Notes under the pieces: generated by a model
Databases searched by the model: none
What the model saw: only the letters and a program-made list of their open reading frames with translations
What the model was told of the DNA's origin: nothing
Assembly: GCA_002951815.1 (NCBI GenBank)
Contig: CP019454.1
Coordinates: 2,480,001 to 2,544,000 of the forward strand
From: Sulfobacillus thermotolerans
GTDB taxonomy: Bacteria > Bacillota > Sulfobacillia > Sulfobacillales > Sulfobacillaceae
Length of the DNA: 64,000 nucleotides
Reading direction: 5' to 3'
Translations under genes and position numbers: made by a program
Shown: positions 1 to 64,000 of the stretch, in pieces
Numbering within the stretch: the first letter of the stretch is position 1
Layout of the letters: the number at the start of each line of letters is the position of its first letter

Positions 1-969
1 ACGGGCACTGTGGGTACGATGGTCGGCACTAGTACAGGCATTGAACCCTATTATGCCCTGACCTACTTTAGGCAATCGCGTTTGGGGTTTGATGAGCAAT
101 ATGTGCCGGTGGCCGCGGAGTGGAAAGCTGCGCATCCGGACGAAGAGTTGCCGTCTTATTTCGTCGGAGCCATGGACCTAACCCCCGAAGAGCATGTCTA
201 CGTCCAAGCGGCGATCCAGAAGTGGACAGACTCCAGTATTTCCAAGACGGCCAACGCGCCGAGTACCTATACGGTTGAAGATACAGAACGGCTGTATGAA
301 TTGGCTTACGACCTCGGATGCAAGGGGGTCACGATTTATCGCGATCAAAGCCGTAGTGAGCAAGTGTTGCACTTAGCAGAAGAGAAGACACCCCAGGACT
401 CCGAGGCCGCGACCATATCGTGGGGAACAACTCCTAACGCGGAGGCCGAAGTGTACCCGGTGCCGTCCTTAATTCATGGGAGGACATACCGCAAGGAGAC
501 CCCCGCAGGGACAGCGCGCGTCGTGATTAATGAAGTGGATGACAATCCTTTTGAAGTGTTTATGCTTTTGGGACGAGCTGGGTCTGAAGTGCAGTCGTTT
601 ATGGAGTCGTTAGGGCGTGTCATTAGTCTGTACTTACGTTCGAGTGGCAACCTAAGCCCAAGACGTCGCCTAGAATTGGTGGCCGAGCAACTCAAGGGTA
701 TTGGGGGTGCCAACCAAATGGGATTTGGGCCTGGGCGGGTGCTCAGTGTGGTGGACGCCATCGGTCAGCTATTGGAATCTCACCTCCGCAATGAGGCCAT
801 AGAAGTGGCGGCGGCGCATACCGGAGAGGGGACTGCTGCTCGGACTGCAGAGCCGGAAGGCCGCCATACCTCCTTGCATCTTGATTTGTGTCCGATGTGT
901 GATGCTCCAACCTTAGTTTACGAAGAAGGCTGTCAGCATTGCCAGTCGTGTGGCTATTCCAAATGTTAG
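1..969 (+). CDS. nrdJ: Vitamin B12-dependent ribonucleotide reductase, C-terminal part (5' end outside window)
   Basis: The frame is open from base 1, so the gene starts upstream and only the last 322 codons are visible. Class II ribonucleotide reductases use adenosylcobalamin to reduce ribonucleotides to deoxyribonucleotides in the cytoplasm. The first visible residues, TGTVGTMVGTSTGIEP, match the conserved loop near the end of the catalytic barrel, and LGCKGVTIYRDQSR is the usual end of the barrel. A longer tail follows and closes with a cysteine-rich zinc-ribbon-like segment (CPMC, then CQHCQSC and a final C), as in long NrdJ proteins, where it is thought to re-reduce the active site. No other reductase class is seen in the window. 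Confident in family; the catalytic N-terminal part is not visible. Confidence 0.93.
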   Translation, partial: TGTVGTMVGTSTGIEPYYALTYFRQSRLGFDEQYVPVAAEWKAAHPDEELPSYFVGAMDLTPEEHVYVQAAIQKWTDSSISKTANAPSTYTVEDTERLYELAYDLGCKGVTIYRDQSRSEQVLHLAEEKTPQDSEAATISWGTTPNAEAEVYPVPSLIHGRTYRKETPAGTARVVINEVDDNPFEVFMLLGRAGSEVQSFMESLGRVISLYLRSSGNLSPRRRLELVAEQLKGIGGANQMGFGPGRVLSVVDAIGQLLESHLRNEAIEVAAAHTGEGTAARTAEPEGRHTSLHLDLCPMCDAPTLVYEEGCQHCQSCGYSKC

Positions 970-1052
970 GCGCGGACCTGGGCATTGTGGCGCAGTAATT
1001 AATTCACGGGATCAAACGCCACCAATGGGTGAATAAGTCGCACCCTCGACAC

Positions 1053-1148
1053 ATCGCCGCAATCCTCACACTTAGAACGTAAGGGTTGCGGCGATGTTCT
1101 GCCCAAGGGCCTGTGCGTTTTAAGGGGGCACAGGCCCTTGGGCAGAAC
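1053..1148. repeat. Two abutting hairpins downstream of nrdJ
   Basis: The first inverted repeat pairs 1053-1065 with 1083-1095 (13 bases, one mismatch, 17-base loop). The second begins at the very next base and pairs 1096-1116 with 1128-1148 (21 bases, perfect, 11-base loop). Neither is followed by a T-run on either strand, so these are not typical intrinsic terminators. They may stabilise the nrdJ transcript end, be a dispersed palindromic repeat, or be part of a small RNA. Confidence 0.7.
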
Positions 1149-1570
1149 TCCTTCGATGGACCACGATCGGGAGGTGGCGAGCGTGGTCAAGCCTACCAAG
1201 AATTAGAATAATGATCGCGGCGGCAATGGATTCATATATGAGGGTTATGCGTTCTCGCGCACCTCTGATAGAAGCGTCTTGAGGGGGTTATGAATTTGGG
1301 ACATCTTCTTGGTGACTGTTGTTGTCAATAGCATCGTACCCATGAATGAGCACGTTGTGCATGCTGTCCAGAACACTCCACGGCAGATTGGGGTCACTAC
1401 GATTTCGCGCTTAGCCGTCCCGTGTCGCTTCCTCAATCATGTCACGCTGGTGTATGACCGTCATATTGCTGGCTGTCATGTCTCTGCAGGGGTTGTTTCT
1501 TTAGAGAGATCAACGAGAGAATAAAAAATTCTATTCGAGTAGCTGAAAGACGAACGCTGATATTTGATAA

Positions 1571-1604
1571 GCAAGCCGGCGGCCGAAGAAAAGCACCGAC
1601 TTGC
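1571..1604 (-). terminator. Possible terminator of pspA
   Basis: A nine-base stem (1571-1579 with 1596-1604, one G-T pair) lies ten bases past the pspA stop on the minus strand. The sequence after it is only moderately T-rich, so its strength as a terminator is uncertain. Confidence 0.4.
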
Positions 1605-1613
1605 TTCCCTATG

Positions 1614-2351
1614 TTATTGCTGGGGCGGATCGAGGGGTTTGGATGCGCCTTGCATTTCGGCCTTGAGTTTGGCGAGTTCATTTTGCACATCACTGCTTGT
1701 CTTGGCTTGATCCAGCTGTTGGCGAATAGTATCTCCGTTAGAGGCGCCGGGCAAGGCTTGAAAATCTGGTGAAGCGTCTAATTCATCAATCGCTGATGCT
1801 TTAGCCTGCATCGCAGCAATTTTGTCCTGTGCCCGTTGCAGTGCACCCGAAATGTCCTCGGCGTGTTGGGTAATGCCCGTCACTGTTTCGCCGACTTGCA
1901 CTTCAGCCTTAGCCGCCGAATATTGGGCCTTCATCACTTCTTTTTGGGTACGGAAGCTCTCAATTTGGCTTTCTAGTTTTTGCTGAGCTTGCGTGAGCTT
2001 ATCTTGCTCGGCTTGCGTTTGCTGAATATGGGTTTGGAGGTCGGCAATTTGCTGATCCATCGTGCTCTTCATCGATAGGGCTTGCGTCGCTAAATCATCG
2101 CGTCCCGCTTGCACGGCGTCCCGAGCATCTTGCGCATATTGGTTGGATTTTTGCTGCAAAGTAGCCACTTGCATTTCTAACTGTTTTTTTGCAGTGGCGA
2201 CCTGAAGAATATGGCTCCGTGTCTCTTGTAGGGCCTCTTGCATTTTTTGAAACGAGTAATCTAAGGTTTCGGTTGGATCTTCGACAGCGTCGAGCGCTTT
2301 GTTAGCCTTGGCGCCTAAGATGGTCTTGACTCGTTCTAGCAAACCTGCCAT
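1614..2351 (-). CDS. pspA: PspA/IM30 family envelope-stress protein
   Basis: The 245-residue product is an almost continuous coiled coil of Q, A, K and E, opening with MAGLLERVKTILGAKANKAL, the amphipathic N-terminus of PspA/Vipp1 that binds stressed membranes. Length is close to the family's usual 220-250. These proteins form ESCRT-III-like assemblies on the inner face of the membrane and limit proton leakage. The ATG is preceded by AGGGGGA at good distance. It lies 148 bases downstream of a MacB-like ABC exporter on the same strand; pairing of PspA with antimicrobial-sensing transporters is common in Firmicutes, so a shared envelope-stress response is plausible. A possible TATACT -10 element lies in the gap between them. 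No PspF- or LiaRS-type regulator is nearby. Confidence 0.93.
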   Translation of the reverse strand: MAGLLERVKTILGAKANKALDAVEDPTETLDYSFQKMQEALQETRSHILQVATAKKQLEMQVATLQQKSNQYAQDARDAVQAGRDDLATQALSMKSTMDQQIADLQTHIQQTQAEQDKLTQAQQKLESQIESFRTQKEVMKAQYSAAKAEVQVGETVTGITQHAEDISGALQRAQDKIAAMQAKASAIDELDASPDFQALPGASNGDTIRQQLDQAKTSSDVQNELAKLKAEMQGASKPLDPPQQ

Positions 2352-2498
2352 GCGCTGATTCCCCCTGATGAGTGATTATCCTCAGTATAGTCCTTCTGCC
2401 CGGGTTCGGGTGGTTGTTAACTGGCATTGTGCAAATATTGCCGGTCACAGAAGACCATGGTGGCCTCCTTATAGGCTTTACCTAGGTCTTGGGCTTTA

Positions 2499-4526
2499 CT
2501 ATTCCTGGCGTAGGGCGTCGATGGGATTCAAAGACGCGGCGTGGGAGGCAGGAATCGCACCGGCAATGACAGCGACCCCACCGCCAAACGCAAGACCCAT
2601 GATGATGAGCCATCCGGGTAATGCAAAAATCGTGTCGCCAGCCGCGGCATGTGAGACAAATCCGTTGATGAGAAGGCCCACGCCAGATCCAATGGCGAGG
2701 CCGGCGACAGCCCCCATCAGACCAATGGCTAAGGCTTCGAGTAAAAATAAGCGGGAAATGTCCCGGCGCCTGGCCCCCACGGCGCGCAAGACCCCAATTT
2801 CACGGCGTCGCTCCAGAACCGACATACTCATGACGACCCCGATCATAAGGCCGGCCACCACCAAGGCAATGCCACCCACCGCGCCTAGGCCCAGCTCGAT
2901 GAGACGAAAGCTCTTGTTAATCGATTGCAGAGCGTCTGATAGAGTGGTCGTGCTATAGCCCATTTTCGTGATGCGTGAAGACAGGCCATTGACCGCCGAA
3001 AGGTTATGCGCTAACACGGTAGCGCCTGGGTAGGTGACATGAGCCGTTGAGGAAAATTGCCTCATCCACCCTAGTGCGGTGGGATACGGGACATAGCCCA
3101 AACCCGTGTTAACCAAACCGGTAACAGTCACGGAAATAGTGCCGACGGGATGCGCTGGTCCGCTAAGACCCCCACCCGAAAATAGCCCGCCACTGACCGT
3201 TTCCAGATGTAATTGCACCCTATGTCCGATCAGGCGCTGGATGTCGGGATGTTTGCCACCTAGCAGCGCTTTGGCAACGCTAACGGGTAAGAGAATATCA
3301 GCGGGACGCGAACTCACGCGACCGGCTGAGACTTTGGGTAAAATCCCGTTGACGGACCATAACGGTGTGGGTGGCAAGGGCAGCAGAGCAGTGGTCGTCG
3401 CGCGACTTCGCCACGTAACTCCGCTCAAAAAGGTCATATTCGCATAGGCTCCGCGGGAACCGGGGAGATGGGCGAAGGTGAGCAATGTCCGAGACGTAAT
3501 GGGCTGGGAGTGTCCCACAACGGCTTGGGGCCCAAATAGGCCGTTGTCCGTGGTTTGGCTTTGGGGAGAGACGTTAATGGCTGTCAAGGGCCCTAATGAT
3601 ACGACGGAACCGACTACGTGGGATTTCAATCCACTGCCCAATCCCATGAGCAGAATCATGGCCGCCACACCAATGGCGATACCGAGACCCGTCAAAATGC
3701 CCCGAGATAATCGGCGGGCGAGAGAATGCCATGCCATCCGCCACAGAGCGGGCCATTTCACATGCCTCAAGGGCGTGTCAAGCGGTGTCACGGCAGTCGG
3801 GGCCATTGGGGCGGTTTCCTCCTGTTTAAGGTCGCCGTGCAATACCCCGTCGCGAATTCTTAGGACCCTGTCGGCGCGGGCGGCAAATTCCTCGTTATGA
3901 GTGACAATGACGACACTGTGGCCATCTTCATGGGCTAACGCAATCAACAACCGAATAATATCTTCGCCACTCGCTGAATCTAGGTTGCCCGTGGGCTCAT
4001 CCGCGAGGATTAAAGGGGGATTGGCGGCTAAGGCACGGGCTATCGCCACGCGCTGAGCTTGGCCGCCCGACAATTGACCGGGGTAATGGTTGGCACGGGT
4101 TTCAAGGCCCACGCGCTTCAGGAGTTCCAAAGCCCGCGCACGGCGGGCTGTCGTAGGGACGCCAGCCAGCAACAAGGGCAACTCGACATTTTCCAATGCG
4201 GTCATACTGGCAATTAAGTGAAAGGCTTGAAACACGAAGCCTACGGTTTCTCGGCGATATTGGGCTAATTGATCAGAGCTCCACGTACTAATATCTTGGC
4301 CAAACACGTCCACATGGCCCTCGGATGGACGGTCCATGCCCCCTAAAATATGCAGCAACGTAGATTTCCCGCCGCCCGATGGCCCTAAAATCACGGTTAC
4401 GGTGCCCGGGGCGAGTTCAAACGAGACATCAAGAAGTGCCACCACGTCTTCAGTGCCGCGTTGATAATGTTTGCTCACATGGTGCAAGGCCAAGACCGGA
4501 AGAGTTGCCATGGGCTCAGATGGCAT
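2499..4526 (-). CDS. MacB-like ABC transporter, fused ATPase and FtsX-type permease
   Basis: One polypeptide carries both ABC modules. Residues about 10-230 are the ATPase, with Walker A GPSGGGKST, signature LSGGQAQRVAIARAL and Walker B LILADEPTGNLDS. Residues about 265-675 are a MacB/FtsX permease: one membrane segment (LTGLGIAIGVAAMILLMGLG), a roughly 220-residue extracytoplasmic domain, then three C-terminal membrane segments. MacB-type transporters act by mechanotransmission, exporting peptides or releasing lipoproteins. ATPase and permease fused in one chain is the MacB arrangement, although Firmicutes more often split them. I chose the ATG at 4526, about ten bases after AAGGA; a GTG at 4535 and an ATG at 4511 are alternatives. 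It overlaps the preceding gene by 11 bases, so translation is probably coupled. The substrate cannot be read from sequence. Confidence 0.92.
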   Translation of the reverse strand: MPSEPMATLPVLALHHVSKHYQRGTEDVVALLDVSFELAPGTVTVILGPSGGGKSTLLHILGGMDRPSEGHVDVFGQDISTWSSDQLAQYRRETVGFVFQAFHLIASMTALENVELPLLLAGVPTTARRARALELLKRVGLETRANHYPGQLSGGQAQRVAIARALAANPPLILADEPTGNLDSASGEDIIRLLIALAHEDGHSVVIVTHNEEFAARADRVLRIRDGVLHGDLKQEETAPMAPTAVTPLDTPLRHVKWPALWRMAWHSLARRLSRGILTGLGIAIGVAAMILLMGLGSGLKSHVVGSVVSLGPLTAINVSPQSQTTDNGLFGPQAVVGHSQPITSRTLLTFAHLPGSRGAYANMTFLSGVTWRSRATTTALLPLPPTPLWSVNGILPKVSAGRVSSRPADILLPVSVAKALLGGKHPDIQRLIGHRVQLHLETVSGGLFSGGGLSGPAHPVGTISVTVTGLVNTGLGYVPYPTALGWMRQFSSTAHVTYPGATVLAHNLSAVNGLSSRITKMGYSTTTLSDALQSINKSFRLIELGLGAVGGIALVVAGLMIGVVMSMSVLERRREIGVLRAVGARRRDISRLFLLEALAIGLMGAVAGLAIGSGVGLLINGFVSHAAAGDTIFALPGWLIIMGLAFGGGVAVIAGAIPASHAASLNPIDALRQE

Positions 4527-4971
4527 TGCGATCACGGTCCTTTTTCAGTACGAGGCCGCCAATCGATCCTGCGAGGAGGGTCAAACAACCGTAAATCAGC
4601 ACCGAGACTATCCAGTCAGTGAAATGCGCCGCGGGGGAATTGGCGAGCGTAACAAATTGGTGCAGGGCTTGAGATGACATCGGATGATTGTGCAGTTCAC
4701 GTTTCACATCACGCGGCGTGAGCTTGACAAAGAAAGGACTCAGCCCGGTAAAGAATCCGTAGATAGCCCCGGTTGCTGACGCAAACCAACCAGGATGCCC
4801 GTGGTGCTCTTTGGCATACTGTCCTGCGATAAAGGCGACCACTAAAATCAAAAAGTCCAGGAGATAACTAAACACCAAATTGTGAAACGGGGCAATTAAG
4901 GCAATCAGAAACTGCACGAGCCCCAAAAATAGCGCAGCCAGCAAGTACTGCCAAAACGGCCGATTCGTCAT
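4516..4971 (-). CDS. Small polytopic membrane protein, unknown function
   Basis: About 151 residues with hydrophobic segments near residues 8-26, 30-50, 60-80 and 118-140, consistent with four membrane spans, and a charged C-terminus (KKDRDR). I recognise no family. The second ATG of an ATG-ACG-ATG run (4971) sits nine bases after AAAGGA and is preferred; 4977 is the alternative. The ribosome binding site overlaps the stop of the glycosidase gene just upstream, and the 3' end overlaps the ABC transporter start, so the three genes look like one transcript. The position suggests an accessory membrane component of the transporter, but that is inference only. Confidence 0.75.
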   Translation of the reverse strand: MTNRPFWQYLLAALFLGLVQFLIALIAPFHNLVFSYLLDFLILVVAFIAGQYAKEHHGHPGWFASATGAIYGFFTGLSPFFVKLTPRDVKRELHNHPMSSQALHQFVTLANSPAAHFTDWIVSVLIYGCLTLLAGSIGGLVLKKDRDRNAI

Positions 4972-4985
4972 CGTCATCCGTCCTT

Positions 4986-6944
4986 TCAAAGCGAATGGTT
5001 GAGGAGTACGCGGTAGCGGTCAATGTAATGCAACACCGTTGACGCGAGAGCCGCGTGCGACCACGTGAGCGGCGAAACCGAGAGGGGTTCGCCTGTCTGA
5101 GGATGCAGTTGTTCGGGCAATGCCCCGCTGGGCAAGGCATGCTCCGCCACCCATAAAAGCGTTTGACGTGCCGGGGCGAGATCAGAGAGTGCTTGGGCTT
5201 TGGCAATCTTCCAATCGGCCACCCACAGGGTGGAGATAAACCAAGGGTTGATATCGGCATTGCTAAAGCGAAAATAGGAATCGTCTTCATAACGCCCGAT
5301 CCCTCCTACATCGGTGGCTACTGTGAGCGTCTCTTCAACGGCTTGCATGGTGCGGACCACGCGCTCATCATCTGGGGGCAAGACCTCAAATGCCCACAGC
5401 GCGAAGACACTACTATCAATCGTTTTGTCTTGGTGCCAGCGGCCATTCTCCTGGATGAGTCCCCGGACAAAAATACCACGTTCGGCATCGTAAAGCTTGG
5501 TCATAATTCCGTGGTGAATAGCCGCCGCGGTTTTCCGGTAACGTTCGCTTAAGTAGTCATTGCCATAGAGGTGAAAGAAGTTGGCTGCAGCCATCAACCC
5601 GCCATAGACGGCACAACTCGTAAAGGTAAAGATCCCGTAGCGTTCTTCCCACAAATCATAGCTGGGCTTGGGCAAACTTAATGTGTTGTCAATGTACTGG
5701 GCGAGAAAGGCCGCTGCTGGGCGAATTAAGGTGTCGTAGACAGATTGGGGAAACTCAATTTCTTGGTGGTGGGTAAAATCGCGCCATAAGGCCATCAACG
5801 TGAGTCCGGTTTCATCTTCTTGAATGGGCAGGCGCCGTTCATTGCGGACAATATAAGGATGCCAGCTAGAGCCGGGAGTGCCGTCAGGATTGTATTTATG
5901 GCGCAAATATCCTTGTTCTGTCAAAGCCTCTGCGCAAAACCGAAAAAACGGCCGCACCATACCGTGATAACCAGCCTCCGACATGGTCATAGCAGCTAAA
6001 GCGCCGTCACGCGGCCATACGTAATTGTAATGGTCGCGGTTGTATTGCAAGATGTCGGAATCTAATGCCGCGACAATAGCCCCATTAGCGTCCGCATGCG
6101 CCCGAACCATAAGAAGACTCGTGTAGAATAGATTTTGTACAGATTCTGGCAAATCAGCAAACCAGGTGGCCGATTTGTCGGCCCAGCGCTGCCAGTAGAC
6201 CGTCACCCGGTCCAATAATAGATTCGGTCCGCTATCTTTGACGTAGTCATCGAGGTCACTCACTTCTTGCAAATTGCTTCCGATGGTCATCCAGTAATTC
6301 AACGTCTGGGACTCATGCGGCTTTAGGAACATACGAAAGCTGATGACACTGTCTACCGAGCCTTGGGCAATGGGATTTTCCATTAATTCGCCATCCTCCG
6401 CATCCCGCCAGGTCCCCTCGCTATGATTGAAGCGTTTCACTCCGGTCGAATATTGAAAAAGCCGCGAGCCTTCAGTTGAACCGTTAAACAAAAAGTACAC
6501 ATTGCGTTTGTAATGATAGATGACGTGCCGCTCGGGGTCATAGACGGCGGTATCACCCACCTCCGTTTCACTAATCATGAGGTCGTTGTTGAAAAAGATA
6601 CGCACTTCCCGGGCCACATCTGCGGTATTGGTAATCGTCATCCGTTTAAGATAGATGTTCAACCGCTGATGAACGGCATCCTCCGACGTGATGGACAGTT
6701 CCAAATCGGGATGTTCGGCGAGGACCCGGGTGACCAATGATTTTTCATGATAGCCGATGTCGAACGTCCACGCCGGATCGCGGAACCAGGAAAACTGGCC
6801 GTCCACCCATAGCCCAATCGCGCAGCGATGACCGCCCACATGATTCAGTTCTCCCACAAAAGGATAATAGATATCTCTAATTTGTGCTGTGTCATCAAAT
6901 CCAATGGCAATATGTCCATTGCCAATAACCAGGTGCCGTGGCAT
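4986..6944 (-). CDS. Glycoside hydrolase family 15 protein (glucoamylase or trehalase-like)
   Basis: A 652-residue protein with the bacterial GH15 layout: an N-terminal beta-sandwich opening PRHLVIGNGHIAIGFD and a C-terminal (alpha/alpha)6 barrel. Diagnostic barrel motifs are HYNYVWPRDGALAAM and LWEERYGIFTFTS, the latter supplying acidic catalytic residues. GH15 enzymes release glucose from alpha-glucans, or split trehalose in some lineages. No signal peptide is visible, so it is probably cytoplasmic and acts on internal glycogen, maltodextrin or trehalose. The ATG at 6944 opens the conserved region; an in-frame TTG at 6974 would add ten residues. It is the first gene of a leftward run with the small membrane protein and ABC exporter. 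The exact substrate cannot be assigned. Confidence 0.93.
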   Translation of the reverse strand: MPRHLVIGNGHIAIGFDDTAQIRDIYYPFVGELNHVGGHRCAIGLWVDGQFSWFRDPAWTFDIGYHEKSLVTRVLAEHPDLELSITSEDAVHQRLNIYLKRMTITNTADVAREVRIFFNNDLMISETEVGDTAVYDPERHVIYHYKRNVYFLFNGSTEGSRLFQYSTGVKRFNHSEGTWRDAEDGELMENPIAQGSVDSVISFRMFLKPHESQTLNYWMTIGSNLQEVSDLDDYVKDSGPNLLLDRVTVYWQRWADKSATWFADLPESVQNLFYTSLLMVRAHADANGAIVAALDSDILQYNRDHYNYVWPRDGALAAMTMSEAGYHGMVRPFFRFCAEALTEQGYLRHKYNPDGTPGSSWHPYIVRNERRLPIQEDETGLTLMALWRDFTHHQEIEFPQSVYDTLIRPAAAFLAQYIDNTLSLPKPSYDLWEERYGIFTFTSCAVYGGLMAAANFFHLYGNDYLSERYRKTAAAIHHGIMTKLYDAERGIFVRGLIQENGRWHQDKTIDSSVFALWAFEVLPPDDERVVRTMQAVEETLTVATDVGGIGRYEDDSYFRFSNADINPWFISTLWVADWKIAKAQALSDLAPARQTLLWVAEHALPSGALPEQLHPQTGEPLSVSPLTWSHAALASTVLHYIDRYRVLLNHSL

Positions 6945-7399
6945 CGTCTGTAATCCCGTCCTTTGTAAGGGCAAATCGTTAAGAGGAGGGTCGCGGTGCC
7001 CCGGAAGTTGAAAAGTGGTGGCCGCATCCGTCCTTCATCCCTTTATCCCGCAGAATAACGATGTTGGAGAGATTGCGCAAGTTTCCTACGCGAAATGCAT
7101 GCAACCATGGGTGGCCTGCCTGGTTGGTGAACGGCGAAGACAAGGCATGCCGTTCTTGGGCTGTCGGAGGCACAAAAACGCAGGCAACGTCTAAGAGATA
7201 CCTGGAACTCAAGTGCTAAGGGACTCGCTGGCTCCGTTAGACGTCTTGCGTACCGACCTTGGTCCCCAAAGCTCACGCTTATACTTTTTTAATATGCTGC
7301 TCGCTTGGATAGAGCGGTTGGCCAGCTCCCATCATTGTATGATATTCCTAGATAGTCGCGATCGTCTTAGCGAAGAGAAAGTAAAGGGGGTCAAGGGAA
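6945..7399. other. Intergenic gap between divergent glycosidase and nitronate monooxygenase genes
   Basis: Short frames occur on both strands (for example 7043-7276 and 6979-7212, both minus) but have no ribosome binding sites or recognisable protein signature. It must hold the divergent promoters, but I see no clear -35/-10 pair. Confidence 0.4.
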
Positions 7400-8356
7400 T
7401 TGATAGCAACACGATTGACACACGAATGGACGGTGCGATATCCCCTTGTTTGTGCGCCAATGCTTGGTGTCTCAGGAGGAAAACTCGCGGCCGCTGTGCA
7501 CCGTGGGGGAGGCCTAGGCTTTATTGCGGTAGGGCCGATTAATGACGGGGATTGGTTAGCGCATGAGGCACAGACGGTGCCTACCGGAACTCCTTTTGGG
7601 GTCGGGCTTATTGCCTGGGATTTGTTGCGGCGACCTGAATTGTTAGATCAAGTCATTCGAGTCCAGCCTTCTGTGATCTCCATATCGTTTGGCTCTGTCG
7701 CTCCATATGTAAAAAAAATTCATGAACACGGGATTCGCATTGTCACACAGGTGAATACGGTGGACGAGGGTCTAAAAGCTCAAGATGAGGGGGTTGACGC
7801 TGTTGTCGTACAAGGCTGTGAAGCAGGCGGACATACCGGCCGAGCGCCCTTGTGGCCTGTACTCCAAGCGTTGGTCGGGCAAATCGAGGTACCGCTTTTA
7901 GCGGCGGGAGGCATTGCCACCCCGCAAGGGGTGGCTGCTGCGCTCATGGGGGGCGCTGACGGTGTCTGGGTGGGGACGCGCTTTATGGCCAGTTACGAAT
8001 CCTTATTACCTGAGTCTGTTATTCACCGCATATGCCAAGCGGGGACAACCACAACGATCTTGACCAGCCTGTTTGACAATGCCCTTAATGTGCCGTGGCC
8101 TGCCCGTTATCCGGGCCGTGTGCTGCCCAATATCTTCACGGACCAGTGGCTAAACCGTCCCTTGACAGATCAAGCGAGCACTCAACTGCAAGAAGGCATT
8201 ACAAACAAAGACCCCGAGCTTATGCCTGTCTATGCAGGCATGGGCGTAGGGTTTGTCACGCACCGCGAACGGGCCGCGGATATCGTGCGGGATTTGATGG
8301 AGGGTGCATGCACTTGGTGGAAAACACGTCAGACGCTCTTCACGGTAGGGGAGTAA
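7400..8356 (+). CDS. Nitronate monooxygenase (2-nitropropane dioxygenase family)
   Basis: A 318-residue FMN-dependent TIM-barrel protein. The N-terminal PLVCAPMLGVSGGKLAAAV and GGLGFIAV are FMN-contacting motifs. VVVQGCEAGGHTGR carries the conserved histidine of the family, and LLAAGGIATPQGVAAALMGGADGVWVGTRF is the phosphate-binding half of the barrel. Members oxidise alkyl nitronates such as propionate 3-nitronate; some relatives are enoyl-ACP reductases (FabK) and are hard to separate by motif, but no fatty-acid genes are adjacent. The start is a TTG about nine bases after AAAGGGGG. The gene is monocistronic, and its stop codon lies inside the following terminator stem. Confidence 0.9.
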   Translation: MIATRLTHEWTVRYPLVCAPMLGVSGGKLAAAVHRGGGLGFIAVGPINDGDWLAHEAQTVPTGTPFGVGLIAWDLLRRPELLDQVIRVQPSVISISFGSVAPYVKKIHEHGIRIVTQVNTVDEGLKAQDEGVDAVVVQGCEAGGHTGRAPLWPVLQALVGQIEVPLLAAGGIATPQGVAAALMGGADGVWVGTRFMASYESLLPESVIHRICQAGTTTTILTSLFDNALNVPWPARYPGRVLPNIFTDQWLNRPLTDQASTQLQEGITNKDPELMPVYAGMGVGFVTHRERAADIVRDLMEGACTWWKTRQTLFTVGE

Positions 8357-8387
8357 AAAAACGGGCTCACGCCCGCTTTTTTACTCC
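8349..8387. terminator. Bidirectional terminator between convergent genes
   Basis: GGGAGTAAAAAA and TTTTTTACTCCC flank a CGGGC/GCCCG stem with a TCAC loop. The A-run before and T-run after the GC stem make it work in both directions. It contains the stop of the nitronate monooxygenase and ends eight bases before the stop of the opposed small gene. Confidence 0.9.
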
Positions 8388-8394
8388 CTTTAGG

Positions 8395-8655
8395 TTACAG
8401 TGTCGCGGGGGGTTCTGGCGTTGTGGCGGTTTGACGCTTGGTGAGTTCGGCTTGAATCATGTCGATAGCATCATTTAAGGTGTCTCGCCGGGCCGTGAGA
8501 CGCCGCATCATCGAACGGAGCGTAAAATCATCCAACTTTGCGAGCGTGTCATGAGAAAAATTGGAGAACGGAACAAAGCGATGCAGCAAGTCCTGAATTC
8601 CTGCATCCAAGCGGTCGAAGTCAAAAACTGTGTCGTCGTTGAATGTGAACTTCAT
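8395..8655 (-). CDS. Small conserved-looking hypothetical protein
   Basis: 86 residues, no membrane segment or signal. The N-terminal half is acidic (FTFNDDTVFDFDRLD); the C-terminal half is a basic helix (MMRRLTARRDTLNDAIDMIQAELTKRQ) that could form a short coiled coil, followed by a T/P-rich tail. AAAGGAGGG lies at ideal distance before the ATG, which is the main reason to accept it. It ends at a shared terminator and is transcribed away from nothing obvious. I recognise no family. Confidence 0.75.
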   Translation of the reverse strand: MKFTFNDDTVFDFDRLDAGIQDLLHRFVPFSNFSHDTLAKLDDFTLRSMMRRLTARRDTLNDAIDMIQAELTKRQTATTPEPPATL

Positions 8656-8761
8656 CGCTGTGACCCTCCTTTAGTCGCTTGCCTCTCACATCAAATATTG
8701 TACCACGCAAGGCATGAGAGAACGGTGAAAAAGTGAGCCGGGCCCGACAAAGCTGTAGACG

Positions 8762-11224
8762 TTACCACAGATGCGTGAAAAGGTTGCGCGGATCCGCCAT
8801 ATGCACAAGGCGTTCTTGAATGGCTGTCAGCCCACTATCTAGCGGCTCATTGACCTGCCATCCGTGAGAATCTAGGGACCGAAAAAACTGAAACGGCTCG
8901 GGCTTGACGGTGCTGATCCAGCCACTGCCGTCGGGTTGATGATACAACAGCGGCGCTGTGAGAGGACTTGGTAAACGACCGACCCCAAAATAGTGCGTGC
9001 CGCCTTCTTGTTGACGGGTGCGCTCTTGTGAGGTGTACCATCGCCGGATATCGCTTAAGGCCGAGACGCCGTCCGCATCGATGGGAACAATCCCAAAGTC
9101 TTTGAGTATGTGGCGAATGGCTACCACCTTGCGATCGAGGTCAGGTCCTTGCACCATGATGTGCCCTTGATTTTGGGCCAGCCACAGACCTTGAGGGCCT
9201 AGCGCCATCATGTTGAGAGCGTCGACCAAGGCCATTAGCTGATCAGACGTCATCATGTCCACAGGAAAGCTCAAGTGAACCGGCCGCGTCGCCCAAGGAA
9301 CCAAGCGCAGAGTGGCATCGACAATCAGGCCCAAACGGCCTAAAGAACCCAAATATAACTTGGGCATATCCAGTCCCGCCACATTCTTCATCACACTCCG
9401 TCCGTAGCGCAAGAGGCGTCCTTGGCCGTCAATGACGCTCACGCCTAACACCCAATTTTTCAAAGGGCCATAGCCCATATGCAGCATGTTGGGCCAGCCT
9501 TCGCTTAACAGCGCGGCTAAAGAACGGTGTGGCCCTAGTGTCTTGACCGGAAAATCCAAGTCATGGTGGTGAAGAAATGTTTCGATCTCCGACACGTCTA
9601 GACCGCCTTGAATGCGAATGGTCATATTGTCCGCGTCAAAGTCTAAGATGCGGTTTAACCCTTCGAGGGACAGATTGGCCGTTCTAGCCGAGTGGGTGCC
9701 CATATAAATGGGGTGATGGTTATGGTAGCACGACCGCACAAAGTCGATTAATTCCGGCTCGGACTGCGGCCGATATAAAGCGGGAGACGACGGTTCAACC
9801 GCTAACGATCCAGGGTCTGAAGCTTGTGGGATGACGGGATATACGGCTTTGCCGGGATTTAAAATCCCATCAGGATCAAAGGCGGAGCGGACCGCGGCCA
9901 TGACAGCTCGTTCGTCTTCGTTAAACATCAAAGGCAATGACGGCAATTTATCAATACCAACACCATGTTCGCCGGTTATGGAGCCGCCGAGTTCGGCGGC
10001 CTTTTTCAAGATGGCGGCATCTGCGCGCTTCATCCGGGCGACTTCATCCGCATCGTCCGGATTAAACGGAATCAGGGGGTGCAGATTGCCATCGCCGGCA
10101 TGGGCGACCGTATTAATAGGAATCTGTTCTTGGGCGCTAATGGTCAAAACATACGCCATCATTTCGGCCAGGCGTGGGCGTGGGACCGTGACATCTTGCA
10201 CCCATAAATGGGGACTCAGTCGCGCGGCGGCGCCATAGGCAGCGCGGCGCGCAGCCATTAAAGCGTCAGCCTGAGCAGGATTTTGGGCTACGGTGATAGG
10301 ACTGGCCCCCAACAAGCCCAAGAGCTCATGCAGACGACTGAGCTGATCGCGAACACCTTCTAAGGTCCCATCTACTTCAATCAGGAGCACCGCTTCACAA
10401 TCTGGGTATCCTGCATCGATGAACGGGCGCACGGTGTCAAGGGTAGCTTTGTCTAATAGCTCCAACGTGGAAGGGAGCAATTGGGCCTGAATAATGGCAG
10501 AGACCGCCGTTACCGCTTCGGGCAGCCCATCAAATCCTGCTAATAACGTGCCCACCGCCGGCGGCTTGGGTAAGATGCCCAAGGTCAATTCCGTGAACAA
10601 AGCCAAGGTGCCTTCTGACCCCGTGAGAATGCCAGGCCAATCGATCAGAGTAGGCTCAGCGGGACAGGTCGCCATCTGTCCATTGGCTAAAATAACTTTC
10701 AGCGCGCGCACGTAATGGCTCGTCGTCCCGTATTTCACGCAGTGGGGACCGCCAGATCCTTCGGCGACATTGCCGCCCAGACTCGAGATGCGGTGCGACG
10801 CCGGATCAGGCGGAAAAAAGAAGGCGTGAGGGGCCAAATGCGCTTGGAGGGTCGCATTAATGACGCCCGGTTCGACGGTTACCTCCCGGGCAGCCAGGTC
10901 GACCCTTAGAATGCGGGTCATGCCGGCTAGACTGACGACTAAACCGCCTAGAATAGGAAGCGTGCCGCCGCTGAGATTGCTTCCCGAGCCGCGCGCAATG
11001 AGGGGGACATGGTACGTGGCACAAAGGGCCACGGCTTGTTGCACAAGCTCTGGCGTATTCGCAATGACAGCGGCGTCTGGCCAATGGCGCTCACTGGTGG
11101 CATCATAGGAGTAGACTAATAACTCATCGTCTTGCACAAGAGCATTGGCTCCAAAGGTCTCTTTTAAAGCCTGACGAAAGGCCCCAAGACGGGTAGCATC
11201 AGCTCTGGGCAGGACTACAGGCAA
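8762..11224 (-). CDS. Fused glycolate oxidase-type flavoprotein (GlcD-GlcE fusion)
   Basis: An 820-residue fusion. Residues about 1-460 are GlcD-like: an FAD-binding PCMH domain (PLIARGSGSNLSGGTLP) and a C-terminal FAD-oxidase domain ending with HAGDGNLHPLIPF and GEHGVGIDK. Residues about 475-820 are a second, shorter FAD-binding module resembling GlcE (YMGTHSARTANLSLEGLNRIL, then VMKNVAGLDMPKLYLGSLGRLG). In E. coli GlcD, GlcE and the iron-sulfur GlcF are separate subunits passing electrons from glycolate to quinone; no GlcF is adjacent here. Glycolate, D-lactate or another 2-hydroxyacid are possible substrates. The TTG at 11224 has no good ribosome binding site. An in-frame ATT at 11260 lies 11 bases after AGAAAGGA and would add 12 residues, so the true start is uncertain. 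Confidence 0.92.
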   Translation of the reverse strand: MPVVLPRADATRLGAFRQALKETFGANALVQDDELLVYSYDATSERHWPDAAVIANTPELVQQAVALCATYHVPLIARGSGSNLSGGTLPILGGLVVSLAGMTRILRVDLAAREVTVEPGVINATLQAHLAPHAFFFPPDPASHRISSLGGNVAEGSGGPHCVKYGTTSHYVRALKVILANGQMATCPAEPTLIDWPGILTGSEGTLALFTELTLGILPKPPAVGTLLAGFDGLPEAVTAVSAIIQAQLLPSTLELLDKATLDTVRPFIDAGYPDCEAVLLIEVDGTLEGVRDQLSRLHELLGLLGASPITVAQNPAQADALMAARRAAYGAAARLSPHLWVQDVTVPRPRLAEMMAYVLTISAQEQIPINTVAHAGDGNLHPLIPFNPDDADEVARMKRADAAILKKAAELGGSITGEHGVGIDKLPSLPLMFNEDERAVMAAVRSAFDPDGILNPGKAVYPVIPQASDPGSLAVEPSSPALYRPQSEPELIDFVRSCYHNHHPIYMGTHSARTANLSLEGLNRILDFDADNMTIRIQGGLDVSEIETFLHHHDLDFPVKTLGPHRSLAALLSEGWPNMLHMGYGPLKNWVLGVSVIDGQGRLLRYGRSVMKNVAGLDMPKLYLGSLGRLGLIVDATLRLVPWATRPVHLSFPVDMMTSDQLMALVDALNMMALGPQGLWLAQNQGHIMVQGPDLDRKVVAIRHILKDFGIVPIDADGVSALSDIRRWYTSQERTRQQEGGTHYFGVGRLPSPLTAPLLYHQPDGSGWISTVKPEPFQFFRSLDSHGWQVNEPLDSGLTAIQERLVHMADPRNLFTHLW

Positions 11225-11314
11225 AGGATGCGGGGGCGAATAGGCTAAGGGCTTGCTAATGGGGTGTCATTCCTTTCTGATTACAGTGTCCATGACCGAA
11301 GAGTGTCGTCCGCA

Positions 11315-11371
11315 TTGTGGGACGTGTCTCGGAATTTTTTATAATAATCTTATCACGTAGAAAAATTCTAC
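11315..11371 (+). promoter_or_regulatory. Candidate promoter and palindrome upstream of pirin
   Basis: TTGTGG (11315-11320) and TATAAT (11340-11345) are 19 bases apart, slightly long. Just downstream is the perfect 15-base inverted repeat GTAGAAAAATTCTAC (11357-11371), near the expected transcription start, a typical repressor position. Confidence 0.4.
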
Positions 11372-11487
11372 AGAGGGAGTTGATAAAGACTTTTCGCCTC
11401 AACGGACAAGCCAATGCGGAATGAAAAACGTGGTAATATAAAAATCTCTGTGGTCGTCTGATACGCTACAAAATAGGAGGGGTATCT

Positions 11488-12459
11488 ATGCCAGCTCGTG
11501 AACCGGAAAATATTATGGTGTTGCCACGACTGCGTGAACCGGACGCAGCCTTGCGGGATAAAAATGTCGTGGTCGTGAGCCATGCGCCGCGCCAGCTGGA
11601 AGGGGCGGGGTTCCCTGTGCGTCGTCCGTTTCCCAGCCAGGCGATTTCTTGGACCATGAGCGATCCGTTTTTGTTGCTGGATCATATGGGGGCTGTGGAA
11701 TATGCCCCAGGCGAAGCGAAAGGCGCGCCGTGGCATCCTCACCGTGGTTTTGAAACCGTGACCTACATGATGGATGGTGCGTTTCGCCACCGCGATTCGA
11801 ACGGGGGAGGGGGGCTGATTACGAATGGCGATACCCAGTGGATGACCGCGGGGGCAGGCATTTTGCATGATGAAATGCCGCCGGACGAGTTGGTCCGAAC
11901 GGGAGGCTTATTTCATGGGGTGCAGCTATGGGTAAACCTGCCCCGACGCCTGAAAATGACCCCGCCACGGTATCAAAGTATTTCAGCGGACAAGGTTTTG
12001 CTCTTAGCATCGAGTGATGGAACCGCGATTATTCGCCTGATTGCCGGCTTGTTAGGCTCCTTTCAAGGCCCTGGCGTGACTTGGACGCCCATTACGGTCG
12101 CACATGTCAGTGTGACGGCCAATGCCCAGTTTCGCACGCCATGGCCTGCGTCGTATAACGCCATGGCCTACATTTTAGCCGGGCAAGGGCGGGTCGGGGC
12201 CGATGACGCACCCGTTGCTGAAGGGGATGGGATTGTCTTTGGACCCGGTGATACGGTGCGCATTCGCGCCAATGCGCAGCAAGATGCTCCAACGCCGCGT
12301 CTAGAGCTCTTATTGCTTGGGGGAGAGCCCATTCGTGAACCCATCTTTTCCTACGGGCCGTTTGTCATGAATACCCGATCCGAAATATTACAAGCGATTG
12401 AGGACTTTCAATCCGGGCGCATGGGCCACATTCCTGCGTCGCAATTGTTCGGAGACTAA
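11488..12459 (+). CDS. Pirin family protein (cupin)
   Basis: A 323-residue bicupin. The N-terminal cupin has PWHPHRGFETVTYM and GAGILHDEMP, which supply three histidines and a glutamate as metal ligands, as in human pirin and E. coli YhhW. The C-terminal cupin (LELLLLGGEPIREP) follows the family pattern. Bacterial pirins include quercetin 2,3-dioxygenases and regulators of pyruvate metabolism; the real substrate is usually unknown. An ideal TAGGAGGGG lies before the ATG. It is alone on its strand between opposed genes and overlaps the 3' end of the next gene by four bases. A palindrome sits next to its candidate promoter. Confidence 0.93.
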   Translation: MPAREPENIMVLPRLREPDAALRDKNVVVVSHAPRQLEGAGFPVRRPFPSQAISWTMSDPFLLLDHMGAVEYAPGEAKGAPWHPHRGFETVTYMMDGAFRHRDSNGGGGLITNGDTQWMTAGAGILHDEMPPDELVRTGGLFHGVQLWVNLPRRLKMTPPRYQSISADKVLLLASSDGTAIIRLIAGLLGSFQGPGVTWTPITVAHVSVTANAQFRTPWPASYNAMAYILAGQGRVGADDAPVAEGDGIVFGPGDTVRIRANAQQDAPTPRLELLLLGGEPIREPIFSYGPFVMNTRSEILQAIEDFQSGRMGHIPASQLFGD

Positions 12460-13109
12460 AACCATCGCGGTTGAAAAGCCACCAGGGCGTTTTTTAGGTC
12501 TTGCTGCACAACGCTAGGGGGATAGCGAGCAGGTTCCTTGGGACCAACGAAACGCCCATAAAACACGCCGGCAGTTTGTAGAGGTAGATCTATAGGCGTG
12601 GGGGCATCTGGGGGCTGCCAGGAGCTCATCCACTGCGCGTAGCCAATACCGGGAAATGTGCAGTGGATGAGGGTGCGACCGTCTTCTGCTGGGTACCAAC
12701 GCCGTTGACTTCGTGCGGTCGCTTCCCATAAAGAAGGCAGGACCCGGCTGACGGTGTTGGCTGTCACCTCTGGATCTTCTTCCCAATGCAGCAAAATCAA
12801 TAGCAAACTAATCCATGGGCGCTGATCGTCGAGACGGCGCAGGCGACTGGCCACATGCCGAAGCTTGAGGCTTTGGGCCCCCACCGCCGTGACGCGCGAA
12901 GTCTTGGCACTGGGGTGGGACGCTAACCAATGGGCCAGCTCTTCATATCGGATGAGACGCATGGGGCGATATGTGCTTCCATGCGGATTTGGCACAGTTC
13001 TCACTTCCAGGAGGCCTTGTGTCACAAGTTGGTTGACTAACTGTAAAGAACAGTGCGCCAGGTCCGCCGCGTGCGCGAAGGTCACCCATGTCTCACGGGG
13101 CTGCTCCAC
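12456..13109 (-). CDS. Putative DNA-binding protein with MerR-like helix-turn-helix
   Basis: 217 residues. The N-terminal 60 residues resemble a MerR-type winged helix (VTFAHAADLAHCSLQLVNQL, then a wing with Y/R-rich residues and IRYEELAHWL). The rest, with several tryptophans, matches nothing I know and could bind a ligand or partner. The GTG start lies eight bases after AAGGAGG, well placed. It lies 23 bases downstream of a lipoprotein gene's end in the opposite reading sense of the pirin gene and shares the lipoprotein's strand, but the lipoprotein is downstream-transcribed first only if both are in one leftward unit. Role as a regulator is inferred from the N-terminus only. Confidence 0.65.
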   Translation of the reverse strand: MEQPRETWVTFAHAADLAHCSLQLVNQLVTQGLLEVRTVPNPHGSTYRPMRLIRYEELAHWLASHPSAKTSRVTAVGAQSLKLRHVASRLRRLDDQRPWISLLLILLHWEEDPEVTANTVSRVLPSLWEATARSQRRWYPAEDGRTLIHCTFPGIGYAQWMSSWQPPDAPTPIDLPLQTAGVFYGRFVGPKEPARYPPSVVQQDLKNALVAFQPRWF

Positions 13110-13132
13110 GACTCATGCCTCCTTACACTGCA

Positions 13133-14167
13133 CTAATAGGGGTACCATGTTGTCGCCATCGTAGCCGCCGCGACAGGATTAGCATACGACGGGATGCGAG
13201 TGTCAATATGCATAAGATAGCGGCCGTCGATCCAGTCGATATGCGTGACGGCTGTGTCAGCTAAAAGAGGAGCTGGGTGGATGAGGTCCACCATGATGAG
13301 CCCTGTATAGGGGGGCAGATAATGCGCATGAAGATATCGTACCAAGTCATAAGCGATGTTTTGTTCATAGCGCGGGCTACCTCCCGTAATTTCTAACGTC
13401 CAATCCCCTTCATTCCAGATCAACTTGGCATTATTAAACGTATGACCGAACCCATAGGCAGTGGCCATCAGGGCCGCATGCGGAGGGCCCACCACTAAGG
13501 TTTCTTTGCCCGTCGCATTAATAATTCCTTGGCGGGCGTTCCATAAAGGGTTGAATTGGCGCAAGGTGGTTTCATCCAAGGCATTAGTGCCGACAACATT
13601 GCTTGACAACTCTCTAATCCCAAAGGACCCCACAAAAGGCGTACGGGATAAGACCTGGGAAATCTCTGGGCTATTGACGGGCTCGTTTTCGGTCGTGTCG
13701 CGCAGGTGCACGGTCCAATGATTGCGTCCGACGACGGTTTGGGCGGTGAGAAATCCCATCCCCATAATCGGAGCATAAGCGGCTGTAGGGATAATTCGCG
13801 GACCGGCCAACGGCAATACCGTATGGCCTTGGATGGCACCAAGTGCCTGTTGGACAACGGGATTAAAAGGCGACGCAGTTGCCGCATCCAAAGACGTGGG
13901 TGATGGTACCGTCGTTGTCACTGTGGCGTGCGAGATCGGTGTTACCGTAGGCTGCGCGGGGAGCGCCGTGGCCGTCTCGGGTTGATTCGTCGTTTGCACC
14001 GGGTCTAACGAGGGCGCTGCTGATACCTGGCTAACGTGAACAGAACGAGAGACAGGAGGGGACGCAGGCTTCGGGGGTGTTGGACTGACAGCACTGAATT
14101 GGCCGCAGCCCCCTAACAAGAGCACGGATAGGACACTGCTAGCCCAAAGGACGAAACGGCGGTTCAT
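13133..14167 (-). CDS. Putative lipoprotein, unknown function
   Basis: 344 residues. The N-terminus MNRRFVLWASSVLSVLLLGGCG is a lipoprotein signal peptide with lipobox LLGGC, so the protein should be anchored on the outer face of the membrane. Residues about 22-110 are rich in P, T, S and V, a flexible linker. A folded domain of about 230 residues follows, with no motif I recognise. The ATG at 14167 is nine bases after GAGGAGG; the same frame runs open to 14431 but that extension lacks a signal peptide and crosses the divergent promoter region. It faces an alpha/beta hydrolase gene across a palindrome-bearing gap, so the two may be co-regulated. Confidence 0.8.
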   Translation of the reverse strand: MNRRFVLWASSVLSVLLLGGCGQFSAVSPTPPKPASPPVSRSVHVSQVSAAPSLDPVQTTNQPETATALPAQPTVTPISHATVTTTVPSPTSLDAATASPFNPVVQQALGAIQGHTVLPLAGPRIIPTAAYAPIMGMGFLTAQTVVGRNHWTVHLRDTTENEPVNSPEISQVLSRTPFVGSFGIRELSSNVVGTNALDETTLRQFNPLWNARQGIINATGKETLVVGPPHAALMATAYGFGHTFNNAKLIWNEGDWTLEITGGSPRYEQNIAYDLVRYLHAHYLPPYTGLIMVDLIHPAPLLADTAVTHIDWIDGRYLMHIDTRIPSYANPVAAATMATTWYPY

Positions 14168-14305
14168 GTGTTTTTGCCTCCTCAGTTCTCTGTCAGCCAT
14201 AACGCTTCTCATCTCTTTTAGGTTACATCCAAGTGTTGTTGCCGTGTCAAGCAGTATTCTCCATGGCGACATGGTCCATGCTTGCAAAATTTTGGACGCG
14301 TTGAC

Positions 14306-14317
14306 ATGACTAGTCAT
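14306..14317. promoter_or_regulatory. Palindromic operator candidate in divergent gap
   Basis: ATGACTAGTCAT is a perfect 12-base palindrome between the divergent lipoprotein and hydrolase genes. It overlaps the end of a TTGACA hexamer (14301-14306). TGAC-GTCA half-sites are typical of several TetR-family operators, so a repressor acting on the hydrolase is plausible, though no TetR gene is adjacent. Confidence 0.45.
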
Positions 14318-14366
14318 TACAAAGAGATGGTCCATAGGTAAAATAAAAAGGAATGGAGGCGATGGC

Positions 14367-15191
14367 GTGTTCGTAACGGCAGGAAATATCACGCTCGCGG
14401 TCGATGTGGTAGGAGATGGCCCACGACCCATGGTCTTTCTTCATGGGTGGCTCATGTCTAAGGAGAGTTGGGCGCCATTGCTGCCCCATCTTTCTTGGCA
14501 CGATTACCGCGCATATTTAGTGGATGTACGCGGATTTGGCGCAAGTGCTAAACCGCCGTCAGGTTATGCGATCGAAGACTATGCGCGGGATACGATTCGA
14601 CTCATTCGGCGATTAAACATTGCCCCCGTGGTTCTTGTGGGCCACTCTTTTGGCGGGGCCGGCTCATTATTTGTCGCGGCCAAACTGCGTCATTACGTGG
14701 ATGCACTTATTGTCATGGATACGTTTCCAGGGGGAGCCGCCCCTTCGAGTGCAGGACGGACCCGCCATCATCTCGAACGGGTGCAGCAGCTCTTGAATCG
14801 TACCCCGGAATCCAAGCGAATGCAGGTACTGAATCGCATTTGGCTGCAGGCCTTCTATCAAAAGCCTGATGACAGGGCTATGGTGTTGCAAGATCAAGCT
14901 TCCCGCGCCATTTTACCCCACGTCCTCGAGCAAACCATTCATACCAACCTCACCACCGATATCGAACGGCTATTGCCGCATATTCAGTGTCCGACGTTAG
15001 TTATTCGGGGCAAGTATGACCGCATGTTAGCGCCAGGAGACGATCCGCTCAAAAAAATCCCTCACGCCGAATTTGCCATCATTCCCGATGCCGGACACTA
15101 CCCCATGATTGAGCAGCCTAAGTTGGTGGGCGCAGCGATGGAGAATTTTTTGCAACGCCACTCCCAGCGTGTAGACAAGCCTTGGCGTTAA
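14367..15191 (+). CDS. Alpha/beta hydrolase
   Basis: 274 residues with the complete alpha/beta-hydrolase fold. VFLHGWLMSKESW gives the oxyanion hole region, VDVRGFGASAKP the loop after strand 4, and VGHSFGGAGS the nucleophile elbow with serine as nucleophile. IRGKYDRMLAPGDDP contains the likely catalytic aspartate and DAGHYPMIEQP the histidine, so the triad is intact. Substrates range from esters to epoxides and C-C bonds and cannot be told from motifs. The GTG start is seven bases after GGAGG. It stands alone before the kdp region. Confidence 0.88.
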   Translation: MFVTAGNITLAVDVVGDGPRPMVFLHGWLMSKESWAPLLPHLSWHDYRAYLVDVRGFGASAKPPSGYAIEDYARDTIRLIRRLNIAPVVLVGHSFGGAGSLFVAAKLRHYVDALIVMDTFPGGAAPSSAGRTRHHLERVQQLLNRTPESKRMQVLNRIWLQAFYQKPDDRAMVLQDQASRAILPHVLEQTIHTNLTTDIERLLPHIQCPTLVIRGKYDRMLAPGDDPLKKIPHAEFAIIPDAGHYPMIEQPKLVGAAMENFLQRHSQRVDKPWR

Positions 15192-15671
15192 GTCTTAGGA
15201 GAACCTCACCTTGTTGGACTGTGGTTTGGGATGGCATTGATCGACGGCACATATGGATAAGGCGCCCGAGTGGAGTCCGCGCTTAACCCCTTCAATAGGT
15301 GCAAAATTCCCCAATCTCCGATTCTGCAGAAGCCAAATAGTCTTTGTGGGTTGGCACCCCACGGTCTTTCGAAACCGGCCACCGGCCGGACCATGACCTT
15401 AATCACTGGTCCGATTTCGATCTAACAGTGAAATTCCTGACATGTACAAGTCAATGAATCCCATCCAAACTTCGGGCACACGGCTGATCTCTCCATGCTA
15501 AGGAGACCAGCCGTTTGGCATGGAAATAATTTTTTACGGCATTTTTACGGTTTTTTTACTACAAAGCCCTGAGGCGCGGTCTTATATTGGGTAGCGCACG
15601 TGGAACAACGTGAAGAGCTTAGTATCCGAATAAACGGTCTGAAAAACGGTGGCAAGAAATGGAGGTTAAAC
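15192..15671 (+). other. Long leader region before the kdp genes
   Basis: 480 bases without a supported gene. It contains a hairpin (15480-15514), two copies of TTTTTACGG about 15 bases apart near 15530-15552, and a weak TATATT (15583-15588) that could be a -10 element. KdpE binding sites usually lie in this position, but I cannot define one. Confidence 0.4.
15480..15514 (+). terminator. Hairpin upstream of kdp, possible terminator
   Basis: ACGGCTG pairs with CAGCCGT and TCTCC with GGAGA around a short internal asymmetry. A run of six T begins about 16 bases after the stem, later than in a standard terminator. It may end the hydrolase transcript or be a control element of the kdp leader. Confidence 0.35.
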
Positions 15672-15755
15672 GTGGCAACCCTGGGATTAGGACTGCTTTT
15701 TGTGGGGTTATATCTCGGAACCATTGGGCTGATGTATTGGTTTCGGAAATTATGA
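15672..15755 (+). CDS. 27-residue single-span membrane peptide upstream of kdpF
   Basis: GTG start about six bases after GGAGG. The peptide begins VATLGLGLLFVG, is one hydrophobic helix and ends with an aromatic-basic tail (MYWFRKL). It is 15 bases before the kdpF start and in the same direction. Its size and topology resemble KdpF itself, which stabilises the KdpABC complex, so it may be a second lipid-like stabilising subunit or a diverged KdpF duplicate. It does not carry the PEKF ending typical of KdpF. Real translation is supported only by the start region and context. Confidence 0.6.
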   Translation: MATLGLGLLFVGLYLGTIGLMYWFRKL

Positions 15756-15770
15756 GGGAGACGGTGTGTG

Positions 15771-15854
15771 ATGGGACATTGGGCGCTGCTGATTCTTTCG
15801 ATGGTGATTATGGTGTATCTAGTCTACGTGATTATCCATCCGGAAAAATTCTAA
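15771..15854 (+). CDS. kdpF: KdpF, small subunit of the potassium-transporting ATPase
   Basis: 27 residues: one membrane helix followed by IIHPEKF, the hallmark C-terminus of KdpF peptides. It lies 19 bases before kdpA, the standard gene order. KdpF sits at the KdpA-KdpB interface and stabilises the complex. The ATG follows GAGGGAG at slightly long distance. Gene finders usually miss it because of its size. Confidence 0.85.
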   Translation: MGHWALLILSMVIMVYLVYVIIHPEKF

Positions 15855-15873
15855 GGACGGGAGGAAGACGACC

Positions 15874-17571
15874 GTGACAGTCAGCACGATGGTAGTATGG
15901 GGAGTGGTCATTGGAGGATTGCTTCTGTCCTTAAAACCTTTAGGGACCTATATGTATAAAGTTTTTACGTTCCAACCCACGTTATTCGATCGACCGTTTA
16001 AACCGTTGGAAAATGTGATCTTCCGCCTCATCCATGTCAGTCGGGATAGTGAGATGACGGCGTTAGAATACGGGGTCTCGTTTGTGTTGATGAATATGCT
16101 TTGGGCATTGATGGCCTACACTTTATTGAGAATTCAAGGACTGTTGCCCTTCAACCCCCAACACTTTCCCAATCTCAATGCCCCACTCGCCTTCAATACC
16201 TCAGCCAGCTTTACCACCAACACAAACTGGCAAGCCTATAGCGGGGAAAATACCCTCTCCTATTTTTCTCAATTTGCCGTGTTGGAATTTTTGCAGTTTG
16301 TGACGCCTGCGAGTGGCGGTGCCGTGGGACTGGCTTTTATCCGCGGGATTACCGGCCGCAAATTAGGAAACTTCTTTGTCGACTTGACCCTGCTCTTAAC
16401 GCGGGTGTTACTGCCGTTGGCTTTGATTTTTGGGGTGGCCTTTGTCGCAGCAGGTGTACCGGATACCTTGGGACCATATCTGCACCTTCACACCTTAACG
16501 GGTCAAACCCAAATTGTTCCGCGTGGGCCGATTGCCGGCTGGGAAGCGATCGAGCATTTGGGGCAAAACGGAGGCGGATTTACGAACGCCAATAGTGCCA
16601 ACCCCCTTGAGAACCCCTCGGCATTGACCAATGTCCTACAAAGCATTGCCATGGGTCTCGTCCCGGTAGCGTTTTTCTACATGTTCGGCTTGTTCGCAGG
16701 AAAGAGGCGTCTCGCCTGGACCCTGATTGCTGTCGCTGGTACCCTGTTTTTGGCGATGTTGGCGATGATTTATTTTCCCGAAGCTTCAGGAAATCCCGTA
16801 ATCAATCTTCTAGGGTTGTCCGGCCATGGCAATTATGTCGGTACCGAATTACAACAAGGCATCGGAGGAACTTCAATCTTTGAGACCGCTTCAAACGCCT
16901 TTACGACGGGTTCCGTGTCAGCCGCCAATGACAGTTTTTTGCCTATCCCCAGTTTAGCCTTATTTCTCGGGATGTTTCTCAACATGGTTTTTGGGGGTAA
17001 AGGAGTCGGGCTCCTCAACATGCTCATGTTCGTTTTACTCACTATTTTTCTAATGGGGCTGATGGTGGGCCGTACCCCGGAATTCCTAGGCAAGAAAATT
17101 GAAGCAAAAGAAATTTCGCTGACGGCCATCGCATTCTTGATCCATCCCTTGCTGATTTTGGTGGGATCGGCGATAGCGGTCGCGACGCCTTTAGGAATGG
17201 CAGGCGTATTCAATCCCGGTCCACAAGGGCTGTCTGAAATTCTTTATGCCTTTACATCGGGGGCGGCAAACAATGGGTCTGCCTTGGGGGGATTGGGCGC
17301 ATCCCTACCGTTCTACGAAATTGCGATTGGTGTTGTGATGATTCTTGGACGCTATGCATCGGTGGTGTTGATGTTGTTAGTGGCGGAGTCGTTGTGGCAG
17401 AAGAAAGCGGTTCCGGAAACATCCGGGACTATGCACACCGATACCCCGTTATTTGCAAGCATTCTGTTAGGGGCGATTATTGTTCTCAATGCCCTCACCT
17501 TCTTTCCAATAATGGCGCTCGGCCCGCTCGCTGAACATTACCTACTGGTGACCCACCATGTTTTTTCCTAG
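15874..17571 (+). CDS. kdpA: Potassium-transporting ATPase subunit A
   Basis: A 565-residue polytopic protein of the potassium-transporter superfamily, the usual KdpA length. It has four repeated pore motifs, seen as NTNTNW-type and GQNGGGFTNANSANP and GAANNGSALGG segments that line the selectivity filter, plus about ten membrane spans. KdpA picks up external potassium with very high affinity and passes it through a tunnel to KdpB. The GTG start follows GGGAGGAAG. It is co-transcribed with kdpF, kdpB and kdpC. Expression in this family is induced by potassium limitation through KdpD/KdpE, both encoded just downstream. Confidence 0.97.
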   Translation: MTVSTMVVWGVVIGGLLLSLKPLGTYMYKVFTFQPTLFDRPFKPLENVIFRLIHVSRDSEMTALEYGVSFVLMNMLWALMAYTLLRIQGLLPFNPQHFPNLNAPLAFNTSASFTTNTNWQAYSGENTLSYFSQFAVLEFLQFVTPASGGAVGLAFIRGITGRKLGNFFVDLTLLLTRVLLPLALIFGVAFVAAGVPDTLGPYLHLHTLTGQTQIVPRGPIAGWEAIEHLGQNGGGFTNANSANPLENPSALTNVLQSIAMGLVPVAFFYMFGLFAGKRRLAWTLIAVAGTLFLAMLAMIYFPEASGNPVINLLGLSGHGNYVGTELQQGIGGTSIFETASNAFTTGSVSAANDSFLPIPSLALFLGMFLNMVFGGKGVGLLNMLMFVLLTIFLMGLMVGRTPEFLGKKIEAKEISLTAIAFLIHPLLILVGSAIAVATPLGMAGVFNPGPQGLSEILYAFTSGAANNGSALGGLGASLPFYEIAIGVVMILGRYASVVLMLLVAESLWQKKAVPETSGTMHTDTPLFASILLGAIIVLNALTFFPIMALGPLAEHYLLVTHHVFS

Positions 17572-17601
17572 CGAACAGGGCCTAATGAGGAGGAGTTTTT
17601 G

Positions 17602-19626
17602 ATGGACAATACCATTCGTACGCAACCCGCCGCATCTCGGCCATCACGCTTTGGGGAGCTTGTGCGTGATACCCTTGTGAAGTTAGACCCCCGAGCCATG
17701 GTGCATAACCCCGTGATGTTTGTCGTGGAAGTGGGGACGGCAGTGACCCTATGGCTGACCATGTTTTCCTCCCCAGGACCACAGCGAGCCTATGACGGAT
17801 TAGTCACAGCCATCTTGGTAATGACGCTTTTGTTTGCCACCTTCGCGGAAGCTTATGCGGAATCACGAGGGCGAGCGCAAGCGGACTTTTTGCGGCAAAG
17901 TCGTGCGACGGCTCAAGCACGAGTTGTGCAGGGCGATGGAACCTGGGAATGGACCGAAGGCACGGCCTTGCAACGGGGTATGCGCATTCGCATCGAAGCC
18001 GGTGATGTCGTTCCAGGAGATGGCGTCGTACTCGAAGGAGTCGGCGCGATGGATGAATCAGCCATTACCGGAGAATCGGCATCCGTCATCAAATCGCCTG
18101 GTGACAGTGTGACGGCGGGCACTGCATTGTTATCCGACACGTTATTGGTGGAAATTACCGCCGAAGCCGGGCAAACGTTTTTGGACCGAATGATCGCATT
18201 GGTAGAAGGGGCTGAGCGTCAGAAAACCCCCAATGAAATCGCGTTGTCTGCCCTATTAGGGGTGTTAACGTTAATATTTGTGCTGGTTGTCGTTACGCTC
18301 GGCCCTATCACGTTATATTACGGAAAACATGTGGTCAATATCACCACCTTAGTCGCGTTATTGGTGTGTCTCATTCCGACGACTATTGGCGCTCTACTGT
18401 CAGCTATCGGGATCGCGGGGATGAACCGGGTCGCCAAAATTCATGTGGTCGCCAAAAGTGGTCGTGCTGTTGAAGTCTGTGGCGATATAGATACGTTAAT
18501 TTTGGATAAGACAGGGACGATCACAATGGGAAACCGCATGGCTACCGAGTTCTTGCCGGTGCCGGGTGTCTCGTTGGAAGAACTGGCAGAGATAGCATGG
18601 ATGGCTTCGGATACGGATACGACGCCAGAAGGGCGCTCGGTTGTTGAACTTGCCCAGCATATTTTACAGCGTACACAGGCCTTGGCGTTTTCAGGAGAGT
18701 CGGTGCCGTTTTCGGCGAATACCCGAATGAGTGGCGTCGACTTAGCAGATGGACGCCGTGTTCGCAAAGGCGCGGTGGATGCCATCGTTAAAATGGTTGG
18801 GCAGGCACCTACGGCCTTGGAAGAGGCCGCAGAACGCGTGGCCCGTGCTGGCGGTACGCCGCTGGCTGTGGCCGTCGATAATCGGGCTTTAGGCATTATT
18901 CGTCTTAAAGACGTGGTCAAACCGGGGCTAAAAGAGCGGTTTGCTAATTTTCGGGCTATGGGTATCCGCACGGTGATGGCAACGGGCGACAATCCCATTA
19001 CCGCACGGGTCATTGCAGACGAAGCCGGCATTGATGAGGTATTAGCGGAGGTGACGCCCGAAGGGAAACTGGCACTAATCCAAAAGGAGCAAAGCCAAGG
19101 TAAGTTGGTGGCTATGACCGGAGACGGGACGAATGATGCCCCGGCGTTGGCCCAAGCCGACGTAGGATTAGCTATGGGTGTGGGAACAATGGCCGCCAAA
19201 GAGGCTGGAAATATGGTTGACCTTGATTCCAATCCGACGAAACTGTTGGACGTCGTAGAAGTCGGGAAGCAACTCTTAATTACCCGAGGAGCACTGACGA
19301 CCTTTTCGATTTCCAATGATGTTGCCAAATATTTTGCGATTGTCCCCGCGATGTTTGCCGGAGTGCCGCTGTTACATGGCTTGTCGGCTTTGAATATTAT
19401 GGACCTTAAAACGCCGCAAGGCGCTATTTTGTCGGCATTAATTTTTAATGCGCTCATCATCCCCGCATTGATTCCCTTTGCCGTGCGCGGCGTGAAGTAT
19501 CGGCCCCAATCCGCCGACCGACTGCTCTTACGCAACATCTTTAACTGGGGCGTCATCGGGGTCATTATTCCCTTTGTGGGGATTTGGGGCATCGACCATG
19601 TCTTGGGATTATTTGGGTTGGCCTAA
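17602..19626 (+). CDS. kdpB: Potassium-transporting ATPase ATP-binding subunit B
   Basis: A 674-residue P-type ATPase of the Kdp class. Actuator motif ITGESASVI, phosphorylation motif DKTGTITMGN with the acylated aspartate at residue 302, and hinge motif TGDGTNDAPALAQADVGLAM are all intact. A membrane segment with VCLIPTTIGALLSAIG carries the canonical KdpB proline. KdpB hydrolyses ATP to drive potassium moved through KdpA. The ATG at 17602 is seven bases after GAGGAGGAG; a TTG one codon earlier is less likely. It follows kdpA by 30 bases and precedes kdpC by 23. Confidence 0.97.
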   Translation: MDNTIRTQPAASRPSRFGELVRDTLVKLDPRAMVHNPVMFVVEVGTAVTLWLTMFSSPGPQRAYDGLVTAILVMTLLFATFAEAYAESRGRAQADFLRQSRATAQARVVQGDGTWEWTEGTALQRGMRIRIEAGDVVPGDGVVLEGVGAMDESAITGESASVIKSPGDSVTAGTALLSDTLLVEITAEAGQTFLDRMIALVEGAERQKTPNEIALSALLGVLTLIFVLVVVTLGPITLYYGKHVVNITTLVALLVCLIPTTIGALLSAIGIAGMNRVAKIHVVAKSGRAVEVCGDIDTLILDKTGTITMGNRMATEFLPVPGVSLEELAEIAWMASDTDTTPEGRSVVELAQHILQRTQALAFSGESVPFSANTRMSGVDLADGRRVRKGAVDAIVKMVGQAPTALEEAAERVARAGGTPLAVAVDNRALGIIRLKDVVKPGLKERFANFRAMGIRTVMATGDNPITARVIADEAGIDEVLAEVTPEGKLALIQKEQSQGKLVAMTGDGTNDAPALAQADVGLAMGVGTMAAKEAGNMVDLDSNPTKLLDVVEVGKQLLITRGALTTFSISNDVAKYFAIVPAMFAGVPLLHGLSALNIMDLKTPQGAILSALIFNALIIPALIPFAVRGVKYRPQSADRLLLRNIFNWGVIGVIIPFVGIWGIDHVLGLFGLA

Positions 19627-19649
19627 AGGTCAGAAAGAGGAGGGATATT

Positions 19650-20261
19650 ATGGGTCAGACCATGAAGCGTGCAGCCTTATTGACCGTGATATTATGGGCT
19701 CTATTAGGATTAGGATTTCCCTTGGTGATGGTCGGCATAGGCCAGTTGTTCTTTCCCTGGCAAGCCAATGGGAGCGTGATTACTGTCCAAGGGCGTCCGG
19801 TGGCAGCACGGCATGTCGGCCAATATTTTGGGAACACGCTGCAATATTTTTGGGGTCGGCCATCAGATACCACGTCAATTACCACAGGCAAACTTCAGCC
19901 GTATAATGCGTTTAATTCGGGGCCAAGCAATTATGGACCGACGAATGCCGCCTTATTGCACGATGTGAAGGTGCGTGTCCGTGAATATTTGCAGACCACC
20001 CCAGGACTCAAAGCGTCGCAGATTCCGCTTAGCCTGGTCGAGAGCTCAGGCTCAGGATTAGATCCGGATATCACGGTGCAAAGTGCGTTCATTCAAATTC
20101 CACGCATCGCCAAGCATACGGGTCTTAGCGTCACAACCCTGACACGGCTCGTGGAGTCTCACATATTGCCTCCGGAGCTTGGGATATTCGGCCCCCGGCG
20201 CATTAATGTCGTATTACTCAATGTGGCCCTCACGGCATTAATCCATAAACACGAGTCATGA
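19650..20261 (+). CDS. kdpC: Potassium-transporting ATPase subunit C
   Basis: 203 residues: an N-terminal membrane helix (LLTVILWALLGLGFPLVMVG) and an extracytoplasmic domain with the conserved YFWGRPS, GPSNYGPTN and SSGSGLDPDI motifs. KdpC sits beside KdpA on the outer face and is needed for assembly and high potassium affinity. The ATG is six bases after AGAGGAGGG. The reading frame is open further upstream, but only this start gives the normal length and signal-anchor. Confidence 0.96.
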   Translation: MGQTMKRAALLTVILWALLGLGFPLVMVGIGQLFFPWQANGSVITVQGRPVAARHVGQYFGNTLQYFWGRPSDTTSITTGKLQPYNAFNSGPSNYGPTNAALLHDVKVRVREYLQTTPGLKASQIPLSLVESSGSGLDPDITVQSAFIQIPRIAKHTGLSVTTLTRLVESHILPPELGIFGPRRINVVLLNVALTALIHKHES

Positions 20262-20407
20262 TGCGAACGGGTTTCACAACGTTTGCAGAGGACACGAACG
20301 AACGAGCCCATGCGCAGGGCCCCAAGTACGTATGTAGCCCTACGCATGCAGTGTTCGTTACGGTATCGCCTTGGATACGCCATTTATCACAGGCCCTATG
20401 AGGGAGC

Positions 20408-20413
20408 TATAAT
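20408..20413 (+). promoter_or_regulatory. Candidate -10 element just before the KdpD-type kinase
   Basis: A perfect TATAAT lies seven bases before the first ATG of the kinase gene. No good -35 hexamer is in place. If active, the transcript would start at or near the ATG at 20420, making a leaderless message, or the next ATG (20447) would be used. Confidence 0.35.
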
Positions 20414-20419
20414 CGAAGT

Positions 20420-22045
20420 ATGCGTAAGCAGCGACTGGTAGCGAATATGAAGCCCAAGTGGCGGGTACTTCCCCGTCATTGGTTGGAATGGGCAGACTTA
20501 CGAACGTTTCACCACACAGGGTCATGGCGAGGCTATGTCATGGCGACGGGACTTGTTGCCATGCTGACGATGGGCCTTTGGTTGGGAAGGGAAGCGTTAG
20601 AGCCGGTCAACATTGGCTTTCTTTATCTGCTGCCGGTGTTGTTCAGCGCGTTACGCTGGGGGTTGTGGACGGCCTTATATACGGCTTTACTCGGCGTCAT
20701 GGCGTTCGATTTCTTCTTTGTGCCTCCGATTTTCAGTTATGCCGTGAGCGACCTTCGCTATATATGGGCCTTCGCGGTGTTTTTTGTCGTGGGGGCAGTG
20801 ACCGCTACGCTGACCACGTCTTTGCAACAGCAGGCGGAGGACGCCCGCAGGCGTGCACGGGTCATCGCTTCTTTGTATGAACTGAGTCGCCGGATTGCCG
20901 CCGGGAATAATCTCCAAGAAGTGGTGGCAGCCGTCACGCATCATGTGCAAGAAACTTTGGGGGTCGCAGCGTGGGTCGTTCTTCCCGATGGATCGGGCCG
21001 TTTTCCGGGATCCCTTACTGCCTTTTTACCGCCGCGCGAGTCCTTGAATCGGGGCGTTTTGCAATGGGTCTACCAACACGGTGAGCCTGTTGGGTTTGGT
21101 CAACGGCACAAGCCGGAACTCCTCTATCTTCCCTTGAAAACTGAGGACACTATCCATGGGGTGATGTGCCTAGGTGAATATGGGCACGGTCACCAGTTCA
21201 CAGATGACGAACGTCAGATCATAGAAGCGATTACGGGATTGGCTGCGGTGTCCGTGGCACGCGTTCAATATGAGGAAGCAGCTCGCAAAGCCGATCTCAT
21301 GGCGGAGTCCGAGCGCTTGCATGCAGCGCTTCTTGACTCAATTTCCCATGAACTCAAGACGCCTTTGACCATGATCATGGGGGCGGTCGATCATTTGGTC
21401 AAGGAACGTGGCGGGCTACCAGATGACCAACGCACACTGCTTATGAATGTCCGATCGGGAGTCTGGCGTATGAACCGCGTGATCACAAATTTATTGGGTA
21501 TGGTGCGTATTGAGAGCGGGATGCTGCGACTCAACTGCCAGCCTTGTGATGCATCGGATTTAATTGGAGTCGTATTGCGCCAATTATCGGAGGTATTAAT
21601 CACGCATCCCGTATCTGTCACCATTCCTGATGATGTGAGTCCGCTTTGGGTTGATGAGATTTTAATTGAACAAGCCTTGGTGAATGTCCTGAGTAATGCT
21701 GCCAAATATTCGGCGGACGGCAGTCCTATTGAAATTGCATGCCAATCGACCGAATCCGCTATTACCATAGCCGTAAAGGACTGGGGCATAGGGATAGTGC
21801 CTGGTGAAGAGGAAAAGTTATTTCAAAAATTTTACCGCTCCTCCTCGGTGCAACACATTTCCGGAACGGGTCTTGGGCTTGCCATTTGTGACGGCATTGT
21901 CCGAGCACATGGGGGGCGAGTTGTGGCCACCCGTAATCAACCAACAGGAACGATCATGACCATAGAGTTGCCAAGAGTCTCGGAAGGGGAACCATTACGG
22001 GAAAGGGGGAGGCAAGACCATGAGCGTGGCCGCTTTGATCATTGA
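20420..22045 (+). CDS. KdpD-type sensor histidine kinase lacking the N-terminal sensory domains
   Basis: 541 residues against roughly 900 for full KdpD. Visible parts: a DUF4118 membrane module of four spans (about 40-135), a linker helix, a GAF-like domain (about 150-285), HisKA with SISHELKTPLT (phospho-accepting H310) and a HATPase domain with NVLSNAAKYS, DWGIGI and GTGLGLAI. The KdpD osmosensor domain with Walker motifs and the USP domain are absent; short KdpD-like kinases are known in other bacteria. It overlaps kdpE by 26 bases. The start is uncertain: ATG 20420 has GAGGGAG at about 14 bases, ATG 20447 has none. Confidence 0.88.
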   Translation: MRKQRLVANMKPKWRVLPRHWLEWADLRTFHHTGSWRGYVMATGLVAMLTMGLWLGREALEPVNIGFLYLLPVLFSALRWGLWTALYTALLGVMAFDFFFVPPIFSYAVSDLRYIWAFAVFFVVGAVTATLTTSLQQQAEDARRRARVIASLYELSRRIAAGNNLQEVVAAVTHHVQETLGVAAWVVLPDGSGRFPGSLTAFLPPRESLNRGVLQWVYQHGEPVGFGQRHKPELLYLPLKTEDTIHGVMCLGEYGHGHQFTDDERQIIEAITGLAAVSVARVQYEEAARKADLMAESERLHAALLDSISHELKTPLTMIMGAVDHLVKERGGLPDDQRTLLMNVRSGVWRMNRVITNLLGMVRIESGMLRLNCQPCDASDLIGVVLRQLSEVLITHPVSVTIPDDVSPLWVDEILIEQALVNVLSNAAKYSADGSPIEIACQSTESAITIAVKDWGIGIVPGEEEKLFQKFYRSSSVQHISGTGLGLAICDGIVRAHGGRVVATRNQPTGTIMTIELPRVSEGEPLRERGRQDHERGRFDH

Positions 22046-22715
22046 TGACGAAGTAGCGATTCGCCAGCTACTGCGCGTTATGCTCCATGATTTCGGCTAT
22101 ATGATTTATGAAGCGGGGACGGGTCAAGAGGGCATCACCATGGCATCGGCGCTGCATCCTGACGTCATCCTTTTAGATATTGGACTGCCCGATATGAAAG
22201 GCACGGATGTCCTTCAGCAAATTCGTCAGACATCCGCGGTGCCGATCATTATGTTGACAGTGCACGATGATCAACACCAAAAAGTTCTGGCATTAGATCA
22301 AGGAGCTGATGACTATGTCACGAAACCTTTTGGAGAACAAGAATTAATGGCGAGAATACGCGTGGCATTGCGCCACCGTCAGGTCATGTCCGCACCGACC
22401 GTGGTCCGCGTCGGCGATCTGGTTCTTGATCTTGTTCAGCATCGTGTGGAACGAACCGGTACGGTCATCCATTTAACGCCGATTGAATATGAACTTTTGC
22501 GCGTGTTAGCCATCAACGCGGGCCGGGTGGTGACGCACACCCAATTGCTACGAGAAGCATGGCATGAGGCGACCTATCAAAATGATGGCCACTATCTCCG
22601 CATTTATATTGGTCATCTCCGCAAAAAAATTGAAGCAGATCCCACACGCCCTCATTACATTATTACGGAACCCGGTGTTGGATATCGCCTCATGGAGCCT
22701 GATACAGAGGGGTAA
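22020..22715 (+). CDS. kdpE: KdpE-type response regulator (OmpR family)
   Basis: 231 residues. The receiver domain has acidic pocket D9/D10, phospho-acceptor D53 (DVILLDIGLPD) and the conserved lysine in VTKPFGEQE. The C-terminal winged helix has HLTPIEYELLRVLA and HYLRIYIGHLRKKIE, typical of OmpR/KdpE. It should activate the kdp genes when the upstream kinase signals. The ATG follows AAGGGGGAGG at good distance and overlaps the kinase 3' end, so stoichiometry is probably set by translational coupling. The KdpE assignment rests on adjacency to kdpFABC and the KdpD-like partner. Confidence 0.93.
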   Translation: MSVAALIIDDEVAIRQLLRVMLHDFGYMIYEAGTGQEGITMASALHPDVILLDIGLPDMKGTDVLQQIRQTSAVPIIMLTVHDDQHQKVLALDQGADDYVTKPFGEQELMARIRVALRHRQVMSAPTVVRVGDLVLDLVQHRVERTGTVIHLTPIEYELLRVLAINAGRVVTHTQLLREAWHEATYQNDGHYLRIYIGHLRKKIEADPTRPHYIITEPGVGYRLMEPDTEG

Positions 22716-22747
22716 GGGCACGAGGGCTAAGTGAGCGCATAGCGCAA

Positions 22748-22773
22748 GCATCCCGCCCGTAAAGGCGGGATGC
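22748..22773. terminator. Hairpin between convergent kdpE and small membrane protein gene
   Basis: A perfect ten-base stem GCATCCCGCC/GGCGGGATGC with a six-base loop lies 32 bases after kdpE and six bases after the stop of the opposed small gene. No clear T-run follows on either strand, so it may block or stabilise transcript ends rather than terminate alone. Confidence 0.55.
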
Positions 22774-22779
22774 GAGGTC

Positions 22780-22947
22780 TTAGACCAGACGCTTTCGAAG
22801 GAGACGCATGGCGAGATGTTGCAGGTCGACCCAGAGCACGTGCAGAAAGGATGCCAAAAACAGGCCGAGCACTACGGCATTATAAAATAAATTGTGGCTA
22901 TGCCGTACCACGTGATCGACCGGGCGTGGAGCAGAGCGTTCGACCAT
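22780..22947 (-). CDS. Small single-span membrane protein (55 residues)
   Basis: Too short for standard prediction. The product starts MVERSAPRPVDHVVRHSHNL, has one hydrophobic helix (NAVVLGLFLASFLHVLWVDL, residues about 23-42) and ends with a basic helix MRLLRKRLV, giving a positive-inside topology with the C-terminus in the cytoplasm. AAAGG lies about 12 bases before the ATG. A ten-base hairpin follows the stop. It converges on kdpE. I know no family. The amphipathic basic tail would suit a small regulatory membrane peptide, but that is a guess. Confidence 0.5.
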   Translation of the reverse strand: MVERSAPRPVDHVVRHSHNLFYNAVVLGLFLASFLHVLWVDLQHLAMRLLRKRLV

Positions 22948-23222
22948 TAACCATCCCAACCTTTCTTTTCAAGAGGGTGTGTTTGAAGGAGCCAGATACA
23001 TCTAATAAACGGTACATCCATTACGCTACCTGATAAACGGGATGAAAAATAGGCCCGGGCACACAAAGTCGCGCCCGTTGCGACAGTGTTGCAACCACGA
23101 TATCTACCGCACCCTTTGATATCGTCAAATGACCTAAAGCGCCGTAATGACAGCTTTGGATTATTTGTTCTATGGTGACCCGTACCGGACAGAAGGCAAA
23201 TCTGTAACTCACCTAGAAGACA

Positions 23223-23576
23223 TTACCGATGATTTTGATGCCAGAGAAGAGATGCAACGGCCTGAGCTTGGGCAGGGGTGAGAGAGCCGGGGTTACTGGC
23301 GGGCATATTCTGCTGAATAAACTGTTCAAGTTGGCTAAATCCTGGAAATCCTGCGACCGCAGAATTTGGTCCCCATAGCGCGGGCCCGCTGATACCTTGA
23401 CCGTTTTGACCATGGCAGGGGGTGCAGGTACTAGAAAAGATTTGGTGGCCTCGTCCTAATAGCGTGCTTTCATAGGGCAGGGGTTTGGATGTTGGTGTCG
23501 GATGATTTTCGGTGCCACAACCGGTGAAGAGAAGCATGGTAACCCCAACCCCAACAAATAGGGCGCGATAGTTCAT
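23223..23576 (-). CDS. Cytochrome c lipoprotein
   Basis: 117 residues. The signal peptide MNYRALFVGVGVTMLLFTGCG ends with lipobox LFTGC, so the mature protein is lipid-anchored at C20. One haem-binding site CTPCH (C51, C54, H55) follows, and a methionine in NMPASNPGSLT is a likely sixth ligand. This is a class I mono-haem cytochrome c as used by Gram-positive bacteria to feed terminal oxidases. The ATG at 23576 is preceded by AAGAGGGAG; the open frame extends to 23774 but that part is not signal-like. No oxidase genes are adjacent. Confidence 0.9.
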   Translation of the reverse strand: MNYRALFVGVGVTMLLFTGCGTENHPTPTSKPLPYESTLLGRGHQIFSSTCTPCHGQNGQGISGPALWGPNSAVAGFPGFSQLEQFIQQNMPASNPGSLTPAQAQAVASLLWHQNHR

Positions 23577-23853
23577 TAGACTCCCTCTTTTCATTGCCAA
23601 ATTGTGTGGTTTAATGACAGTGTGTCTGTCCGCTCCTTGTCCTATTCCTAAGCGGTAATCATCGGCTGCGATATTCCGCGTGGCGAACGATGCCGCACCA
23701 AGGTTGATGGTGAACAGGTCTGTCTGAATTTCTTTCCCTGCGTAGGCATGCTGCCAAGATCCTCGCGATTCCAAGTGACAATCTTTTCTGTAAAAGAGGC
23801 ATTAGACTAAAGAGGCTTACAAGCTCTTGAAATCCCGAAATGGGGGTGCGCGT

Positions 23854-24453
23854 TTGGACATCGACGTGTGGAGAACATTGCCGCGAATGGAAACCCCGCG
23901 GCTATGCCTCAGGCCTTTCATACTATCGGATAGCGAGGATGTCTATGCCTATGCCTCAGACCGTAGGGTGACGCAGTGGACTCTGTGGGAAGCTCATGCC
24001 AATGTGACTGTGTCTCGTTTAATGGTGCAGTCGGTGGTGGAGCGCTATTCGGCGGCTCCATATTTTTGTTGGGCTATTGAAGAGAAACGACAAGGGAAAG
24101 TGATCGGCCACTGTGGTTTTGATGATCATTGGCACAGACATAGTCACCGAGCGCGCTTTGCGTATGTTCTGGCTCGTGATTTTTGGGGAGAAGGCATAGA
24201 ATGGGAAGCAGGGCGAGAGATTCTACGATTTGGTTTTACGGAATTGGAGCTTCACCGCGTGACGGGACGCTGCTTGCGCGACGACACCCAAGCTGAGCGC
24301 ATTTATCAGCGGCTCGGCTTGACCTATGAAGGGATGCTCTGGGACCATGTGTGGTCAAAAGGGCAATTTCGAACGGTAAAATATTATGGATTGCTTGCGC
24401 CGGAGTATTTTGCCCGGGTTGCCATGATGAGGGCACGAGCCGCTTTGGAGTGA
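23854..24453 (+). CDS. GNAT family N-acetyltransferase (RimJ/RimL type)
   Basis: About 199 residues. METPRLCLRPFILSDSEDVYAY is the usual opening of RimJ/RimL-type acetyltransferases, and the end has EGMLWDHVWSKGQFRTVKYYGL, typical of the C-terminal strand pair. The acetyl-CoA loop lies in FWGEGIEWEAGREIL, where the expected Q/R-x-x-G-x-G/A is degenerate. Members acetylate protein N-termini or small amines and antibiotics. I favour the TTG at 23854, five bases after GGGGGTG; a TTG at 23827 is possible. It converges with a methyltransferase gene only nine bases away. Confidence 0.85.
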   Translation: MDIDVWRTLPRMETPRLCLRPFILSDSEDVYAYASDRRVTQWTLWEAHANVTVSRLMVQSVVERYSAAPYFCWAIEEKRQGKVIGHCGFDDHWHRHSHRARFAYVLARDFWGEGIEWEAGREILRFGFTELELHRVTGRCLRDDTQAERIYQRLGLTYEGMLWDHVWSKGQFRTVKYYGLLAPEYFARVAMMRARAALE

Positions 24454-24462
24454 TTCCCCTGA

Positions 24463-25299
24463 TCAGCGATTGTCGTGCTTGACTGCCCACAGCCAGCCCG
24501 TGCGACCCACGACGTCAAAATGGTCATGGGACGTAAAGTGGTCTTGGATGAAGGACCACATCGTCTCGCTTAAACAATGATAGAGGGTGTCATTTTTACG
24601 TGCGTCGGGGTTGAGGCTACGAAAAATAAACCCCGATTGATAATACGCTATGACCGCGTTTGCCGTGGGAAACCGTAGCCCAGAGGGAAATGCGTGGCAA
24701 CAGACATCCGCTTCTGAAGGGAAGTAATCGGCGCCATTATCTAACGTATAAGTGAAACCTTCTTCCGACGTCGTGCGTGCACTCCATCCGCAATGCGCGA
24801 GCGCCCGATGGTGGAGCGCGGTTAGCGCCGAAAAGTTCATGGAGCCGTGGGCTAGAGTCATCAACAAACCGCCGGGCTTCAGCACCCGCCAGGCTTCCGC
24901 TAAGGCGCGATGTGGATCGGGAACATGATATAACATGAAGTGGAGGCCCACCCAGTCCATGGATGCGTTGGAGAAAGGCACGTTCATCGCATCCGCCACT
25001 GACACGTGGGCAGATAGGGTGAATGGGGCGTAGTGAGAGAAGCTTTCGATCATGGCCTCCGAGATGTCAATGCCATGGTAGAGGCTGCTGGGGCAGTGGC
25101 GGACAATCGCCTCATACCAGTGTCCGGAGCCCATCCCCACGTCCAATATGGTTTGCGGCACCAGCTTTGCGCGTGCCCACTGCGTAAGATCATCAAAAAC
25201 ATCAGACGAGTGCAAACTATATAGGGCATGCATCCGCATACGCACTTGTAAAGGTTCTGTGGAGCCATATTCACGTTGTAAAAATTCTGGATCGGTCAT
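24463..25299 (-). CDS. Class I SAM-dependent methyltransferase
   Basis: 278 residues. The SAM-binding motif I is ILDVGMGSGHW, motif II is HGIDISEAMIESF, and the post-II region (ADAMNVPFSNASMDWVGLHFMLYHV) and motif LKPGGLLMTLAHGS complete a Methyltransf_11-type core. The C-terminal part (about 180-278) is longer than in minimal enzymes and probably determines substrate. No neighbouring biosynthetic genes indicate what is methylated. The ATG follows GGAGGTG by ten bases. Confidence 0.88.
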   Translation of the reverse strand: MTDPEFLQREYGSTEPLQVRMRMHALYSLHSSDVFDDLTQWARAKLVPQTILDVGMGSGHWYEAIVRHCPSSLYHGIDISEAMIESFSHYAPFTLSAHVSVADAMNVPFSNASMDWVGLHFMLYHVPDPHRALAEAWRVLKPGGLLMTLAHGSMNFSALTALHHRALAHCGWSARTTSEEGFTYTLDNGADYFPSEADVCCHAFPSGLRFPTANAVIAYYQSGFIFRSLNPDARKNDTLYHCLSETMWSFIQDHFTSHDHFDVVGRTGWLWAVKHDNR

Positions 25300-25491
25300 G
25301 GACGAGCAACACCTCCGAACAAACCGTGGAGCCTTTCCTCTAATTTACTTGTCTTCGACGGCCGCTTTTGTCGATTTATGTCGTAGTTCTTCTCTTCCTT
25401 GTCCGTCTAAGGGTTGGTTCCAATAGCGGCCCAGAAGTTCGATTTTATTACCTCGACAGTCAAGGTGTCCTTGCGTTATACTCCTAGCCGT

Positions 25492-25524
25492 GACGGCGGA
25501 TTGAGACAGTCCGTCCTATTTTTT
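25492..25524 (+). terminator. Weak terminator-like hairpin before the APC permease
   Basis: GACGG pairs with CCGTC over a 14-base loop, followed by CTATTTTTT. It could be an attenuator in the permease leader, because no rightward gene ends just upstream. Confidence 0.35.
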
Positions 25525-25588
25525 GTGTGGGTTAAAATACACCATGGAGGCTCTGGGCAGTCAACCTCATGATTAGGAGAGAACGGTC

Positions 25589-26845
25589 GTGGCCTCATTG
25601 AACAAGGTGTTGACGTGGCGTCAGGGCGCAGGGTTGACGATTGCGGGGGTTTTGGGTTCTGGCGTTCTCATTTTGCCTGAAGTCACCGCCCAAATGGCAG
25701 GTCCTGCTGCGATGGTGGCATGGCTGACAATGGCTTGTCTCGCGATTCCTACGGCGTGGACCTTTGGCCGACTAGGAACCCGCTATCCTGATGCAGGCGG
25801 CATTGCCAGCTATGTTCGAGCGGCTTTTGGCGACCGGGCAGGACGAATGGTCGGGATTCTCTATTTAGGCACCGTTCCCGTCGCCGCGCCCGCAGCAGCA
25901 CTGATTGGCGCTGGCTATATGGGAGCTTTGCTTCATTGGAGTAATGGAGCTATTGTGTTATTGGCCGCAGCGTTACTTGTTACGGCCCTGGTGGTCAATT
26001 TGTTGGGTGTGGAATGGTCAGGAAAAACAGCAACGGGAATTGTGTTGGGGATTAGCGCCCTGCTCGTCGCATCCGTAGCCAGCGCAGTCACGGCCGTCCA
26101 TTGGCGAAACTTTGGCCCCTTTTCTCCGCATGGATGGTGGCCTGTTGGTCAATCGATTGCGTTGTTATACTGGGCATTTGTGGGATGGGAAATGGTCGGG
26201 CATTTGGCCGAAGAATTTGTTGACCCGGTTCATAACATCCCCAAGTCTTTGGGGCTAGCTGTGATGGTTATCGACGTGTTATATCTGAGTGTCGTGACGG
26301 TAACCATTGGGACAAAATCGTACGATATGGGGCACAGTGGTGCGGGCTTGGCCAAGTTGGTGGGACTTGGTCTGGGACCGTGGGGGGCCATGCTGACCGC
26401 GGTCATTGCCTTGCTCATTACTTATGGCACTATGCATACGTATATTGCGGGGTTCTCGCGTTTGGTCTATGCCCAGTCGCGTCTTGGGGATTTGCCGCCT
26501 TACTTTTCAAAGCTGCATGACACATGGCACACGCCGTACCGGGTTCTGGCGATGTTAGTCATTCCGTTTGCCATCGTTTTAGGTGCCAAAGCCCTCTTTC
26601 ATGTATCGCTGGCCACATTAATTGCGTGGCCGTCTGCGGTGTTTATTGCGTTATACCTTTTGGCTATGGCATCCGCGTGGCGTTTGTTGAAAGCTCCCAC
26701 TGAACGGTTCGCGGCCCTAATTGTTGGGTTCGTGAGTTTTGCTGCATTTATTTTTGTCGGTTGGGCCGCATTATTACCTGCAGTTTTAGGACTAACCGGA
26801 TGGGCATTGGCACCGACTCACGAAATACCGCCCCAAACATATTGA
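25589..26845 (+). CDS. APC superfamily amino acid permease
   Basis: 418 residues with about 12 hydrophobic spans. GAGLTIAGVLGSGVLILPEV is the unwound first helix with the glycine-rich substrate motif of APC transporters, and LYWAFVGWEMVGHLAEEF is the sixth-helix motif containing an acidic residue. The size and these motifs place it with YjeH/PotE-like amino acid importers or exporters. The GTG start follows AGGAGA by eight bases. The next gene on the strand is a Cys/Met-metabolism PLP enzyme, with its own promoter; a sulfur amino acid substrate is possible (E. coli YjeH exports methionine) but not shown. Confidence 0.9.
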   Translation: MASLNKVLTWRQGAGLTIAGVLGSGVLILPEVTAQMAGPAAMVAWLTMACLAIPTAWTFGRLGTRYPDAGGIASYVRAAFGDRAGRMVGILYLGTVPVAAPAAALIGAGYMGALLHWSNGAIVLLAAALLVTALVVNLLGVEWSGKTATGIVLGISALLVASVASAVTAVHWRNFGPFSPHGWWPVGQSIALLYWAFVGWEMVGHLAEEFVDPVHNIPKSLGLAVMVIDVLYLSVVTVTIGTKSYDMGHSGAGLAKLVGLGLGPWGAMLTAVIALLITYGTMHTYIAGFSRLVYAQSRLGDLPPYFSKLHDTWHTPYRVLAMLVIPFAIVLGAKALFHVSLATLIAWPSAVFIALYLLAMASAWRLLKAPTERFAALIVGFVSFAAFIFVGWAALLPAVLGLTGWALAPTHEIPPQTY

Positions 26846-26942
26846 CCGTTTCTGACGGATTGCCTCTAACACATGAGATGATGACCGAATACACAAACAG
26901 TCGTCAGTGCTCTAAGCGTTTTCAGTGCGTGGAGGTCGCGAC

Positions 26943-26978
26943 ATGAGAACAGGAATTTGTGGCTGCCTTGCGGAGTAG
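26943..26978 (+). CDS. Possible 11-residue leader peptide (MRTGICGCLAE)
   Basis: A tiny frame with a strong GGAGG seven bases before its ATG, ending just before the promoter of a PLP enzyme of sulfur amino acid metabolism. It contains two cysteine codons close together, reminiscent of attenuation leaders. However, the best promoter for the enzyme overlaps the end of this frame, so an attenuation role would need an upstream start site such as the permease promoter. Confidence 0.3.
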   Translation: MRTGICGCLAE

Positions 26979-26997
26979 ACTATAGCCCGGCTATAAT
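26968..26997 (+). promoter_or_regulatory. Promoter with overlapping palindrome before PLP enzyme
   Basis: TTGCGG (26968-26973) and a perfect TATAAT (26992-26997) are 18 bases apart. The inverted repeat TATAGC-CCG-GCTATA (26981-26995) overlaps the -10 element, a repressor-like arrangement. Confidence 0.6.
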
Positions 26998-27068
26998 GAC
27001 TCAAATACCAAGCTGGGCGTAAAAAGTTGTCTCAATGTACTCACGCATCATAAAGGGGCGGATACTCT

Positions 27069-28238
27069 ATGGATATTTATTCGCAAGCGGTTCAGCCCAT
27101 CCTTGTTCCTTCTCCTGATAACGCGGTATCGCCACCAATTTTTCAAACGGCTGTCTATGCCTTTCGGGATATTAACGAAGTCGACGAAGTGCTGAGCGGA
27201 CAACGCCCCGGTTATTCCTACACGCGCGGAGGAAATCCTAACACGGAGGCGCTTGGGCAATTTGTCGCCAATTTAGAAGGGGCTGAGGCCGGCCTTGTCA
27301 CATCGTCGGGGACCGCGGCACTTCTAGCCGGCATTATGACATTGCTGCCCCATCCCGGTTGCATCCTTGTAGCTCGGGAAATTTATGGGGGAACGGTCGG
27401 GCTTGTCCGCGATATATTGGGTCCCATGGGATATCGTTTGCAGTGGGTCGATACCCACAACCCAGAAACGGTTCGCGACGCACTGGGGCAAGGCGCGGGG
27501 CTCCTAATCATGGAAAGTATTTCGAATCCCTTAGGGCGTGTCTGTGATCTTGAGCACCTTATTACCATAGCTCACGAGCACCATGTGCCTGTGATGATTG
27601 ATAATACCTTTGCGACGCCGTTTCATGCGACGCCATTACAGTGGGCAGCGGATTTGGTGGTACACTCCCTGACAAAATTCATCGGAGGGCATAGTGATCT
27701 CATCTTGGGAGTCGTGGTGGGGGCCCAAGACACGATTCAGCGCGCATCGCACATTGTGGATGCGGCGGGCTTTACCCCCGATCCTTTTGCCTCATGGCTT
27801 TGCTTACGCGGGGCACGCACGTTGGCTCTGCGTATGCGGCAAGCGAGCACAAATGCGCTTGAGTTGGCGCAGGCATTAGAGCAGGCCCAGGGCGTGCGCC
27901 GTGTCTATTACTCGGGCCTGCCATCTCACCCCGATCATGAGGTGGCGACACGCCTTCTGCAGCGGGGCTTTGGAAGCATTGTGTCGATCTCTGTGGACGG
28001 AGGATATGAGGGCGTTCAGACGATGATCCGTCACCTCGACCGCGTGCGGTTGGTGCCGAGTCTTGGAGACGTCGCGACGACTATTTCCCATCCTGTGGTG
28101 GCATCACACCGCGAGTTAACCTCTGAAGAGAAAGAGATTGTAGGGATTGATGAGAGTATTGTGCGTATTTCTGTAGGTATTGAATCCAGCAGCGATATTA
28201 TTGACGATTTTGTTCAAGCGTTAAGCCATTCGCTTTGA
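27069..28238 (+). CDS. Cys/Met metabolism PLP-dependent enzyme (trans-sulfuration family)
   Basis: 389 residues. Family hallmarks: SPPIFQTAVYAF near the N-terminus, YSYTRGGNPNTEALG, the phosphate-binding SSGTAALLAGIM, the cofactor aspartate in MIDNTFATP and the PLP lysine in VVHSLTKFIGGHSD. The C-terminus IVRISVGIESSSDIIDDF is typical. Members include cystathionine gamma-synthase, cystathionine gamma-lyase, methionine gamma-lyase and O-acetylhomoserine sulfhydrylase, which motifs alone do not separate. The ATG follows AAAGGGGCGGA. A paralogue lies at 44931-46079. An APC permease is upstream. Confidence 0.9.
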   Translation: MDIYSQAVQPILVPSPDNAVSPPIFQTAVYAFRDINEVDEVLSGQRPGYSYTRGGNPNTEALGQFVANLEGAEAGLVTSSGTAALLAGIMTLLPHPGCILVAREIYGGTVGLVRDILGPMGYRLQWVDTHNPETVRDALGQGAGLLIMESISNPLGRVCDLEHLITIAHEHHVPVMIDNTFATPFHATPLQWAADLVVHSLTKFIGGHSDLILGVVVGAQDTIQRASHIVDAAGFTPDPFASWLCLRGARTLALRMRQASTNALELAQALEQAQGVRRVYYSGLPSHPDHEVATRLLQRGFGSIVSISVDGGYEGVQTMIRHLDRVRLVPSLGDVATTISHPVVASHRELTSEEKEIVGIDESIVRISVGIESSSDIIDDFVQALSHSL

Positions 28239-28348
28239 CACGCGTGAGTACCGTCGAATGCTCGAGAACTATAGCATGTTCTCCTCCACGGATAGTGTCG
28301 TGACATTAAGGTCGCCGCGAGAAGAGGCAGTCTTGGTGTGATAGGGCA

Positions 28349-28385
28349 AGGATAAACGCGGTGCGCAAGCACGGGCGTTTATCCT
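28349..28385. terminator. Hairpin between convergent genes
   Basis: AGGATAAACGC pairs with GCGTTTATCCT and an inner GTGC-GCAA-GCAC tetraloop extends it. It lies between the stops of the PLP enzyme and the opposed hydrolase. No long T-run follows, so efficiency is uncertain. Confidence 0.6.
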
Positions 28386-28392
28386 CTGAGCG

Positions 28393-28974
28393 TTAAGCTT
28401 GTAGACTCTGAATAACTTCGTCTGTCGAACGGATGCGTCCGATGCGGCTTAAGGCCACGCGAAAGGCGAACGCGTGATCTTCAGCAGAGCGCGCGGAACA
28501 GGCATCTTCAACAAAGACCTGTTGGTAACCACGTTCATAAGCATCGCGAGCGGTGCTTTCGACGCCGTAGTTAGTGGATATGCCCGCTAACACAATGGTG
28601 TTAATGCCACGCCGCCTTAGCTGCAAGTCCAAGTCCGTTCCATAAAAGGCACCCCATTGCCGTTTACGAACAATATGATCGCCCGGTTTTGGCCCCATTT
28701 CCGGCACAATTTCGTCCCAACCCGGAGGCGGCGTGGGCCAACTGTTTTCTTGATCAGTCAGAGGATTTAGCGCGTCTTTGCGGTCGGGGGACGGTCCCAC
28801 ATGGACTAACACAACGAATACCCCAGCTGCTCGGCATGCGTCTGCCAATTTAGCTGCGTTGGAGACCACGGTACTGGTACTATGTGGTGCAGCAGGCATC
28901 CCGACAATGCCTTTTTGCAAGTCAATCACGACTAATGCCGTATGTTGAGGGTCAAGCGTTAAAGGTTCAGGCAT
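28393..28974 (-). CDS. Isochorismatase-family hydrolase, YecD-like
   Basis: 193 residues. The fold is clear: ALVVIDLQKGIV, then KRQWGAFYGTDLDLQLRRRG and GISTNYGVESTARDA, a pattern very like E. coli YecD. Of the hydrolase triad, D18 and K104 are present but the nucleophile cysteine is replaced by G137, as it is in YecD and in true isochorismatases such as EntB and PhzD. Cysteine-type amidase chemistry is therefore unlikely. The ATG at 28974 is seven bases after GGAGG; the frame is open to 29262 but crosses the divergent promoter. It is divergent from a flavoprotein gene. Confidence 0.88.
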   Translation of the reverse strand: MPEPLTLDPQHTALVVIDLQKGIVGMPAAPHSTSTVVSNAAKLADACRAAGVFVVLVHVGPSPDRKDALNPLTDQENSWPTPPPGWDEIVPEMGPKPGDHIVRKRQWGAFYGTDLDLQLRRRGINTIVLAGISTNYGVESTARDAYERGYQQVFVEDACSARSAEDHAFAFRVALSRIGRIRSTDEVIQSLQA

Positions 28975-29152
28975 TTTGGTTCCTCCATTTTCACAGTCGG
29001 TGGCACCGGGGCCGGTGTCAACACATATCGCTTCGGATATGCTAGAAATATTATACCAATCTTTGTCGCCTTCTTTGAGGGACCCATTCCTGTCTGGTAT
29101 GCTATACATGCGAAGACTCACCAATGAGAGGCTTGGAAGGGGAAAAGAACCG

Positions 29153-29722
29153 ATGTATGATGTCGCGATTATCGGGGCTGGGCCGGCTGGGGCCAGCGCC
29201 GCGATGTTTTTAGCAAAAGCCGGGCAAAAAACCCTCATGTTTGACAATGGGTTAAGTGTCACGCGACGAGCCTTGATAAAAAACCATTATGGGGCAGGAA
29301 CTTTGACGGGACCTGAAATGGTCGAGCTCGGAAAATCCCAAGCCAGGGAATTAGGAGCGGAGATCACAGATGAACAGGTCACCAATATTGTGCCGCGCGA
29401 TGGTGGAGGCTTTGACATCGAGACGGAACACCACGTCTATCAAGCGAAACAAGTAATTCTCGCGACCGGTCTTTATACCGATTTGCCTGAACGTATCGGG
29501 GTTGAGACCAAGCCGGGCACGGAACCGCGAATTAAAACGATTGTGGCGACGGATGCCGCGGGCAAAACCTCGGTGGACGGCATATGGGCCGCCGGCACCC
29601 TTGCAGGAGTCAGCATGCATACGATTATTACTGCAGGCGATGGAGCCAAAGTGGCGATTAATCTACTAAGCGAGTTATCAGGAAACCGCTATGTGGATCA
29701 TGATGTTTACAAACCGGACTAA
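29153..29722 (+). CDS. Half-size thioredoxin-reductase-like flavoprotein
   Basis: 189 residues. It opens with YDVAIIGAGPAGASAAMFLA (FAD dinucleotide-binding motif GxGxxG), continues through VILATGLYTD and ends VDGIWAAGTLAGVSMHTIITAGDGAKVAINL, the C-terminal FAD motif of thioredoxin reductases. The middle NAD(P)H-binding domain and the CxxC redox pair are missing: full enzymes have about 310 residues. It is therefore an FAD-only domain that could accept electrons from a partner. The ATG at 29153 follows GGAAGGGG. A strong terminator follows, so it is monocistronic. Confidence 0.85.
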   Translation: MYDVAIIGAGPAGASAAMFLAKAGQKTLMFDNGLSVTRRALIKNHYGAGTLTGPEMVELGKSQARELGAEITDEQVTNIVPRDGGGFDIETEHHVYQAKQVILATGLYTDLPERIGVETKPGTEPRIKTIVATDAAGKTSVDGIWAAGTLAGVSMHTIITAGDGAKVAINLLSELSGNRYVDHDVYKPD

Positions 29723-29740
29723 GGTCAAGCAGTGACGTGA

Positions 29741-29777
29741 CGAGGGCCTCGTAATGTGGAGGCCTTCGTTATTTTTT
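29741..29777 (+). terminator. Rho-independent terminator
   Basis: CGAGGGCCTC pairs with GAGGCCTTCG (one G-T pair, eight-base loop) followed by TTATTTTTT. It ends the flavoprotein transcript, 19 bases after its stop. Confidence 0.9.
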
Positions 29778-30021
29778 AGTGGGGACGACGCTTGAAGAGG
29801 TCCCGGGGTTGAACAAAAATCTCGGCGCGTAACAGGATTTTTATCCACTAAGGTCGGCCGGCGCATGGCTTAAAAGACATATCTTCGCCTGCAGGGTGGG
29901 TTGACCCGTACTACGCCGTGTTTCTTCATGCTTCGGGAATCCAATCCGCCGCCACACTGACGCCTGTTGCCCTCAGGCTTTAAGAACGGGATCCCAAAAG
30001 AAAAATCCACCCACTGGACTA

Positions 30022-30052
30022 TTGGCAGAGGATAAGAAATCAGTATACTGAT
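30022..30052 (+). promoter_or_regulatory. Promoter with palindrome before the MFS transporter
   Basis: TTGGCA (30022-30027) and TATACT (30044-30049) are 16 bases apart. The perfect 14-base palindrome ATCAGTATACTGAT (30039-30052) covers the -10 element, the expected place for a drug-responsive repressor. The preceding 240 bases, back to the flavoprotein terminator, show nothing else. Confidence 0.6.
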
Positions 30053-30084
30053 AATGACAGTTAAAAGAAGGAAGGGTAGCGCAG

Positions 30085-31257
30085 ATGGTCTCGGGGGGAA
30101 CGATTGCGGCGTCAGCAAAGGCAAGTCGCCCATCATGGAAGACGGGCTATTATACGTTTTCGCACTTTTTGAATGATGCGTATCCGAATTTATATCCAGC
30201 GTTGTTACCGGTCCTGATGGTGAGCATGCATTTCTCTGTAGCGTTGGCGGGTTTACTCAGTTCCATCGCCGCCTTAACGACACAAATGTTGCAGCCGCTT
30301 ATGGGATTGTGGGCCGACCGGGTAGGAACTCGCATGTTTGTGGCCGGAGGCCTTTTTGTAGGCAGCTTGGTGTCAGCTACGGCTTTAGCGTTTTCCCCGT
30401 CTTATGCCGTCTTTGTGGCAGCCTTGCTCATCGGCGGGTTAGGAAATGCCGCATTTCATCCTCATGCCTCGGCTCTAGTTGGGGAGCTCTCCGGTTCGCG
30501 TAAAGGCTTAGGCATGAGTCTATTTATGATAGGGGGCAATTTTGGACGCGCGATCGCCCCGATCGCGGCGACCACGACATTCTTATATTTGGGGCGACAC
30601 GGCTTATGGGTATTAGCGCTACCCGGAATGGCTATGGCGATTGTTATGTGGTTTGTGATGCGTCCGGCCCCGCGTCCTAAAATCCGCAACCAAAAAATAT
30701 GGACCCCGGCCTTTCGCCAAGGCTTGAAGCATGCGGGCAACCTGTTAGCCGTGGTCATGTTGCGAAATATGGCGTCCATGGCTACCATGACATTGCTCCC
30801 GATTATGTGGCATCACTTACACCGGCCCTTAAGCCAATCGGCGGCACTATTGTCCACCCTGTTTTTGGTGGGGAGCATTGGCAATATGACCGGTGGGGCG
30901 ATTTCGGATAAATTGGGCCCCAAGCCTGTCTTGATTGGATCCGCCGTATTGTCGAGCCTTTTTCTGTGGGCGTTTTTGCATGCAAGCGGCATTGGCATCT
31001 GGCTAAGCATCGGATTGCTCGGATTCTCATTGTATTCCACGGGTTCTGTGGTAATGGTGTATGGGCAAGCGCTTTTCCCGGAGAATAAGGGCATGGCCTC
31101 AGGATTGACGTTGGGGATTGGCAATACCCTAGGAGCTTTAGCCGTAGGTGGCATCGGTATGATTGCTACGCGTGTGGGCAGTCAAGAAGCCTTAACGATT
31201 ACTGCCATCTTGGTATTGCTGAGCATTCCATTTTCATTACGCTTAAAAAAGATATAA
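30085..31257 (+). CDS. MFS transporter, fosmidomycin-resistance (Fsr) type
   Basis: 390 residues and about 12 membrane spans. HFLNDAYPNLYPALLPVL in helix 1 and GLGNAAFHPHASALVGELS between helices 4 and 5 are characteristic of the Fsr subfamily of drug exporters. MGLWADRVGTRMFVAGG is the MFS loop 2-3 motif. Such proteins export fosmidomycin or other compounds with the proton gradient; natural substrates are unknown. The ATG follows GGAAGGG by about nine bases. It has its own palindrome-bearing promoter and a strong terminator. Confidence 0.92.
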   Translation: MVSGGTIAASAKASRPSWKTGYYTFSHFLNDAYPNLYPALLPVLMVSMHFSVALAGLLSSIAALTTQMLQPLMGLWADRVGTRMFVAGGLFVGSLVSATALAFSPSYAVFVAALLIGGLGNAAFHPHASALVGELSGSRKGLGMSLFMIGGNFGRAIAPIAATTTFLYLGRHGLWVLALPGMAMAIVMWFVMRPAPRPKIRNQKIWTPAFRQGLKHAGNLLAVVMLRNMASMATMTLLPIMWHHLHRPLSQSAALLSTLFLVGSIGNMTGGAISDKLGPKPVLIGSAVLSSLFLWAFLHASGIGIWLSIGLLGFSLYSTGSVVMVYGQALFPENKGMASGLTLGIGNTLGALAVGGIGMIATRVGSQEALTITAILVLLSIPFSLRLKKI

Positions 31258-31327
31258 GAGGCGTATTGCAAACGAAGAAGGCTCGGGGACGTGTAAAGTC
31301 CCCAGGCCCCTAAAGGCAATCGCTTTT

Positions 31328-31362
31328 CCCCGGCCATTTCTTGCGATGGCCGGGGAATTTTT
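31328..31362 (+). terminator. Rho-independent terminator of the MFS gene
   Basis: A perfect ten-base stem CCCCGGCCAT/ATGGCCGGGG with an eight-base loop, followed by AATTTTT, 70 bases after the MFS stop. Confidence 0.92.
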
Positions 31363-31405
31363 GTCGACTGGCGACTAGCGACTTTTCCCGGTGTGGCGGT
31401 CGTGC

Positions 31406-31457
31406 TATGATCGTGTCGCGCTCAGCACCAGACGCCCGGGGTGTTGTATGATCGTGT
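31406..31457 (+). repeat. Two direct repeats upstream of the RpiR-type regulator
   Basis: TATGATCGTGT occurs at 31406-31416 and 31447-31457, 41 bases apart (about four helical turns). They lie in the leader of the regulator gene, with no coding sequence around, and may be binding sites for it. Confidence 0.5.
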
Positions 31458-31577
31458 TGTCAAGGTTGCAACGGACTAATGCATGAAACCCCTGGGCGCG
31501 CGGGCTAGGACTGATTCGGAACGTGGAAACAGCCCTTGGGCAGTCGCGGAGCAGAGGTTTTATCCAGGGAGGACATT

Positions 31578-32441
31578 TTGCATAAAGCTATGACCTTAGA
31601 AACCTTTCACGCTCAGGTGGCAGCCGCCGCCCAAACGTCATCAATTAATCAGCAAATTGCCGAGTATATTTCTGAACGTTATCGTGAAGTCTCTTTTATG
31701 ACGGCTAGTGAGCTAGCTCACGTCATTGGCGTAAGCCAAGCCTCCATCACCCGCTTCAGTGTGGCTATGGGTTTTTCCGGCTATACCGATTTTGTCAGGA
31801 CGTTGCAAGGCTTGGTACGCGAACAATGGAACACGCCAGATCGGGCCGTCTATGTTCAACCTGAATGGTCGGCACAAGCGGATCTTTTGGTCGCTCAAGA
31901 GATTCAGAATCTCGAAGGATTACCGGCGTTAGTTGCGGATAGCCACGTGCAAGAGATGGCCAAGGCCATAGCAGGCGCACGCCGTGTCGTCCTGGCGGGG
32001 GCTCGCGCGTCGTCGACCATTGTGCCCTATGCCGCATATTTTCTCAGCAAAGTGAAAGATGGGGTGGAAATCGCCACGCCGAACACGCCATTATGGGAAA
32101 CGTTTGGACTCAACCCAGATCCTGAGGCATTGGTTGTGGCATGGGTCTTTCCACGCTATCCGCAGCCTTTAATTACATGGCTCGAACGTTTACGGCAAGA
32201 CAATATTCCCATTGCGGCGTTTACGGACAGGTGGGTGTCCCCCGCGGTGCAACTCGCTGATCCTGTGGTTGTAGTACCTGTCGCAAGCGCTTCCCTCTTC
32301 GATTCCTATGCCGCGCCTTTCGTGTTGATTAACTATATTATCCGCCAAGTGGCCGCTTTGCGTCCCGGCTTAAGCCAGCGACTAGAGGCATTGGAAGCTC
32401 GCGATCAGGCGAACCATGCATTTTGGACGCGACAGCGGTAG
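31578..32441 (+). CDS. RpiR/MurR-family transcriptional regulator with SIS domain
   Basis: 287 residues. The N-terminal helix-turn-helix (HTH_6) spans about 1-80 and includes SELAHVIGVSQASITRFSVAMGFSGYTDF, a clear RpiR signature. A sugar-isomerase (SIS) fold follows at about 110-250 (ARRVVLAGARASSTIVPYAAYFL), which normally binds a phosphosugar. I place the start at a TTG five bases after GGGAGG; the frame is open upstream to 31536 and an ATG lies at 31590. No sugar genes are adjacent, so the regulated pathway is unclear. Two direct repeats upstream could be its autoregulatory sites. Confidence 0.88.
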   Translation: MHKAMTLETFHAQVAAAAQTSSINQQIAEYISERYREVSFMTASELAHVIGVSQASITRFSVAMGFSGYTDFVRTLQGLVREQWNTPDRAVYVQPEWSAQADLLVAQEIQNLEGLPALVADSHVQEMAKAIAGARRVVLAGARASSTIVPYAAYFLSKVKDGVEIATPNTPLWETFGLNPDPEALVVAWVFPRYPQPLITWLERLRQDNIPIAAFTDRWVSPAVQLADPVVVVPVASASLFDSYAAPFVLINYIIRQVAALRPGLSQRLEALEARDQANHAFWTRQR

Positions 32442-32534
32442 GGATAAGAAGGTCTGCGTTGACAAGTTTTTTTGGCTCAGGCGATTTTGAGAATTAGGGT
32501 AGGTTTAGCGTCGTGTGCCTTCGAATCAAAGGAA

Positions 32535-32561
32535 AAGGCCCGGGAGACTCCCCCGGGCCTT
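32535..32561 (-). terminator. Terminator of the flavin reductase gene
   Basis: AAGGCCCGGG pairs with CCCGGGCCTT around a seven-base loop; on the minus strand it is followed by TTTCCTTTG. It begins five bases beyond the flavin reductase stop. Confidence 0.8.
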
Positions 32562-32565
32562 AAGG

Positions 32566-33048
32566 TTAGCCTCCGTAAAACCAGCCAGTTTCCCGCATAA
32601 CCAAAGGCACTGCGTCGGGTTGGCGAACCCCTGCGCCGGTCACTTCCGCCACAAAAATCGTATGGTCGCCGCGCATAACGGCATCCGTCACGCGAGCTTC
32701 AAACCACGCGGGGGTCTCGGTTAATAACGGCAAGCCATATTCAGGGGAAAATTCGAACTCGTGGCCATTGAGTTGACTGCCTTCCACGTTTGTCGGACGA
32801 AAAAAGTCCGCGGCAATGTCTTTTTGGGCAGAACCCAAGATACTGAGAGCCATATGGCCTGTTTTCTCGACGATTTCATGCAAATGGCTGTCTTTTTTGA
32901 CGCCCACCATAATCAGGGGCGGTGCAAAAGACGCTTGTGACACCCAGTTTACGGTGCCGGCACTCACATCGTCGCCGTCTTTGGCGGTGAGAATGTATAA
33001 CCCATATGTAATCATCCGTAAGCTACGTTTCTTGGCTTCTTGGTCCAT
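32566..33048 (-). CDS. Flavin reductase-like domain protein
   Basis: 160 residues of the flavin-reductase (FMN-binding split barrel) family: MITYGLYILTAKDGDDVSAGTVNWVSQASFAPPLIMVGV is the FMN-binding start, and a conserved HTIFVAEVTGAGV strand follows. Members reduce free FMN/FAD for monooxygenases, or act as flavoredoxins. The ATG follows AGGAGGGATC. It is divergent from a peroxiredoxin gene, and shared control in an oxidative-stress response is plausible because a palindrome lies in the gap. Confidence 0.9.
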   Translation of the reverse strand: MDQEAKKRSLRMITYGLYILTAKDGDDVSAGTVNWVSQASFAPPLIMVGVKKDSHLHEIVEKTGHMALSILGSAQKDIAADFFRPTNVEGSQLNGHEFEFSPEYGLPLLTETPAWFEARVTDAVMRGDHTIFVAEVTGAGVRQPDAVPLVMRETGWFYGG

Positions 33049-33176
33049 AAGATCCCTCCTGAGTGGTGACGACGTTCTCTATCATTCATAGCACATTTCA
33101 CCGTGCTTGACTATTTTCAGATGCGGAACTTTATTGGCCACGCCGCCTGCATGCTCTGCATGTCCAGAGGGAATGC

Positions 33177-33230
33177 TTGACAAGGGATGAGGTTTAAGTG
33201 TATCTTGTATCCAATAGGACATAGTCCTAT
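33177..33230 (+). promoter_or_regulatory. Peroxiredoxin promoter with inverted-repeat operator
   Basis: A perfect TTGACA (33177-33182) lies 18 bases before TATCTT (33201-33206). The inverted repeat ATAGGAC-ATA-GTCCTAT (33214-33230) would cover the start site. An alternative reading, TTGTAT (33205-33210) and TATAAC (33228-33233) with 17 bases between, puts the repeat inside the spacer but would start transcription inside the ribosome binding site. Either way the repeat is placed for repression. Confidence 0.6.
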
Positions 33231-33252
33231 AACATATTAAGGAGGAATAATG

Positions 33253-33909
33253 ATGGACACGATGCAGAATTATGATATCCAACCGATGCCTCGGCTGAAT
33301 GAGCCCGCTCCAGAATTCGAAGCGGATACCACCTTTGGCCATATCCGCTTATCGGACTTTCGCGGTAAGTGGGTCGTGATGTATTCCCACCCCGCCGACT
33401 TTACGCCGGTTTGCACCACGGAGTTTATGGGATTTTCTGCGCGCAAGAAAGAATTCGATGAAATGAATGTGCAGCTATTGGGATTAAGCATTGACTCGGT
33501 GTTTTCCCATTTAGCATGGGTCAATTCCATTCAAAAGGACTTCGGCCAACACACGCCATTTCCGATTATTGCCGACTTGGACATGCACGTGTCGAAACTC
33601 TACGGGATGATTCATCCGAAAGCCGCCACGACGCAAGCGGTGCGCGCGCTCTTTATCATCGACCCCGAGGGTATTTTGCGCCTCATGATTTATTATCCGA
33701 TGACCACCGGAAGAAATATTGATGAAGTCATCCGTGTCTTGAAGTCTTTGCAGACGGTCGACCAATACAAGGTGAATACGGGCGCCAACTGGCAGCCCGG
33801 AGATCCCGTCATCGTCTCTCCGCCCAACACGGTCAAATCGCTTGATGAACGGTCGGCGCAAAAAGATGTCGATTGCAAAGCGTGGTACTTTTGCACCAAG
33901 AAGCTTTAA
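33253..33909 (+). CDS. Peroxiredoxin, Prx6/archaeal type
   Basis: 218 residues. SHPADFTPVCTTEF contains the peroxidatic cysteine (residue 54) within the Prx6-like motif, and the C-terminal third, with VNTGANWQPGDPVIV, is the extended arm of this subfamily. The extreme C-terminus CKAWYFCTKKL carries two more cysteines, as in archaeal-type 2-Cys Prx6 enzymes where one acts as resolving cysteine. It reduces hydrogen peroxide and organic peroxides in the cytoplasm. AAGGAGG lies seven bases before the second of two adjacent ATGs. It has its own promoter, operator-like repeat and terminator. Confidence 0.95.
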   Translation: MDTMQNYDIQPMPRLNEPAPEFEADTTFGHIRLSDFRGKWVVMYSHPADFTPVCTTEFMGFSARKKEFDEMNVQLLGLSIDSVFSHLAWVNSIQKDFGQHTPFPIIADLDMHVSKLYGMIHPKAATTQAVRALFIIDPEGILRLMIYYPMTTGRNIDEVIRVLKSLQTVDQYKVNTGANWQPGDPVIVSPPNTVKSLDERSAQKDVDCKAWYFCTKKL

Positions 33910-33928
33910 CAATTTCTTGATTGTCCCT

Positions 33929-33957
33929 ACGGTCTGCCAAGTGGCAGGCCGTTTTTA
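33929..33957 (+). terminator. Rho-independent terminator of the peroxiredoxin gene
   Basis: ACGGTCTGCC pairs with GGCAGGCCGT (one mismatch, four-base loop), followed by TTTTT, 19 bases after the stop. Confidence 0.88.
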
Positions 33958-34198
33958 CATGGTAGGGTTCTCACCAGCTTTGGGGCGGCGGCAAAGACTA
34001 TGATTCTTAAAATGGGAACTTTAGAAAAGCGGTTCTGAGCGACATTCATTGTGCGGTAGTATTGTATAGAGATATTTTCCTTAAGGAAAGACCGGAAACA
34101 TGCGGCAACGTCGTCTTGGTCGCATAGGATTAATGACAGCGTATCGTCAATATGGTAAGAGAAGAACCCATGAAAACTCGTCGAAAGGGATAACACAG

Positions 34199-37100
34199 GT
34201 GAATACGATTATACCGGAGCAAAACACGACCACACTACGCCGCCAGATCGTCACAGAAGCGCGTCAAAAATGGCAAGAAAAACTCTTTGACTTAGGCAGG
34301 CGCAACAACCTGTTATATTACCGGGATCTCAAAACGGGATCGCTGCGTTTCGATCCGGTCAATGCGCAATTTATCGACCAGCTCTTTGGAGACGAGGCCT
34401 TCGATCTAACGGAATACTTGGCGAACCGAGAAGACGATCTCAAAAAATTGCGCACGATTTCTGATAAGGCGCAGAGCAATTTTGAGGAAAAAGGGATGGC
34501 CACAGCATACCTGGCAGCGGGATTGGCCACATGGCGAACCAGTGATAGTGGGCGTGATCCCGTGGCTCCAATCTGGCTGGTGCCCATTCAGTTGGAGTCC
34601 GATGGCCTTCTCCACATGAAATACCGCATCATGCGTACAGGAGAGATCCGGGTTAATCCGATTCTGCTTCACGTATTACGGAAGGATTTTGGCGTTGTTC
34701 TCAACGATGAAGACCTTCCCGCCAATTGGGAAGCATTGAAGCGCCAGGGTCAGGCGATTCAACAACAGGCCCATGAAGTGCCTGGATTTACCGTTCAGGA
34801 TATCGCGATTTTGGGCAACTTTTCTTTTCAAAAAATGGCCATGGTGGAAGATCTCAACGAGCTAGGCGAGGCATTGATCGAAAATGACCTCGTTGCGGCC
34901 CTTGCTGGCGATCCGGACGCCATCACCCGCTTATTTGCCGGCGGATCCCCCGCGGACATGGCCGAGCTTGATCAAATACCACCGGATGATGAGTTTACGT
35001 TACTCGATGCGGACTCTAGTCAACAACAAGTGATTCGAACCGTCATTCAAGGGCGTTCAGGCGTTATTTTGGGCCCGCCAGGAACTGGAAAAAGTCAAAC
35101 CATTGTCAATATCATTGCCGAATATGCGGCGCGCGGCAAAAGTGTTCTATTTGTGGCCGAAAAGCGTGCGGCCCTTGATGTGGTGCTAGGCCGCTTAAAG
35201 GATGTGGGTCTGGATTATCTGGCATTGGATTTGCAGGCGGCTGAACAATCGAAGAAAATGATTGCGAACCAACTCGGATCCAGTTTGAACCGAATTCGGA
35301 ATGCCGAGCCGGTTGAGTCCAATGGTCTTCATCAGCGATTGGTCGAGCGTCGCAATCGACTCAATCGCTACGTCGAAAAGCTTCATCGCTCACGGGAACC
35401 CTTTCAAATGAGTTTATATCGTTTGCAAGGCGAGTTATTGATGAATAGCGGACCCCGGGTGGGGACCCGTTGGACGGCTTCCGCCTTAGAACGCTGGACA
35501 CCCGAATCGAAAGCCCATGCCGAAGAGCAGTTAAAGGAGTTGGCTGGACTGCAATCCATTACCACATCGTCATGGGCCCAGGCAAGATTCGTCACCGTAG
35601 AGGAAGTAGCCACGACCTTGGCCATCGTGCAAAATCTTCGCGACCGGCTGTGGCCAGAATTTCGCAGTCGGGCCATATGGATTGAGAATGGGGAATACGG
35701 GCAGGTGAGGACGTTGCAGGATATCGACCGCATGCTGACGCTTTTTCCTCAAATTGCGGAATTGCAAACCCTCTATCGCTCTGAGGTGTATGCGCTGGAT
35801 TTGCAAGAAATGGCCAGTGCTTTGGAACCCGCTAGACGTGGGGTATTCTCCGCTTTTGTGCACCGCCTTACTGATACGCGCTTTAAAGACGCTCTTAAAA
35901 CATTGGCACAATACCGGATTGCGGGTGCGGTTCAGCCTGACGATGTCGAGCGTTTGATCGACCAACAAGCGCAGTGGCTCGAGCGGGGGAGCCAAGGCAT
36001 CCCTCGAGTCCCTGACGACCACCAAGTCCACCTCGCCCTATGGGCTGAGGTGAGAGATGCTCTGAATCACTTGACACGGCTGGGGTTGCCGATTTGGGAT
36101 CATGATTGGCATGGATGGGAATCGATGTTACACGCCCTGGCCGATGACCGGGTTACACCGCACCGCATGGTGCGTGCCCACCAGTTGCGCGAAGCCCTGC
36201 AAGGGGCGAATATGGGGCCCTTGCTTGACGAGTTGGAGAACCGCCAAATTCCTGCTGAGGAGTGGCGTCAGGCGTTTCGCTATGCGGTCTATTCCTCAGC
36301 GGTCGACCACATTTTGTCTGGGGACCCGGAGTTGGGCGCGTTTACGCGAGAAAATCACGAGCGTGTCATTGAAGAGTTTCGATCCGATGACCAAGACCGC
36401 CTGCATATTGCACGCTTACGCGTATCACGGCACCACGCATCGGCTGCTATCACCATGCTTAATGCGTTCGGACAAGAAGAGCAATTGGTACGCCAAGAAT
36501 CGCAGAAAAAGTCGCGACATTTATCGCTTCGAAAGTTTTTGCAACGGGCGCCCCATGCTTTATTGGCGCTCCGTCCTTGCTGGGTAGGGAGTCCGCTGAG
36601 TGTTAGTCAATTGCTGCCCGCGCAAACCTTGTTTGATTTGGTCTTGTTCGATGAAGGCAGCCAGGTGCTGCCTGAAGATGCCATTGCCGCCATTGCGCGC
36701 GGGAAGCAGACGGTCATCGCAGGGGACAATCATCAGCTGCCACCGACGCCATTTTTTGCTTCGACCCCAGAGGACATCGAGGATGACGAAGCGTTACCTT
36801 TTGAGGGATATGAAAGTGTTTTAGATCTGATGTCGGGAATGACGTCTCCCTGGTGGCTACGTTGGCACTACCGTAGCCGCGACGAACGGCTGATTGCTTT
36901 TTCCAACCACCATATCTATGGCAACAGCCTCATTACCTTTCCTGGCCGTGGTCACGATCAGCCAGTGCGTCATGTTTTAGTACCCCAAACTGCGGGCACT
37001 GACCAAGATGCTCAAAGTGTCGCGGCAGAAGCAGAACGCGTGGTGCAATTGATCCTTTCACATGCCAAGGAGCGCCCCCAGGATTCCCTAGGCGTTATCA

Positions 37101-38161
37101 CCATGGGCATTAAGCATGCGGAACGCATTCAAATGGCTTTAGATGCAGCCCTGCGCTCTCACTCAGACTTGGCCGATTTTTTTGACGCGCATAAACCCGA
37201 ACATTTTTTCGTCAAAAACTTGGAACGGGTACAAGGTGACGAGCGTGATGCGGTCATCTTATCTATTGGATACGGCAAGGATCGTAGTGGTACGCTTCCT
37301 TACCGTTTTGGCCCACTATTACATAATGGAGGGGAAAGGCGACTTAATGTCGCCATCACCCGGGCCCGAAAAACCCTGACGGTCGTGTCCTCGTTTGATT
37401 CTCGCGATATGGACCCTGAACGCAAAATGTCTCGTGGTGTGGAGTTGTTGCGCGCGTTCCTCGAGTATGCAGAATCTCACGGGGACCGTTTAGAACGGGA
37501 AGACAACCACGATGACGTGCCTTTGAACCCGTTTGAATTGGCGGTCCGCGATGCGTTGACGGCGAAAGGATTAGCACTGGTCCCCCAGTGGGGTGTCTCG
37601 CGATATCGGTTGGATTTTGCCGTGAAGCATCCTAAGAGGCCGGGAGAATTTGTTTTGGCCATTGAGTGTGACGGCGCGTCCTACCACGCGGCCCCCACCG
37701 CTCGCGACCGGGACCGGTTGCGCCAACAGCAACTTGAAGCCTTAGGCTGGCGATTTCATCGAATTTGGTCGACCGAGTGGTTTAGAAACCCCGGGGGAGA
37801 AGTCGAACGCGTCCTCAGGGCGTACCAAGCGGCTATCACGGCGGCGGACACAAGTACGTCTCATCTTGGCCCTATCATCGAAAAAAGTGTACAAATGCCG
37901 GTGAAGGCGATGACCCCACAGGGGCCACCGCCCAAGGTGACGCCAGGTCTTTCCATTGACCAACGAGGCGATGAGGAATTAGTCCAATTGATCGCCTGGC
38001 TCGAATCAGATGGTCGTTTGCGTACAAATGAAGAGCTTGTTAAGGAACTGATGTCGCTTTTAGGTTATAAACGGCGGGGGCCGCGCATTGACACCCGGCT
38101 GCACGGGGCCATTAATCAATGGCGTGACAGAGTATCAACGACCCCGCCATCAGGCGCATAG
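34199..38161 (+). CDS. Large DUF4011 / UPF1-like helicase / Vsr-type nuclease protein
   Basis: About 1320 residues. The N-terminus (LRRQIVTEARQKWQEKLFDL, then RNNLLYYRDL) is a DUF4011 domain. An SF1 UPF1-like helicase (COG1112) follows, with Walker A GPPGTGKS at 292-299, Walker B LFDEGS at 816-821 (D818, E819), AGDNHQLPPT and RRLNVAITRARK. Residues about 1110-1200 are a Vsr/DUF559-like endonuclease: LDFAVKH (D1139), IECDG (E1156, D1158) and a downstream basic helix. The end (EELVQLIAWLESDGRLRTNE to the terminus) resembles DUF3320. Proteins of this layout occur in defence islands, and related COG1112 helicases act in Mokosh. Here it is alone, with ordinary neighbours. I favour GTG 34199 (eight bases after AAAGGGA); ATG 34100 would add 33 basic residues. 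Confidence 0.9.
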   Translation: MNTIIPEQNTTTLRRQIVTEARQKWQEKLFDLGRRNNLLYYRDLKTGSLRFDPVNAQFIDQLFGDEAFDLTEYLANREDDLKKLRTISDKAQSNFEEKGMATAYLAAGLATWRTSDSGRDPVAPIWLVPIQLESDGLLHMKYRIMRTGEIRVNPILLHVLRKDFGVVLNDEDLPANWEALKRQGQAIQQQAHEVPGFTVQDIAILGNFSFQKMAMVEDLNELGEALIENDLVAALAGDPDAITRLFAGGSPADMAELDQIPPDDEFTLLDADSSQQQVIRTVIQGRSGVILGPPGTGKSQTIVNIIAEYAARGKSVLFVAEKRAALDVVLGRLKDVGLDYLALDLQAAEQSKKMIANQLGSSLNRIRNAEPVESNGLHQRLVERRNRLNRYVEKLHRSREPFQMSLYRLQGELLMNSGPRVGTRWTASALERWTPESKAHAEEQLKELAGLQSITTSSWAQARFVTVEEVATTLAIVQNLRDRLWPEFRSRAIWIENGEYGQVRTLQDIDRMLTLFPQIAELQTLYRSEVYALDLQEMASALEPARRGVFSAFVHRLTDTRFKDALKTLAQYRIAGAVQPDDVERLIDQQAQWLERGSQGIPRVPDDHQVHLALWAEVRDALNHLTRLGLPIWDHDWHGWESMLHALADDRVTPHRMVRAHQLREALQGANMGPLLDELENRQIPAEEWRQAFRYAVYSSAVDHILSGDPELGAFTRENHERVIEEFRSDDQDRLHIARLRVSRHHASAAITMLNAFGQEEQLVRQESQKKSRHLSLRKFLQRAPHALLALRPCWVGSPLSVSQLLPAQTLFDLVLFDEGSQVLPEDAIAAIARGKQTVIAGDNHQLPPTPFFASTPEDIEDDEALPFEGYESVLDLMSGMTSPWWLRWHYRSRDERLIAFSNHHIYGNSLITFPGRGHDQPVRHVLVPQTAGTDQDAQSVAAEAERVVQLILSHAKERPQDSLGVITMGIKHAERIQMALDAALRSHSDLADFFDAHKPEHFFVKNLERVQGDERDAVILSIGYGKDRSGTLPYRFGPLLHNGGERRLNVAITRARKTLTVVSSFDSRDMDPERKMSRGVELLRAFLEYAESHGDRLEREDNHDDVPLNPFELAVRDALTAKGLALVPQWGVSRYRLDFAVKHPKRPGEFVLAIECDGASYHAAPTARDRDRLRQQQLEALGWRFHRIWSTEWFRNPGGEVERVLRAYQAAITAADTSTSHLGPIIEKSVQMPVKAMTPQGPPPKVTPGLSIDQRGDEELVQLIAWLESDGRLRTNEELVKELMSLLGYKRRGPRIDTRLHGAINQWRDRVSTTPPSGA

Positions 38162-38172
38162 GGCATAAAGCT

Positions 38173-38208
38173 GTCAACGGTCCGGCCCTAAGGGGCGGAC
38201 CCGTTGAC
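38173..38208 (+). terminator. Hairpin after the helicase-nuclease gene
   Basis: GTCAACGG-TCCG pairs with CGGACCCGTTGAC with a one-base bulge and 11-base loop, 11 bases after the stop. No T-run follows, so it is a possible, not typical, terminator. Confidence 0.5.
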
Positions 38209-38427
38209 TCAGGCAAGTACAAAAGGATGTTAGACCTTTCGCCAAACAAGTCGGCACGTGGGTGCTTAGAGATTATTACTATTGTAGGATGGCAGCCGAA
38301 TACGCAGTTAACGAATTTAGCGGAATGCGCATGCAAGCTATGGAGTCCTTTCACATTCTTTCGCACCCAAGGGTGTCTAGCACAGCGCTTGGGATATCCT
38401 ACCAGATGAGGAGCTCATCATGGTCTG

Positions 38428-39378
38428 TTACCATAACGGCGGTGTGACCGGAATAGAACTGGTATCGGGGTAGTTCTGGCCTTCTTGGGCATTTGTAATA
38501 TTGGGACCGTTGGGGGTTATTGTGGTCATGGCCGCTAAGGCAGCCCATTTGTCTTGCCGTGGCACATCAATCATATATCGCGCTTGAATGCCGGCGTTCA
38601 TAACACCCCCCGCACTAAACCCATTTTGACTCCAGGCAATCCCTACCCGGAGGTCTCCCGGATGACCAGCAGTTTGCTCGACAATAACCTCCGTCGTAGG
38701 GGTAACAATTTGCCATGACGCATGAAGGATCGTGTTAAAAGCCGGAAAGGCTTCCGGAATGTACGTTGGCGGACTCGAATGCAGGGGCATCGCGTTTTCA
38801 ATTACCGTCGGCGTTTGAATCCATAACAGCGGTAATCCCGTTTCCTGCCACGTGCGTGAAGTTATGGGGACGCCAATCTGGGCCGACAATGTAGCAAAAG
38901 TTTGCCATGTCCATGCCCCTAAAAATACCGTCGGTTGCATCGCGGCAGAGTAAGTCGTAACGCCCGACCCATTCGTCGTCGGGGGCAGTCCTTGATCTAC
39001 GGTCGGAAGCGGATTTACCCCTGGGGTATAATGGTAATTAACGAGCATGCTATATGGTTTGACGCCGGCGTCGGATGATGGAGCTGGCGTTGTGGTCGTG
39101 ACAATATGCCATGAACTGGCCGCGGCATATTTTCCGACCACAAGAAGCCCGGCGGCGATCACCGCAATATGGACCCACCGCCATTTCCGCTGTGGCGATA
39201 TGGTAGGGCGTTGCAATTCTTCAAGAAATTCGAGAGGTTCTAGAGGATGGGCCGAAGCATATGAAGGCAATAACTCTGGGGGGGCTGTGGGGGGAGTGGA
39301 CGACGTCGGCGACAAGGGTGTGAGGTCTGCTGGTTTATAGACGCTAGCCGTATGAGAATGGATGTGTTTGCGGGGCAT
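38428..39378 (-). CDS. Membrane-anchored extracytoplasmic protein, unknown function
   Basis: 316 residues. Residues 1-60 are P/S/T-rich and hydrophilic, one membrane helix follows (WVHIAVIAAGLLVVGKYAAA, about 67-86), and the remaining 230 residues should lie outside, as a type II membrane protein. The outer part has threonine- and proline-rich stretches and no known motif. GAGGTGAT precedes the ATG at six bases; an in-frame GTG at 39387 is part of that ribosome binding site. Its leader holds interleaved inverted repeats (39405-39511). It converges with the helicase gene. Confidence 0.75.
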   Translation of the reverse strand: MPRKHIHSHTASVYKPADLTPLSPTSSTPPTAPPELLPSYASAHPLEPLEFLEELQRPTISPQRKWRWVHIAVIAAGLLVVGKYAAASSWHIVTTTTPAPSSDAGVKPYSMLVNYHYTPGVNPLPTVDQGLPPTTNGSGVTTYSAAMQPTVFLGAWTWQTFATLSAQIGVPITSRTWQETGLPLLWIQTPTVIENAMPLHSSPPTYIPEAFPAFNTILHASWQIVTPTTEVIVEQTAGHPGDLRVGIAWSQNGFSAGGVMNAGIQARYMIDVPRQDKWAALAAMTTITPNGPNITNAQEGQNYPDTSSIPVTPPLW

Positions 39379-39404
39379 GGGTATCACCTCGTCATAAGCA
39401 GAGT

Positions 39405-39511
39405 AGACGGATTTTCCACGCCAGAACTGGACGTAGTGTACTGATGACGGTCCCCTCCGCCGAGGCTCCCTAGGTCGGTGGGAAATCCGTCTGCACAGTC
39501 ATCGTACACTA
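39405..39511 (-). promoter_or_regulatory. Interleaved inverted repeats in a 5' leader (pseudoknot topology)
   Basis: Arm A (39405-39419) is complementary to A' (39478-39492), 14 of 15 bases. Arm B (39434-39448) is complementary to B' (39498-39511), 14 bases with one bulge. The order A-B-A'-B' cannot form two nested stems, but gives a pseudoknot or two exclusive folds. A small CCTC-CGCC-GAGG stem lies between. On the minus strand the last arm ends 17 bases before the ribosome binding site of the membrane-anchored protein. I recognise no known riboswitch. Confidence 0.55.
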
Positions 39512-39913
39512 GCATAACGCCGCTAGGGAACGTCACGTTACGGATTGTGCTGCCTTGAGACTAGAGTTTAGTATTTTATTTACGCTACAAATGCGAGCTA
39601 CACATATGTTTGAATTCCTCATAGGTAGGCTACAAAACCTGCTAGGTCAGGAAATCTCACCATCACAAAGTTCGATTCATAATTCGGAACCCAGAATTTA
39701 GCAGCCGCCTGACTAGGCCTTGGATCACCATGGACTGGATTAATGTAGTTCCTTGGTCATTAGAACATGGTTTTAGTTCTGTTCCCGATCCACTGTTTTT
39801 CAACATTCAAAGTCGGCTTGTTGGCTACCGCCTATGTATCCCAAACATTGCGCCACACGAATCAGCGCTAAGGGGGCTTTCACGGCCAATGGGGAGATAT
39901 GTTCCTGCAACAC
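39512..39913. other. AT-richer intergenic stretch
   Basis: About 400 bases with no supported gene. A frame in line with the downstream reductase runs back to 39730, but has no ribosome binding site or protein signature. I see no repeat or mobile-element end here. Confidence 0.4.
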
Positions 39914-39943
39914 TTGAGAAAATAGACGCGACACAAATACTAT
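39914..39943 (+). promoter_or_regulatory. Candidate promoter of the SDR gene
   Basis: TTGAGA (39914-39919) and TACTAT (39938-39943) are 18 bases apart, giving a leader of about 70 bases before the SDR start. Confidence 0.4.
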
Positions 39944-40017
39944 TCATAAGAAAATATTACACTAGACAATATTTAAGCGATATCATTAAACATAACAAAC
40001 AAGGAAGGATGCGAAAT

Positions 40018-40884
40018 ATGGATGAATTTTTGCCAGGCGCACTGCAAGACAAAGTCGTGTTTATTACAGGAGGGGGGACGGGCCTTGGAAAAGCCATGGC
40101 ATTGCGTTTTGGACAATTGGGTGCAAAGATTGCCCTGATGGGGCGGCGTCTTGATGTTTTGGAAGATACCGCTAGGGAATTCGCAGACCAAGGCATTCCA
40201 GTGTTTGTGCGCCAAGGAGATGTAAGAAACCCTGAGCGCATTGCAGCCATTTTCGATGACGTCCACGCACATTATGGGCGCATGGATGTCCTGGTCAATA
40301 ACGCTGCGGGCAACTTTATTAGTCCAACGGAACGTTTATCACCCCATGCCGTGGATGCCGTTATCAATATTGTGCTGCATGGCTCTTTATATTGTACTCT
40401 CGAAGCGGGCAAACGCTGGATCGCAGCAGGACAGAAAGGAACGGTTCTCAATATTGTCACCACTTATGCGTGGACTGGATCGGCTTACGTCGTGCCCTCG
40501 GCCGTGGCGAAGGCTGGTGTGTTAGCGATGACGCGTTCGCTAGCCGTGGAATGGGCTCGGTACAATATTCGTCAAGTGGCCATTGCGCCAGGGCCTTTTC
40601 CTACGGAAGGGGCGTGGGCCCGGTTAGCACCCACCCCAGAAATTGAGCAGGCCATGGCGGCACGTGTTCCTTTAGGGCGCAGCGGCCAACCTGAAGAACT
40701 GGCCAACCTTGCAGCCTTCTTAATTTCAGATTACGCCGCCTTTATCAACGGCGAAGTGGTGACGATTGACGGCGGGGAATGGCTTAAGGGCGCTGGCGAA
40801 TTTAATATGTTGACTCAGCTCACCCCAGAGGATTGGCAGCGAATTGCCGCATTGATTCCGCGTCGTAATCGTGAGCAAAGCTAG
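40018..40884 (+). CDS. SDR oxidoreductase, 2,4-dienoyl-CoA reductase-like
   Basis: 288 residues. The Rossmann motif VVFITGGGTGLGKAMALRF and NNAAGNFISPTE are clear. The catalytic segment TTYAWTGSAYVVPSAVAKAG has the lysine but not the standard YxxxK tyrosine, exactly as in peroxisomal and Bacillus FadH-type 2,4-dienoyl-CoA reductases, which it also resembles in the following LAMTRSLAVEWARYNIR and APGPFPTEGAW. Such enzymes use NADPH to reduce dienoyl-CoA in degradation of unsaturated fatty acids. The ATG at 40018 is nine bases after AAGGAAGG; the ATG at 40009 is too close. It stands alone, although crotonase genes lie 14 kb away. Confidence 0.9.
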   Translation: MDEFLPGALQDKVVFITGGGTGLGKAMALRFGQLGAKIALMGRRLDVLEDTAREFADQGIPVFVRQGDVRNPERIAAIFDDVHAHYGRMDVLVNNAAGNFISPTERLSPHAVDAVINIVLHGSLYCTLEAGKRWIAAGQKGTVLNIVTTYAWTGSAYVVPSAVAKAGVLAMTRSLAVEWARYNIRQVAIAPGPFPTEGAWARLAPTPEIEQAMAARVPLGRSGQPEELANLAAFLISDYAAFINGEVVTIDGGEWLKGAGEFNMLTQLTPEDWQRIAALIPRRNREQS

Positions 40885-40968
40885 CCAAAGGGCGACATAG
40901 GCCAATGGGGTGAGCGTTGGCGAATTTTGTGCACAATACCAGGGCATTCGGTCTCCGTAATTTTTTAT

Positions 40969-41006
40969 AGGCCAAGTATTGCTTGGCCTGCTTCGTCCTG
41001 TATAAT
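40969..41006 (+). promoter_or_regulatory. Promoter with palindrome before peptide-binding lipoprotein
   Basis: TTGCTT (40979-40984) and a perfect TATAAT (41001-41006) are 16 bases apart. The inverted repeat AGGCCAAG-TATTG-CTTGGCCT (40969-40989) overlaps the -35 element. The same repeat could also form a hairpin, but has no T-run. Confidence 0.6.
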
Positions 41007-41120
41007 AACACATATCTTCACGAATATTGTCGAAAATTAGCGAGTTAACGCTTATACCTTCGTAATGTGAACCCCTGAATGCGGTACTTCGTGATTTTAA
41101 TTGGTTAGGAGGCCTTGTTC

Positions 41121-42833
41121 GTGGCAAAAATTCGTACACTCGCTCTTACCGCTGCGGGGCTGGGAATGACGTTAGCTGGGTGCGGGACTCAAGCCCCTAG
41201 TAGTGCGGCTGTGGCTACTAAAGCCCCCACCACAGTCGTCATGGCTCTGCCAGTGCAAACATCCCCCGATTGGTTCTTTCCGGTGCTGGCATCCACGGCG
41301 TTTATTGATGTCAATAGCCAAATGAACTTTCTGATGTACAAACCTTTGGTGTACATCAGCAAAACGGATGGGGTTGACTATCAGAAATCACTCGCCCAAT
41401 CGATTACGTATAACGCGAATGGGACGCGGTATGTTATTACGCTAAGCCATAAGTATAAGTGGTCCAACGGACAACCGGTGACGAGCCAAGACGTGGTGTT
41501 CACGTGGAACATTATGGATGCAGCCAGTCAAAATAACGCGGTCTGGTCTTATGGGGGCGCGGGAGGGGGCGGTGTCCCGACCGATTTTCAAAGCGTCACC
41601 GCTGACGGCCCAGATAAAGTCATTGTCACGTTGGTTCATCCTGAAAACCAGACCTGGTTTATTCATAACGGCTTGGCCCAAATTATCCCGGTCCCCGCGA
41701 GTGTGTGGGACAAATATCCCACGAATATGACGGCTGAGCTGAATTACATTAAGAGCATTGCGAATATACCGACAGCAAAGCCTTATAGTGTCGTGGATGG
41801 TCCGTTTAAATTTTCGCAAATGGCCCCCAACGATTACTGGACCTTTGTGCCCAATCCGGCGTATGGGGGACATCGCGCCACGATTAAGAAACTGGAATTT
41901 CAGTATGAAACATCTACGTCGAACGAGTTTGCAGGCTTGAAAACTGGAATTGTGGATGTCGGATATCTTCCGCCGTCTCTGTGGAATTCGCGCAGTGCGT
42001 TGACCGGCGACCGTTTCTGGAGTGCCTATCCTTTTGGCTTTAACATGGCCCGCGTCAACCAAAGTCCCCTGGCTGAAGGCGGATTGGGTCCTGTCTTCAG
42101 TCAGCGGTATGTGCGTGCGGCCCTCGAAATGGGGATTAATCAGCAAGGCATTATCGATAGCTTCTACCATGGTCAAGGGGTTGTCGAAGATAGTCCGGTG
42201 CCTTCAGAACCCCCAACCGAGTTTTATGACCCCGCTTTGAAGAATCCTCCGTATCCCTTTAATCCAGAAGCGGGCAAAAAGCTATTGGAAGCTCATGGCT
42301 GGTCCTTGGTCAATGGCGTCATGACGAAAAATGGGGTAAAGTTGGCTTTCCCCTTAATCTATACGGCAGGCAGCAACACGGTTGCAGACATTGTGCAATT
42401 GGTGAAATCCGATTGGGCCAAAGAAGGAATTCAAGTGAGCTTAGTGCCTGAACAGTTTGATAACGTGGTCCAAACCATGCATGGCAATCCGAGTAAGTGG
42501 GACGCAGCGTTCTGGGGCGGTGGGTGGACCTATCAACCCGACTATTATCCCACGGGTGGGGAATTGTTTGCGAGCGGCGCGGCGGCCAATGCTGGCCATT
42601 ACGATTCACCAACCATGAACCGATTGATTCAAGCCTCGTATCAACCAGGGACACCCCAGCAAACAAAACAAGCCCTATTCGCCTATGAGGCTTGGGCGGC
42701 GCACGATATTCCCTACCTCTGGTTCCCATGGACGGCACAGTTCAATGAAACGGCCAATGCCGTGCAAGGGGTGCAATCCACATACAACCCGATTACCGAC
42801 CTTTACTATCCTAATTACTGGACCACCAAGTAA
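41121..42833 (+). CDS. ABC transporter solute-binding lipoprotein (SBP family 5, peptide/nickel type)
   Basis: 570 residues. The signal peptide ends with lipobox LAGCG, so the protein is anchored outside. Family 5 motifs: SITYNANGTRYVITL, YKWSNGQPVTSQDVVFTWN, YVRAALEMGINQQGI and LLEAHGW. These proteins deliver oligopeptides, nickel or sugars to DppBC/OppBC-type permeases. No permease or ATPase gene is near, so it must share components encoded elsewhere. GTG 41121 is eight bases after AGGAGG; TTG 41115 is too close. A close paralogue lies at 57010-58737. Promoter with palindrome upstream and strong terminator downstream, so monocistronic. Confidence 0.93.
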   Translation: MAKIRTLALTAAGLGMTLAGCGTQAPSSAAVATKAPTTVVMALPVQTSPDWFFPVLASTAFIDVNSQMNFLMYKPLVYISKTDGVDYQKSLAQSITYNANGTRYVITLSHKYKWSNGQPVTSQDVVFTWNIMDAASQNNAVWSYGGAGGGGVPTDFQSVTADGPDKVIVTLVHPENQTWFIHNGLAQIIPVPASVWDKYPTNMTAELNYIKSIANIPTAKPYSVVDGPFKFSQMAPNDYWTFVPNPAYGGHRATIKKLEFQYETSTSNEFAGLKTGIVDVGYLPPSLWNSRSALTGDRFWSAYPFGFNMARVNQSPLAEGGLGPVFSQRYVRAALEMGINQQGIIDSFYHGQGVVEDSPVPSEPPTEFYDPALKNPPYPFNPEAGKKLLEAHGWSLVNGVMTKNGVKLAFPLIYTAGSNTVADIVQLVKSDWAKEGIQVSLVPEQFDNVVQTMHGNPSKWDAAFWGGGWTYQPDYYPTGGELFASGAAANAGHYDSPTMNRLIQASYQPGTPQQTKQALFAYEAWAAHDIPYLWFPWTAQFNETANAVQGVQSTYNPITDLYYPNYWTTK

Positions 42834-42839
42834 GTTCAA

Positions 42840-42875
42840 AAAGGGATTGTAGCAGATGCTACAATCCCTTTTCCC
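42840..42875 (+). terminator. Strong rho-independent terminator
   Basis: A perfect 15-base stem (42840-42854 with 42857-42871) with a two-base nominal loop ends in TTTTCCCC. It lies six bases after the lipoprotein stop. Confidence 0.9.
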
Positions 42876-43019
42876 CTCGCAGACTTTGGGCCAAAGCGTA
42901 TCACATGGTCCCGAGCACCCATTCGGAACTTGCGAGGGATTTCTTGAAGGCGCCCATGATAAAATGATGACGTATCTCCAAAAGGCACTATGGCCAAATC
43001 GCATCAAGGAGGGGTTGTC

Positions 43020-43394
43020 ATGCCGGATTGGAAGAGTCTTAAAGATAAGGCTATGGCTGCCGTCAATAGCGCAGCCCAAGAAGTTGACCACCAATTAACC
43101 TTGACAAATTTGCGCAGTCAGGTGACGCAAGCGCAAGCAGAGCTTGATAAGGCATATCAACAATTAGGCCAGACGGTGTACCCGTCTTTAAGCCAGGGAC
43201 AATCCCTTGATCCTCAATTTGTGGGCGTAGCACCCGCAGTGGCTCACATTGACATACTGCGCCAACGTCTTCAATCGGCGCAGCAAGCCTTACGGGATGC
43301 AGAACCCGTATCGCGCACGCCGTGTCCCTCCTGTGGAGCCCTTGTTGACGCAGGAGATAAGTTCTGCGGACAGTGCGGCCACGCTATGAGATAG
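43020..43394 (+). CDS. Coiled-coil protein with C-terminal zinc ribbon
   Basis: 124 residues. Residues 1-95 are helical and Q/A-rich, likely a coiled coil. The C-terminus has CPSC (C102, C105) and CGQC (C116, C119), a zinc-ribbon of the type found at protein ends in many Firmicutes, followed by GHAMR. The ATG is five bases after AGGAGGGG. It is 18 bases before a MocR-type regulator and probably co-transcribed with it. No family name fits; structural or scaffold role is inferred. Confidence 0.8.
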   Translation: MPDWKSLKDKAMAAVNSAAQEVDHQLTLTNLRSQVTQAQAELDKAYQQLGQTVYPSLSQGQSLDPQFVGVAPAVAHIDILRQRLQSAQQALRDAEPVSRTPCPSCGALVDAGDKFCGQCGHAMR

Positions 43395-43412
43395 AAGGGG
43401 CAGGTTGGGACT

Positions 43413-44819
43413 GTGATGCAATTTCAACGGGTGGCGGACGAAATCCGTAGAGCCATTGAACAAGGACGTTGGCATGTAGGCGAGGCATTACCCTCGGAAC
43501 GCAAAACGGCAGAAGAATTTGGTGTCAGTCGCTCCACCGTCCGCCGGGCATGGGAAGAGCTGCAGTCTTTAGGTTATGTTCACTGGACCGCCGCCTCCGC
43601 GCCCATTGTCGTCAATATTCCCTTGCGTCCTGTTCCCATCAACCCGTCATTGATCGGAAAAGACCTGCCGTATCGTCCCAGTTCGACATTTCTCAGTGAC
43701 CTGATGTCTGCCGCGAGTAGTAGTGCACGCTATAATTTTGAAATTGGTATGCCTGATCCCGATTTATTGCCAATACATGAGTTGCAAGAGATTGTTCGTG
43801 ATCTCTTAAGTCAGCATGTGCGCGAAGTCTTCTCATATTCTCCAACGCAAGGAATTGCCCGCGTGCGGCAAGCGCTAAGTGAAGAATACTTAAGCCGACG
43901 CGGAGTCGCCGCGGATCCTGACAATATTCTCATTACGTCGGGATCCTTGCAAGGCCTTGATTATGTCACCAGTCTATTATCCCGAGCGGGCGATTACATC
44001 GTCACCGAATCACCTACGTTTGCAGGGGCTCTGCAAATTTTTGCCTCCCACGGTGCCCAGGTTCTCGCGGTGCCCATGGACGAAGAGGGAATCCGGGTGG
44101 AACCGTTGGCCCAAGCCCTTGCCCAGCATCCCGTGCGCATGATTTACGTCCAAACCTTCTTCCACAATCCCACCAGTACGGTGATGAGTCTCGCTAGGCG
44201 CCAAGCTGTGCTTGCCCTGTCTCAGAAGTATCAGGTGCCGATTGTTGAAGACGACGCCTATGGATTTTTAGCCACAGCCAATCCCCAGCCCTTGTACGCA
44301 CTGGCCCCAGGGGATGCTCCCGTCATTTATCTCAACACATTGTCCAAATTGCTCGCGCCCGGTTTGCGTGTGGGCATGGTGGTGGCTCCGCGTGACATTA
44401 TTCAATACTTAAGCCAACGCAAACAACTCGGGGATTTGCATACCGGCACGGTCACTCAGCTACTAGTCGAAGGGTGGCTGCGCAGTGGCAACGTGACGCA
44501 GCACATCGCGCGAGCTCAGACCATCTATGCGAGTCGCATGCGCATAGCATCCGAGTTGATTCGGCGCCGGGGCCTCTTCCTTTTTGGTCATCCCACTGGA
44601 GGCTTCTATTTGTTTGTCCAGCTGCCGAAACATATCAACGCGTATGCCCTGCATGATTATGCCGCTCAACGTGACGTGTTATTTGCACCCGGCGAGGCTT
44701 TTGGCATAGGCGATCGATACCGTGGATGGATCCGGCTGTGCGTCAGTGCCTTAGGAACGACGGCGATTCAAAATGGCATGGCCCGCTTTTTTCGCATGCT
44801 GGATACCTTCAGCCCGTAG
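43413..44819 (+). CDS. MocR/GntR-type regulator with aminotransferase domain
   Basis: 468 residues. An N-terminal GntR winged helix (about 1-70: RAIEQGRWHVGEALPSERKTAEEFGVSRSTVRRAWEEL) is fused to a fold-type I aminotransferase domain. The domain has VEDDAYGFLA and the PLP lysine in LNTLSKLLAPGLRVGMV. MocR regulators sense PLP-bound amines or amino acids (GabR, PdxR, TauR), but some members are true aminotransferases such as LysN. It lies 111 bases before a trans-sulfuration PLP enzyme, so regulation of sulfur amino acid metabolism is a reasonable guess. The start is GTG 43413 or the adjacent ATG. Confidence 0.9.
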   Translation: MMQFQRVADEIRRAIEQGRWHVGEALPSERKTAEEFGVSRSTVRRAWEELQSLGYVHWTAASAPIVVNIPLRPVPINPSLIGKDLPYRPSSTFLSDLMSAASSSARYNFEIGMPDPDLLPIHELQEIVRDLLSQHVREVFSYSPTQGIARVRQALSEEYLSRRGVAADPDNILITSGSLQGLDYVTSLLSRAGDYIVTESPTFAGALQIFASHGAQVLAVPMDEEGIRVEPLAQALAQHPVRMIYVQTFFHNPTSTVMSLARRQAVLALSQKYQVPIVEDDAYGFLATANPQPLYALAPGDAPVIYLNTLSKLLAPGLRVGMVVAPRDIIQYLSQRKQLGDLHTGTVTQLLVEGWLRSGNVTQHIARAQTIYASRMRIASELIRRRGLFLFGHPTGGFYLFVQLPKHINAYALHDYAAQRDVLFAPGEAFGIGDRYRGWIRLCVSALGTTAIQNGMARFFRMLDTFSP

Positions 44820-44930
44820 TGGTTTGCCTGGTTCCTTACGAAATACCAACGGGCTTGCCTGGTCCTTGTGCCATTAAGGGTTTCTCGTTACACTCCCTTC
44901 AAAGACGAGATGAAGGGTAGGCGTGGCGAC

Positions 44931-46079
44931 ATGGATATGTTAACGAAATTGATTCATAATGCATCATTAATTGACACCGCAACAGGAGCCAGCAGTACAG
45001 CGGTCTACCATGCGTCAACGTTTCATCAGCATCCTGGTGAGACGGGAGCTTGGGTATATAGCCGCGCGGGCAATCCCACGCGCCAAGCACTGGAAGCCAC
45101 TATTGCGGATTTAGAGCAAGGATCGTATGGCTTTGCTTTTGCTTCAGGCATGGCGGCCATCGCCGCCGTCATGATGCTGTTTGAGCAAGGCGATCACGTG
45201 ATTCTGCCACGCGATATCTATGGCGGAACCTTTGACCTGATGGCTCAACTGGTTGCTCGCTATGGTCTACAGGCCACGTATGTCGACCTGTCAAATTTGG
45301 CGGAGGTCGAAGCGCATATTACGCCCCGTACCCGGGGGATCTATATCGAGACCCCGTCTAACCCGACTCTCAAAATTACCGACTTGCGGGGTGTCGCCGA
45401 CTTGGCCCATCGGCATGGTCTCATAACCATTGCCGACAATACCTTTATGTCTCCCTACCTGCAGCGCCCGCTTACCATGGGAATTGATATCGTTGTCCAT
45501 TCCGCTACGAAGTTTTTAGGGGGCCATAGTGACGTGATTGCGGGGCTTGCCGTGGCGACGGATCCGGAGCTTGCGGCACGCATTGGCAAGAATCAAAAAA
45601 CCTGGGGCGGCATTTTAGGACCCGATGACAGTTGGCTGGTCTTACGGGGCATCAAGACATTGGGCGTGCGGATGGACCGTGCGCAACAAAATGCCTTATA
45701 TTTAGCGAACTGGTTCGTGGGCCGACAAGGCATCAAGCAGGTCTATTACCCAGGGCTTGCTCATCATCCGGGTCTTCAAACGCATATGGCCCAAGCCCTG
45801 GGCGCAGGTGCCGTGTTGTCCGTTGTGTTAGAGGATTCTCTGAATTGGCAGGCCTTTGTGGAACATCTGCAGTATGCCATTTTTGCAGTGAGTTTGGGTG
45901 GAGTTGAAACTATTGTGAGTCACCCTGCAACGATGTCCCATGCGGCCATGCCAGCCCCAGAACGACAACGCCGAGGGGTTGATGACAACTTATTACGGAT
46001 TTCTGTGGGAATTGAAAGCATTAACGACTTGATTCGTGATTTTGAAGCTGCCTTGACCTACGTCACATCTTTGTCCTAA
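44931..46079 (+). CDS. Cys/Met metabolism PLP-dependent enzyme (second paralogue)
   Basis: 382 residues. The family signatures are all present: AVYHASTFHQ, WVYSRAGNPTRQALEATIADLE, FASGMAAIAAVM, TIADNTFMSPYLQ, PLP lysine in VVHSATKFLGGHSDV and LRISVGIESINDLIRDF. It is closest in pattern to cystathionine gamma-lyase or gamma-synthase from Firmicutes (MetC/MetI/MccB); which reaction it catalyses is not settled by motifs. It differs clearly from the copy at 27069, suggesting separate roles. The ATG GAT ATG start at 44931 gives the usual length; the frame extends upstream to 44868. A MocR-type regulator precedes it on the same strand. Confidence 0.9.
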   Translation: MDMLTKLIHNASLIDTATGASSTAVYHASTFHQHPGETGAWVYSRAGNPTRQALEATIADLEQGSYGFAFASGMAAIAAVMMLFEQGDHVILPRDIYGGTFDLMAQLVARYGLQATYVDLSNLAEVEAHITPRTRGIYIETPSNPTLKITDLRGVADLAHRHGLITIADNTFMSPYLQRPLTMGIDIVVHSATKFLGGHSDVIAGLAVATDPELAARIGKNQKTWGGILGPDDSWLVLRGIKTLGVRMDRAQQNALYLANWFVGRQGIKQVYYPGLAHHPGLQTHMAQALGAGAVLSVVLEDSLNWQAFVEHLQYAIFAVSLGGVETIVSHPATMSHAAMPAPERQRRGVDDNLLRISVGIESINDLIRDFEAALTYVTSLS

Positions 46080-46095
46080 ATCGGCTACCTTGTCT

Positions 46096-46129
46096 AAGCC
46101 CCAGGTTCTGATGAGTCTGGGGCTTTTTT
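46096..46129. terminator. Terminator between convergent genes
   Basis: AAGCCCCAG pairs with CTGGGGCTT around a 12-base loop, followed by TTTTTA. It ends the PLP-enzyme transcript and abuts the stop of the opposed MMPL gene. Confidence 0.9.
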
Positions 46130-48266
46130 ACTTGCTGGGCCACCAGTTCCAAGATCCCAATAAGCGCATAATCGACGGTACGAGAATTAAACGGACTACC
46201 GTCGCATCGAGAAGAATCGCGATGCCAAGACCAATACCAAGTTCTTGCATAAACTCGAGTCCAATAATGCCAAACGCAATGAAGACCGTGACCATAATCA
46301 GCGCAGCCCCTGTGATTATCCGCCCGGTATCCGCTAATCCTTGCGCGACCGCATCAGCATCGGGTACGTGGAGCCGATGATAGTCCATGACCCGGGTCAA
46401 TAAAAACACTTCATAGTCTGTGGAGAGGCCAAAGAGGACCGAAAACAAAATTAACGGCGTGGTCCAATCAATAGCGCCCGCTCCTCCTATACCGGTCCAC
46501 GGCCGGGTGATACCATCTTGAAAGATAAGGACTAAAAGGCCTGACGCGGCTGAAACAGACAGCAAATTCATGACCACTGCCTTGATGGCTAATGCGACTG
46601 AGCGAAACAGGCGAAACAACAAGATAATCGTCGTCACGGCAATCAGGGCCGCCACAATCGGTAGCCAGTGCAAGATTAAAGCAATGACATCGACGGTATA
46701 AGCCACACCTCCGCCAATCAGTACGCGGCCGTTAAAGGCGTAATGTAAAGACCGTAAATGCCTGACCAGTTGTTGGGTTGCTTGCGATTCCCCGTGCGAT
46801 TGGGGAAACACCGTTAGCAAAAATGTATGCCGAGAAGGCGCTAAGGCTCCGCGGAATAAGAGGGGTGGCTGCTTGGTAAAGGTGGTTGGGGGCAGTGAGG
46901 GAAGAAGGGGAAGGACCGCATGAACATCCGGTTGGTGAAGAATCTGGGTTCGCACCTCTTGCACTTCCCGGTAACTCTGCGCGGTATAAAGAGACGAGGA
47001 GCTGCGCAACACCACCCATAACGGGCTGCCCACGCCGGGAAAGGTATGCTTTACCCAAATATCATACGTTTTTCGCGTTTGGGACGACGCGGGTAAGGTA
47101 TCGACTCCGGGATTCCAAAAATGCATGGACGTCACAGGATAGGCTAGCGCCAGCAATAGGGCACTGGACCCAATAAGTGCCCATACAGGGCGCTGCATAA
47201 CCCGCCTAGCCCATGCTTGCCACCAACGACTAGGTGTGTTTTTTGAGGCGATGTAGGGCCATTCCAACCAAGGATCGAGCACGACTAAGACCGCAGGTAA
47301 CAAGGTCAGAGCAGCGATGACCGTCGCTAATACTGCCGCTAAGGATCCCAGAGCCATCGATCGCATCAGGGGCTGATTGACTAAGAGAACCACTGCAAAA
47401 GCGGCCGCGACAATGCTGCCTGAAAATAACACAGCCCGTCCCGCCGTGAGTGCCGCAATATTGGCTGCGTCTTTTGCGGACTGCGTCTGCCGCGCCAACC
47501 GGTAGCGATGCACCATCAACAAAGCATAGTCGATTCCGACGCCAAGTCCGATCATGGCCGCGGCATCCTCGACTTCCGGTGCAATGGCCACAACCCGGGC
47601 GATAAGGTCAATGCCGGCAAGCCCCACGGTGATGCCGCCAAACCCAATCGCAAGGGGCCCAATGGGCGCAATTGCGCTGCGGAATATCCACACCAGGGCA
47701 ATCAAGGTTAAGGGAAAACTCCAAAACTCGGCGGTTTTTAAATCTTTATCGACTTGGTTGGTGAAAGACCGTTCGAGGGGGACAAGGCCGGTTAGCCCAC
47801 CACGCAAACCCTTTGGTGTTAAAGATAAGAGATGGCGCAAGGGGATAACCGCCTGGGTATCGGCCAGAGAATGGTTTGTCGTCTGCCGGAAAAAGAGCGT
47901 GCCGTACATGACATGCTCATCATGCGACAAGGTCATATCCGTGAGTAAAGGAACCTTGGCCACGGCCGGCACCTTTCTCATCTGCTGGAGAATCTTGGCT
48001 ATAGCGCGGCGATACTGGGGTTGATTGATAGATTGAGAAGACGAAAAGACGACGGTCGCATTAGAATTAGCAAGGACGCCAAAATTCCGTTGCACGATGT
48101 GCTGAACATGTTCGGAAGGACTGCCTGGTACGCCTAAGCCGTCGGTTTTAAATTGATGGGATAAATTGAGCATGAATGGCAAAGCGCAGATGAAAATCAC
48201 GGTCCATAGGACAATAACGTGCCAAGGATGTTTGACAATCCATTGGGTTAGGTGTTTTCTCGTCAT
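46128..48266 (-). CDS. MMPL/RND-family membrane transporter
   Basis: 712 residues. The layout is that of MMPL proteins: one N-terminal span, an outer domain, a block of five or six spans (about 180-350), then a second outer domain and membrane block. MIGLGVGIDYALLMVHRYR and LSTDYEVFLLTRVMDY are the two characteristic RND motifs with acidic residues in the membrane. Such transporters export lipids, siderophores or drugs with the proton gradient; YdfJ-like proteins are the Firmicute relatives. The ATG at 48266 is six bases after GAGGT; a TTG at 48278 is less likely. Monocistronic. Confidence 0.93.
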   Translation of the reverse strand: MTRKHLTQWIVKHPWHVIVLWTVIFICALPFMLNLSHQFKTDGLGVPGSPSEHVQHIVQRNFGVLANSNATVVFSSSQSINQPQYRRAIAKILQQMRKVPAVAKVPLLTDMTLSHDEHVMYGTLFFRQTTNHSLADTQAVIPLRHLLSLTPKGLRGGLTGLVPLERSFTNQVDKDLKTAEFWSFPLTLIALVWIFRSAIAPIGPLAIGFGGITVGLAGIDLIARVVAIAPEVEDAAAMIGLGVGIDYALLMVHRYRLARQTQSAKDAANIAALTAGRAVLFSGSIVAAAFAVVLLVNQPLMRSMALGSLAAVLATVIAALTLLPAVLVVLDPWLEWPYIASKNTPSRWWQAWARRVMQRPVWALIGSSALLLALAYPVTSMHFWNPGVDTLPASSQTRKTYDIWVKHTFPGVGSPLWVVLRSSSSLYTAQSYREVQEVRTQILHQPDVHAVLPLLPSLPPTTFTKQPPLLFRGALAPSRHTFLLTVFPQSHGESQATQQLVRHLRSLHYAFNGRVLIGGGVAYTVDVIALILHWLPIVAALIAVTTIILLFRLFRSVALAIKAVVMNLLSVSAASGLLVLIFQDGITRPWTGIGGAGAIDWTTPLILFSVLFGLSTDYEVFLLTRVMDYHRLHVPDADAVAQGLADTGRIITGAALIMVTVFIAFGIIGLEFMQELGIGLGIAILLDATVVRLILVPSIMRLLGSWNWWPSK

Positions 48267-48525
48267 GAAAGACCTCAATCACGATTTATTAAACGGAGCC
48301 TCATTACATCGGCATCCATCTGTTTAGTCTACTTCATTTCCAAAGCCTGTCAATTCAGCCGTGGCTAGACCAAGCGCGCTGGGTCTTGCTTGTCGAAGCC
48401 CACTTGTCGTATGCCGTGACCGCCTATAAAGACCGGTAAGGGTTCTCTGGGTTCACACCACGGAGCTTAGAATGGATTCGCCGCCAGAGAGCTCCCGTGG
48501 TATCCTGTAACCAAGGAGGGAGAGT

Positions 48526-49056
48526 ATGGAACAGGCGACATTTGCAGGCGGATGCTTTTGGTGCATGGTGCATCCCTTCGATCAATGGCCAGGGGTTCTC
48601 CAAGTCGTGTCGGGTTACACGGGCGGACATAGCGTGAATCCAACCTATGAAGACGTGTGTGCGGGCCATACCGGGCATTACGAAGCGGTCAATATCACCT
48701 TTGATCCCGCCCAGATCACGTATGAGCAACTGTTAGACATCTATTGGCAACAAATAGACCCCACCGACAGCGGAGGTCAGTTTTACGACCGGGGACCATC
48801 GTATAAGCCGGCAATTTTTTACCATTCGCCAGAACAAAAGCGATTGGCTGAGCAATCTCGCGACGCATTGGACGCCAGTGGCCGTTTTAACCGTCCTGTG
48901 GCGGTAGAAATTCTCCCTGCGGGACCGTTTTATCCCGCCGAAGACTATCATCAAAACTTTTACCGGACGCATGAAGCCCACTATCAACAGTATCGCAGGG
49001 GGTCGGGGCGAGACATCTTTTTGGCCAAGCATTGGGGCATGCCCTCTAATCATTAG
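48526..49056 (+). CDS. msrA: Peptide methionine sulfoxide reductase MsrA
   Basis: 176 residues. [10 protein letters not shown] holds the catalytic cysteine C10 and a second cysteine C13. [22 protein letters not shown] and YHQNFYRTH are the usual substrate-pocket and C-terminal motifs. MsrA reduces methionine-S-sulfoxide in oxidised proteins, with thioredoxin as reductant. AAGGAGGGAG lies before the ATG. The 3' end overlaps the opposed flavoprotein gene by 11 bases, so no terminator sits between them. It fits with the peroxiredoxin as part of oxidative-stress defence. Confidence 0.96.
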
Positions 49057-50362
49057 CGTGTGTGAGGACATATTCAGCGGCGGCACTTCCTGCCAAATGG
49101 CCCGTTGAAAACGCGACGGTAATATTGTAGCCACCGGTATGGGCATGAACATCTAGCACTTCGCCGGCAAAATATAAACCGCGACATAATTTAGAGCCCA
49201 TGGTGCGCGGATCGATAGCCTTGAGGGCGACGCCGCCTCCCGTCACGGTAGCTTTGTCTAAGGGAAGCGTACCCGAAATAGGCACGTCAAACGCTTTAAG
49301 GGCATGACACAAGGCGCCTTCACTAGACCGGCTTAGATGCGCCATCTCTAGTGTTGGCGCTATTTGGACGCGTCGGCATAAGAATTCCGCTAAGCGCTCC
49401 GGGACCCATTGCGACAAGACCGTTCGCACCGACCGGCGACCAGACTCGGCGCGAATGGCTGCCAATTGTTGATGTAACAGAGGTTCAGACTGGGTGGGCA
49501 AGAAGTCAATTTCGGCCCTTAGCACCGCTTGCGGATTCTTGCGTAGGGCCACTGACACATAATGACTGCTACGCAGGGCGGCGGGACCTGTGAGACCAAA
49601 GTGGCTAAAGAGCAAGTCGCCTGTCTCTGTCGTTAGAACCTTGCCGTGCTCGGAAATAATCCGCAAAACAACCTCTTTAAACGATAGACCTTGCAAGGTG
49701 CGCTCTTTGATAAAAGGGGCCGGACTCGTCAAGGGGACGGCGGTCGGATAAGGAGCGACGATGCTGTGCCCGGCCGCTTGGGCCCATGGGTATCCATCCC
49801 CAGTGCTCCCCGTTTGAGGTACGCTTACGCCCCCGGTCGCGACTACCACGGCTTTCGCTCCGAGAGAGAGGCCCGAGGCCAAGCGAGCTCCTTTTACTTG
49901 ATTTTCTTCGCATATTAACGAGCCTACGGCAGTATCTTGGTATACCATAACCCCTAATGCATAGACTTTATCCACCAGCGCTTTGACCACGGTTGAGGCC
50001 TTGTCAGTGACCGGAAATACACGACCATGGTCTTCTTCTTTCAAGGCAATCCCCATATCTTCAAAGAACGCCACAATCTCAGGACTCCCAAAGCGCGTGA
50101 GAGCCGAATAGAGAAAACGGCTATTACCCACGATATTTTCCATTAATTCGGATAGGGGCTTGGCGTTAGTCACATTGCAGCGACCGCCGCCTGAAATGCC
50201 GAGCTTCCGGCCCAATTTATTGCCTTTTTCCACAAGTACCGTCCGTGCGCCGGCAGTTTGTGCGGCGATGGCGGCCATTAACCCACTTGGGCCGCCACCA
50301 ATAATCAGCACATCTCCTGCAGCAAGCGAAGCCGACAATGATAGGCTATTGGTTGTTGTCAT
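49046..50362 (-). CDS. BaiN/HI0933-like flavoprotein
   Basis: 438 residues. FAD motif [18 protein letters not shown], then the family signature [31 protein letters not shown] and the closing [20 protein letters not shown]. This is the HI0933/BaiN/RdsA-type flavoprotein family; BaiN reduces bile-acid intermediates in Clostridium but most members have unknown substrates. The ATG at 50362 gives the family-typical start although it lacks a clear ribosome binding site. The frame extends to 50674 without signature. Confidence 0.9.
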
Positions 50363-50816
50363 AGGCTTAGAATACCATGAGGGATTTTGCAAATAAAAGG
50401 GCGCGTCGACATGCCGAAACGCCTGAAGCCCACCATTTATCTTATCGCGCAGAAAGAAGGAGCTGCTGTGACGCAGCACAGCACATTTTGGCCCACAATC
50501 ACCTGGGGCAGATCCGAAAAACCCCGAGCCCCGACATACGACAAAATTCTTCAGCAAATCAACTGCAGGACTATCCGATGCATTTCTCTGGATTTCCCAG
50601 CACCTTCGAACCCCGCAGTTCTCACTCTTTTGATTTTGAAAATTTTTAAAGGCAATACGACAGAATCTTCCCATAATGGGGAGATTCGTGAAGAGATATA
50701 CAGGTCATTATTGACTGCGCAATTCGGTGCGTGATAAGGTGAACTCGCAGAAGTCGTGTATACCAAAATGGCGCACGCGAGGTCGTTTGAAACGCTCAGA
50801 GGAGGATTTATCCAAA
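50363..50816. other. Intergenic gap before the EthD-like gene
   Basis: Two overlapping rightward frames (50377-50649, 50387-50734) lack ribosome binding sites and family resemblance. A seven-base hairpin TGCTGTG/CACAGCA lies near 50465. TTGACT near 50711 with TAAGGT 18 bases on may be the promoter of the next gene. Confidence 0.35.
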
Positions 50817-51122
50817 ATGGTTACATTAATAGCGCTGTATCGCCATCCCGAAGATATTGAGGCGTTTAACCATCATTACGAAACGGTGCATCTTCCGTTA
50901 GCCAAGGCCATGCCGGGCCTTTTGGGAATCCAATTGACCCGTTTTGACCATCAAGCCGACGGAGCGCATTCCCCTTATCTGATGATGGCGGAAATGCAGT
51001 TTGCGGATGAAAAACAGCTGCAAACGGCCCTGGAATCAGAGCAGGGACGCGCTGCAGGGCGGGACTTAATGACGTTTGCAAAAGGCATCGTCACATTGCT
51101 TGTGGGACACCGCGAGGCGTAA
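50817..51122 (+). CDS. EthD family protein
   Basis: 101 residues with the ferredoxin-like alpha/beta barrel pattern of EthD: LIALYRHPEDIEAFNHHYETVHLPLAKAMPGL with the conserved H-x2-Y-x3-H spacing, followed by a helix (FADEKQLQTALESEQGR). EthD is needed for ethyl tert-butyl ether degradation; related dimeric barrels are monooxygenases or cofactor-free enzymes. The ATG is 11 bases after AGGAGG. It converges with a thioesterase gene, 24 bases away, and may be functionally linked to the acyl-CoA genes that follow. Confidence 0.87.
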   Translation: MVTLIALYRHPEDIEAFNHHYETVHLPLAKAMPGLLGIQLTRFDHQADGAHSPYLMMAEMQFADEKQLQTALESEQGRAAGRDLMTFAKGIVTLLVGHREA

Positions 51123-51146
51123 CCGACGGGGCTGTTCTTTCTATCC

Positions 51147-51551
51147 TCATCGTGGCGGAGAAGGCGGGCTTTGGAGCAGTAGCGCCAGCCGCTCTTTTGT
51201 GAGCACAACCTGTACAAAGGTGCCGGAACCAACCATGCCGTGGCTGTTTTCGGCCCAAACTTTCGTGATGATACGGTTACCTTCGCGTTTCTGGAATTGT
51301 GCATAAGCTACGAGGGTATCGCCAACTTGAGTGGACCGGGTATGCACAATATCCACCTGGTAGCCGACGGCATCCTCGGTCTCTTCCAAATAGGGTAGAA
51401 TGAGAGAGCGTCCGGCCCATTCCATCCACTCAATCATTCGCGCTGTGGCCAACACGGGGTGAATCGGTTGCCCTCCTAACGTTGCTGTCATGGCGGGTGT
51501 TACCACCGTTTCGACCCGAGCAACTGTCCCTGGCATCAACCCGTCACGCAT
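51147..51551 (-). CDS. Hotdog-fold thioesterase, FlK-like
   Basis: 134 residues. MRDGLMPGTVARVETVVTP, HPVLATARMIEWMEWAGRSL and GYQVDIVHTRSTQVGD match the fluoroacetyl-CoA thioesterase FlK family, including the catalytic-type Thr/Glu/His positions. Most members hydrolyse small acyl-CoAs and true fluoroacetyl-CoA specificity is rare. The ATG at 51551 is ten bases after AAAGGA and coincides with the family's normal start; the frame is open to 51590. It is divergent from the 2-oxoacid dehydrogenase genes and may release acyl groups from their products. Confidence 0.88.
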   Translation of the reverse strand: MRDGLMPGTVARVETVVTPAMTATLGGQPIHPVLATARMIEWMEWAGRSLILPYLEETEDAVGYQVDIVHTRSTQVGDTLVAYAQFQKREGNRIITKVWAENSHGMVGSGTFVQVVLTKERLALLLQSPPSPPR

Positions 51552-51644
51552 CGCACGGTCATCCTTTCGAAGGGTCATTGCGAAAATCATATCACACCTA
51601 CCATAGAACCGTCATGTTGGCAATATTCTTATAGGGGGTGGCGT

Positions 51645-52679
51645 ATGAACCAATATCCGGTCGTTCGCGTCATGGACGTCGAAGGCACGTTGGCGTTCAG
51701 CAGTTCCCTTGAGACAGCGCTTCACATTTATCAGGATATGATACTATTACGAGCCTTTGACGAAAAGACGTTAACACTCCAGCGTCAAGGCCGAGTGGGA
51801 ACGTTTGCACCGTCCTTAGGACAAGAAGCAGCGGAAATTGCCTCAGCTTATGCGTTAGACCGTCAAGATTGGATGGTTCCCTCTTATCGCGACCATGGAG
51901 CTCTTTACGTCCATGGACTGCCGCTAGATCACGTCATTTTGTTTGCGATGGGACGTTCGGGTAGCTATGCCGCAGGGGTGCGCGCATTGCCCAGTTCGAT
52001 TCCTATTGCGACTCATTTGCTTCACGCCGTGGGACTCGCCTATGCCTTGAAGCAGCAAGCAGAGCCGGCGATTGCCATGGCGTATTTCGGTGATGGGGCG
52101 ACATCCGAAGGAGATTTTCATGAAGCATTAAACTTTGCGGGCGTCTGGCAAGTGCCTGTCCTTTTCTTTTGTCAAAATAACGGATGGGCCATATCGACAC
52201 CAGTCCATCGGCAAACGCATAGTGAAACACTGGCGCAAAAGGCAGAAGCGTATGGTATCGCAGGAGTGCGTGTTGATGGGAATGATGCGTTAGCGGTGTA
52301 TGAGGTGGTGCGCCAAGCGCGCGAAAAAGCGATCCAAGGCCACGGACCAACCCTGATTGAAGCCGTGACCTACCGTGCAGGACCTCATACCACCGCCGAT
52401 GACCCGACCCGCTACCGCACATCTAACGAGGTCAATATCCATACGGCGCAAGACCCTATCCGCCGATTAGGGGAGTTCTTAATCCAGCAAGGCCTGTTAA
52501 CAAAGACGCTGAAGGAGCAGATGATGCGCGACAGTAAGGAACGGATTAACGAAGCCGTGGGGCGAGTGGAAGCTCAAGGAGCCGTGATGGTCGGCGATAT
52601 GTTTCGTCATGTGTATCAGACATTGCCCACGCGAATCCAGCGCCAATGGCATGAGTGGGAGGACCGATCACATGAGTGA
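51645..52679 (+). CDS. 2-oxoacid dehydrogenase E1 component, alpha subunit
   Basis: 344 residues. The thiamine diphosphate motif runs from G149-D150-G151 (YFGDGATSEGDFHEALNFAG) to the N178-N179 pair (QNNGWAIS). GTFAPSLGQEAAEI and VPSYRDHG are pyruvate or branched-chain type E1alpha motifs. With E1beta and E2 it decarboxylates a 2-oxoacid and transfers the acyl group to lipoate; pyruvate and branched-chain substrates cannot be told apart here. AGGGGGTGG lies before the ATG. First gene of an operon that continues to the crotonases. Confidence 0.94.
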   Translation: MNQYPVVRVMDVEGTLAFSSSLETALHIYQDMILLRAFDEKTLTLQRQGRVGTFAPSLGQEAAEIASAYALDRQDWMVPSYRDHGALYVHGLPLDHVILFAMGRSGSYAAGVRALPSSIPIATHLLHAVGLAYALKQQAEPAIAMAYFGDGATSEGDFHEALNFAGVWQVPVLFFCQNNGWAISTPVHRQTHSETLAQKAEAYGIAGVRVDGNDALAVYEVVRQAREKAIQGHGPTLIEAVTYRAGPHTTADDPTRYRTSNEVNIHTAQDPIRRLGEFLIQQGLLTKTLKEQMMRDSKERINEAVGRVEAQGAVMVGDMFRHVYQTLPTRIQRQWHEWEDRSHE

Positions 52680-53655
52680 AAAAAATATGGTCGAGGCCCT
52701 TCATGATACCCTGTCCCAGATGATGCAGCACGATCCTCGCCTTGTATTGCTAGGAGAAGATATCGGGGTTAATGGCGGCGTGTTTCGCGTGACAGATCAA
52801 TTGCTTACGCAATTCGGTTCTGACCGGGTGATTGATACCCCGCTTGCGGAATCGGCTATTGTGGGCACGGCTTTAGGCATGGCAATTGGGGGCCTGCGTC
52901 CGGTATGTGAAATCCAATTTCTGGGCTTTCTCTATCCCGCGCTGGACCAATTGATTTCCCATGTCAGTCGTATTCGTGCGCGCAGTGCCGGAGCGTTAGG
53001 GGCCGCGTTGGTCATTCGTGCCCCCTTTGGGGGCGGTATTCGGGCTCCTGAACAACATGCAGATTCTGCTGAAGGCTATCTCACCACCATTCCTGGACTC
53101 AAGGTGGCGATTCCCAGTTCACCGGCCGATGCCAAAGGGCTGCTCATTGCGGCGATTGAAGACGAGGATCCGGTCGTGTTGCTCGAGCCCATTCGTCTAT
53201 ACCGGTTAGGACGCGAAGAGGTGCCCGATACACTATATCGTGTCCCACTCGGGACAGCGCGCATTGTCCAACCCGGCCGCGATGTGTCGGTCATCACTTA
53301 CGGTGCAATGGTCCCTCTTGCTCGCGCGGCAGCAACCCAACTTCAACAACGTTATGGCTGGGATGTAGAGATTGTGGATGTCCGCAGTTTGTCCCCATTA
53401 GATGAAGAGACGTTAGGGCAATCGGTACGAAAAACCGGGCGGGCTGTGATTGTCCATGAGGCTCCATTAACAGGAGGTTTTGGGGCGGAAATTCTAGCCA
53501 CCGTCACGGAGCAAGCCTTTTGGTGGCTCAAGGCGCCTATTGTCCGGGTCACGGGGCCGGATGTACCGTTCCCCCCCTATGCTTGGGAAGATTGGTATGT
53601 CCCAAACGTGTCACGGATTGCGCATGCTATAGGCCAGGTCATGGCGGAGGAATAG
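52672..53655 (+). CDS. 2-oxoacid dehydrogenase E1 component, beta subunit
   Basis: 327 residues. Signatures: MVEALHDTLSQMMQHDPRLVLLGEDIG, FGSDRVIDTPLAESAIVGTALGMAIGGLRPVCEIQF and RAPFGGGIRAPEQHADS, typical E1beta. It forms an alpha2beta2 heterotetramer with the preceding product. The ATG overlaps the end of the alpha gene by eight bases and is nine bases after GGGAGG, so the two are translationally coupled. The open frame upstream to 52609 lies inside the alpha gene and is not used. Confidence 0.94.
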   Translation: MSEKNMVEALHDTLSQMMQHDPRLVLLGEDIGVNGGVFRVTDQLLTQFGSDRVIDTPLAESAIVGTALGMAIGGLRPVCEIQFLGFLYPALDQLISHVSRIRARSAGALGAALVIRAPFGGGIRAPEQHADSAEGYLTTIPGLKVAIPSSPADAKGLLIAAIEDEDPVVLLEPIRLYRLGREEVPDTLYRVPLGTARIVQPGRDVSVITYGAMVPLARAAATQLQQRYGWDVEIVDVRSLSPLDEETLGQSVRKTGRAVIVHEAPLTGGFGAEILATVTEQAFWWLKAPIVRVTGPDVPFPPYAWEDWYVPNVSRIAHAIGQVMAEE

Positions 53656-53667
53656 GAGGGGAGCACT

Positions 53668-54843
53668 GTGGCGTATGCGTTTAAGCTGCCTGATGTCGGC
53701 GAAGGCACCACGGAAGGGGAAATTATCCGGTGGCTTGTGCACGTTGGCGATATCGTCGCTTTGGACCAACCTTTAGTTGAAGTAGAAACCGACAAGGCGG
53801 TCGTCGAGCTGCCTGCCCCGGTGGCCGGACGCGTGATGCAGTGCGTCGGGGCGCCGGGGGAACGCGTTCTTGTGGGAACGCCGTTGGTCTGGATTGACGA
53901 TGGTCAAGACGGGAATGAGGTGCCCCCGGAAGCGTCACAGCAGACGCCCCAAGGAAGGCCCCTTCTTATGGAGAACAGTGAAGGCGGTGTGCGCGCAGCC
54001 CCCTTTACCCGCCGTTTAGCCAAAGAAGCGGGTGTTGACTTAACCACCCTTAAGGGAACCGGGCCGCGCGGACGTATTGTCCCTGCGGATATTCCTGCGC
54101 CGAAGACAATCGAGGAGCCAACGTCCTTACCACACGCGGATGAAAGACGGCGCCCCCTGGTCATGAGCAGCATGCGCCAACGTATCGCGGCCCACTTGCT
54201 CGACTCCGTGCGCAATATCCCGCAGGTTACGGTAGTTGACCGTATCGATGCGACCGAACTCATGGCCATGCGCACCCAACTCAACCGAAGCCTGGAGGGG
54301 CAGGGTGAGTCCAAAATCAGCTACCTGGCGATGTGTGCTAAGGCGGTCTGCATCATGGTTCAAGAATTTCCCGAACTTAACGGACGCTGGGAGCAAGAGA
54401 CCCTGTATCTTTATCAATCCGTGCATTTGGGCGTCGCGGTGGATACTGAAATGGGCCTCATCGTTCCGGTCGTAAAAGAAGCGCAGACCTTGCGGCTAAC
54501 CGAACTGGCGGAACACATTCACCGTCTGGCCGATGATGCGCGCCATAAACGGTTAAGTGCGGATAAAATGCAGGGATCGACGATTACCGTGACCGGTGGC
54601 GGCCAACTAGGCGGGTTGTTTGCGACGCCCATTATTAATGCCCCGGAGGTCGGTATCGTGGGCATGTATCCGATTGTTTATGAACCTCGCAAAACCGAAC
54701 ACGGGTATGAAGACCGCCCCATCATGTACCTGAGTCTCACATTTGATCATCGTGTGATGGACGGGGTGCGTGCTTCAAAAAGTTTGGCATTTTTGAAGAC
54801 GCTCATGCAGGAACCGTATCAACTTTTACGGTATATGCACTAA
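53668..54843 (+). CDS. 2-oxoacid dehydrogenase E2, dihydrolipoamide acyltransferase
   Basis: 391 residues in the usual three modules: a lipoyl domain (about 1-78) with the lipoylated lysine K43 in VEVETDKAVVELP, a peripheral-subunit-binding domain (FTRRLAKEAGVDLTTLKGTGPRGRIV) and the acyltransferase core (about 165-391) with H361 and D365 in the FDHRVMDG active-site motif. E2 is the core of the multienzyme complex. GTG start after GGAGGGGAG, 13 bases after E1beta. No E3 (dihydrolipoamide dehydrogenase) gene follows: it must be encoded elsewhere. Confidence 0.95.
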   Translation: MAYAFKLPDVGEGTTEGEIIRWLVHVGDIVALDQPLVEVETDKAVVELPAPVAGRVMQCVGAPGERVLVGTPLVWIDDGQDGNEVPPEASQQTPQGRPLLMENSEGGVRAAPFTRRLAKEAGVDLTTLKGTGPRGRIVPADIPAPKTIEEPTSLPHADERRRPLVMSSMRQRIAAHLLDSVRNIPQVTVVDRIDATELMAMRTQLNRSLEGQGESKISYLAMCAKAVCIMVQEFPELNGRWEQETLYLYQSVHLGVAVDTEMGLIVPVVKEAQTLRLTELAEHIHRLADDARHKRLSADKMQGSTITVTGGGQLGGLFATPIINAPEVGIVGMYPIVYEPRKTEHGYEDRPIMYLSLTFDHRVMDGVRASKSLAFLKTLMQEPYQLLRYMH

Positions 54844-54907
54844 TGGCACAATAAAGCCGTGCGTGACACGAGCAGTTATTTAAAAGAAATAAGAAGGGAC
54901 GAGATAT

Positions 54908-55672
54908 ATGAATATTTTAGAGAGTCGCGAGGGCGGCATTGCCATATTACAACTAAACCGACCGGACGTGCTCAACGCCCTCAGTTCTGCGCTCATGCAA
55001 GATCTCACAGATCGTTTGGCCGCGCTCGCGCATGACGACGCGGTGCGCGTGGTCATTCTTACCGGCAGTCCCAAAGCATTTGCGGCGGGCGCTGACATTG
55101 CTGAATTGTCGCATCAATCGGCCGCCGATATCTTACGTTCTCCTCTCATTAATCGCTTCGATGCCTTGCGCCAATTCCCTAAACCGGTTATCGCAGCCGT
55201 TTCCGGATGGGCGTTAGGTGGGGGTTTGGAGCTGGTGATGGCTTGCGATATGGTCATTGCCGGGGATAACGCGCACTTCGGCCAACCGGAAATTAAAATT
55301 GGGGTGATTCCTGGGGGAGGCGGCACGCAGCGGTTAACGCAACTCGTTGGCAAAATGCGTGCGATGGAAATGATTTTAACAGGAGACCCGATTGATGCCG
55401 ACGAAGCCTACCGGATGGGTCTTGTGAACCAAGTGGTTCCGGCTGAAGATGTCTTACCCGCGGCTAAAAGTCTGGCAGCCAAAATAGCCAAGATGCCGCC
55501 GATTGCCGTGCGGTTAGCAAAAGAAGCCATTTTGTCGGCGCCAGATTTACCCCTAGAGGCAGGCTTGCAGCACGAGCGACGGCTGTTTGCGTTACTTTTT
55601 AGTACGGACGACCAACGCGAAGGTATGCAAGCATTTTTGGAAAAGCGTGCACCACATTTTGAGGGGCATTAA
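54908..55672 (+). CDS. Enoyl-CoA hydratase (crotonase family)
   Basis: 254 residues. Both catalytic glutamates of true hydratases are present: in WALGGGLELVMACD and in FGQPEIKIGVIPGGGGTQRL. AFAAGADIAEL is the first oxyanion-hole segment. It should hydrate 2-enoyl-CoA to 3-hydroxyacyl-CoA. AGAAGGGA lies about nine bases before the ATG. It sits 65 bases after the E2 gene and 19 bases before a second crotonase, so the five genes look like one acyl-CoA operon. Confidence 0.94.
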   Translation: MNILESREGGIAILQLNRPDVLNALSSALMQDLTDRLAALAHDDAVRVVILTGSPKAFAAGADIAELSHQSAADILRSPLINRFDALRQFPKPVIAAVSGWALGGGLELVMACDMVIAGDNAHFGQPEIKIGVIPGGGGTQRLTQLVGKMRAMEMILTGDPIDADEAYRMGLVNQVVPAEDVLPAAKSLAAKIAKMPPIAVRLAKEAILSAPDLPLEAGLQHERRLFALLFSTDDQREGMQAFLEKRAPHFEGH

Positions 55673-55691
55673 GGAAAAGGGAGAGTCAGGG

Positions 55692-56483
55692 ATGGACAAC
55701 ACTTATAGTAGTATTGTAGTCACGACGGACGGTCCGATCCAAGAAATCATGTTGAATCGACCAGAGACCATTAATGCCTTAACCAATGAGATGTTAACCG
55801 AACTACATCACGCACTCGGACAAGCCGAGCGCAATTCTGCTGTGCGCGTGGTGATTCTGTCGGGCAGTGGACGAGGATTCTGCTCCGGTCAAAACTTGAA
55901 AGAGGTGGCGGGCCGCGATGAGAGTGTCGACATTGGCGAGCACGTGGCCCGCTATTATAATCCCCTTATCATGCGGCTATATCACCTCAACAAACCGACT
56001 ATTTGTCGCATTCAAGGAGCCTGCGCCGGGGCTGGCATGTCTTTGGCACTGGCATGTGATTTCCGCATTGGCTCACCTCAGGCCAAATTTTCGCAGGCCT
56101 TTGTCAAAATTGGTTTAGTGCCCGATTCCGGATCCACCTACTTTTTGCCGCGTCTCGTGGGAATGGCCAAAGCCTTAGAACTAGCGCTATTAGGAGACGT
56201 GATTGACGCATCGTCCGCCTTGCAATGGGGCATTTTGTCAAAAATGACGGAAGCGGATCATTTGGAAGCCGATACCAAGGCGCTGGCCGACCGTTTGGCT
56301 GCCATGCCGCCAGTCGCAGTCGGGATGATTAAACGAGCCTTGCACCGGGGCACTGATGCTTCGCTCTCTGATCAACTGTTGTTTGAGTTGCATCTGCAAC
56401 GAGCGGCAGCCGCTACTGAAGACCACCACATTGGGGTGCAAGCCTTCTTAAATAAAGAAACGCCACGATTTGTAGGGCGCTAA
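55692..56483 (+). CDS. Crotonase family protein, PaaG-like isomerase
   Basis: 263 residues. The glutamate positions of hydratases are replaced (GACAGAGMSLALACD and FSQAFVKIGLVPDSGSTYFLPR), giving the PaaG pattern with an aspartate in VPDSG. PaaG isomerises ring-1,2-epoxyphenylacetyl-CoA to oxepin-CoA, and the same fold performs delta3-delta2-enoyl-CoA isomerisation. RGFCSGQNLKE is the oxyanion loop. No other phenylacetate genes are visible, so an isomerase role in fatty-acid or amino-acid-derived acyl-CoA breakdown is equally possible. The ATG is five bases after GGGAGAG. Confidence 0.92.
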   Translation: MDNTYSSIVVTTDGPIQEIMLNRPETINALTNEMLTELHHALGQAERNSAVRVVILSGSGRGFCSGQNLKEVAGRDESVDIGEHVARYYNPLIMRLYHLNKPTICRIQGACAGAGMSLALACDFRIGSPQAKFSQAFVKIGLVPDSGSTYFLPRLVGMAKALELALLGDVIDASSALQWGILSKMTEADHLEADTKALADRLAAMPPVAVGMIKRALHRGTDASLSDQLLFELHLQRAAAATEDHHIGVQAFLNKETPRFVGR

Positions 56484-56511
56484 GCATTAACGTCCATAAC
56501 GTGGGACGTGC

Positions 56512-56572
56512 CGCGTTTTAGCCGCTGCGAGTTTAGCCTCGGGGCGGGTTGGCGTGCGACGACTAAAACGCG
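56512..56572 (+). repeat. Long inverted repeat after the crotonase operon
   Basis: CGCGTTTTAGCCG (56512-56524) and CGACTAAAACGCG (56560-56572) pair with one mismatch around a G-rich 35-base loop. No T-run follows on the plus strand. It may end or stabilise the operon transcript. Confidence 0.5.
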
Positions 56573-56697
56573 CCCGCTCCCTTTCGTTGACGGCTGACGA
56601 TTTACTGTCGGACAATAATGTCATCAATTTTAGGCATTTCCTCGCCGTCGAACTATGGCATAATAAAGAAGAGAACGGTCATAGACCGAATTGACAT

Positions 56698-56901
56698 ATG
56701 TTCGACGAGACGAGGGGAATGCTTACGTCTTACCGAGGCGATTTTTATAAAATCATTCGGGTCTTGGAACGGCGGCTACTACAATTAGCCTCCCGGAACT
56801 TTTTTAGTCATCTTGTAACCATTAAACAACGAGTGTTATGGCGCTGGTATCAGCGCATCGTCGCAGGGCGGATGGCGGTGCCCTCTGTGGAACTCGCATA
56901 A
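56698..56901 (+). CDS. Small basic protein, doubtful
   Basis: 67 residues with many arginines (RVLERRLLQLASRN, RVLWRWYQR) and no known family. There is no ribosome binding site at the ATG, and codon use looks unremarkable. CATAAT upstream might be a -10 element. Kept because it fills a 500-base gap between an operon end and an opposed gene, but it may be non-coding. Confidence 0.3.
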   Translation: MFDETRGMLTSYRGDFYKIIRVLERRLLQLASRNFFSHLVTIKQRVLWRWYQRIVAGRMAVPSVELA

Positions 56902-56975
56902 GGCCGAGCTTAAGATCGCTATATGGTTGGTAACACCCTGTTTGCCGGCGATTCATCCATTTGAGCACAGAAATA

Positions 56976-57004
56976 ACAAGCTGCCCCGTTAGGGGGCAGC
57001 TTGT
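56976..57004 (-). terminator. Terminator of the second peptide-binding lipoprotein gene
   Basis: ACAAGCTGCCCC pairs with GGGGCAGCTTGT; on the minus strand it is followed by TATTTC. It lies five bases after the stop of the lipoprotein gene. Confidence 0.8.
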
Positions 57005-57009
57005 CCTAA

Positions 57010-58737
57010 TTAACCCGAAATGGTCCAGTGATTGGGATACATGAAGGTGGTAATGGGGTTATAGGTCGCGACCACTCCATGAATATTGGTGGCATGCTCG
57101 TTGAACGACGGGGTATAGGGTAAGAATAGCACGGGCAGCTGGTGTGCTGCATAGCTAAGATAAGCATCTAAGGCTTGGCGAATTTGTTGCGGGGTACCAG
57201 GCGCATAGGACCGTAGAATTAAACGATCCATATTGCGATCATTATACCCACCTTGGTTAGCACCCGCTCCAGTTAGATAAAAACTGCCTCCGGTTGGATA
57301 GTAGTCTGGCTCATATGTCCAGCTACTCGTACCCCAAAACGCCATATTCCACTTTTGCGGATCGGATTGCTGGGCGGTACTCAAAACTTGATCAAAGGGT
57401 CCCGATTGGAGAGACACTTGAATGCCTTCTTGGGCCCAATCTTGTTTGACCAATTGCACAATATTGGCTGCACTGTTGCTGCCCGAGACATATAACAGAG
57501 TGAACGCGAGTTTAACGCCATGTTTTTCCATGACGCCGTTGTGCAAATGCCATCCATGTTGTTCCAACAAGGCTTTGCCACGCTGAGGATTAAACGGATA
57601 GATTAAATGAGACAGTTGGGCGTCATAAAATACGGTTTTGGGCTGCGAAGGAATCGGATCATTTTCCAATACGCCTTGATTATGGAAAAATGCCTGAATC
57701 ATGGCGGGTTGGTCGATGCCCATTTCCAGCGCTTGGCGTACATACAGCTTTTGAAAGACGGGGCCTAGCTTTCCTGGAGCTTGGACGTTGTAATTGGGTT
57801 GCAAAAACGTAAAGCCAAATTGGTAGGGGGTCGTCATCTTGTCACCCGTTAATTCATGGCGCGCATTCCACTCCGAGGTCGGCAAATAGCCCACCTGAAT
57901 CGTGCCCTTGCGCAAACCCAGAAACTCAGTCGCCGCGGAGCTTTCGTATTGAAAGATGACCTTTTGAAGACTTGATTTATGGCCATCATACGACGGATTA
58001 GGCGTGAACGACCAAAAATCATTAGGCTTCATTTGATCAAACTGATAGGGACCATCCACGACATGATACACGGGATTGGATGGCGAATTCGCCACGGAGA
58101 GGATATACTTTAACTCGTTTAACATATTATGAGGATGTTTGTCCCACACGGAAGCAGGCACGGGCACAATTTGCGCTAAGCCGTTGTGAATAAACCAATT
58201 CGGGTTCGACGGCGTATTAAGGGTGACGATGACTGTATCTGGACCGGCGGCCGTCACTGACGTCCACCGCGTGGGCACACCTCCCGATCCGGCCCCTCCG
58301 TATCCCCATGGCAAATTGGAGGCCCCGGTGCTTGCTGCTTTTAAAACATTCCAGGTAAAGACAACATCTTGAGCGGTTACTGGATGCCCATTACTCCAAT
58401 GCCATTTCTTATTCAAGGTAATCACGTAACGGGTGCCTTGAGCATTATAGGTGACTGACTGGGCCAACGACCGTTTATAATCGATGCCGTCTGTGCGTGA
58501 AATATGAATCAGCGGCACATACATCATCACATTCATCTGAAAGTTGGAGTCGCCATAATCTGCGCTCGAAATCACAGGAAACCACCAACTGGGCGAGGTT
58601 TGAACGGGTAGCGCAATAACGGCCGTAGTGGGGGCGCTGGATGATGCGGTGCTGGTTGTGCCGCATCCCGTCACAGCAGCCGCTAGTGTTAAGGACGTGG
58701 TCCATAGAAGTTTTTTTCGCCAATGATGAAGACGCAT
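57010..58737 (-). CDS. ABC transporter solute-binding lipoprotein (SBP family 5), second paralogue
   Basis: 575 residues. The signal peptide ends AAAVTGCG with the lipobox cysteine. It shares long identical segments with the protein at 41121: IALPVQTSP, GTRYVITLN, WSNG, QDVVFTWN, NWFIHNGLAQI and PVPASVWDK, so the two arose by duplication. The role is binding of peptides or similar solutes outside the membrane. Again no permease or ATPase gene is nearby. GGGAGGG is five bases before the ATG at 58737; the frame runs on to 58779. Confidence 0.93.
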   Translation of the reverse strand: MRLHHWRKKLLWTTSLTLAAAVTGCGTTSTASSSAPTTAVIALPVQTSPSWWFPVISSADYGDSNFQMNVMMYVPLIHISRTDGIDYKRSLAQSVTYNAQGTRYVITLNKKWHWSNGHPVTAQDVVFTWNVLKAASTGASNLPWGYGGAGSGGVPTRWTSVTAAGPDTVIVTLNTPSNPNWFIHNGLAQIVPVPASVWDKHPHNMLNELKYILSVANSPSNPVYHVVDGPYQFDQMKPNDFWSFTPNPSYDGHKSSLQKVIFQYESSAATEFLGLRKGTIQVGYLPTSEWNARHELTGDKMTTPYQFGFTFLQPNYNVQAPGKLGPVFQKLYVRQALEMGIDQPAMIQAFFHNQGVLENDPIPSQPKTVFYDAQLSHLIYPFNPQRGKALLEQHGWHLHNGVMEKHGVKLAFTLLYVSGSNSAANIVQLVKQDWAQEGIQVSLQSGPFDQVLSTAQQSDPQKWNMAFWGTSSWTYEPDYYPTGGSFYLTGAGANQGGYNDRNMDRLILRSYAPGTPQQIRQALDAYLSYAAHQLPVLFLPYTPSFNEHATNIHGVVATYNPITTFMYPNHWTISG

Positions 58738-59099
58738 AAGAACCCTCCCGCAGTGAATGATGTCACACAAATAGGCCATGTCCGCGCCAAGATGCTATAG
58801 CTCGAGGAGAGAAACTCCTAGACAGTAAGCATAAATATTCATTCGCACTTCACGTGTCGAATTCCTGCTATTCTCTTCGAATTGTGACAAAAGTTTTTCG
58901 CTGGATGACACCGGCTAGTTGCCCGGTGGGGGATTTTAACAAGTTTGTGTCACAATCGCGCCTTTTCTGGCAGAATGTGGTGCCTTGCGTGCTGTCGCCT
59001 ACAAGAGACGGCATTATGCACGCCGTGCCGGACAACGGTATTTGTTGGTACACTAGAAGGAGCCGTAACGAATTAGCCATCGCAGAGGAGGCACCCAGA
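58738..59099. other. Divergent gap between lipoprotein and LigB-like genes
   Basis: No supported gene; the downstream frame runs back to 58854 but has no ribosome binding site there. An AGGAG/CTCCT stem near 58803-58818 could lie in the lipoprotein leader. No palindrome like that before the 41121 paralogue is seen. Confidence 0.4.
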
Positions 59100-59891
59100 A
59101 TGCTCATTGGGATCTATGCGCCCAATACTCCCACCTTGATTGGAAACTTGGGGGTGACCCATCAATCCACGGAAGAAGCTTTAAAACAAATCGGTCAAAA
59201 CATTTTATCCAGCGTGCGTTCCATTGATGCGGTCGTCGCAATTTCTCCGCACTTCATGACACGCGGGGGATTTGGTATTGTATCGCAGACACCATTGCGC
59301 CAAATATACGACTTTAGCGGATTTCCCCAGGAATTCTATCAGGTCACCTATCAAGCGCCAGGAGCCATAGATATTGCCGAAGAACTGGCCCGTTTATGCG
59401 TTCAAGAACATCTGCCGGCCGCGATCACGACAGAATGGGGACTCGATCACGGGGCGTGGTCCCCGCTATTACACCTATTTCCGCAGGCCGATGTGCCAAT
59501 CGTTCCGATTTCGATTGCGCCAGAACTCGGAGAGGCAGCCCATGAACACTTAGGACGCATCCTGCGGCGTTTGAGTGAGCAGCGCACGCTCGTCCTCATC
59601 GCCACGGGCTCCCTCATTCACCGTCTGGATTTGTGGGCGCAGCCCACAAATGCCTTGCCCAAGGCGGCGCAACAATATCTTGCACGGGCTCGTATGAGCT
59701 TTGCACAAGGTACATGGGATGCTTTATGGAATGCGCCAGAGCCTTGGAAACAAGCTGCGGCGCCAGAAGGAGGCGAGTTGCCGCTGCGCGTAATGGCCGG
59801 GGCATTTCCCCAATTTCGCGCTGAGATTGTGGCGGAAGAGGATGAATTTGATGCGGTGTCCTTAACTACTGTGCGTTTTGTCGATGTCTAA
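59100..59891 (+). CDS. LigB-like class III extradiol dioxygenase family protein
   Basis: 263 residues of the LigB fold (catalytic subunit of protocatechuate 4,5-dioxygenase, also found in AmmeMemoRadiSam-type proteins). AISPHFMTRGGFGI has the conserved histidine after strand 2 and WGLDHGAWSPLLHLFP the D-H pair. The N-terminal ligand histidine expected in a (L/A)PHxP motif reads APNTPTL here (N9), so metal binding may be altered or lost. The ATG is eight bases after GAGGAGG, giving the normal family length. It is followed in 14 bases by an ABC-2 exporter pair, probably in one operon. Confidence 0.85.
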   Translation: MLIGIYAPNTPTLIGNLGVTHQSTEEALKQIGQNILSSVRSIDAVVAISPHFMTRGGFGIVSQTPLRQIYDFSGFPQEFYQVTYQAPGAIDIAEELARLCVQEHLPAAITTEWGLDHGAWSPLLHLFPQADVPIVPISIAPELGEAAHEHLGRILRRLSEQRTLVLIATGSLIHRLDLWAQPTNALPKAAQQYLARARMSFAQGTWDALWNAPEPWKQAAAPEGGELPLRVMAGAFPQFRAEIVAEEDEFDAVSLTTVRFVDV

Positions 59892-59905
59892 CAGCTGAGG
59901 AGGCG

Positions 59906-60850
59906 GTGGTCATTTTAGACGTGCTCAATCTTAGCAAAACTTTTCCGACACGAATGGGACCGAGAAGGGCCGTACAAGACGTGACTTTTTCGATTGCACG
60001 TGGGGAAGTGTTGGCATTTTTAGGCCCCAATGGGGCGGGAAAAACCACGACGATTAAAATGAGTGCCGGTCTCATCCGTCCGGATGCAGGAAAGGTGCGT
60101 ATTGGTGGCATCGATTTGTGGCAACACCATGACCCGGCGGTTCAACAAATGGGCGCTGTTTTGGAAGGCAGCCGCAATTTGTACTGGCGAATGACCGTGA
60201 TGGAAAATCTTTTATACTGGGGAGCGATGCGAGGCATTACCGGCAAAGCAGCCAAAAGCCGAGCTGAAGAATTGTTAGACCGCGTGGGATTAGGCGATCG
60301 TGCCCGGAGCCTAGTGCAATCCCTTTCCCGCGGGATGCAGCAAAAAGCCGCCTTATGCCAAGCACTGATGACAAGCCCTCAGGTCTTGTTATTAGATGAG
60401 CCAACCTTAGGCCTTGATTATGAAGCGGCGGCATCCATTAAAAGCCTGGTACGGGAGTTAGCCCAACAGGGTACCGCTATTTTATTAACCACGCATCAAC
60501 TCGATATCGCCCAAGAGCTCAGTGATCGCATCGCGATCATTCGACAGGGACAATTGGTCCTACAAGGAACAACATCGGAGGTATTGCAGCAATATTCCCA
60601 GCCTCTTTTCGCGATTGAGGGGGCAGAACCATGGCCGCTGGAAATTCTTGAACGGGTACGCGGTGTGCCGGGTAGCATTCAAATGATCGATCCGCTCACC
60701 TTGCTCTTTGTCCCCGAGGCCGCCGATATGGCCGGTATTTATGATTTGATAGCTGCTTTAACTCCACATCCCATTGCGCGAATCCAGCGCCATCAAGCGG
60801 ATTTGTCGGAAGTCGTACAAAAAGTTCTGACTGAAGGGGTCACGGCATGA
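59906..60850 (+). CDS. ABC-2 type transporter, ATP-binding protein
   Basis: 314 residues. Walker A GPNGAGKTT, signature LSRGMQQKAALCQAL and Walker B VLLLDEPTLGLD followed by the switch H in TTHQLD. After about residue 215 a C-terminal extension of roughly 100 residues follows, as in CcmA/DrrA-type exporters of drugs or polysaccharides. The start codon is uncertain: GTG 59906 is very close to GAGGAGG, while ATT 59912 has a better distance. It overlaps the permease gene by four bases (ATGA). Confidence 0.9.
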   Translation: MVILDVLNLSKTFPTRMGPRRAVQDVTFSIARGEVLAFLGPNGAGKTTTIKMSAGLIRPDAGKVRIGGIDLWQHHDPAVQQMGAVLEGSRNLYWRMTVMENLLYWGAMRGITGKAAKSRAEELLDRVGLGDRARSLVQSLSRGMQQKAALCQALMTSPQVLLLDEPTLGLDYEAAASIKSLVRELAQQGTAILLTTHQLDIAQELSDRIAIIRQGQLVLQGTTSEVLQQYSQPLFAIEGAEPWPLEILERVRGVPGSIQMIDPLTLLFVPEAADMAGIYDLIAALTPHPIARIQRHQADLSEVVQKVLTEGVTA

Positions 60851-61620
60851 GAAGCATTGTGCAGGCGGAATGGCGACGATCATTAATTTTAGCAGCACGC
60901 TATCCCATGGAAACGCTTTCGTCTATTCTCACGATGTTCTTAGTGTTCGCGGGTCTTTTTTATGGGGCGTCGTATATCACGGATTCCCCTATCGGTGCGG
61001 GCCGCTTGGCGACCATTGTCGTGGGTTATGCAGTCTGGATGACTATGATGAGCGCAACCGGCGATATGGGATGGTCGGTGCAAAATGAAGCCCAAAACGG
61101 CACCTTGGAACAGGTGATGATGGTGCCGCGAGGGGCCGTGTGGGTCTTTCTTGTGCGCGCCTTGATGGCCATTGTGGTGTTTTTGATACCGCTTGTCATG
61201 GTGGTGTGCGCCATGATTGCCTTGACTGGCGTTGGTTTTGTGTGGCGCCTCGAAGCTCTTGAACCATTTTTGATGACGCTCATCACAGCTTGGGGGTTAG
61301 GGCTCTTGGTTGCCGGCATTGCGTTAATCTTTAAGCGGATCGGCCAAGTGCTCAATATTGTACAATTTTTGTTATTGTTCGTGATAATGATCCCGCTCGG
61401 CCACGACCCGGGGTGGCTGTGGCATATCCTAGCGGTATTGCTGCCTTTTACTGCCCAAGTGGCATTGCTTCGCCATGTGCTGCAAACGACCGCGCCCGTG
61501 CCTCCCTCGTTATGGCTCAGTGCGGGATTTAATATGATCATATGGATGTTAACCGGTGTTATGGGATTTATTGGCGCGGAGCGCTTCGTCAGGCGCCGCG
61601 GCACGCTCGGCCATTATTAA
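60847..61620 (+). CDS. ABC-2 type transporter, permease protein
   Basis: 257 residues and six membrane spans in the ABC-2 pattern, with NEAQNGTLEQVMMVPRG as the conserved loop after span 2. It pairs with the preceding ATPase, which overlaps its start. Such pairs export antibiotics, lipids or other small molecules. The final residues (RRRGTLGHY) are cytoplasmic and basic. The substrate cannot be inferred; the upstream LigB-like gene may belong to the same unit. Confidence 0.9.
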   Translation: MRSIVQAEWRRSLILAARYPMETLSSILTMFLVFAGLFYGASYITDSPIGAGRLATIVVGYAVWMTMMSATGDMGWSVQNEAQNGTLEQVMMVPRGAVWVFLVRALMAIVVFLIPLVMVVCAMIALTGVGFVWRLEALEPFLMTLITAWGLGLLVAGIALIFKRIGQVLNIVQFLLLFVIMIPLGHDPGWLWHILAVLLPFTAQVALLRHVLQTTAPVPPSLWLSAGFNMIIWMLTGVMGFIGAERFVRRRGTLGHY

Positions 61621-61990
61621 AGCCTCTCATTTTATCGGGGCCTTTGCGATCAGAAACCATGGGGCCCCACCGGTGTGATGGTCGGGCGTCCCAAGGAGCA
61701 TTAAGGTTTACAAGTAGCGATCACGCTTTTCGTGCTGCTCGGTTCACGCGTCCAGAATGTCCCACTCCTAGACGGGGGCGTAAAGACGCGTCCCAGTCGC
61801 CGGGGTTCTCTCCATCGGCGCACTGGCTGCGTGATCCGTTCGCGTCCTCCCGGGACCGAAGGAGGTAGCGGCTTTGTGCATAATTCGCCCTATCCAACGC
61901 GGCGGCGAAGCGCTAACCTTCGCGAAGAAACAGGGTTTTCTTAGCCTGTACCCGCATTGGAATGGAATTAGCTTATGATTTCGAGGAAGC
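61621..61990. other. Unexplained structured intergenic region
   Basis: 370 bases between convergent genes. Short frames exist on both strands but lack starts, ribosome binding sites and signatures. The sequence is rich in small inverted repeats, for example CACG-CTTTT-CGTG and two ACGCGT sites flanking a C- and G-rich segment. On the minus strand one frame has a TnpB-tail-like look (arginine/proline-rich) but this is not strong enough to name. Confidence 0.35.
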
Positions 61991-62791
61991 CTAAAAATTT
62001 TCGTGGCGATAACGCCTTACCATGGCATGATACAGTAGCCAATCGACCAACCCCGGCATCATAAGCCCTAATGCCACAAAGAAACGACTGGCCATAACTT
62101 CACGCCGTTCGTGGCGAATGGCACGGCTGATCTGCAAGGCAACATGACGGGGGTCAGCTAAGCGTCGGCGGATTGGAGGAAGGGTGACACCCGGTGCATG
62201 AAGTGTATGCTGAGCTAAATCCGTAGCGGTTTCGGGAGCCATATAGGTTAAGACATGAATCCCACGCGCTTTCAGTTCTAAACGCATGCCATCGGACACC
62301 GCATTAAGAAAACTTTTGGTTCCCGCATAGAAAGACACATAGGGAAAGGCGCGCTTGGCCAGGGGAGAGGAAATATTGACAATCATGCCCCGAGACGTCT
62401 CGAGATAGGGTACGGCTGCTTGGCTCGTGTAGAGTGCTCCGTAGATGTTGGTTGCCACCAGCCTGGCCATCTGTTGGGGGGCCATGGTCGATACACTACC
62501 AAAGTAAGCTAGACCGGCATTATTCACCAAGATATCCAATCCCCCTAGGGCTTCCACGGTACGGTGCAGACCGTAGGTTACAGCATCTGCGTCCGTCACA
62601 TCTAGGGAAATAGCTACGGCCTTATAGCCTGAGCGCTGCAACGCCTCCTGCAGCTCTTGAAGCCGCTCTAGTCGCCTTGCGGCCAGGGCCACATGAGCCC
62701 CTTGTTCCGCTAAAACCCATGCCAAAGCTTGTCCGAGACCGCCAGAGGCTCCAGTGATAAGGACCCGCTGTCCTTTGAGAGAGCGCATCAT
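61991..62791 (-). CDS. Short-chain dehydrogenase/reductase (SDR family)
   Basis: 266 residues. NAD(P) motif LITGASGGLGQALA, LVNNAG, and the catalytic YxxxK in PYVSFYAGTKSFLNAVSDGM with upstream serine (NISSPLAKRAF). It belongs to the DltE/YqjQ-like SDR group, with a hydrophobic C-terminal segment (FFVALGLMMPGLVDWLLYHAM) that may bind the membrane. The substrate is unknown. Start at 62791 or the next ATG, three codons after AAAGGAC. It follows aconitase by 66 bases on the same strand. Confidence 0.9.
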   Translation of the reverse strand: MMRSLKGQRVLITGASGGLGQALAWVLAEQGAHVALAARRLERLQELQEALQRSGYKAVAISLDVTDADAVTYGLHRTVEALGGLDILVNNAGLAYFGSVSTMAPQQMARLVATNIYGALYTSQAAVPYLETSRGMIVNISSPLAKRAFPYVSFYAGTKSFLNAVSDGMRLELKARGIHVLTYMAPETATDLAQHTLHAPGVTLPPIRRRLADPRHVALQISRAIRHERREVMASRFFVALGLMMPGLVDWLLYHAMVRRYRHENF

Positions 62792-62819
62792 TGTCCTTTC
62801 TGCTTTTTTCTACGCGCAT

Positions 62820-62850
62820 GGGCACCATGGCCGGATAAGCCATGATGCCC
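62820..62850 (-). repeat. Intercistronic hairpin between aconitase and SDR genes
   Basis: GGGCACCATGGC pairs with GCCATGATGCCC (one mismatch) around a seven-base loop, in the 66-base gap between two minus-strand genes. No T-run follows on the minus strand, so it may protect the aconitase transcript end rather than terminate. Confidence 0.55.
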
Positions 62851-62857
62851 CGCCGTT

Positions 62858-64000
62858 TTATTGAATTTGATTGAGTACGGTCTGCAAAATTCCGTTGTTA
62901 TAGTAGTATTCCACGTCGACTGGGGTGTCGAGGCGAGCCGTTGTCGTGAACGTCTTCACCGTCCCATCAGGGCTTGTCAGTTGAACCGTCACGGCAGCTC
63001 CCGGAGCAAGGTCGTGGGGCAGAGTAATGGTGACCTGTTCGTCTCCCTTAATGCCTAAAGACTGCCATGATTCGCCCGGAGCAAATTGCAACGGCAAGAC
63101 GCCCATGCCGACCAGGTTACTGCGGTGGATACGCTCAAAACTTTGCGCAATAACCGCTTTGACGCCGAGCAGTTTCGTGCCTTTAGCGGCCCAGTCCCGG
63201 GAACTTCCTGTTCCATATTCCTTACCGGCAAAGACCACGAGGGGCGTTTGGGCCTCTTGATACCGCATAGCCGCATCATAAATGGGCAAGACGTCGCCGG
63301 TCGGAATAAACTGCGTAAAGCCGCCTTCCGTACCCGGAACCATGGCATTGCGAATACGAATGTTGGCAAACGTCCCCCGCATCATCACTTCATGATTGCC
63401 ACGCCGTGACCCATAGGAATTAAAGTCCTTGGGCTCTACCCCGTGTTCTTGTAAGTAGCGGCCCGCCGGACTGTTAAGGGCAATGTTGCCCGCAGGAGAA
63501 ATGTGGTCGGTTGTCACGGAATCTCCAAAAAGGGCCAGAATTCGGGCGTTTTCAATCACAGATCCGGGCGATTCCATGTTCTCAAAGAACGGCGGTTTTT
63601 GAATATACGTCGACGCCGCATCCCATTGGTAAATGTCACCTTGCATTTCCGGTAATTGGTTCCACAAGGGGTTGGCTTGGTAAATTTGTGCGTACTGTTG
63701 CGAGAATAACTCCGGTTTGAGAGCTTGCGCCAGCGCCTCGTGAATTTCAGTATTAGAAGGCCAAATGTCCTTCAAAAAGACGTCACGACCTTCCCGATCT
63801 TGGCCAAGGGGATCCCGGCTCCAGTCGATTCGCATCGTACCCGCGAGGGCGTAGGCCACAACCAGCGGGGGAGAGGCGAGATAGTTGGCCTTGACGAGAG
63901 GATGAACCCGACCTTCGAAATTACGGTTGCCGCTAAGAACAGCCGCCACGGTCATATCGTTAGAGGAAATCGCTTGCGCTACGGGATTAGGCAAGGGCCC
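62858..64000 (-). CDS. acnA: Aconitate hydratase, C-terminal part (5' end outside window)
   Basis: Only the last 381 codons are visible; the frame stays open to the window edge. [34 protein letters not shown] is a strong aconitase A motif, [15 protein letters not shown] opens the swivel domain and [36 protein letters not shown] carries the active-site arginines and serine. The pattern and size are those of AcnA/IRP-type enzymes, which interconvert citrate and isocitrate in the citric acid cycle and can bind RNA when the iron-sulfur cluster is lost. The cluster cysteines are mostly upstream of the visible part. Confidence 0.95.

Follow-up and report, generated by a model that had tools for sequence, protein, structure and literature searches.

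The stretch of DNA analyzed here, hereafter the window, comprises 64,000 nucleotides of the Sulfobacillus thermotolerans genome and holds a kdp operon in which a 27-codon frame, here named Z, stands ahead of kdpF, kdpA, kdpB and kdpC, with genes for a Kdp-type sensor kinase and a KdpE-like response regulator beyond them (Table 1). The kdpF frame matches TIGR02115 as well as its Pfam family (27.4 bits, against a cut-off of 26.85), and its GTG start lies 12 nt from the Z stop. The N-terminal KdpD domain was not found in the kinase at 20420-22045, which begins at DUF4118, and the genome's only PF02702 match lies elsewhere (G000:C1:1319561-1320184). In E. coli, this N-terminal domain of KdpD is described as a serine kinase that inhibits the pump (excerpt of PMC11018627).

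Table 1. Features of the kdp operon and its leader, in window coordinates.
Feature	Position	Strand	Details
KdpE-box-like site, overlapping direct repeats TTTTTACGGCATTTTTACGGTTTTTTTAC	15531..15559	+	pattern match
Shine-Dalgarno GGAGGT of Z	15661..15666	+	5 nt before GTG; 6-base match
Z, 27-residue single-span peptide	15672..15755	+	GTG start, TGA stop
kdpF	15768..15854	+	start GTG 15768 or ATG 15771; PF09604, E 7.6e-8
kdpA	15874..17571	+	PF03814, E 3.3e-197
kdpB	17599..19626	+	E1-E2_ATPase + Hydrolase domains, between kdpA and kdpC
kdpC	19653..20261	+	PF02669, E 3.1e-59
kdp-type sensor kinase	20420..22045	+	DUF4118, GAF, HisKA, HATPase_c
kdpE-like response regulator	22020..22715	+	Response_reg + Trans_reg_C

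An earlier, sequence-only reading of this DNA had pointed to a 27-residue, single-span frame with a good ribosome binding site before kdpF, alike to KdpF in size and topology and distinguished by an aromatic-basic C-terminus, and this description holds for the window. The frame translates as V(M)ATLGLGLLFVGLYLGTIGLMYWFRKL up to its stop codon, shares with KdpF its length and its single hydrophobic span, and ends in YWFRKL. In the nearest relative, whose kdpA is 88% identical, a 1-base difference or gap near the 3' end of Z yields another ending, MRVLQKSIEGR. The frame is open further back, to a GTG at 15600 that would give 51 aa; since similarity to relatives begins at 15672, with M aligned on M and without gaps, GTG 15672 is the likely start of Z rather than GTG 15600.

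The putative KdpE box upstream of Z consists of overlapping TTTTTAC direct repeats and is similar to the E. coli KdpE site, CATTTTTATACTTTTTTTACACC, given in a passage of PMC3264566. Its pattern matches twice in the 64 kb, against 0.04 matches expected, and the nearest relative has a box as well. In its fixed form the pattern occurs in 27 of 168 kdp leaders. Twenty of these have Z according to the first profile, and in all of them the box precedes Z, by 95-152 nt, with no instance in the interval from Z to kdpA; 92 of the 112 Z-bearing leaders hold no match to the pattern. Box leaders in which the first profile finds no Z have the box 98, 100 and 101 nt before kdpF (L150, L078 and L170, respectively) or, in L072 and L070, 452 and 497 nt before it, and L049 has a box with neither Z nor kdpF there. 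The box of L116, where a later profile scan finds Z, is 214 nt before kdpF, and that of E. coli K-12, which has no Z, is 101 nt upstream of kdpF. Thus, where the box is visible, and if it is used as its sequence suggests, Z would be the first gene of the regulated transcript. No sigma-70-like promoter was found in the window leader. Just upstream of the box, at 15480-15514, there is an inverted repeat (ACGGCTG..CTCC / GGAG..CAGCCGT), where the alignment with the nearest relative shows a different sequence.

The Z reading frame codes for a peptide under purifying selection. Pooled over 15 hand-picked pairs of related sequences, pN/pS is 0.29 in frame and 0.81 and 2.11 in the two shifted frames; 15 pairs of Z from other phyla give 0.36 in frame versus 1.11 and 1.61 shifted, and KdpF from the same operons gives 0.22 (27 pairs). 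Between the window and its nearest relative, Z codons 2-22 differ by 12 synonymous and 7 non-synonymous changes; the expected synonymous share is 29% (binomial p 0.002). Further, when the window was scanned in six frames with a profile built from the 45 Zs of loci L002-L065, the window's own Z being excluded from the profile, Z came first among 1951 segments (23.2 bits, E 4.8e-6), and the runner-up reached 8.0 bits. The sequence-only reading had staked its proposal on a frame conserved in relatives and on a synonymous pattern of change among them, and both are present. A functionless chance open frame might be suspected, given the shortness of Z and its lack of a match to any named family; its in-frame conservation, both across relatives and in distant genomes, leaves this explanation a vanishingly small probability, and we reject it.

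Z is a widespread and mostly unannotated family that stands beside KdpF in kdp operons of several phyla. In the window's own genome, the family is found at both kdp operons (E 3.5e-9 and 1.4e-6), and the sole further match of the genome-wide search (E 0.048) falls inside a long frame. Within the same bacterial family, 34 of 35 type-1 operons carry a Z 5' of kdpF, type 1 being defined by a kdpA at least 60% identical to that of the window and counted only for loci with upstream DNA; this set includes the second kdp operon of the window's genome, a locus at the threshold (L028), a locus without Z (L023) and some near copies. Across 101 relatives, a Z profile constructed mostly from these same genomes gives 48 matches, 45 of them with E <= 1.2e-5. 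Of these strong matches, 44 adjoin kdpA and the other sits on another contig of a fragmented assembly; the three weaker matches (E 8.9e-4 to 6.3e-3) fall within long frames. When 299 genomes of the phylum were searched with profile A4, which comprises 35 rows from the named-genome kdpA loci plus three of the window's phylum (L052, L074, L084), 8 matches were obtained: five lie at kdp operons, three of these being sequences already in A4, and the other three (E 0.001 to 0.005) come from genomes in which no kdpA was matched.

Z was also sought at 80 named-genome kdpA loci, which are the best 80 of at least 585 matches to a single query and an uneven sample of bacteria, and was found within 600 nt upstream of kdpA in 70 of them; between -1500 and +6500 these same loci hold one other profile match (11.1 bits, L156). 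Bearers of Z among these best 80 of at least 585 include Alpha- and Betaproteobacteria, a Nevskia, Acidobacteria, Chloroflexi and Myxococcus, together with single genomes titled Gemmatimonadetes, Planctomycetaceae, Melainabacteria, Coriobacteriia and Binatia. The 10 loci of the same sample at which Z was not found belong to Desulfosporosinus, Ignavibacteriae, Corallococcus, an uncultured bacterium, Pantoea, Enterobacter, Kapaibacterium and three Bacteroidetes-type genomes. Plasmid records of Deinococcus radiodurans, Rhizobium etli, Azospirillum, Acidiphilium and Mycetohabitans carry Z, and one of Listeria innocua gives a weak match (9.0 bits); no Z match was found in plasmid records of Rhodococcus, Halobacterium, two cyanobacteria, Lactiplantibacillus and Niallia. 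In E. coli K-12 and one divergent E. coli, kdpF is present and Z was not found (best score 3.3 bits). A tblastn search of plasmids with one 27-residue Z, a query too short to be suitable, returned nothing.

Across the 160 places of a KdpA tree, Z is present in 120 of the 158 uncut places, one of these (L133_2) being doubtful, and its presence amounts to 10 changes whose direction is left unspecified. The sequence-only reading had called Z an extra peptide; it is no peculiarity of this genome, and on the tree presence of Z is the commoner state. Loci L185 and L186, cut by contig ends, were set aside, and L019 and L029 were excluded for missing upstream DNA; some loci are near copies (for example L008/L009, L037/L038, L181/L182 and L184/L187). 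The profile misses Z-like frames in L041, L042, L088 and L090, of which L088 and L090 are scored as Z-less. Profile seeds were chosen by eye from loci that were afterwards scanned again, and members already found went into the later profiles and into alignments A3 and A4, so that these members match by construction. The leave-out test is the six-frame scan of the window described above; the informative outcome of rescanning kdpA loci and relatives is the near absence of Z matches elsewhere.

The family has largely escaped annotation. No gene is annotated at Z in D. radiodurans, R. etli, Azospirillum, A. cryptum and L. innocua, and the Z of Mycetohabitans is annotated as 'potassium ABC transporter ATPase'; Z is thus unannotated in 5 of the 6 annotated plasmid stretches with Z that were viewed. 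Among the 40 plasmid records listed of 385 matched, an extra hypothetical protein, possibly Z, appears besides kdpF and kdpA in two; the gene table concerned is incomplete.

Members of the family are mostly 26-28 residues long with one span and, as in the window, are encoded directly 5' of kdpF by frames of 26 to about 30 codons. In a profile-profile comparison, the Zs of the window's clade match those of other genomes with 93.9% probability over 27 ungapped columns, with a score of 28.1 against a maximum of 13.0 among 150 column-shuffled decoys; when the three same-phylum rows are left out, the probability is 94.0% and the score 26.6, against at most 12.9 among 100 shuffled decoys. Conserved positions are D3, F14, Y20, C24, [DE]25 and [RK]26. 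The window's Z has T3, Y14, R25 and K26, such that of D3, F14, [DE]25 and [RK]26 one is kept, one is replaced conservatively (Y14) and two are changed. Against a non-Bacillota profile this Z alone scores 4.7 bits, which 84 of 2380 shuffled peptides equal, and about eight of its relatives score 15-30 bits; given its low score and its single retained residue of those four, the window's Z is linked to other phyla via these relatives. No significantly conserved helical face was detected in Z (p 0.68, 0.056 and 0.34). Searches of Pfam, NCBIfam, PHROGs and PDB gave nothing convincing for the family, only scattered matches in one or two members, the best being to NapE (E 4.6e-4) in 1 of 33; the window's Z matches 0 Pfam or NCBIfam families, while the neighboring kdpF matches both.

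Z and kdpF keep close company. Of 168 leaders, 112 have both, 38 have kdpF without Z, and none has Z without kdpF. In one clade, which belongs to a second kdp type with KdpA about 45% identical, the order is kdpA-kdpB-kdpC-Z-kdpF in 10 operons with 8 distinct Z peptides (L176-L184, L187), and two further operons of the clade are truncated at contig ends; upstream of kdpA, this second type gave no match to Z or KdpF. The order indicates that Z and kdpF moved as a unit. A 3' label at L133_2 probably marks the 5' Z of the next operon, leaving 10 true 3' operons. Two loci, L176 and L179, have the two kdp operon types in tandem within single genomes (G016 and G036). A link between Z and the tail type of KdpF is strong in raw counts, with Z in 117 of 132 cases of P[ED]-ended KdpF and in 3 of 22 of the AE type, and fails on independent pairs; it is therefore not counted as evidence. 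Natural fusion of Z to KdpF was considered for the long KdpF proteins of cyanobacteria (L192, L193) and rejected, as no Z match was found in them. These proteins have 83-90 residues, their genes lie between kdpB and kdpC (L192:9155-9406, L193:8437-8709), and their N-terminal half resembles a signal peptide or anchor. In Bradyrhizobium (L112, L115, L134, L149), a third small hydrophobic frame lies between kdpF and kdpA, at about -175 to -37 relative to kdpA.

Several accounts of this pairing compete. One is that Z is a duplicated and diverged copy of KdpF, redundant in function. KdpF (PF09604, TIGR02115) and Z share length, a single span, an operon and adjoining genes, and six operons in four genomes have two tandem Zs, all of which would suit duplication. 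The two are, however, separate families by profile comparison, which gives 5.9% and 14.1% probability for Z versus KdpF, far below the value for Z versus Z of distant genomes, and their conserved residues differ, Z keeping D3, F14, [DE]25 and [RK]26 and lacking the KdpF motif YL..AL..PE[KR]F. On these grounds we reject duplication as decidedly improbable. The tandem Zs before kdpF differ from one another (L004, L005, L006, L007, L032, L033), and the upstream member has an SR...NFFRRY-like sequence. Alternatively, Z might be a leader peptide or attenuator whose translation controls kdpF-kdpABC and whose sequence is otherwise irrelevant. This would fit the window, where Z is 5' of the genes concerned, and the fact that, there and in the 20 box leaders, it is the first frame after the KdpE-like box; the next start is also close in most cases, at a distance of 3-30 nt or with an overlap of a few bases. 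Nevertheless, Z is not always 5' of the regulated genes, as the clade with the pair downstream of kdpC attests, its protein sequence is under purifying selection, and it has no run of one special codon. Nor does the window leader hold a terminator-like hairpin by pattern, an Rfam match or a riboswitch, and its fold is not unusual (z -0.57). Relocation together with KdpF and selection on the peptide itself thus make a leader peptide very unlikely indeed, with a chance we would put even lower than that of duplication.

A more serious contender makes Z a small protein that regulates KdpD, or else a quality-control peptide reporting pump synthesis, rather than a component of the pump. Small membrane peptides can act on sensor kinases, and mycobacterial KdpF has been proposed to be regulatory towards KdpD (both in a passage of PMC3618439). 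Against this, relocated Z pairs with kdpF and not with kdpD, and Z is retained in the plasmid kdpABC clusters of Acidiphilium (L198) and Mycetohabitans (L199), within whose 4.5-kb flanks no kdpDE is annotated; the latter argues for the pump rather than the sensor kinase as the site of action. We regard a regulator of KdpD as unlikely, albeit the least unlikely of the rivals. The sequence-only reading had left the choice open in proposing a new Kdp subunit or regulator. 'Subunit or regulator' stands as the best reading, since Z keeps its place next to kdpF even where both genes follow kdpC; 'new' may not wholly apply in view of kdpZ, which is discussed below.

From the comparisons assembled here, we consider it probable that Z is a partner of KdpF, serving as a second accessory subunit with a single span. 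Such a subunit would insert parallel to KdpF with its acidic N-terminus outside, would be lodged together with KdpF at the membrane portion of KdpA-KdpB and may stabilize or tune the pump, as KdpF does in E. coli. Residues 2-5 of Z carry a net charge of -1 or -2 in 64 of 71 aligned members, and at least one K or R is found among the last five residues in 65 of 71, usually with an acidic neighbor; since the C-terminal end usually has one acidic and one basic residue, the charges alone weakly suggest that Z lies with its N-terminus outside and its C-terminus inside. Whatever its contribution, Z is evolutionarily dispensable, being undetected in 38 of the 158 uncut places and missing in E. coli K-12.

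The family may already possess a gene name. Treuner-Lange, in 1997, is said to have described kdpZ as a small hydrophobic peptide, and Schleussinger, in 2006, reportedly found kdpZ in Alicyclobacillus. A Clostridium acetobutylicum operon kdpZYABCXDE (Treuner-Lange 1997) is quoted in an excerpt of PMC5401905, the only relevant mention that our literature search for additional small Kdp peptides returned. There, kdpZ precedes the presumed kdpF equivalent and kdpA, as Z does, and, judged from gene order, it may be the same as Z. For Caulobacter, a passage of PMC8552747 reports that kdpA is preceded by a kdpF missing from the annotation, and no additional peptide is mentioned there. Within the searchable literature, therefore, the family seems to have been noted as a gene and to be uncharacterized.

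Small single-helix subunits are familiar elsewhere. Phospholamban, sarcolipin and the gamma subunit are such proteins on P-type ATPases (excerpt of PMC10654040), and the likeness of these animal subunits to Z is one of analogy only. CydX, CydY and CydZ resemble Z in that each is a small protein with one helix whose gene lies in the operon for a membrane complex, cytochrome bd; the subtypes of that operon carry different small-protein families (passage of PMC4325964). The role we propose for Z would be akin to that supposed for CydX, CydY and CydZ beside cytochrome bd. CydX nevertheless belongs to a different complex and has a mutant phenotype, whereas Z is known from sequence alone.

Kdp is a model P-type ATPase and, to our knowledge, its structures and reconstitutions are all of the four-subunit complex of E. 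coli. As a conjecture, Z might take a position such as that which, in the E. coli structure, is occupied by a lipid reported at the KdpA-KdpB interface. By extension, the ancestral pump may have comprised Z together with KdpF, KdpA, KdpB and KdpC, in which case E. coli KdpFABC would be a reduced form with the interface lipid filling the place of Z; this we offer as a tentative possibility, which is on balance rather doubtful. In practical terms, gene-based expression or proteomic work cannot see Z in species where no gene is annotated there, and kdp clusters of other bacteria cloned from the annotated kdpF onward would lack it. More broadly, if Z is indeed a subunit, then most Kdp systems in the sampled loci hold a component that is missing from the E. 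coli picture.

Follow-up and report, generated by a model that had tools for sequence, protein, structure and literature searches.

Translational riboswitches and comparable leaders sequester the ribosome binding site (RBS) by means of mutually exclusive stems, a strategy reviewed in PMC10907184. The locus described here is alike in its predicted folds: helices compete in a 5′ leader and one of them hides the Shine–Dalgarno sequence and the start codon. The present leader differs from these systems in having no Rfam class, no known ligand or regulator and no second example. The kind of mechanism is known; the leader itself belongs to no known class.

The locus was found in a 64-kb stretch of Sulfobacillus thermotolerans DNA (the window, positions 2,480,001–2,544,000 of the 3.32-Mb single-contig genome). 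Two complementary pairs of arms alternate on the minus strand in the order A-B-A′-B′, directly upstream of a gene for a 316-aa protein (Table 1). The element is intergenic, lies on the same strand as this gene and is immediately 5′ of a good Shine–Dalgarno sequence. A:A′ consists of 14 bp (8 + 6) and one bulged A, with the arms 49 nt apart; B:B′ has 14 of 15 possible pairs (a single C-A mismatch), with the arms 58 nt apart. A first-pass annotation had described two 14–15-base pairs alternating at 39405–39511, and re-examination confirmed that the interleaved repeat is real, in both its coordinates and its interleaving. The same annotation placed the last arm 17 bases before the RBS; the correct distance is 14 nt, counted from the end of B′ to the start of GAGGUG, and the ATG occupies 39378–39376. 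A minor point, read from the sequence, is that ACCGUCAU within A′ also resembles a partner of AUGACGAGGU at the RBS. The sequence and its statistics support a putative structured 5′ leader in which two long stems alternate.

Table 1. Features of the locus and its surroundings, in window coordinates. Energies are predicted.
Feature	Position	Strand	Remarks
Arm A	39511–39498	minus	TAGTGTACGATGAC; pairs with A′
Arm A′	39448–39434	minus	GTCATC-A-GTACACTA; pairs with A
Arm B	39492–39478	minus	AGACGGATTTCCCAC; pairs with B′
Arm B′	39419–39405	minus	GTGGAAAATCCGTCT; partner of B; the Shine–Dalgarno sequence and start codon are its alternative partners
Shine–Dalgarno GAGGUG	39390–39385	minus	read from the sequence
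Best candidate −10, TAAAAT	39578–39573	minus	loose scan; weak, no good −35; start at ∼39566, 5′ of every arm
Long rod closed by A:A′	39511–39434	minus	predicted OFF fold; −33.5 kcal/mol, z −3.28
Core imperfect hairpin	39484–39451	minus	common to both alternative folds (partly in the B:B′ fold), from the MFE structures of 39511–39434 and 39492–39405
RBS hairpin	39422–39374	minus	−17.3 kcal/mol, z −2.26
316-aa gene product	38428–39378	minus	a single membrane helix is likely near the N-terminus
DUF4011/AAA helicase with MTES_1575 endonuclease domain, 1353 aa	34100–38161		convergent to the 316-aa gene
Solitary type I-B CRISPR repeat	39637–39608	minus	∼95 bp upstream of the interleaved arms

Within the window this is the sole interleaved pair, even when the threshold is set at 11 bp per stem. 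None of 400 sequences of 64 kb simulated with a first-order Markov model contained interleaved stems of at least 13 bp each; at a 12-bp threshold the simulated windows give an expectation of 0.025 interleaved pairs per window, and the fall in counts with stem length extrapolates to far less than 0.01 per window for 14/14 bp. When the leader was dinucleotide-shuffled (n = 2000), the weaker stem reached 12 bp at best, and this once, compared with 14 bp observed; none of the 2000 shuffles equalled the real leader. One weaker interleaved case (12/11 bp) was present in ∼136 kb of DNA from the same genome and congeners. Thus, a sequence of this base composition would not ordinarily yield such an arrangement by chance. 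It might nevertheless have no function: a rare accident, or what is left of mobile DNA, close to an orphan gene that evolves fast. A search through very many windows is bound to meet rare events, so that one unusual site somewhere is expected; no conservation is demonstrable, and taken as a whole the 191-nt leader does not exceed its shuffles in stability (z −0.29). Set against this are the simulation and shuffling counts, the low extrapolated expectation and the placement directly before the RBS. We consider an absence of function unlikely, though a serious contender, and the element probably functional.

In the free ensemble of 39530–39355, A:A′ forms with a probability of 0.94 and closes the long rod, inside which part of B is paired; 1 of 200 shuffles was equally stable. 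Segment 39426–39370 folds into the RBS hairpin, where B′ and the bases flanking it engage the Shine–Dalgarno sequence and the start codon: GGCGUGG (39422–39416) is paired with CCAUGCC (39380–39374), and 39412–39406 with the Shine–Dalgarno region 39393–39386. The stem probability of this hairpin is 0.97 from 37 to 55 °C, a range over which the default fold does not change. When the 41 gene starts in the window are ranked by folding energy from −50 to +10, that of the 316-aa gene comes second from the lowest (−17.3; mean −11.0, sd 3.6). The competing domain closed by B:B′ (39492–39405) retains the same core hairpin, with −34.1 kcal/mol and z −2.0. The B:B′ state is ∼11 kcal/mol less stable than the default fold, which is a wide gap for a switch to bridge. 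In the free leader the AUG has a probability of 0.01 of being unpaired, compared with 0.49 when B:B′ is forced, whereas the probability that the Shine–Dalgarno sequence is unpaired is nearly equal between the states (0.34 versus 0.32), so that the AUG alone is freed. Since pairing of the Shine–Dalgarno bases is much the same in either state, the predicted effect of switching would fall mainly on the start codon. Partial MFE structures of the growing transcript traverse several other folds.

Alternative helices, one of which includes the Shine–Dalgarno sequence and the start codon, are thus predicted for this leader from one sequence, and their layout would suit a translational on/off leader that is off by default. 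Our best explanation, which we put forward tentatively, is that the element acts in cis as the leader RNA of the orphan gene for the 316-aa protein and works as a translational switch through mutually exclusive pairing. In the default state A:A′ would close the long rod and also occupy part of B. B′ would thereby be left free to fold back on the Shine–Dalgarno sequence and start codon, and for this reason translation would be low by default. If B:B′ formed instead, the RBS hairpin would be impossible and translation would be allowed. B:B′ might be triggered by a ligand or protein, by an antisense RNA or by a change in co-transcriptional folding. Because B′ is itself the strand that pairs with the RBS, the B/B′ arm would double as anti-RBS and anti-anti-RBS. 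We infer that the element is transcribed; the weak −10 candidate of Table 1 would place all arms in the transcript, and a stricter scan returned no promoter upstream of the 316-aa gene.

The two stems could instead coexist. They would then form a pseudoknotted domain (A-B-core-A′-hairpin-B′) with a possible role as an aptamer, as a ribozyme-like fold or as a non-coding RNA in its own right. Loops of 5, 29 and 14 nt permit an A-B-hairpin-A′-hairpin-B′ topology, and a simple Dirks–Pierce-style estimate, which is crude, gives ∼−45 kcal/mol for the knotted domain and −49 kcal/mol with its flanks. By the same crude estimate, however, the pseudoknot lies ∼8 kcal/mol above the nested optimum of A:A′ plus RBS hairpin (−57.2 kcal/mol); moreover, a 5-nt linker is short for spanning a 15-bp helix and no Rfam ribozyme or riboswitch matches. 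We judge coexisting stems improbable. The first-pass annotation had proposed either a pseudoknot or mutually exclusive stems, and it is the exclusive stems that fit better, on account of this energy difference (∼−57 versus ∼−49 kcal/mol), while the pseudoknot is disfavoured.

HDV-like self-cleaving ribozymes have the helix order P1-P2-hairpin-P1′-hairpin-P2′, and their P1, of ∼7 bp, begins at the cleavage site. The interleaved element has the same helix order but its A:A′ helix (14 bp with the bulge, in segments of 8 and 6 bp) extends 5′ of the sole candidate cleavage G. Together with the lack of an Rfam match this led us to reject an HDV-like ribozyme. A type III toxin–antitoxin RNA was likewise rejected, as there are no tandem pseudoknot repeats.

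No match to the Rfam 15 covariance models was obtained at the gathering threshold across the whole window, and nothing relevant appeared at the site itself when the search was relaxed to E = 10, which bears out the first-pass statement that no known riboswitch class is recognizable. Searches of the genus and class with the leader DNA returned just CRISPR repeats and isolated, chance-like 25-nt matches in two genomes (G010 and G022); plasmids and phages gave no match. A covariance model built from the single sequence with the A helix, run against 34 family genomes, recovered the window itself alone (all others E = 0.14 or worse). The 316-aa protein has no relatives in the family, 398 genomes of the phylum, GTDB contigs, IMG/VR, phages or plasmids, nor does it match Pfam, PADLOC, PHROGs or NCBIfam; its structure, predicted without an alignment, has a mean pLDDT of 35. 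Gene and leader thus occur, in the collections searched, in one Sulfobacillus genome alone. No collection searched contained a homologous leader in which covariation or conservation of the A and B pairs could be assessed.

The gene and its leader belong to a ∼6-kb block (∼33,913 to ∼39,975), which one congener (G005) lacks at the syntenic place. The genes flanking the block on both sides are adjacent there, with ∼320 bp between them, so the block was either inserted here or lost in that congener. The closest relative of the DUF4011 helicase encoded in the block is in Sulfobacillus sp. The helicase matches PADLOC PDC-S37, and NCBIfam ProA and Hhe below cut-off; this helicase-nuclease resembles the anti-phage proteins PDC-S37, ProA and Hhe, yet is shorter.

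The position of the repeats within a block missing from the congener's syntenic place is also relevant to an explanation at the level of DNA, in which AGACGGATTTYCCAC and TAGTGTAC(T)GATGAC would be protein-binding words, or the whole would be a site for recombination or replication, left where an acquired block ends. Each word does occur twice, in opposite orientations, and further inverted repeats overlap. Genome-wide, however, the B word (≤ 1 mismatch) has 2 further one-mismatch sites versus 2 control matches; no integrase or resolvase was recognized in the large ORF and the orphan gene, the parts of the block that were scanned; and the bulge in A:A′ is natural in RNA but odd for paired protein sites. 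Like the pseudoknot, a DNA-level role has a low probability in our assessment.

The 39608–39637 repeat upstream of the arms has a 26-nt core that agrees with the repeats of the genome's own arrays at all but one base. It is the single copy in the window. The arrays lie well away from it, at contig positions 2.14, 2.15 and 2.35 Mb, and two of them have the genes of the type I-B system (cas6, cas7, cas5, cas3, cas4, cas1 and cas2) beside them. One could imagine a CRISPR-derived regulatory RNA, in which a transcript from this repeat is cut by Cas6 and the downstream part forms the stems. The repeat is on the same strand, close to the arms and near-identical to those of a genome that possesses cas6, but there is one repeat only, and the sequence that follows it gave no convincing seed-plus-body match to local promoters. 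In addition, solitary repeats elsewhere in the genus sit beside unrelated sequence and look like array relics, and transcription from the best candidate promoter would not include the repeat. We therefore regard such an RNA as very improbable. The simplest view is that the solitary repeat is a putative array relic, because congeners (G001 and G003) also have solitary repeats in other contexts, next to unrelated sequence, and one such copy follows leader-like sequence. It is probably unrelated to the interleaved stems.

In two congeners, solitary repeat copies were seen at 3086–3113 (L058) and 2359–2387 (L059); one of the two is preceded by CRISPR-leader-like sequence and the other is at most ∼300 bp from an extracellular solute-binding protein gene. 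In the window, 41115–42833 is one of ∼19 paralogous genes for family 5 extracellular solute-binding proteins in the genome; congeners have a similar number.

In CreTA, two repeat-like units flank a guide that matches a neighbouring promoter. The locus shares with CreTA-type regulators a nearby CRISPR-like repeat on the same strand; a CreTA was rejected, as the window has a single repeat and no guide that convincingly matches a promoter close by. In phages and plasmids, solitary repeat units can serve as RNA anti-CRISPRs (PMC10651486). The repeat at 39608–39637 resembles these in being one intergenic, truly solitary repeat that matches the CRISPR subtype of the host. It differs in its chromosomal location, with no evidence for a prophage, and in being separate from the interleaved stems.

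If the translational switch is real, it would be an RNA switch invisible to comparative surveys, because it has a single known occurrence, and orphan genes of acidophile genomes could bear strong private RNA regulation. Going further, the leader might define a new structured-leader class in Sulfobacillus, a sensor or autoregulatory switch in which two interleaved 14-bp helices switch start-codon exposure in an acquired gene for a membrane protein; we think this quite improbable. At present the locus is a well-supported structural oddity with a putative function, and the leader offers a bench target with two testable alternative folds. Elsewhere in the window, at 1051–1148, two strong inverted repeats next to each other (one of 19 nt, 89%; one of 21 nt, perfect) were observed right after the end of an ORF.
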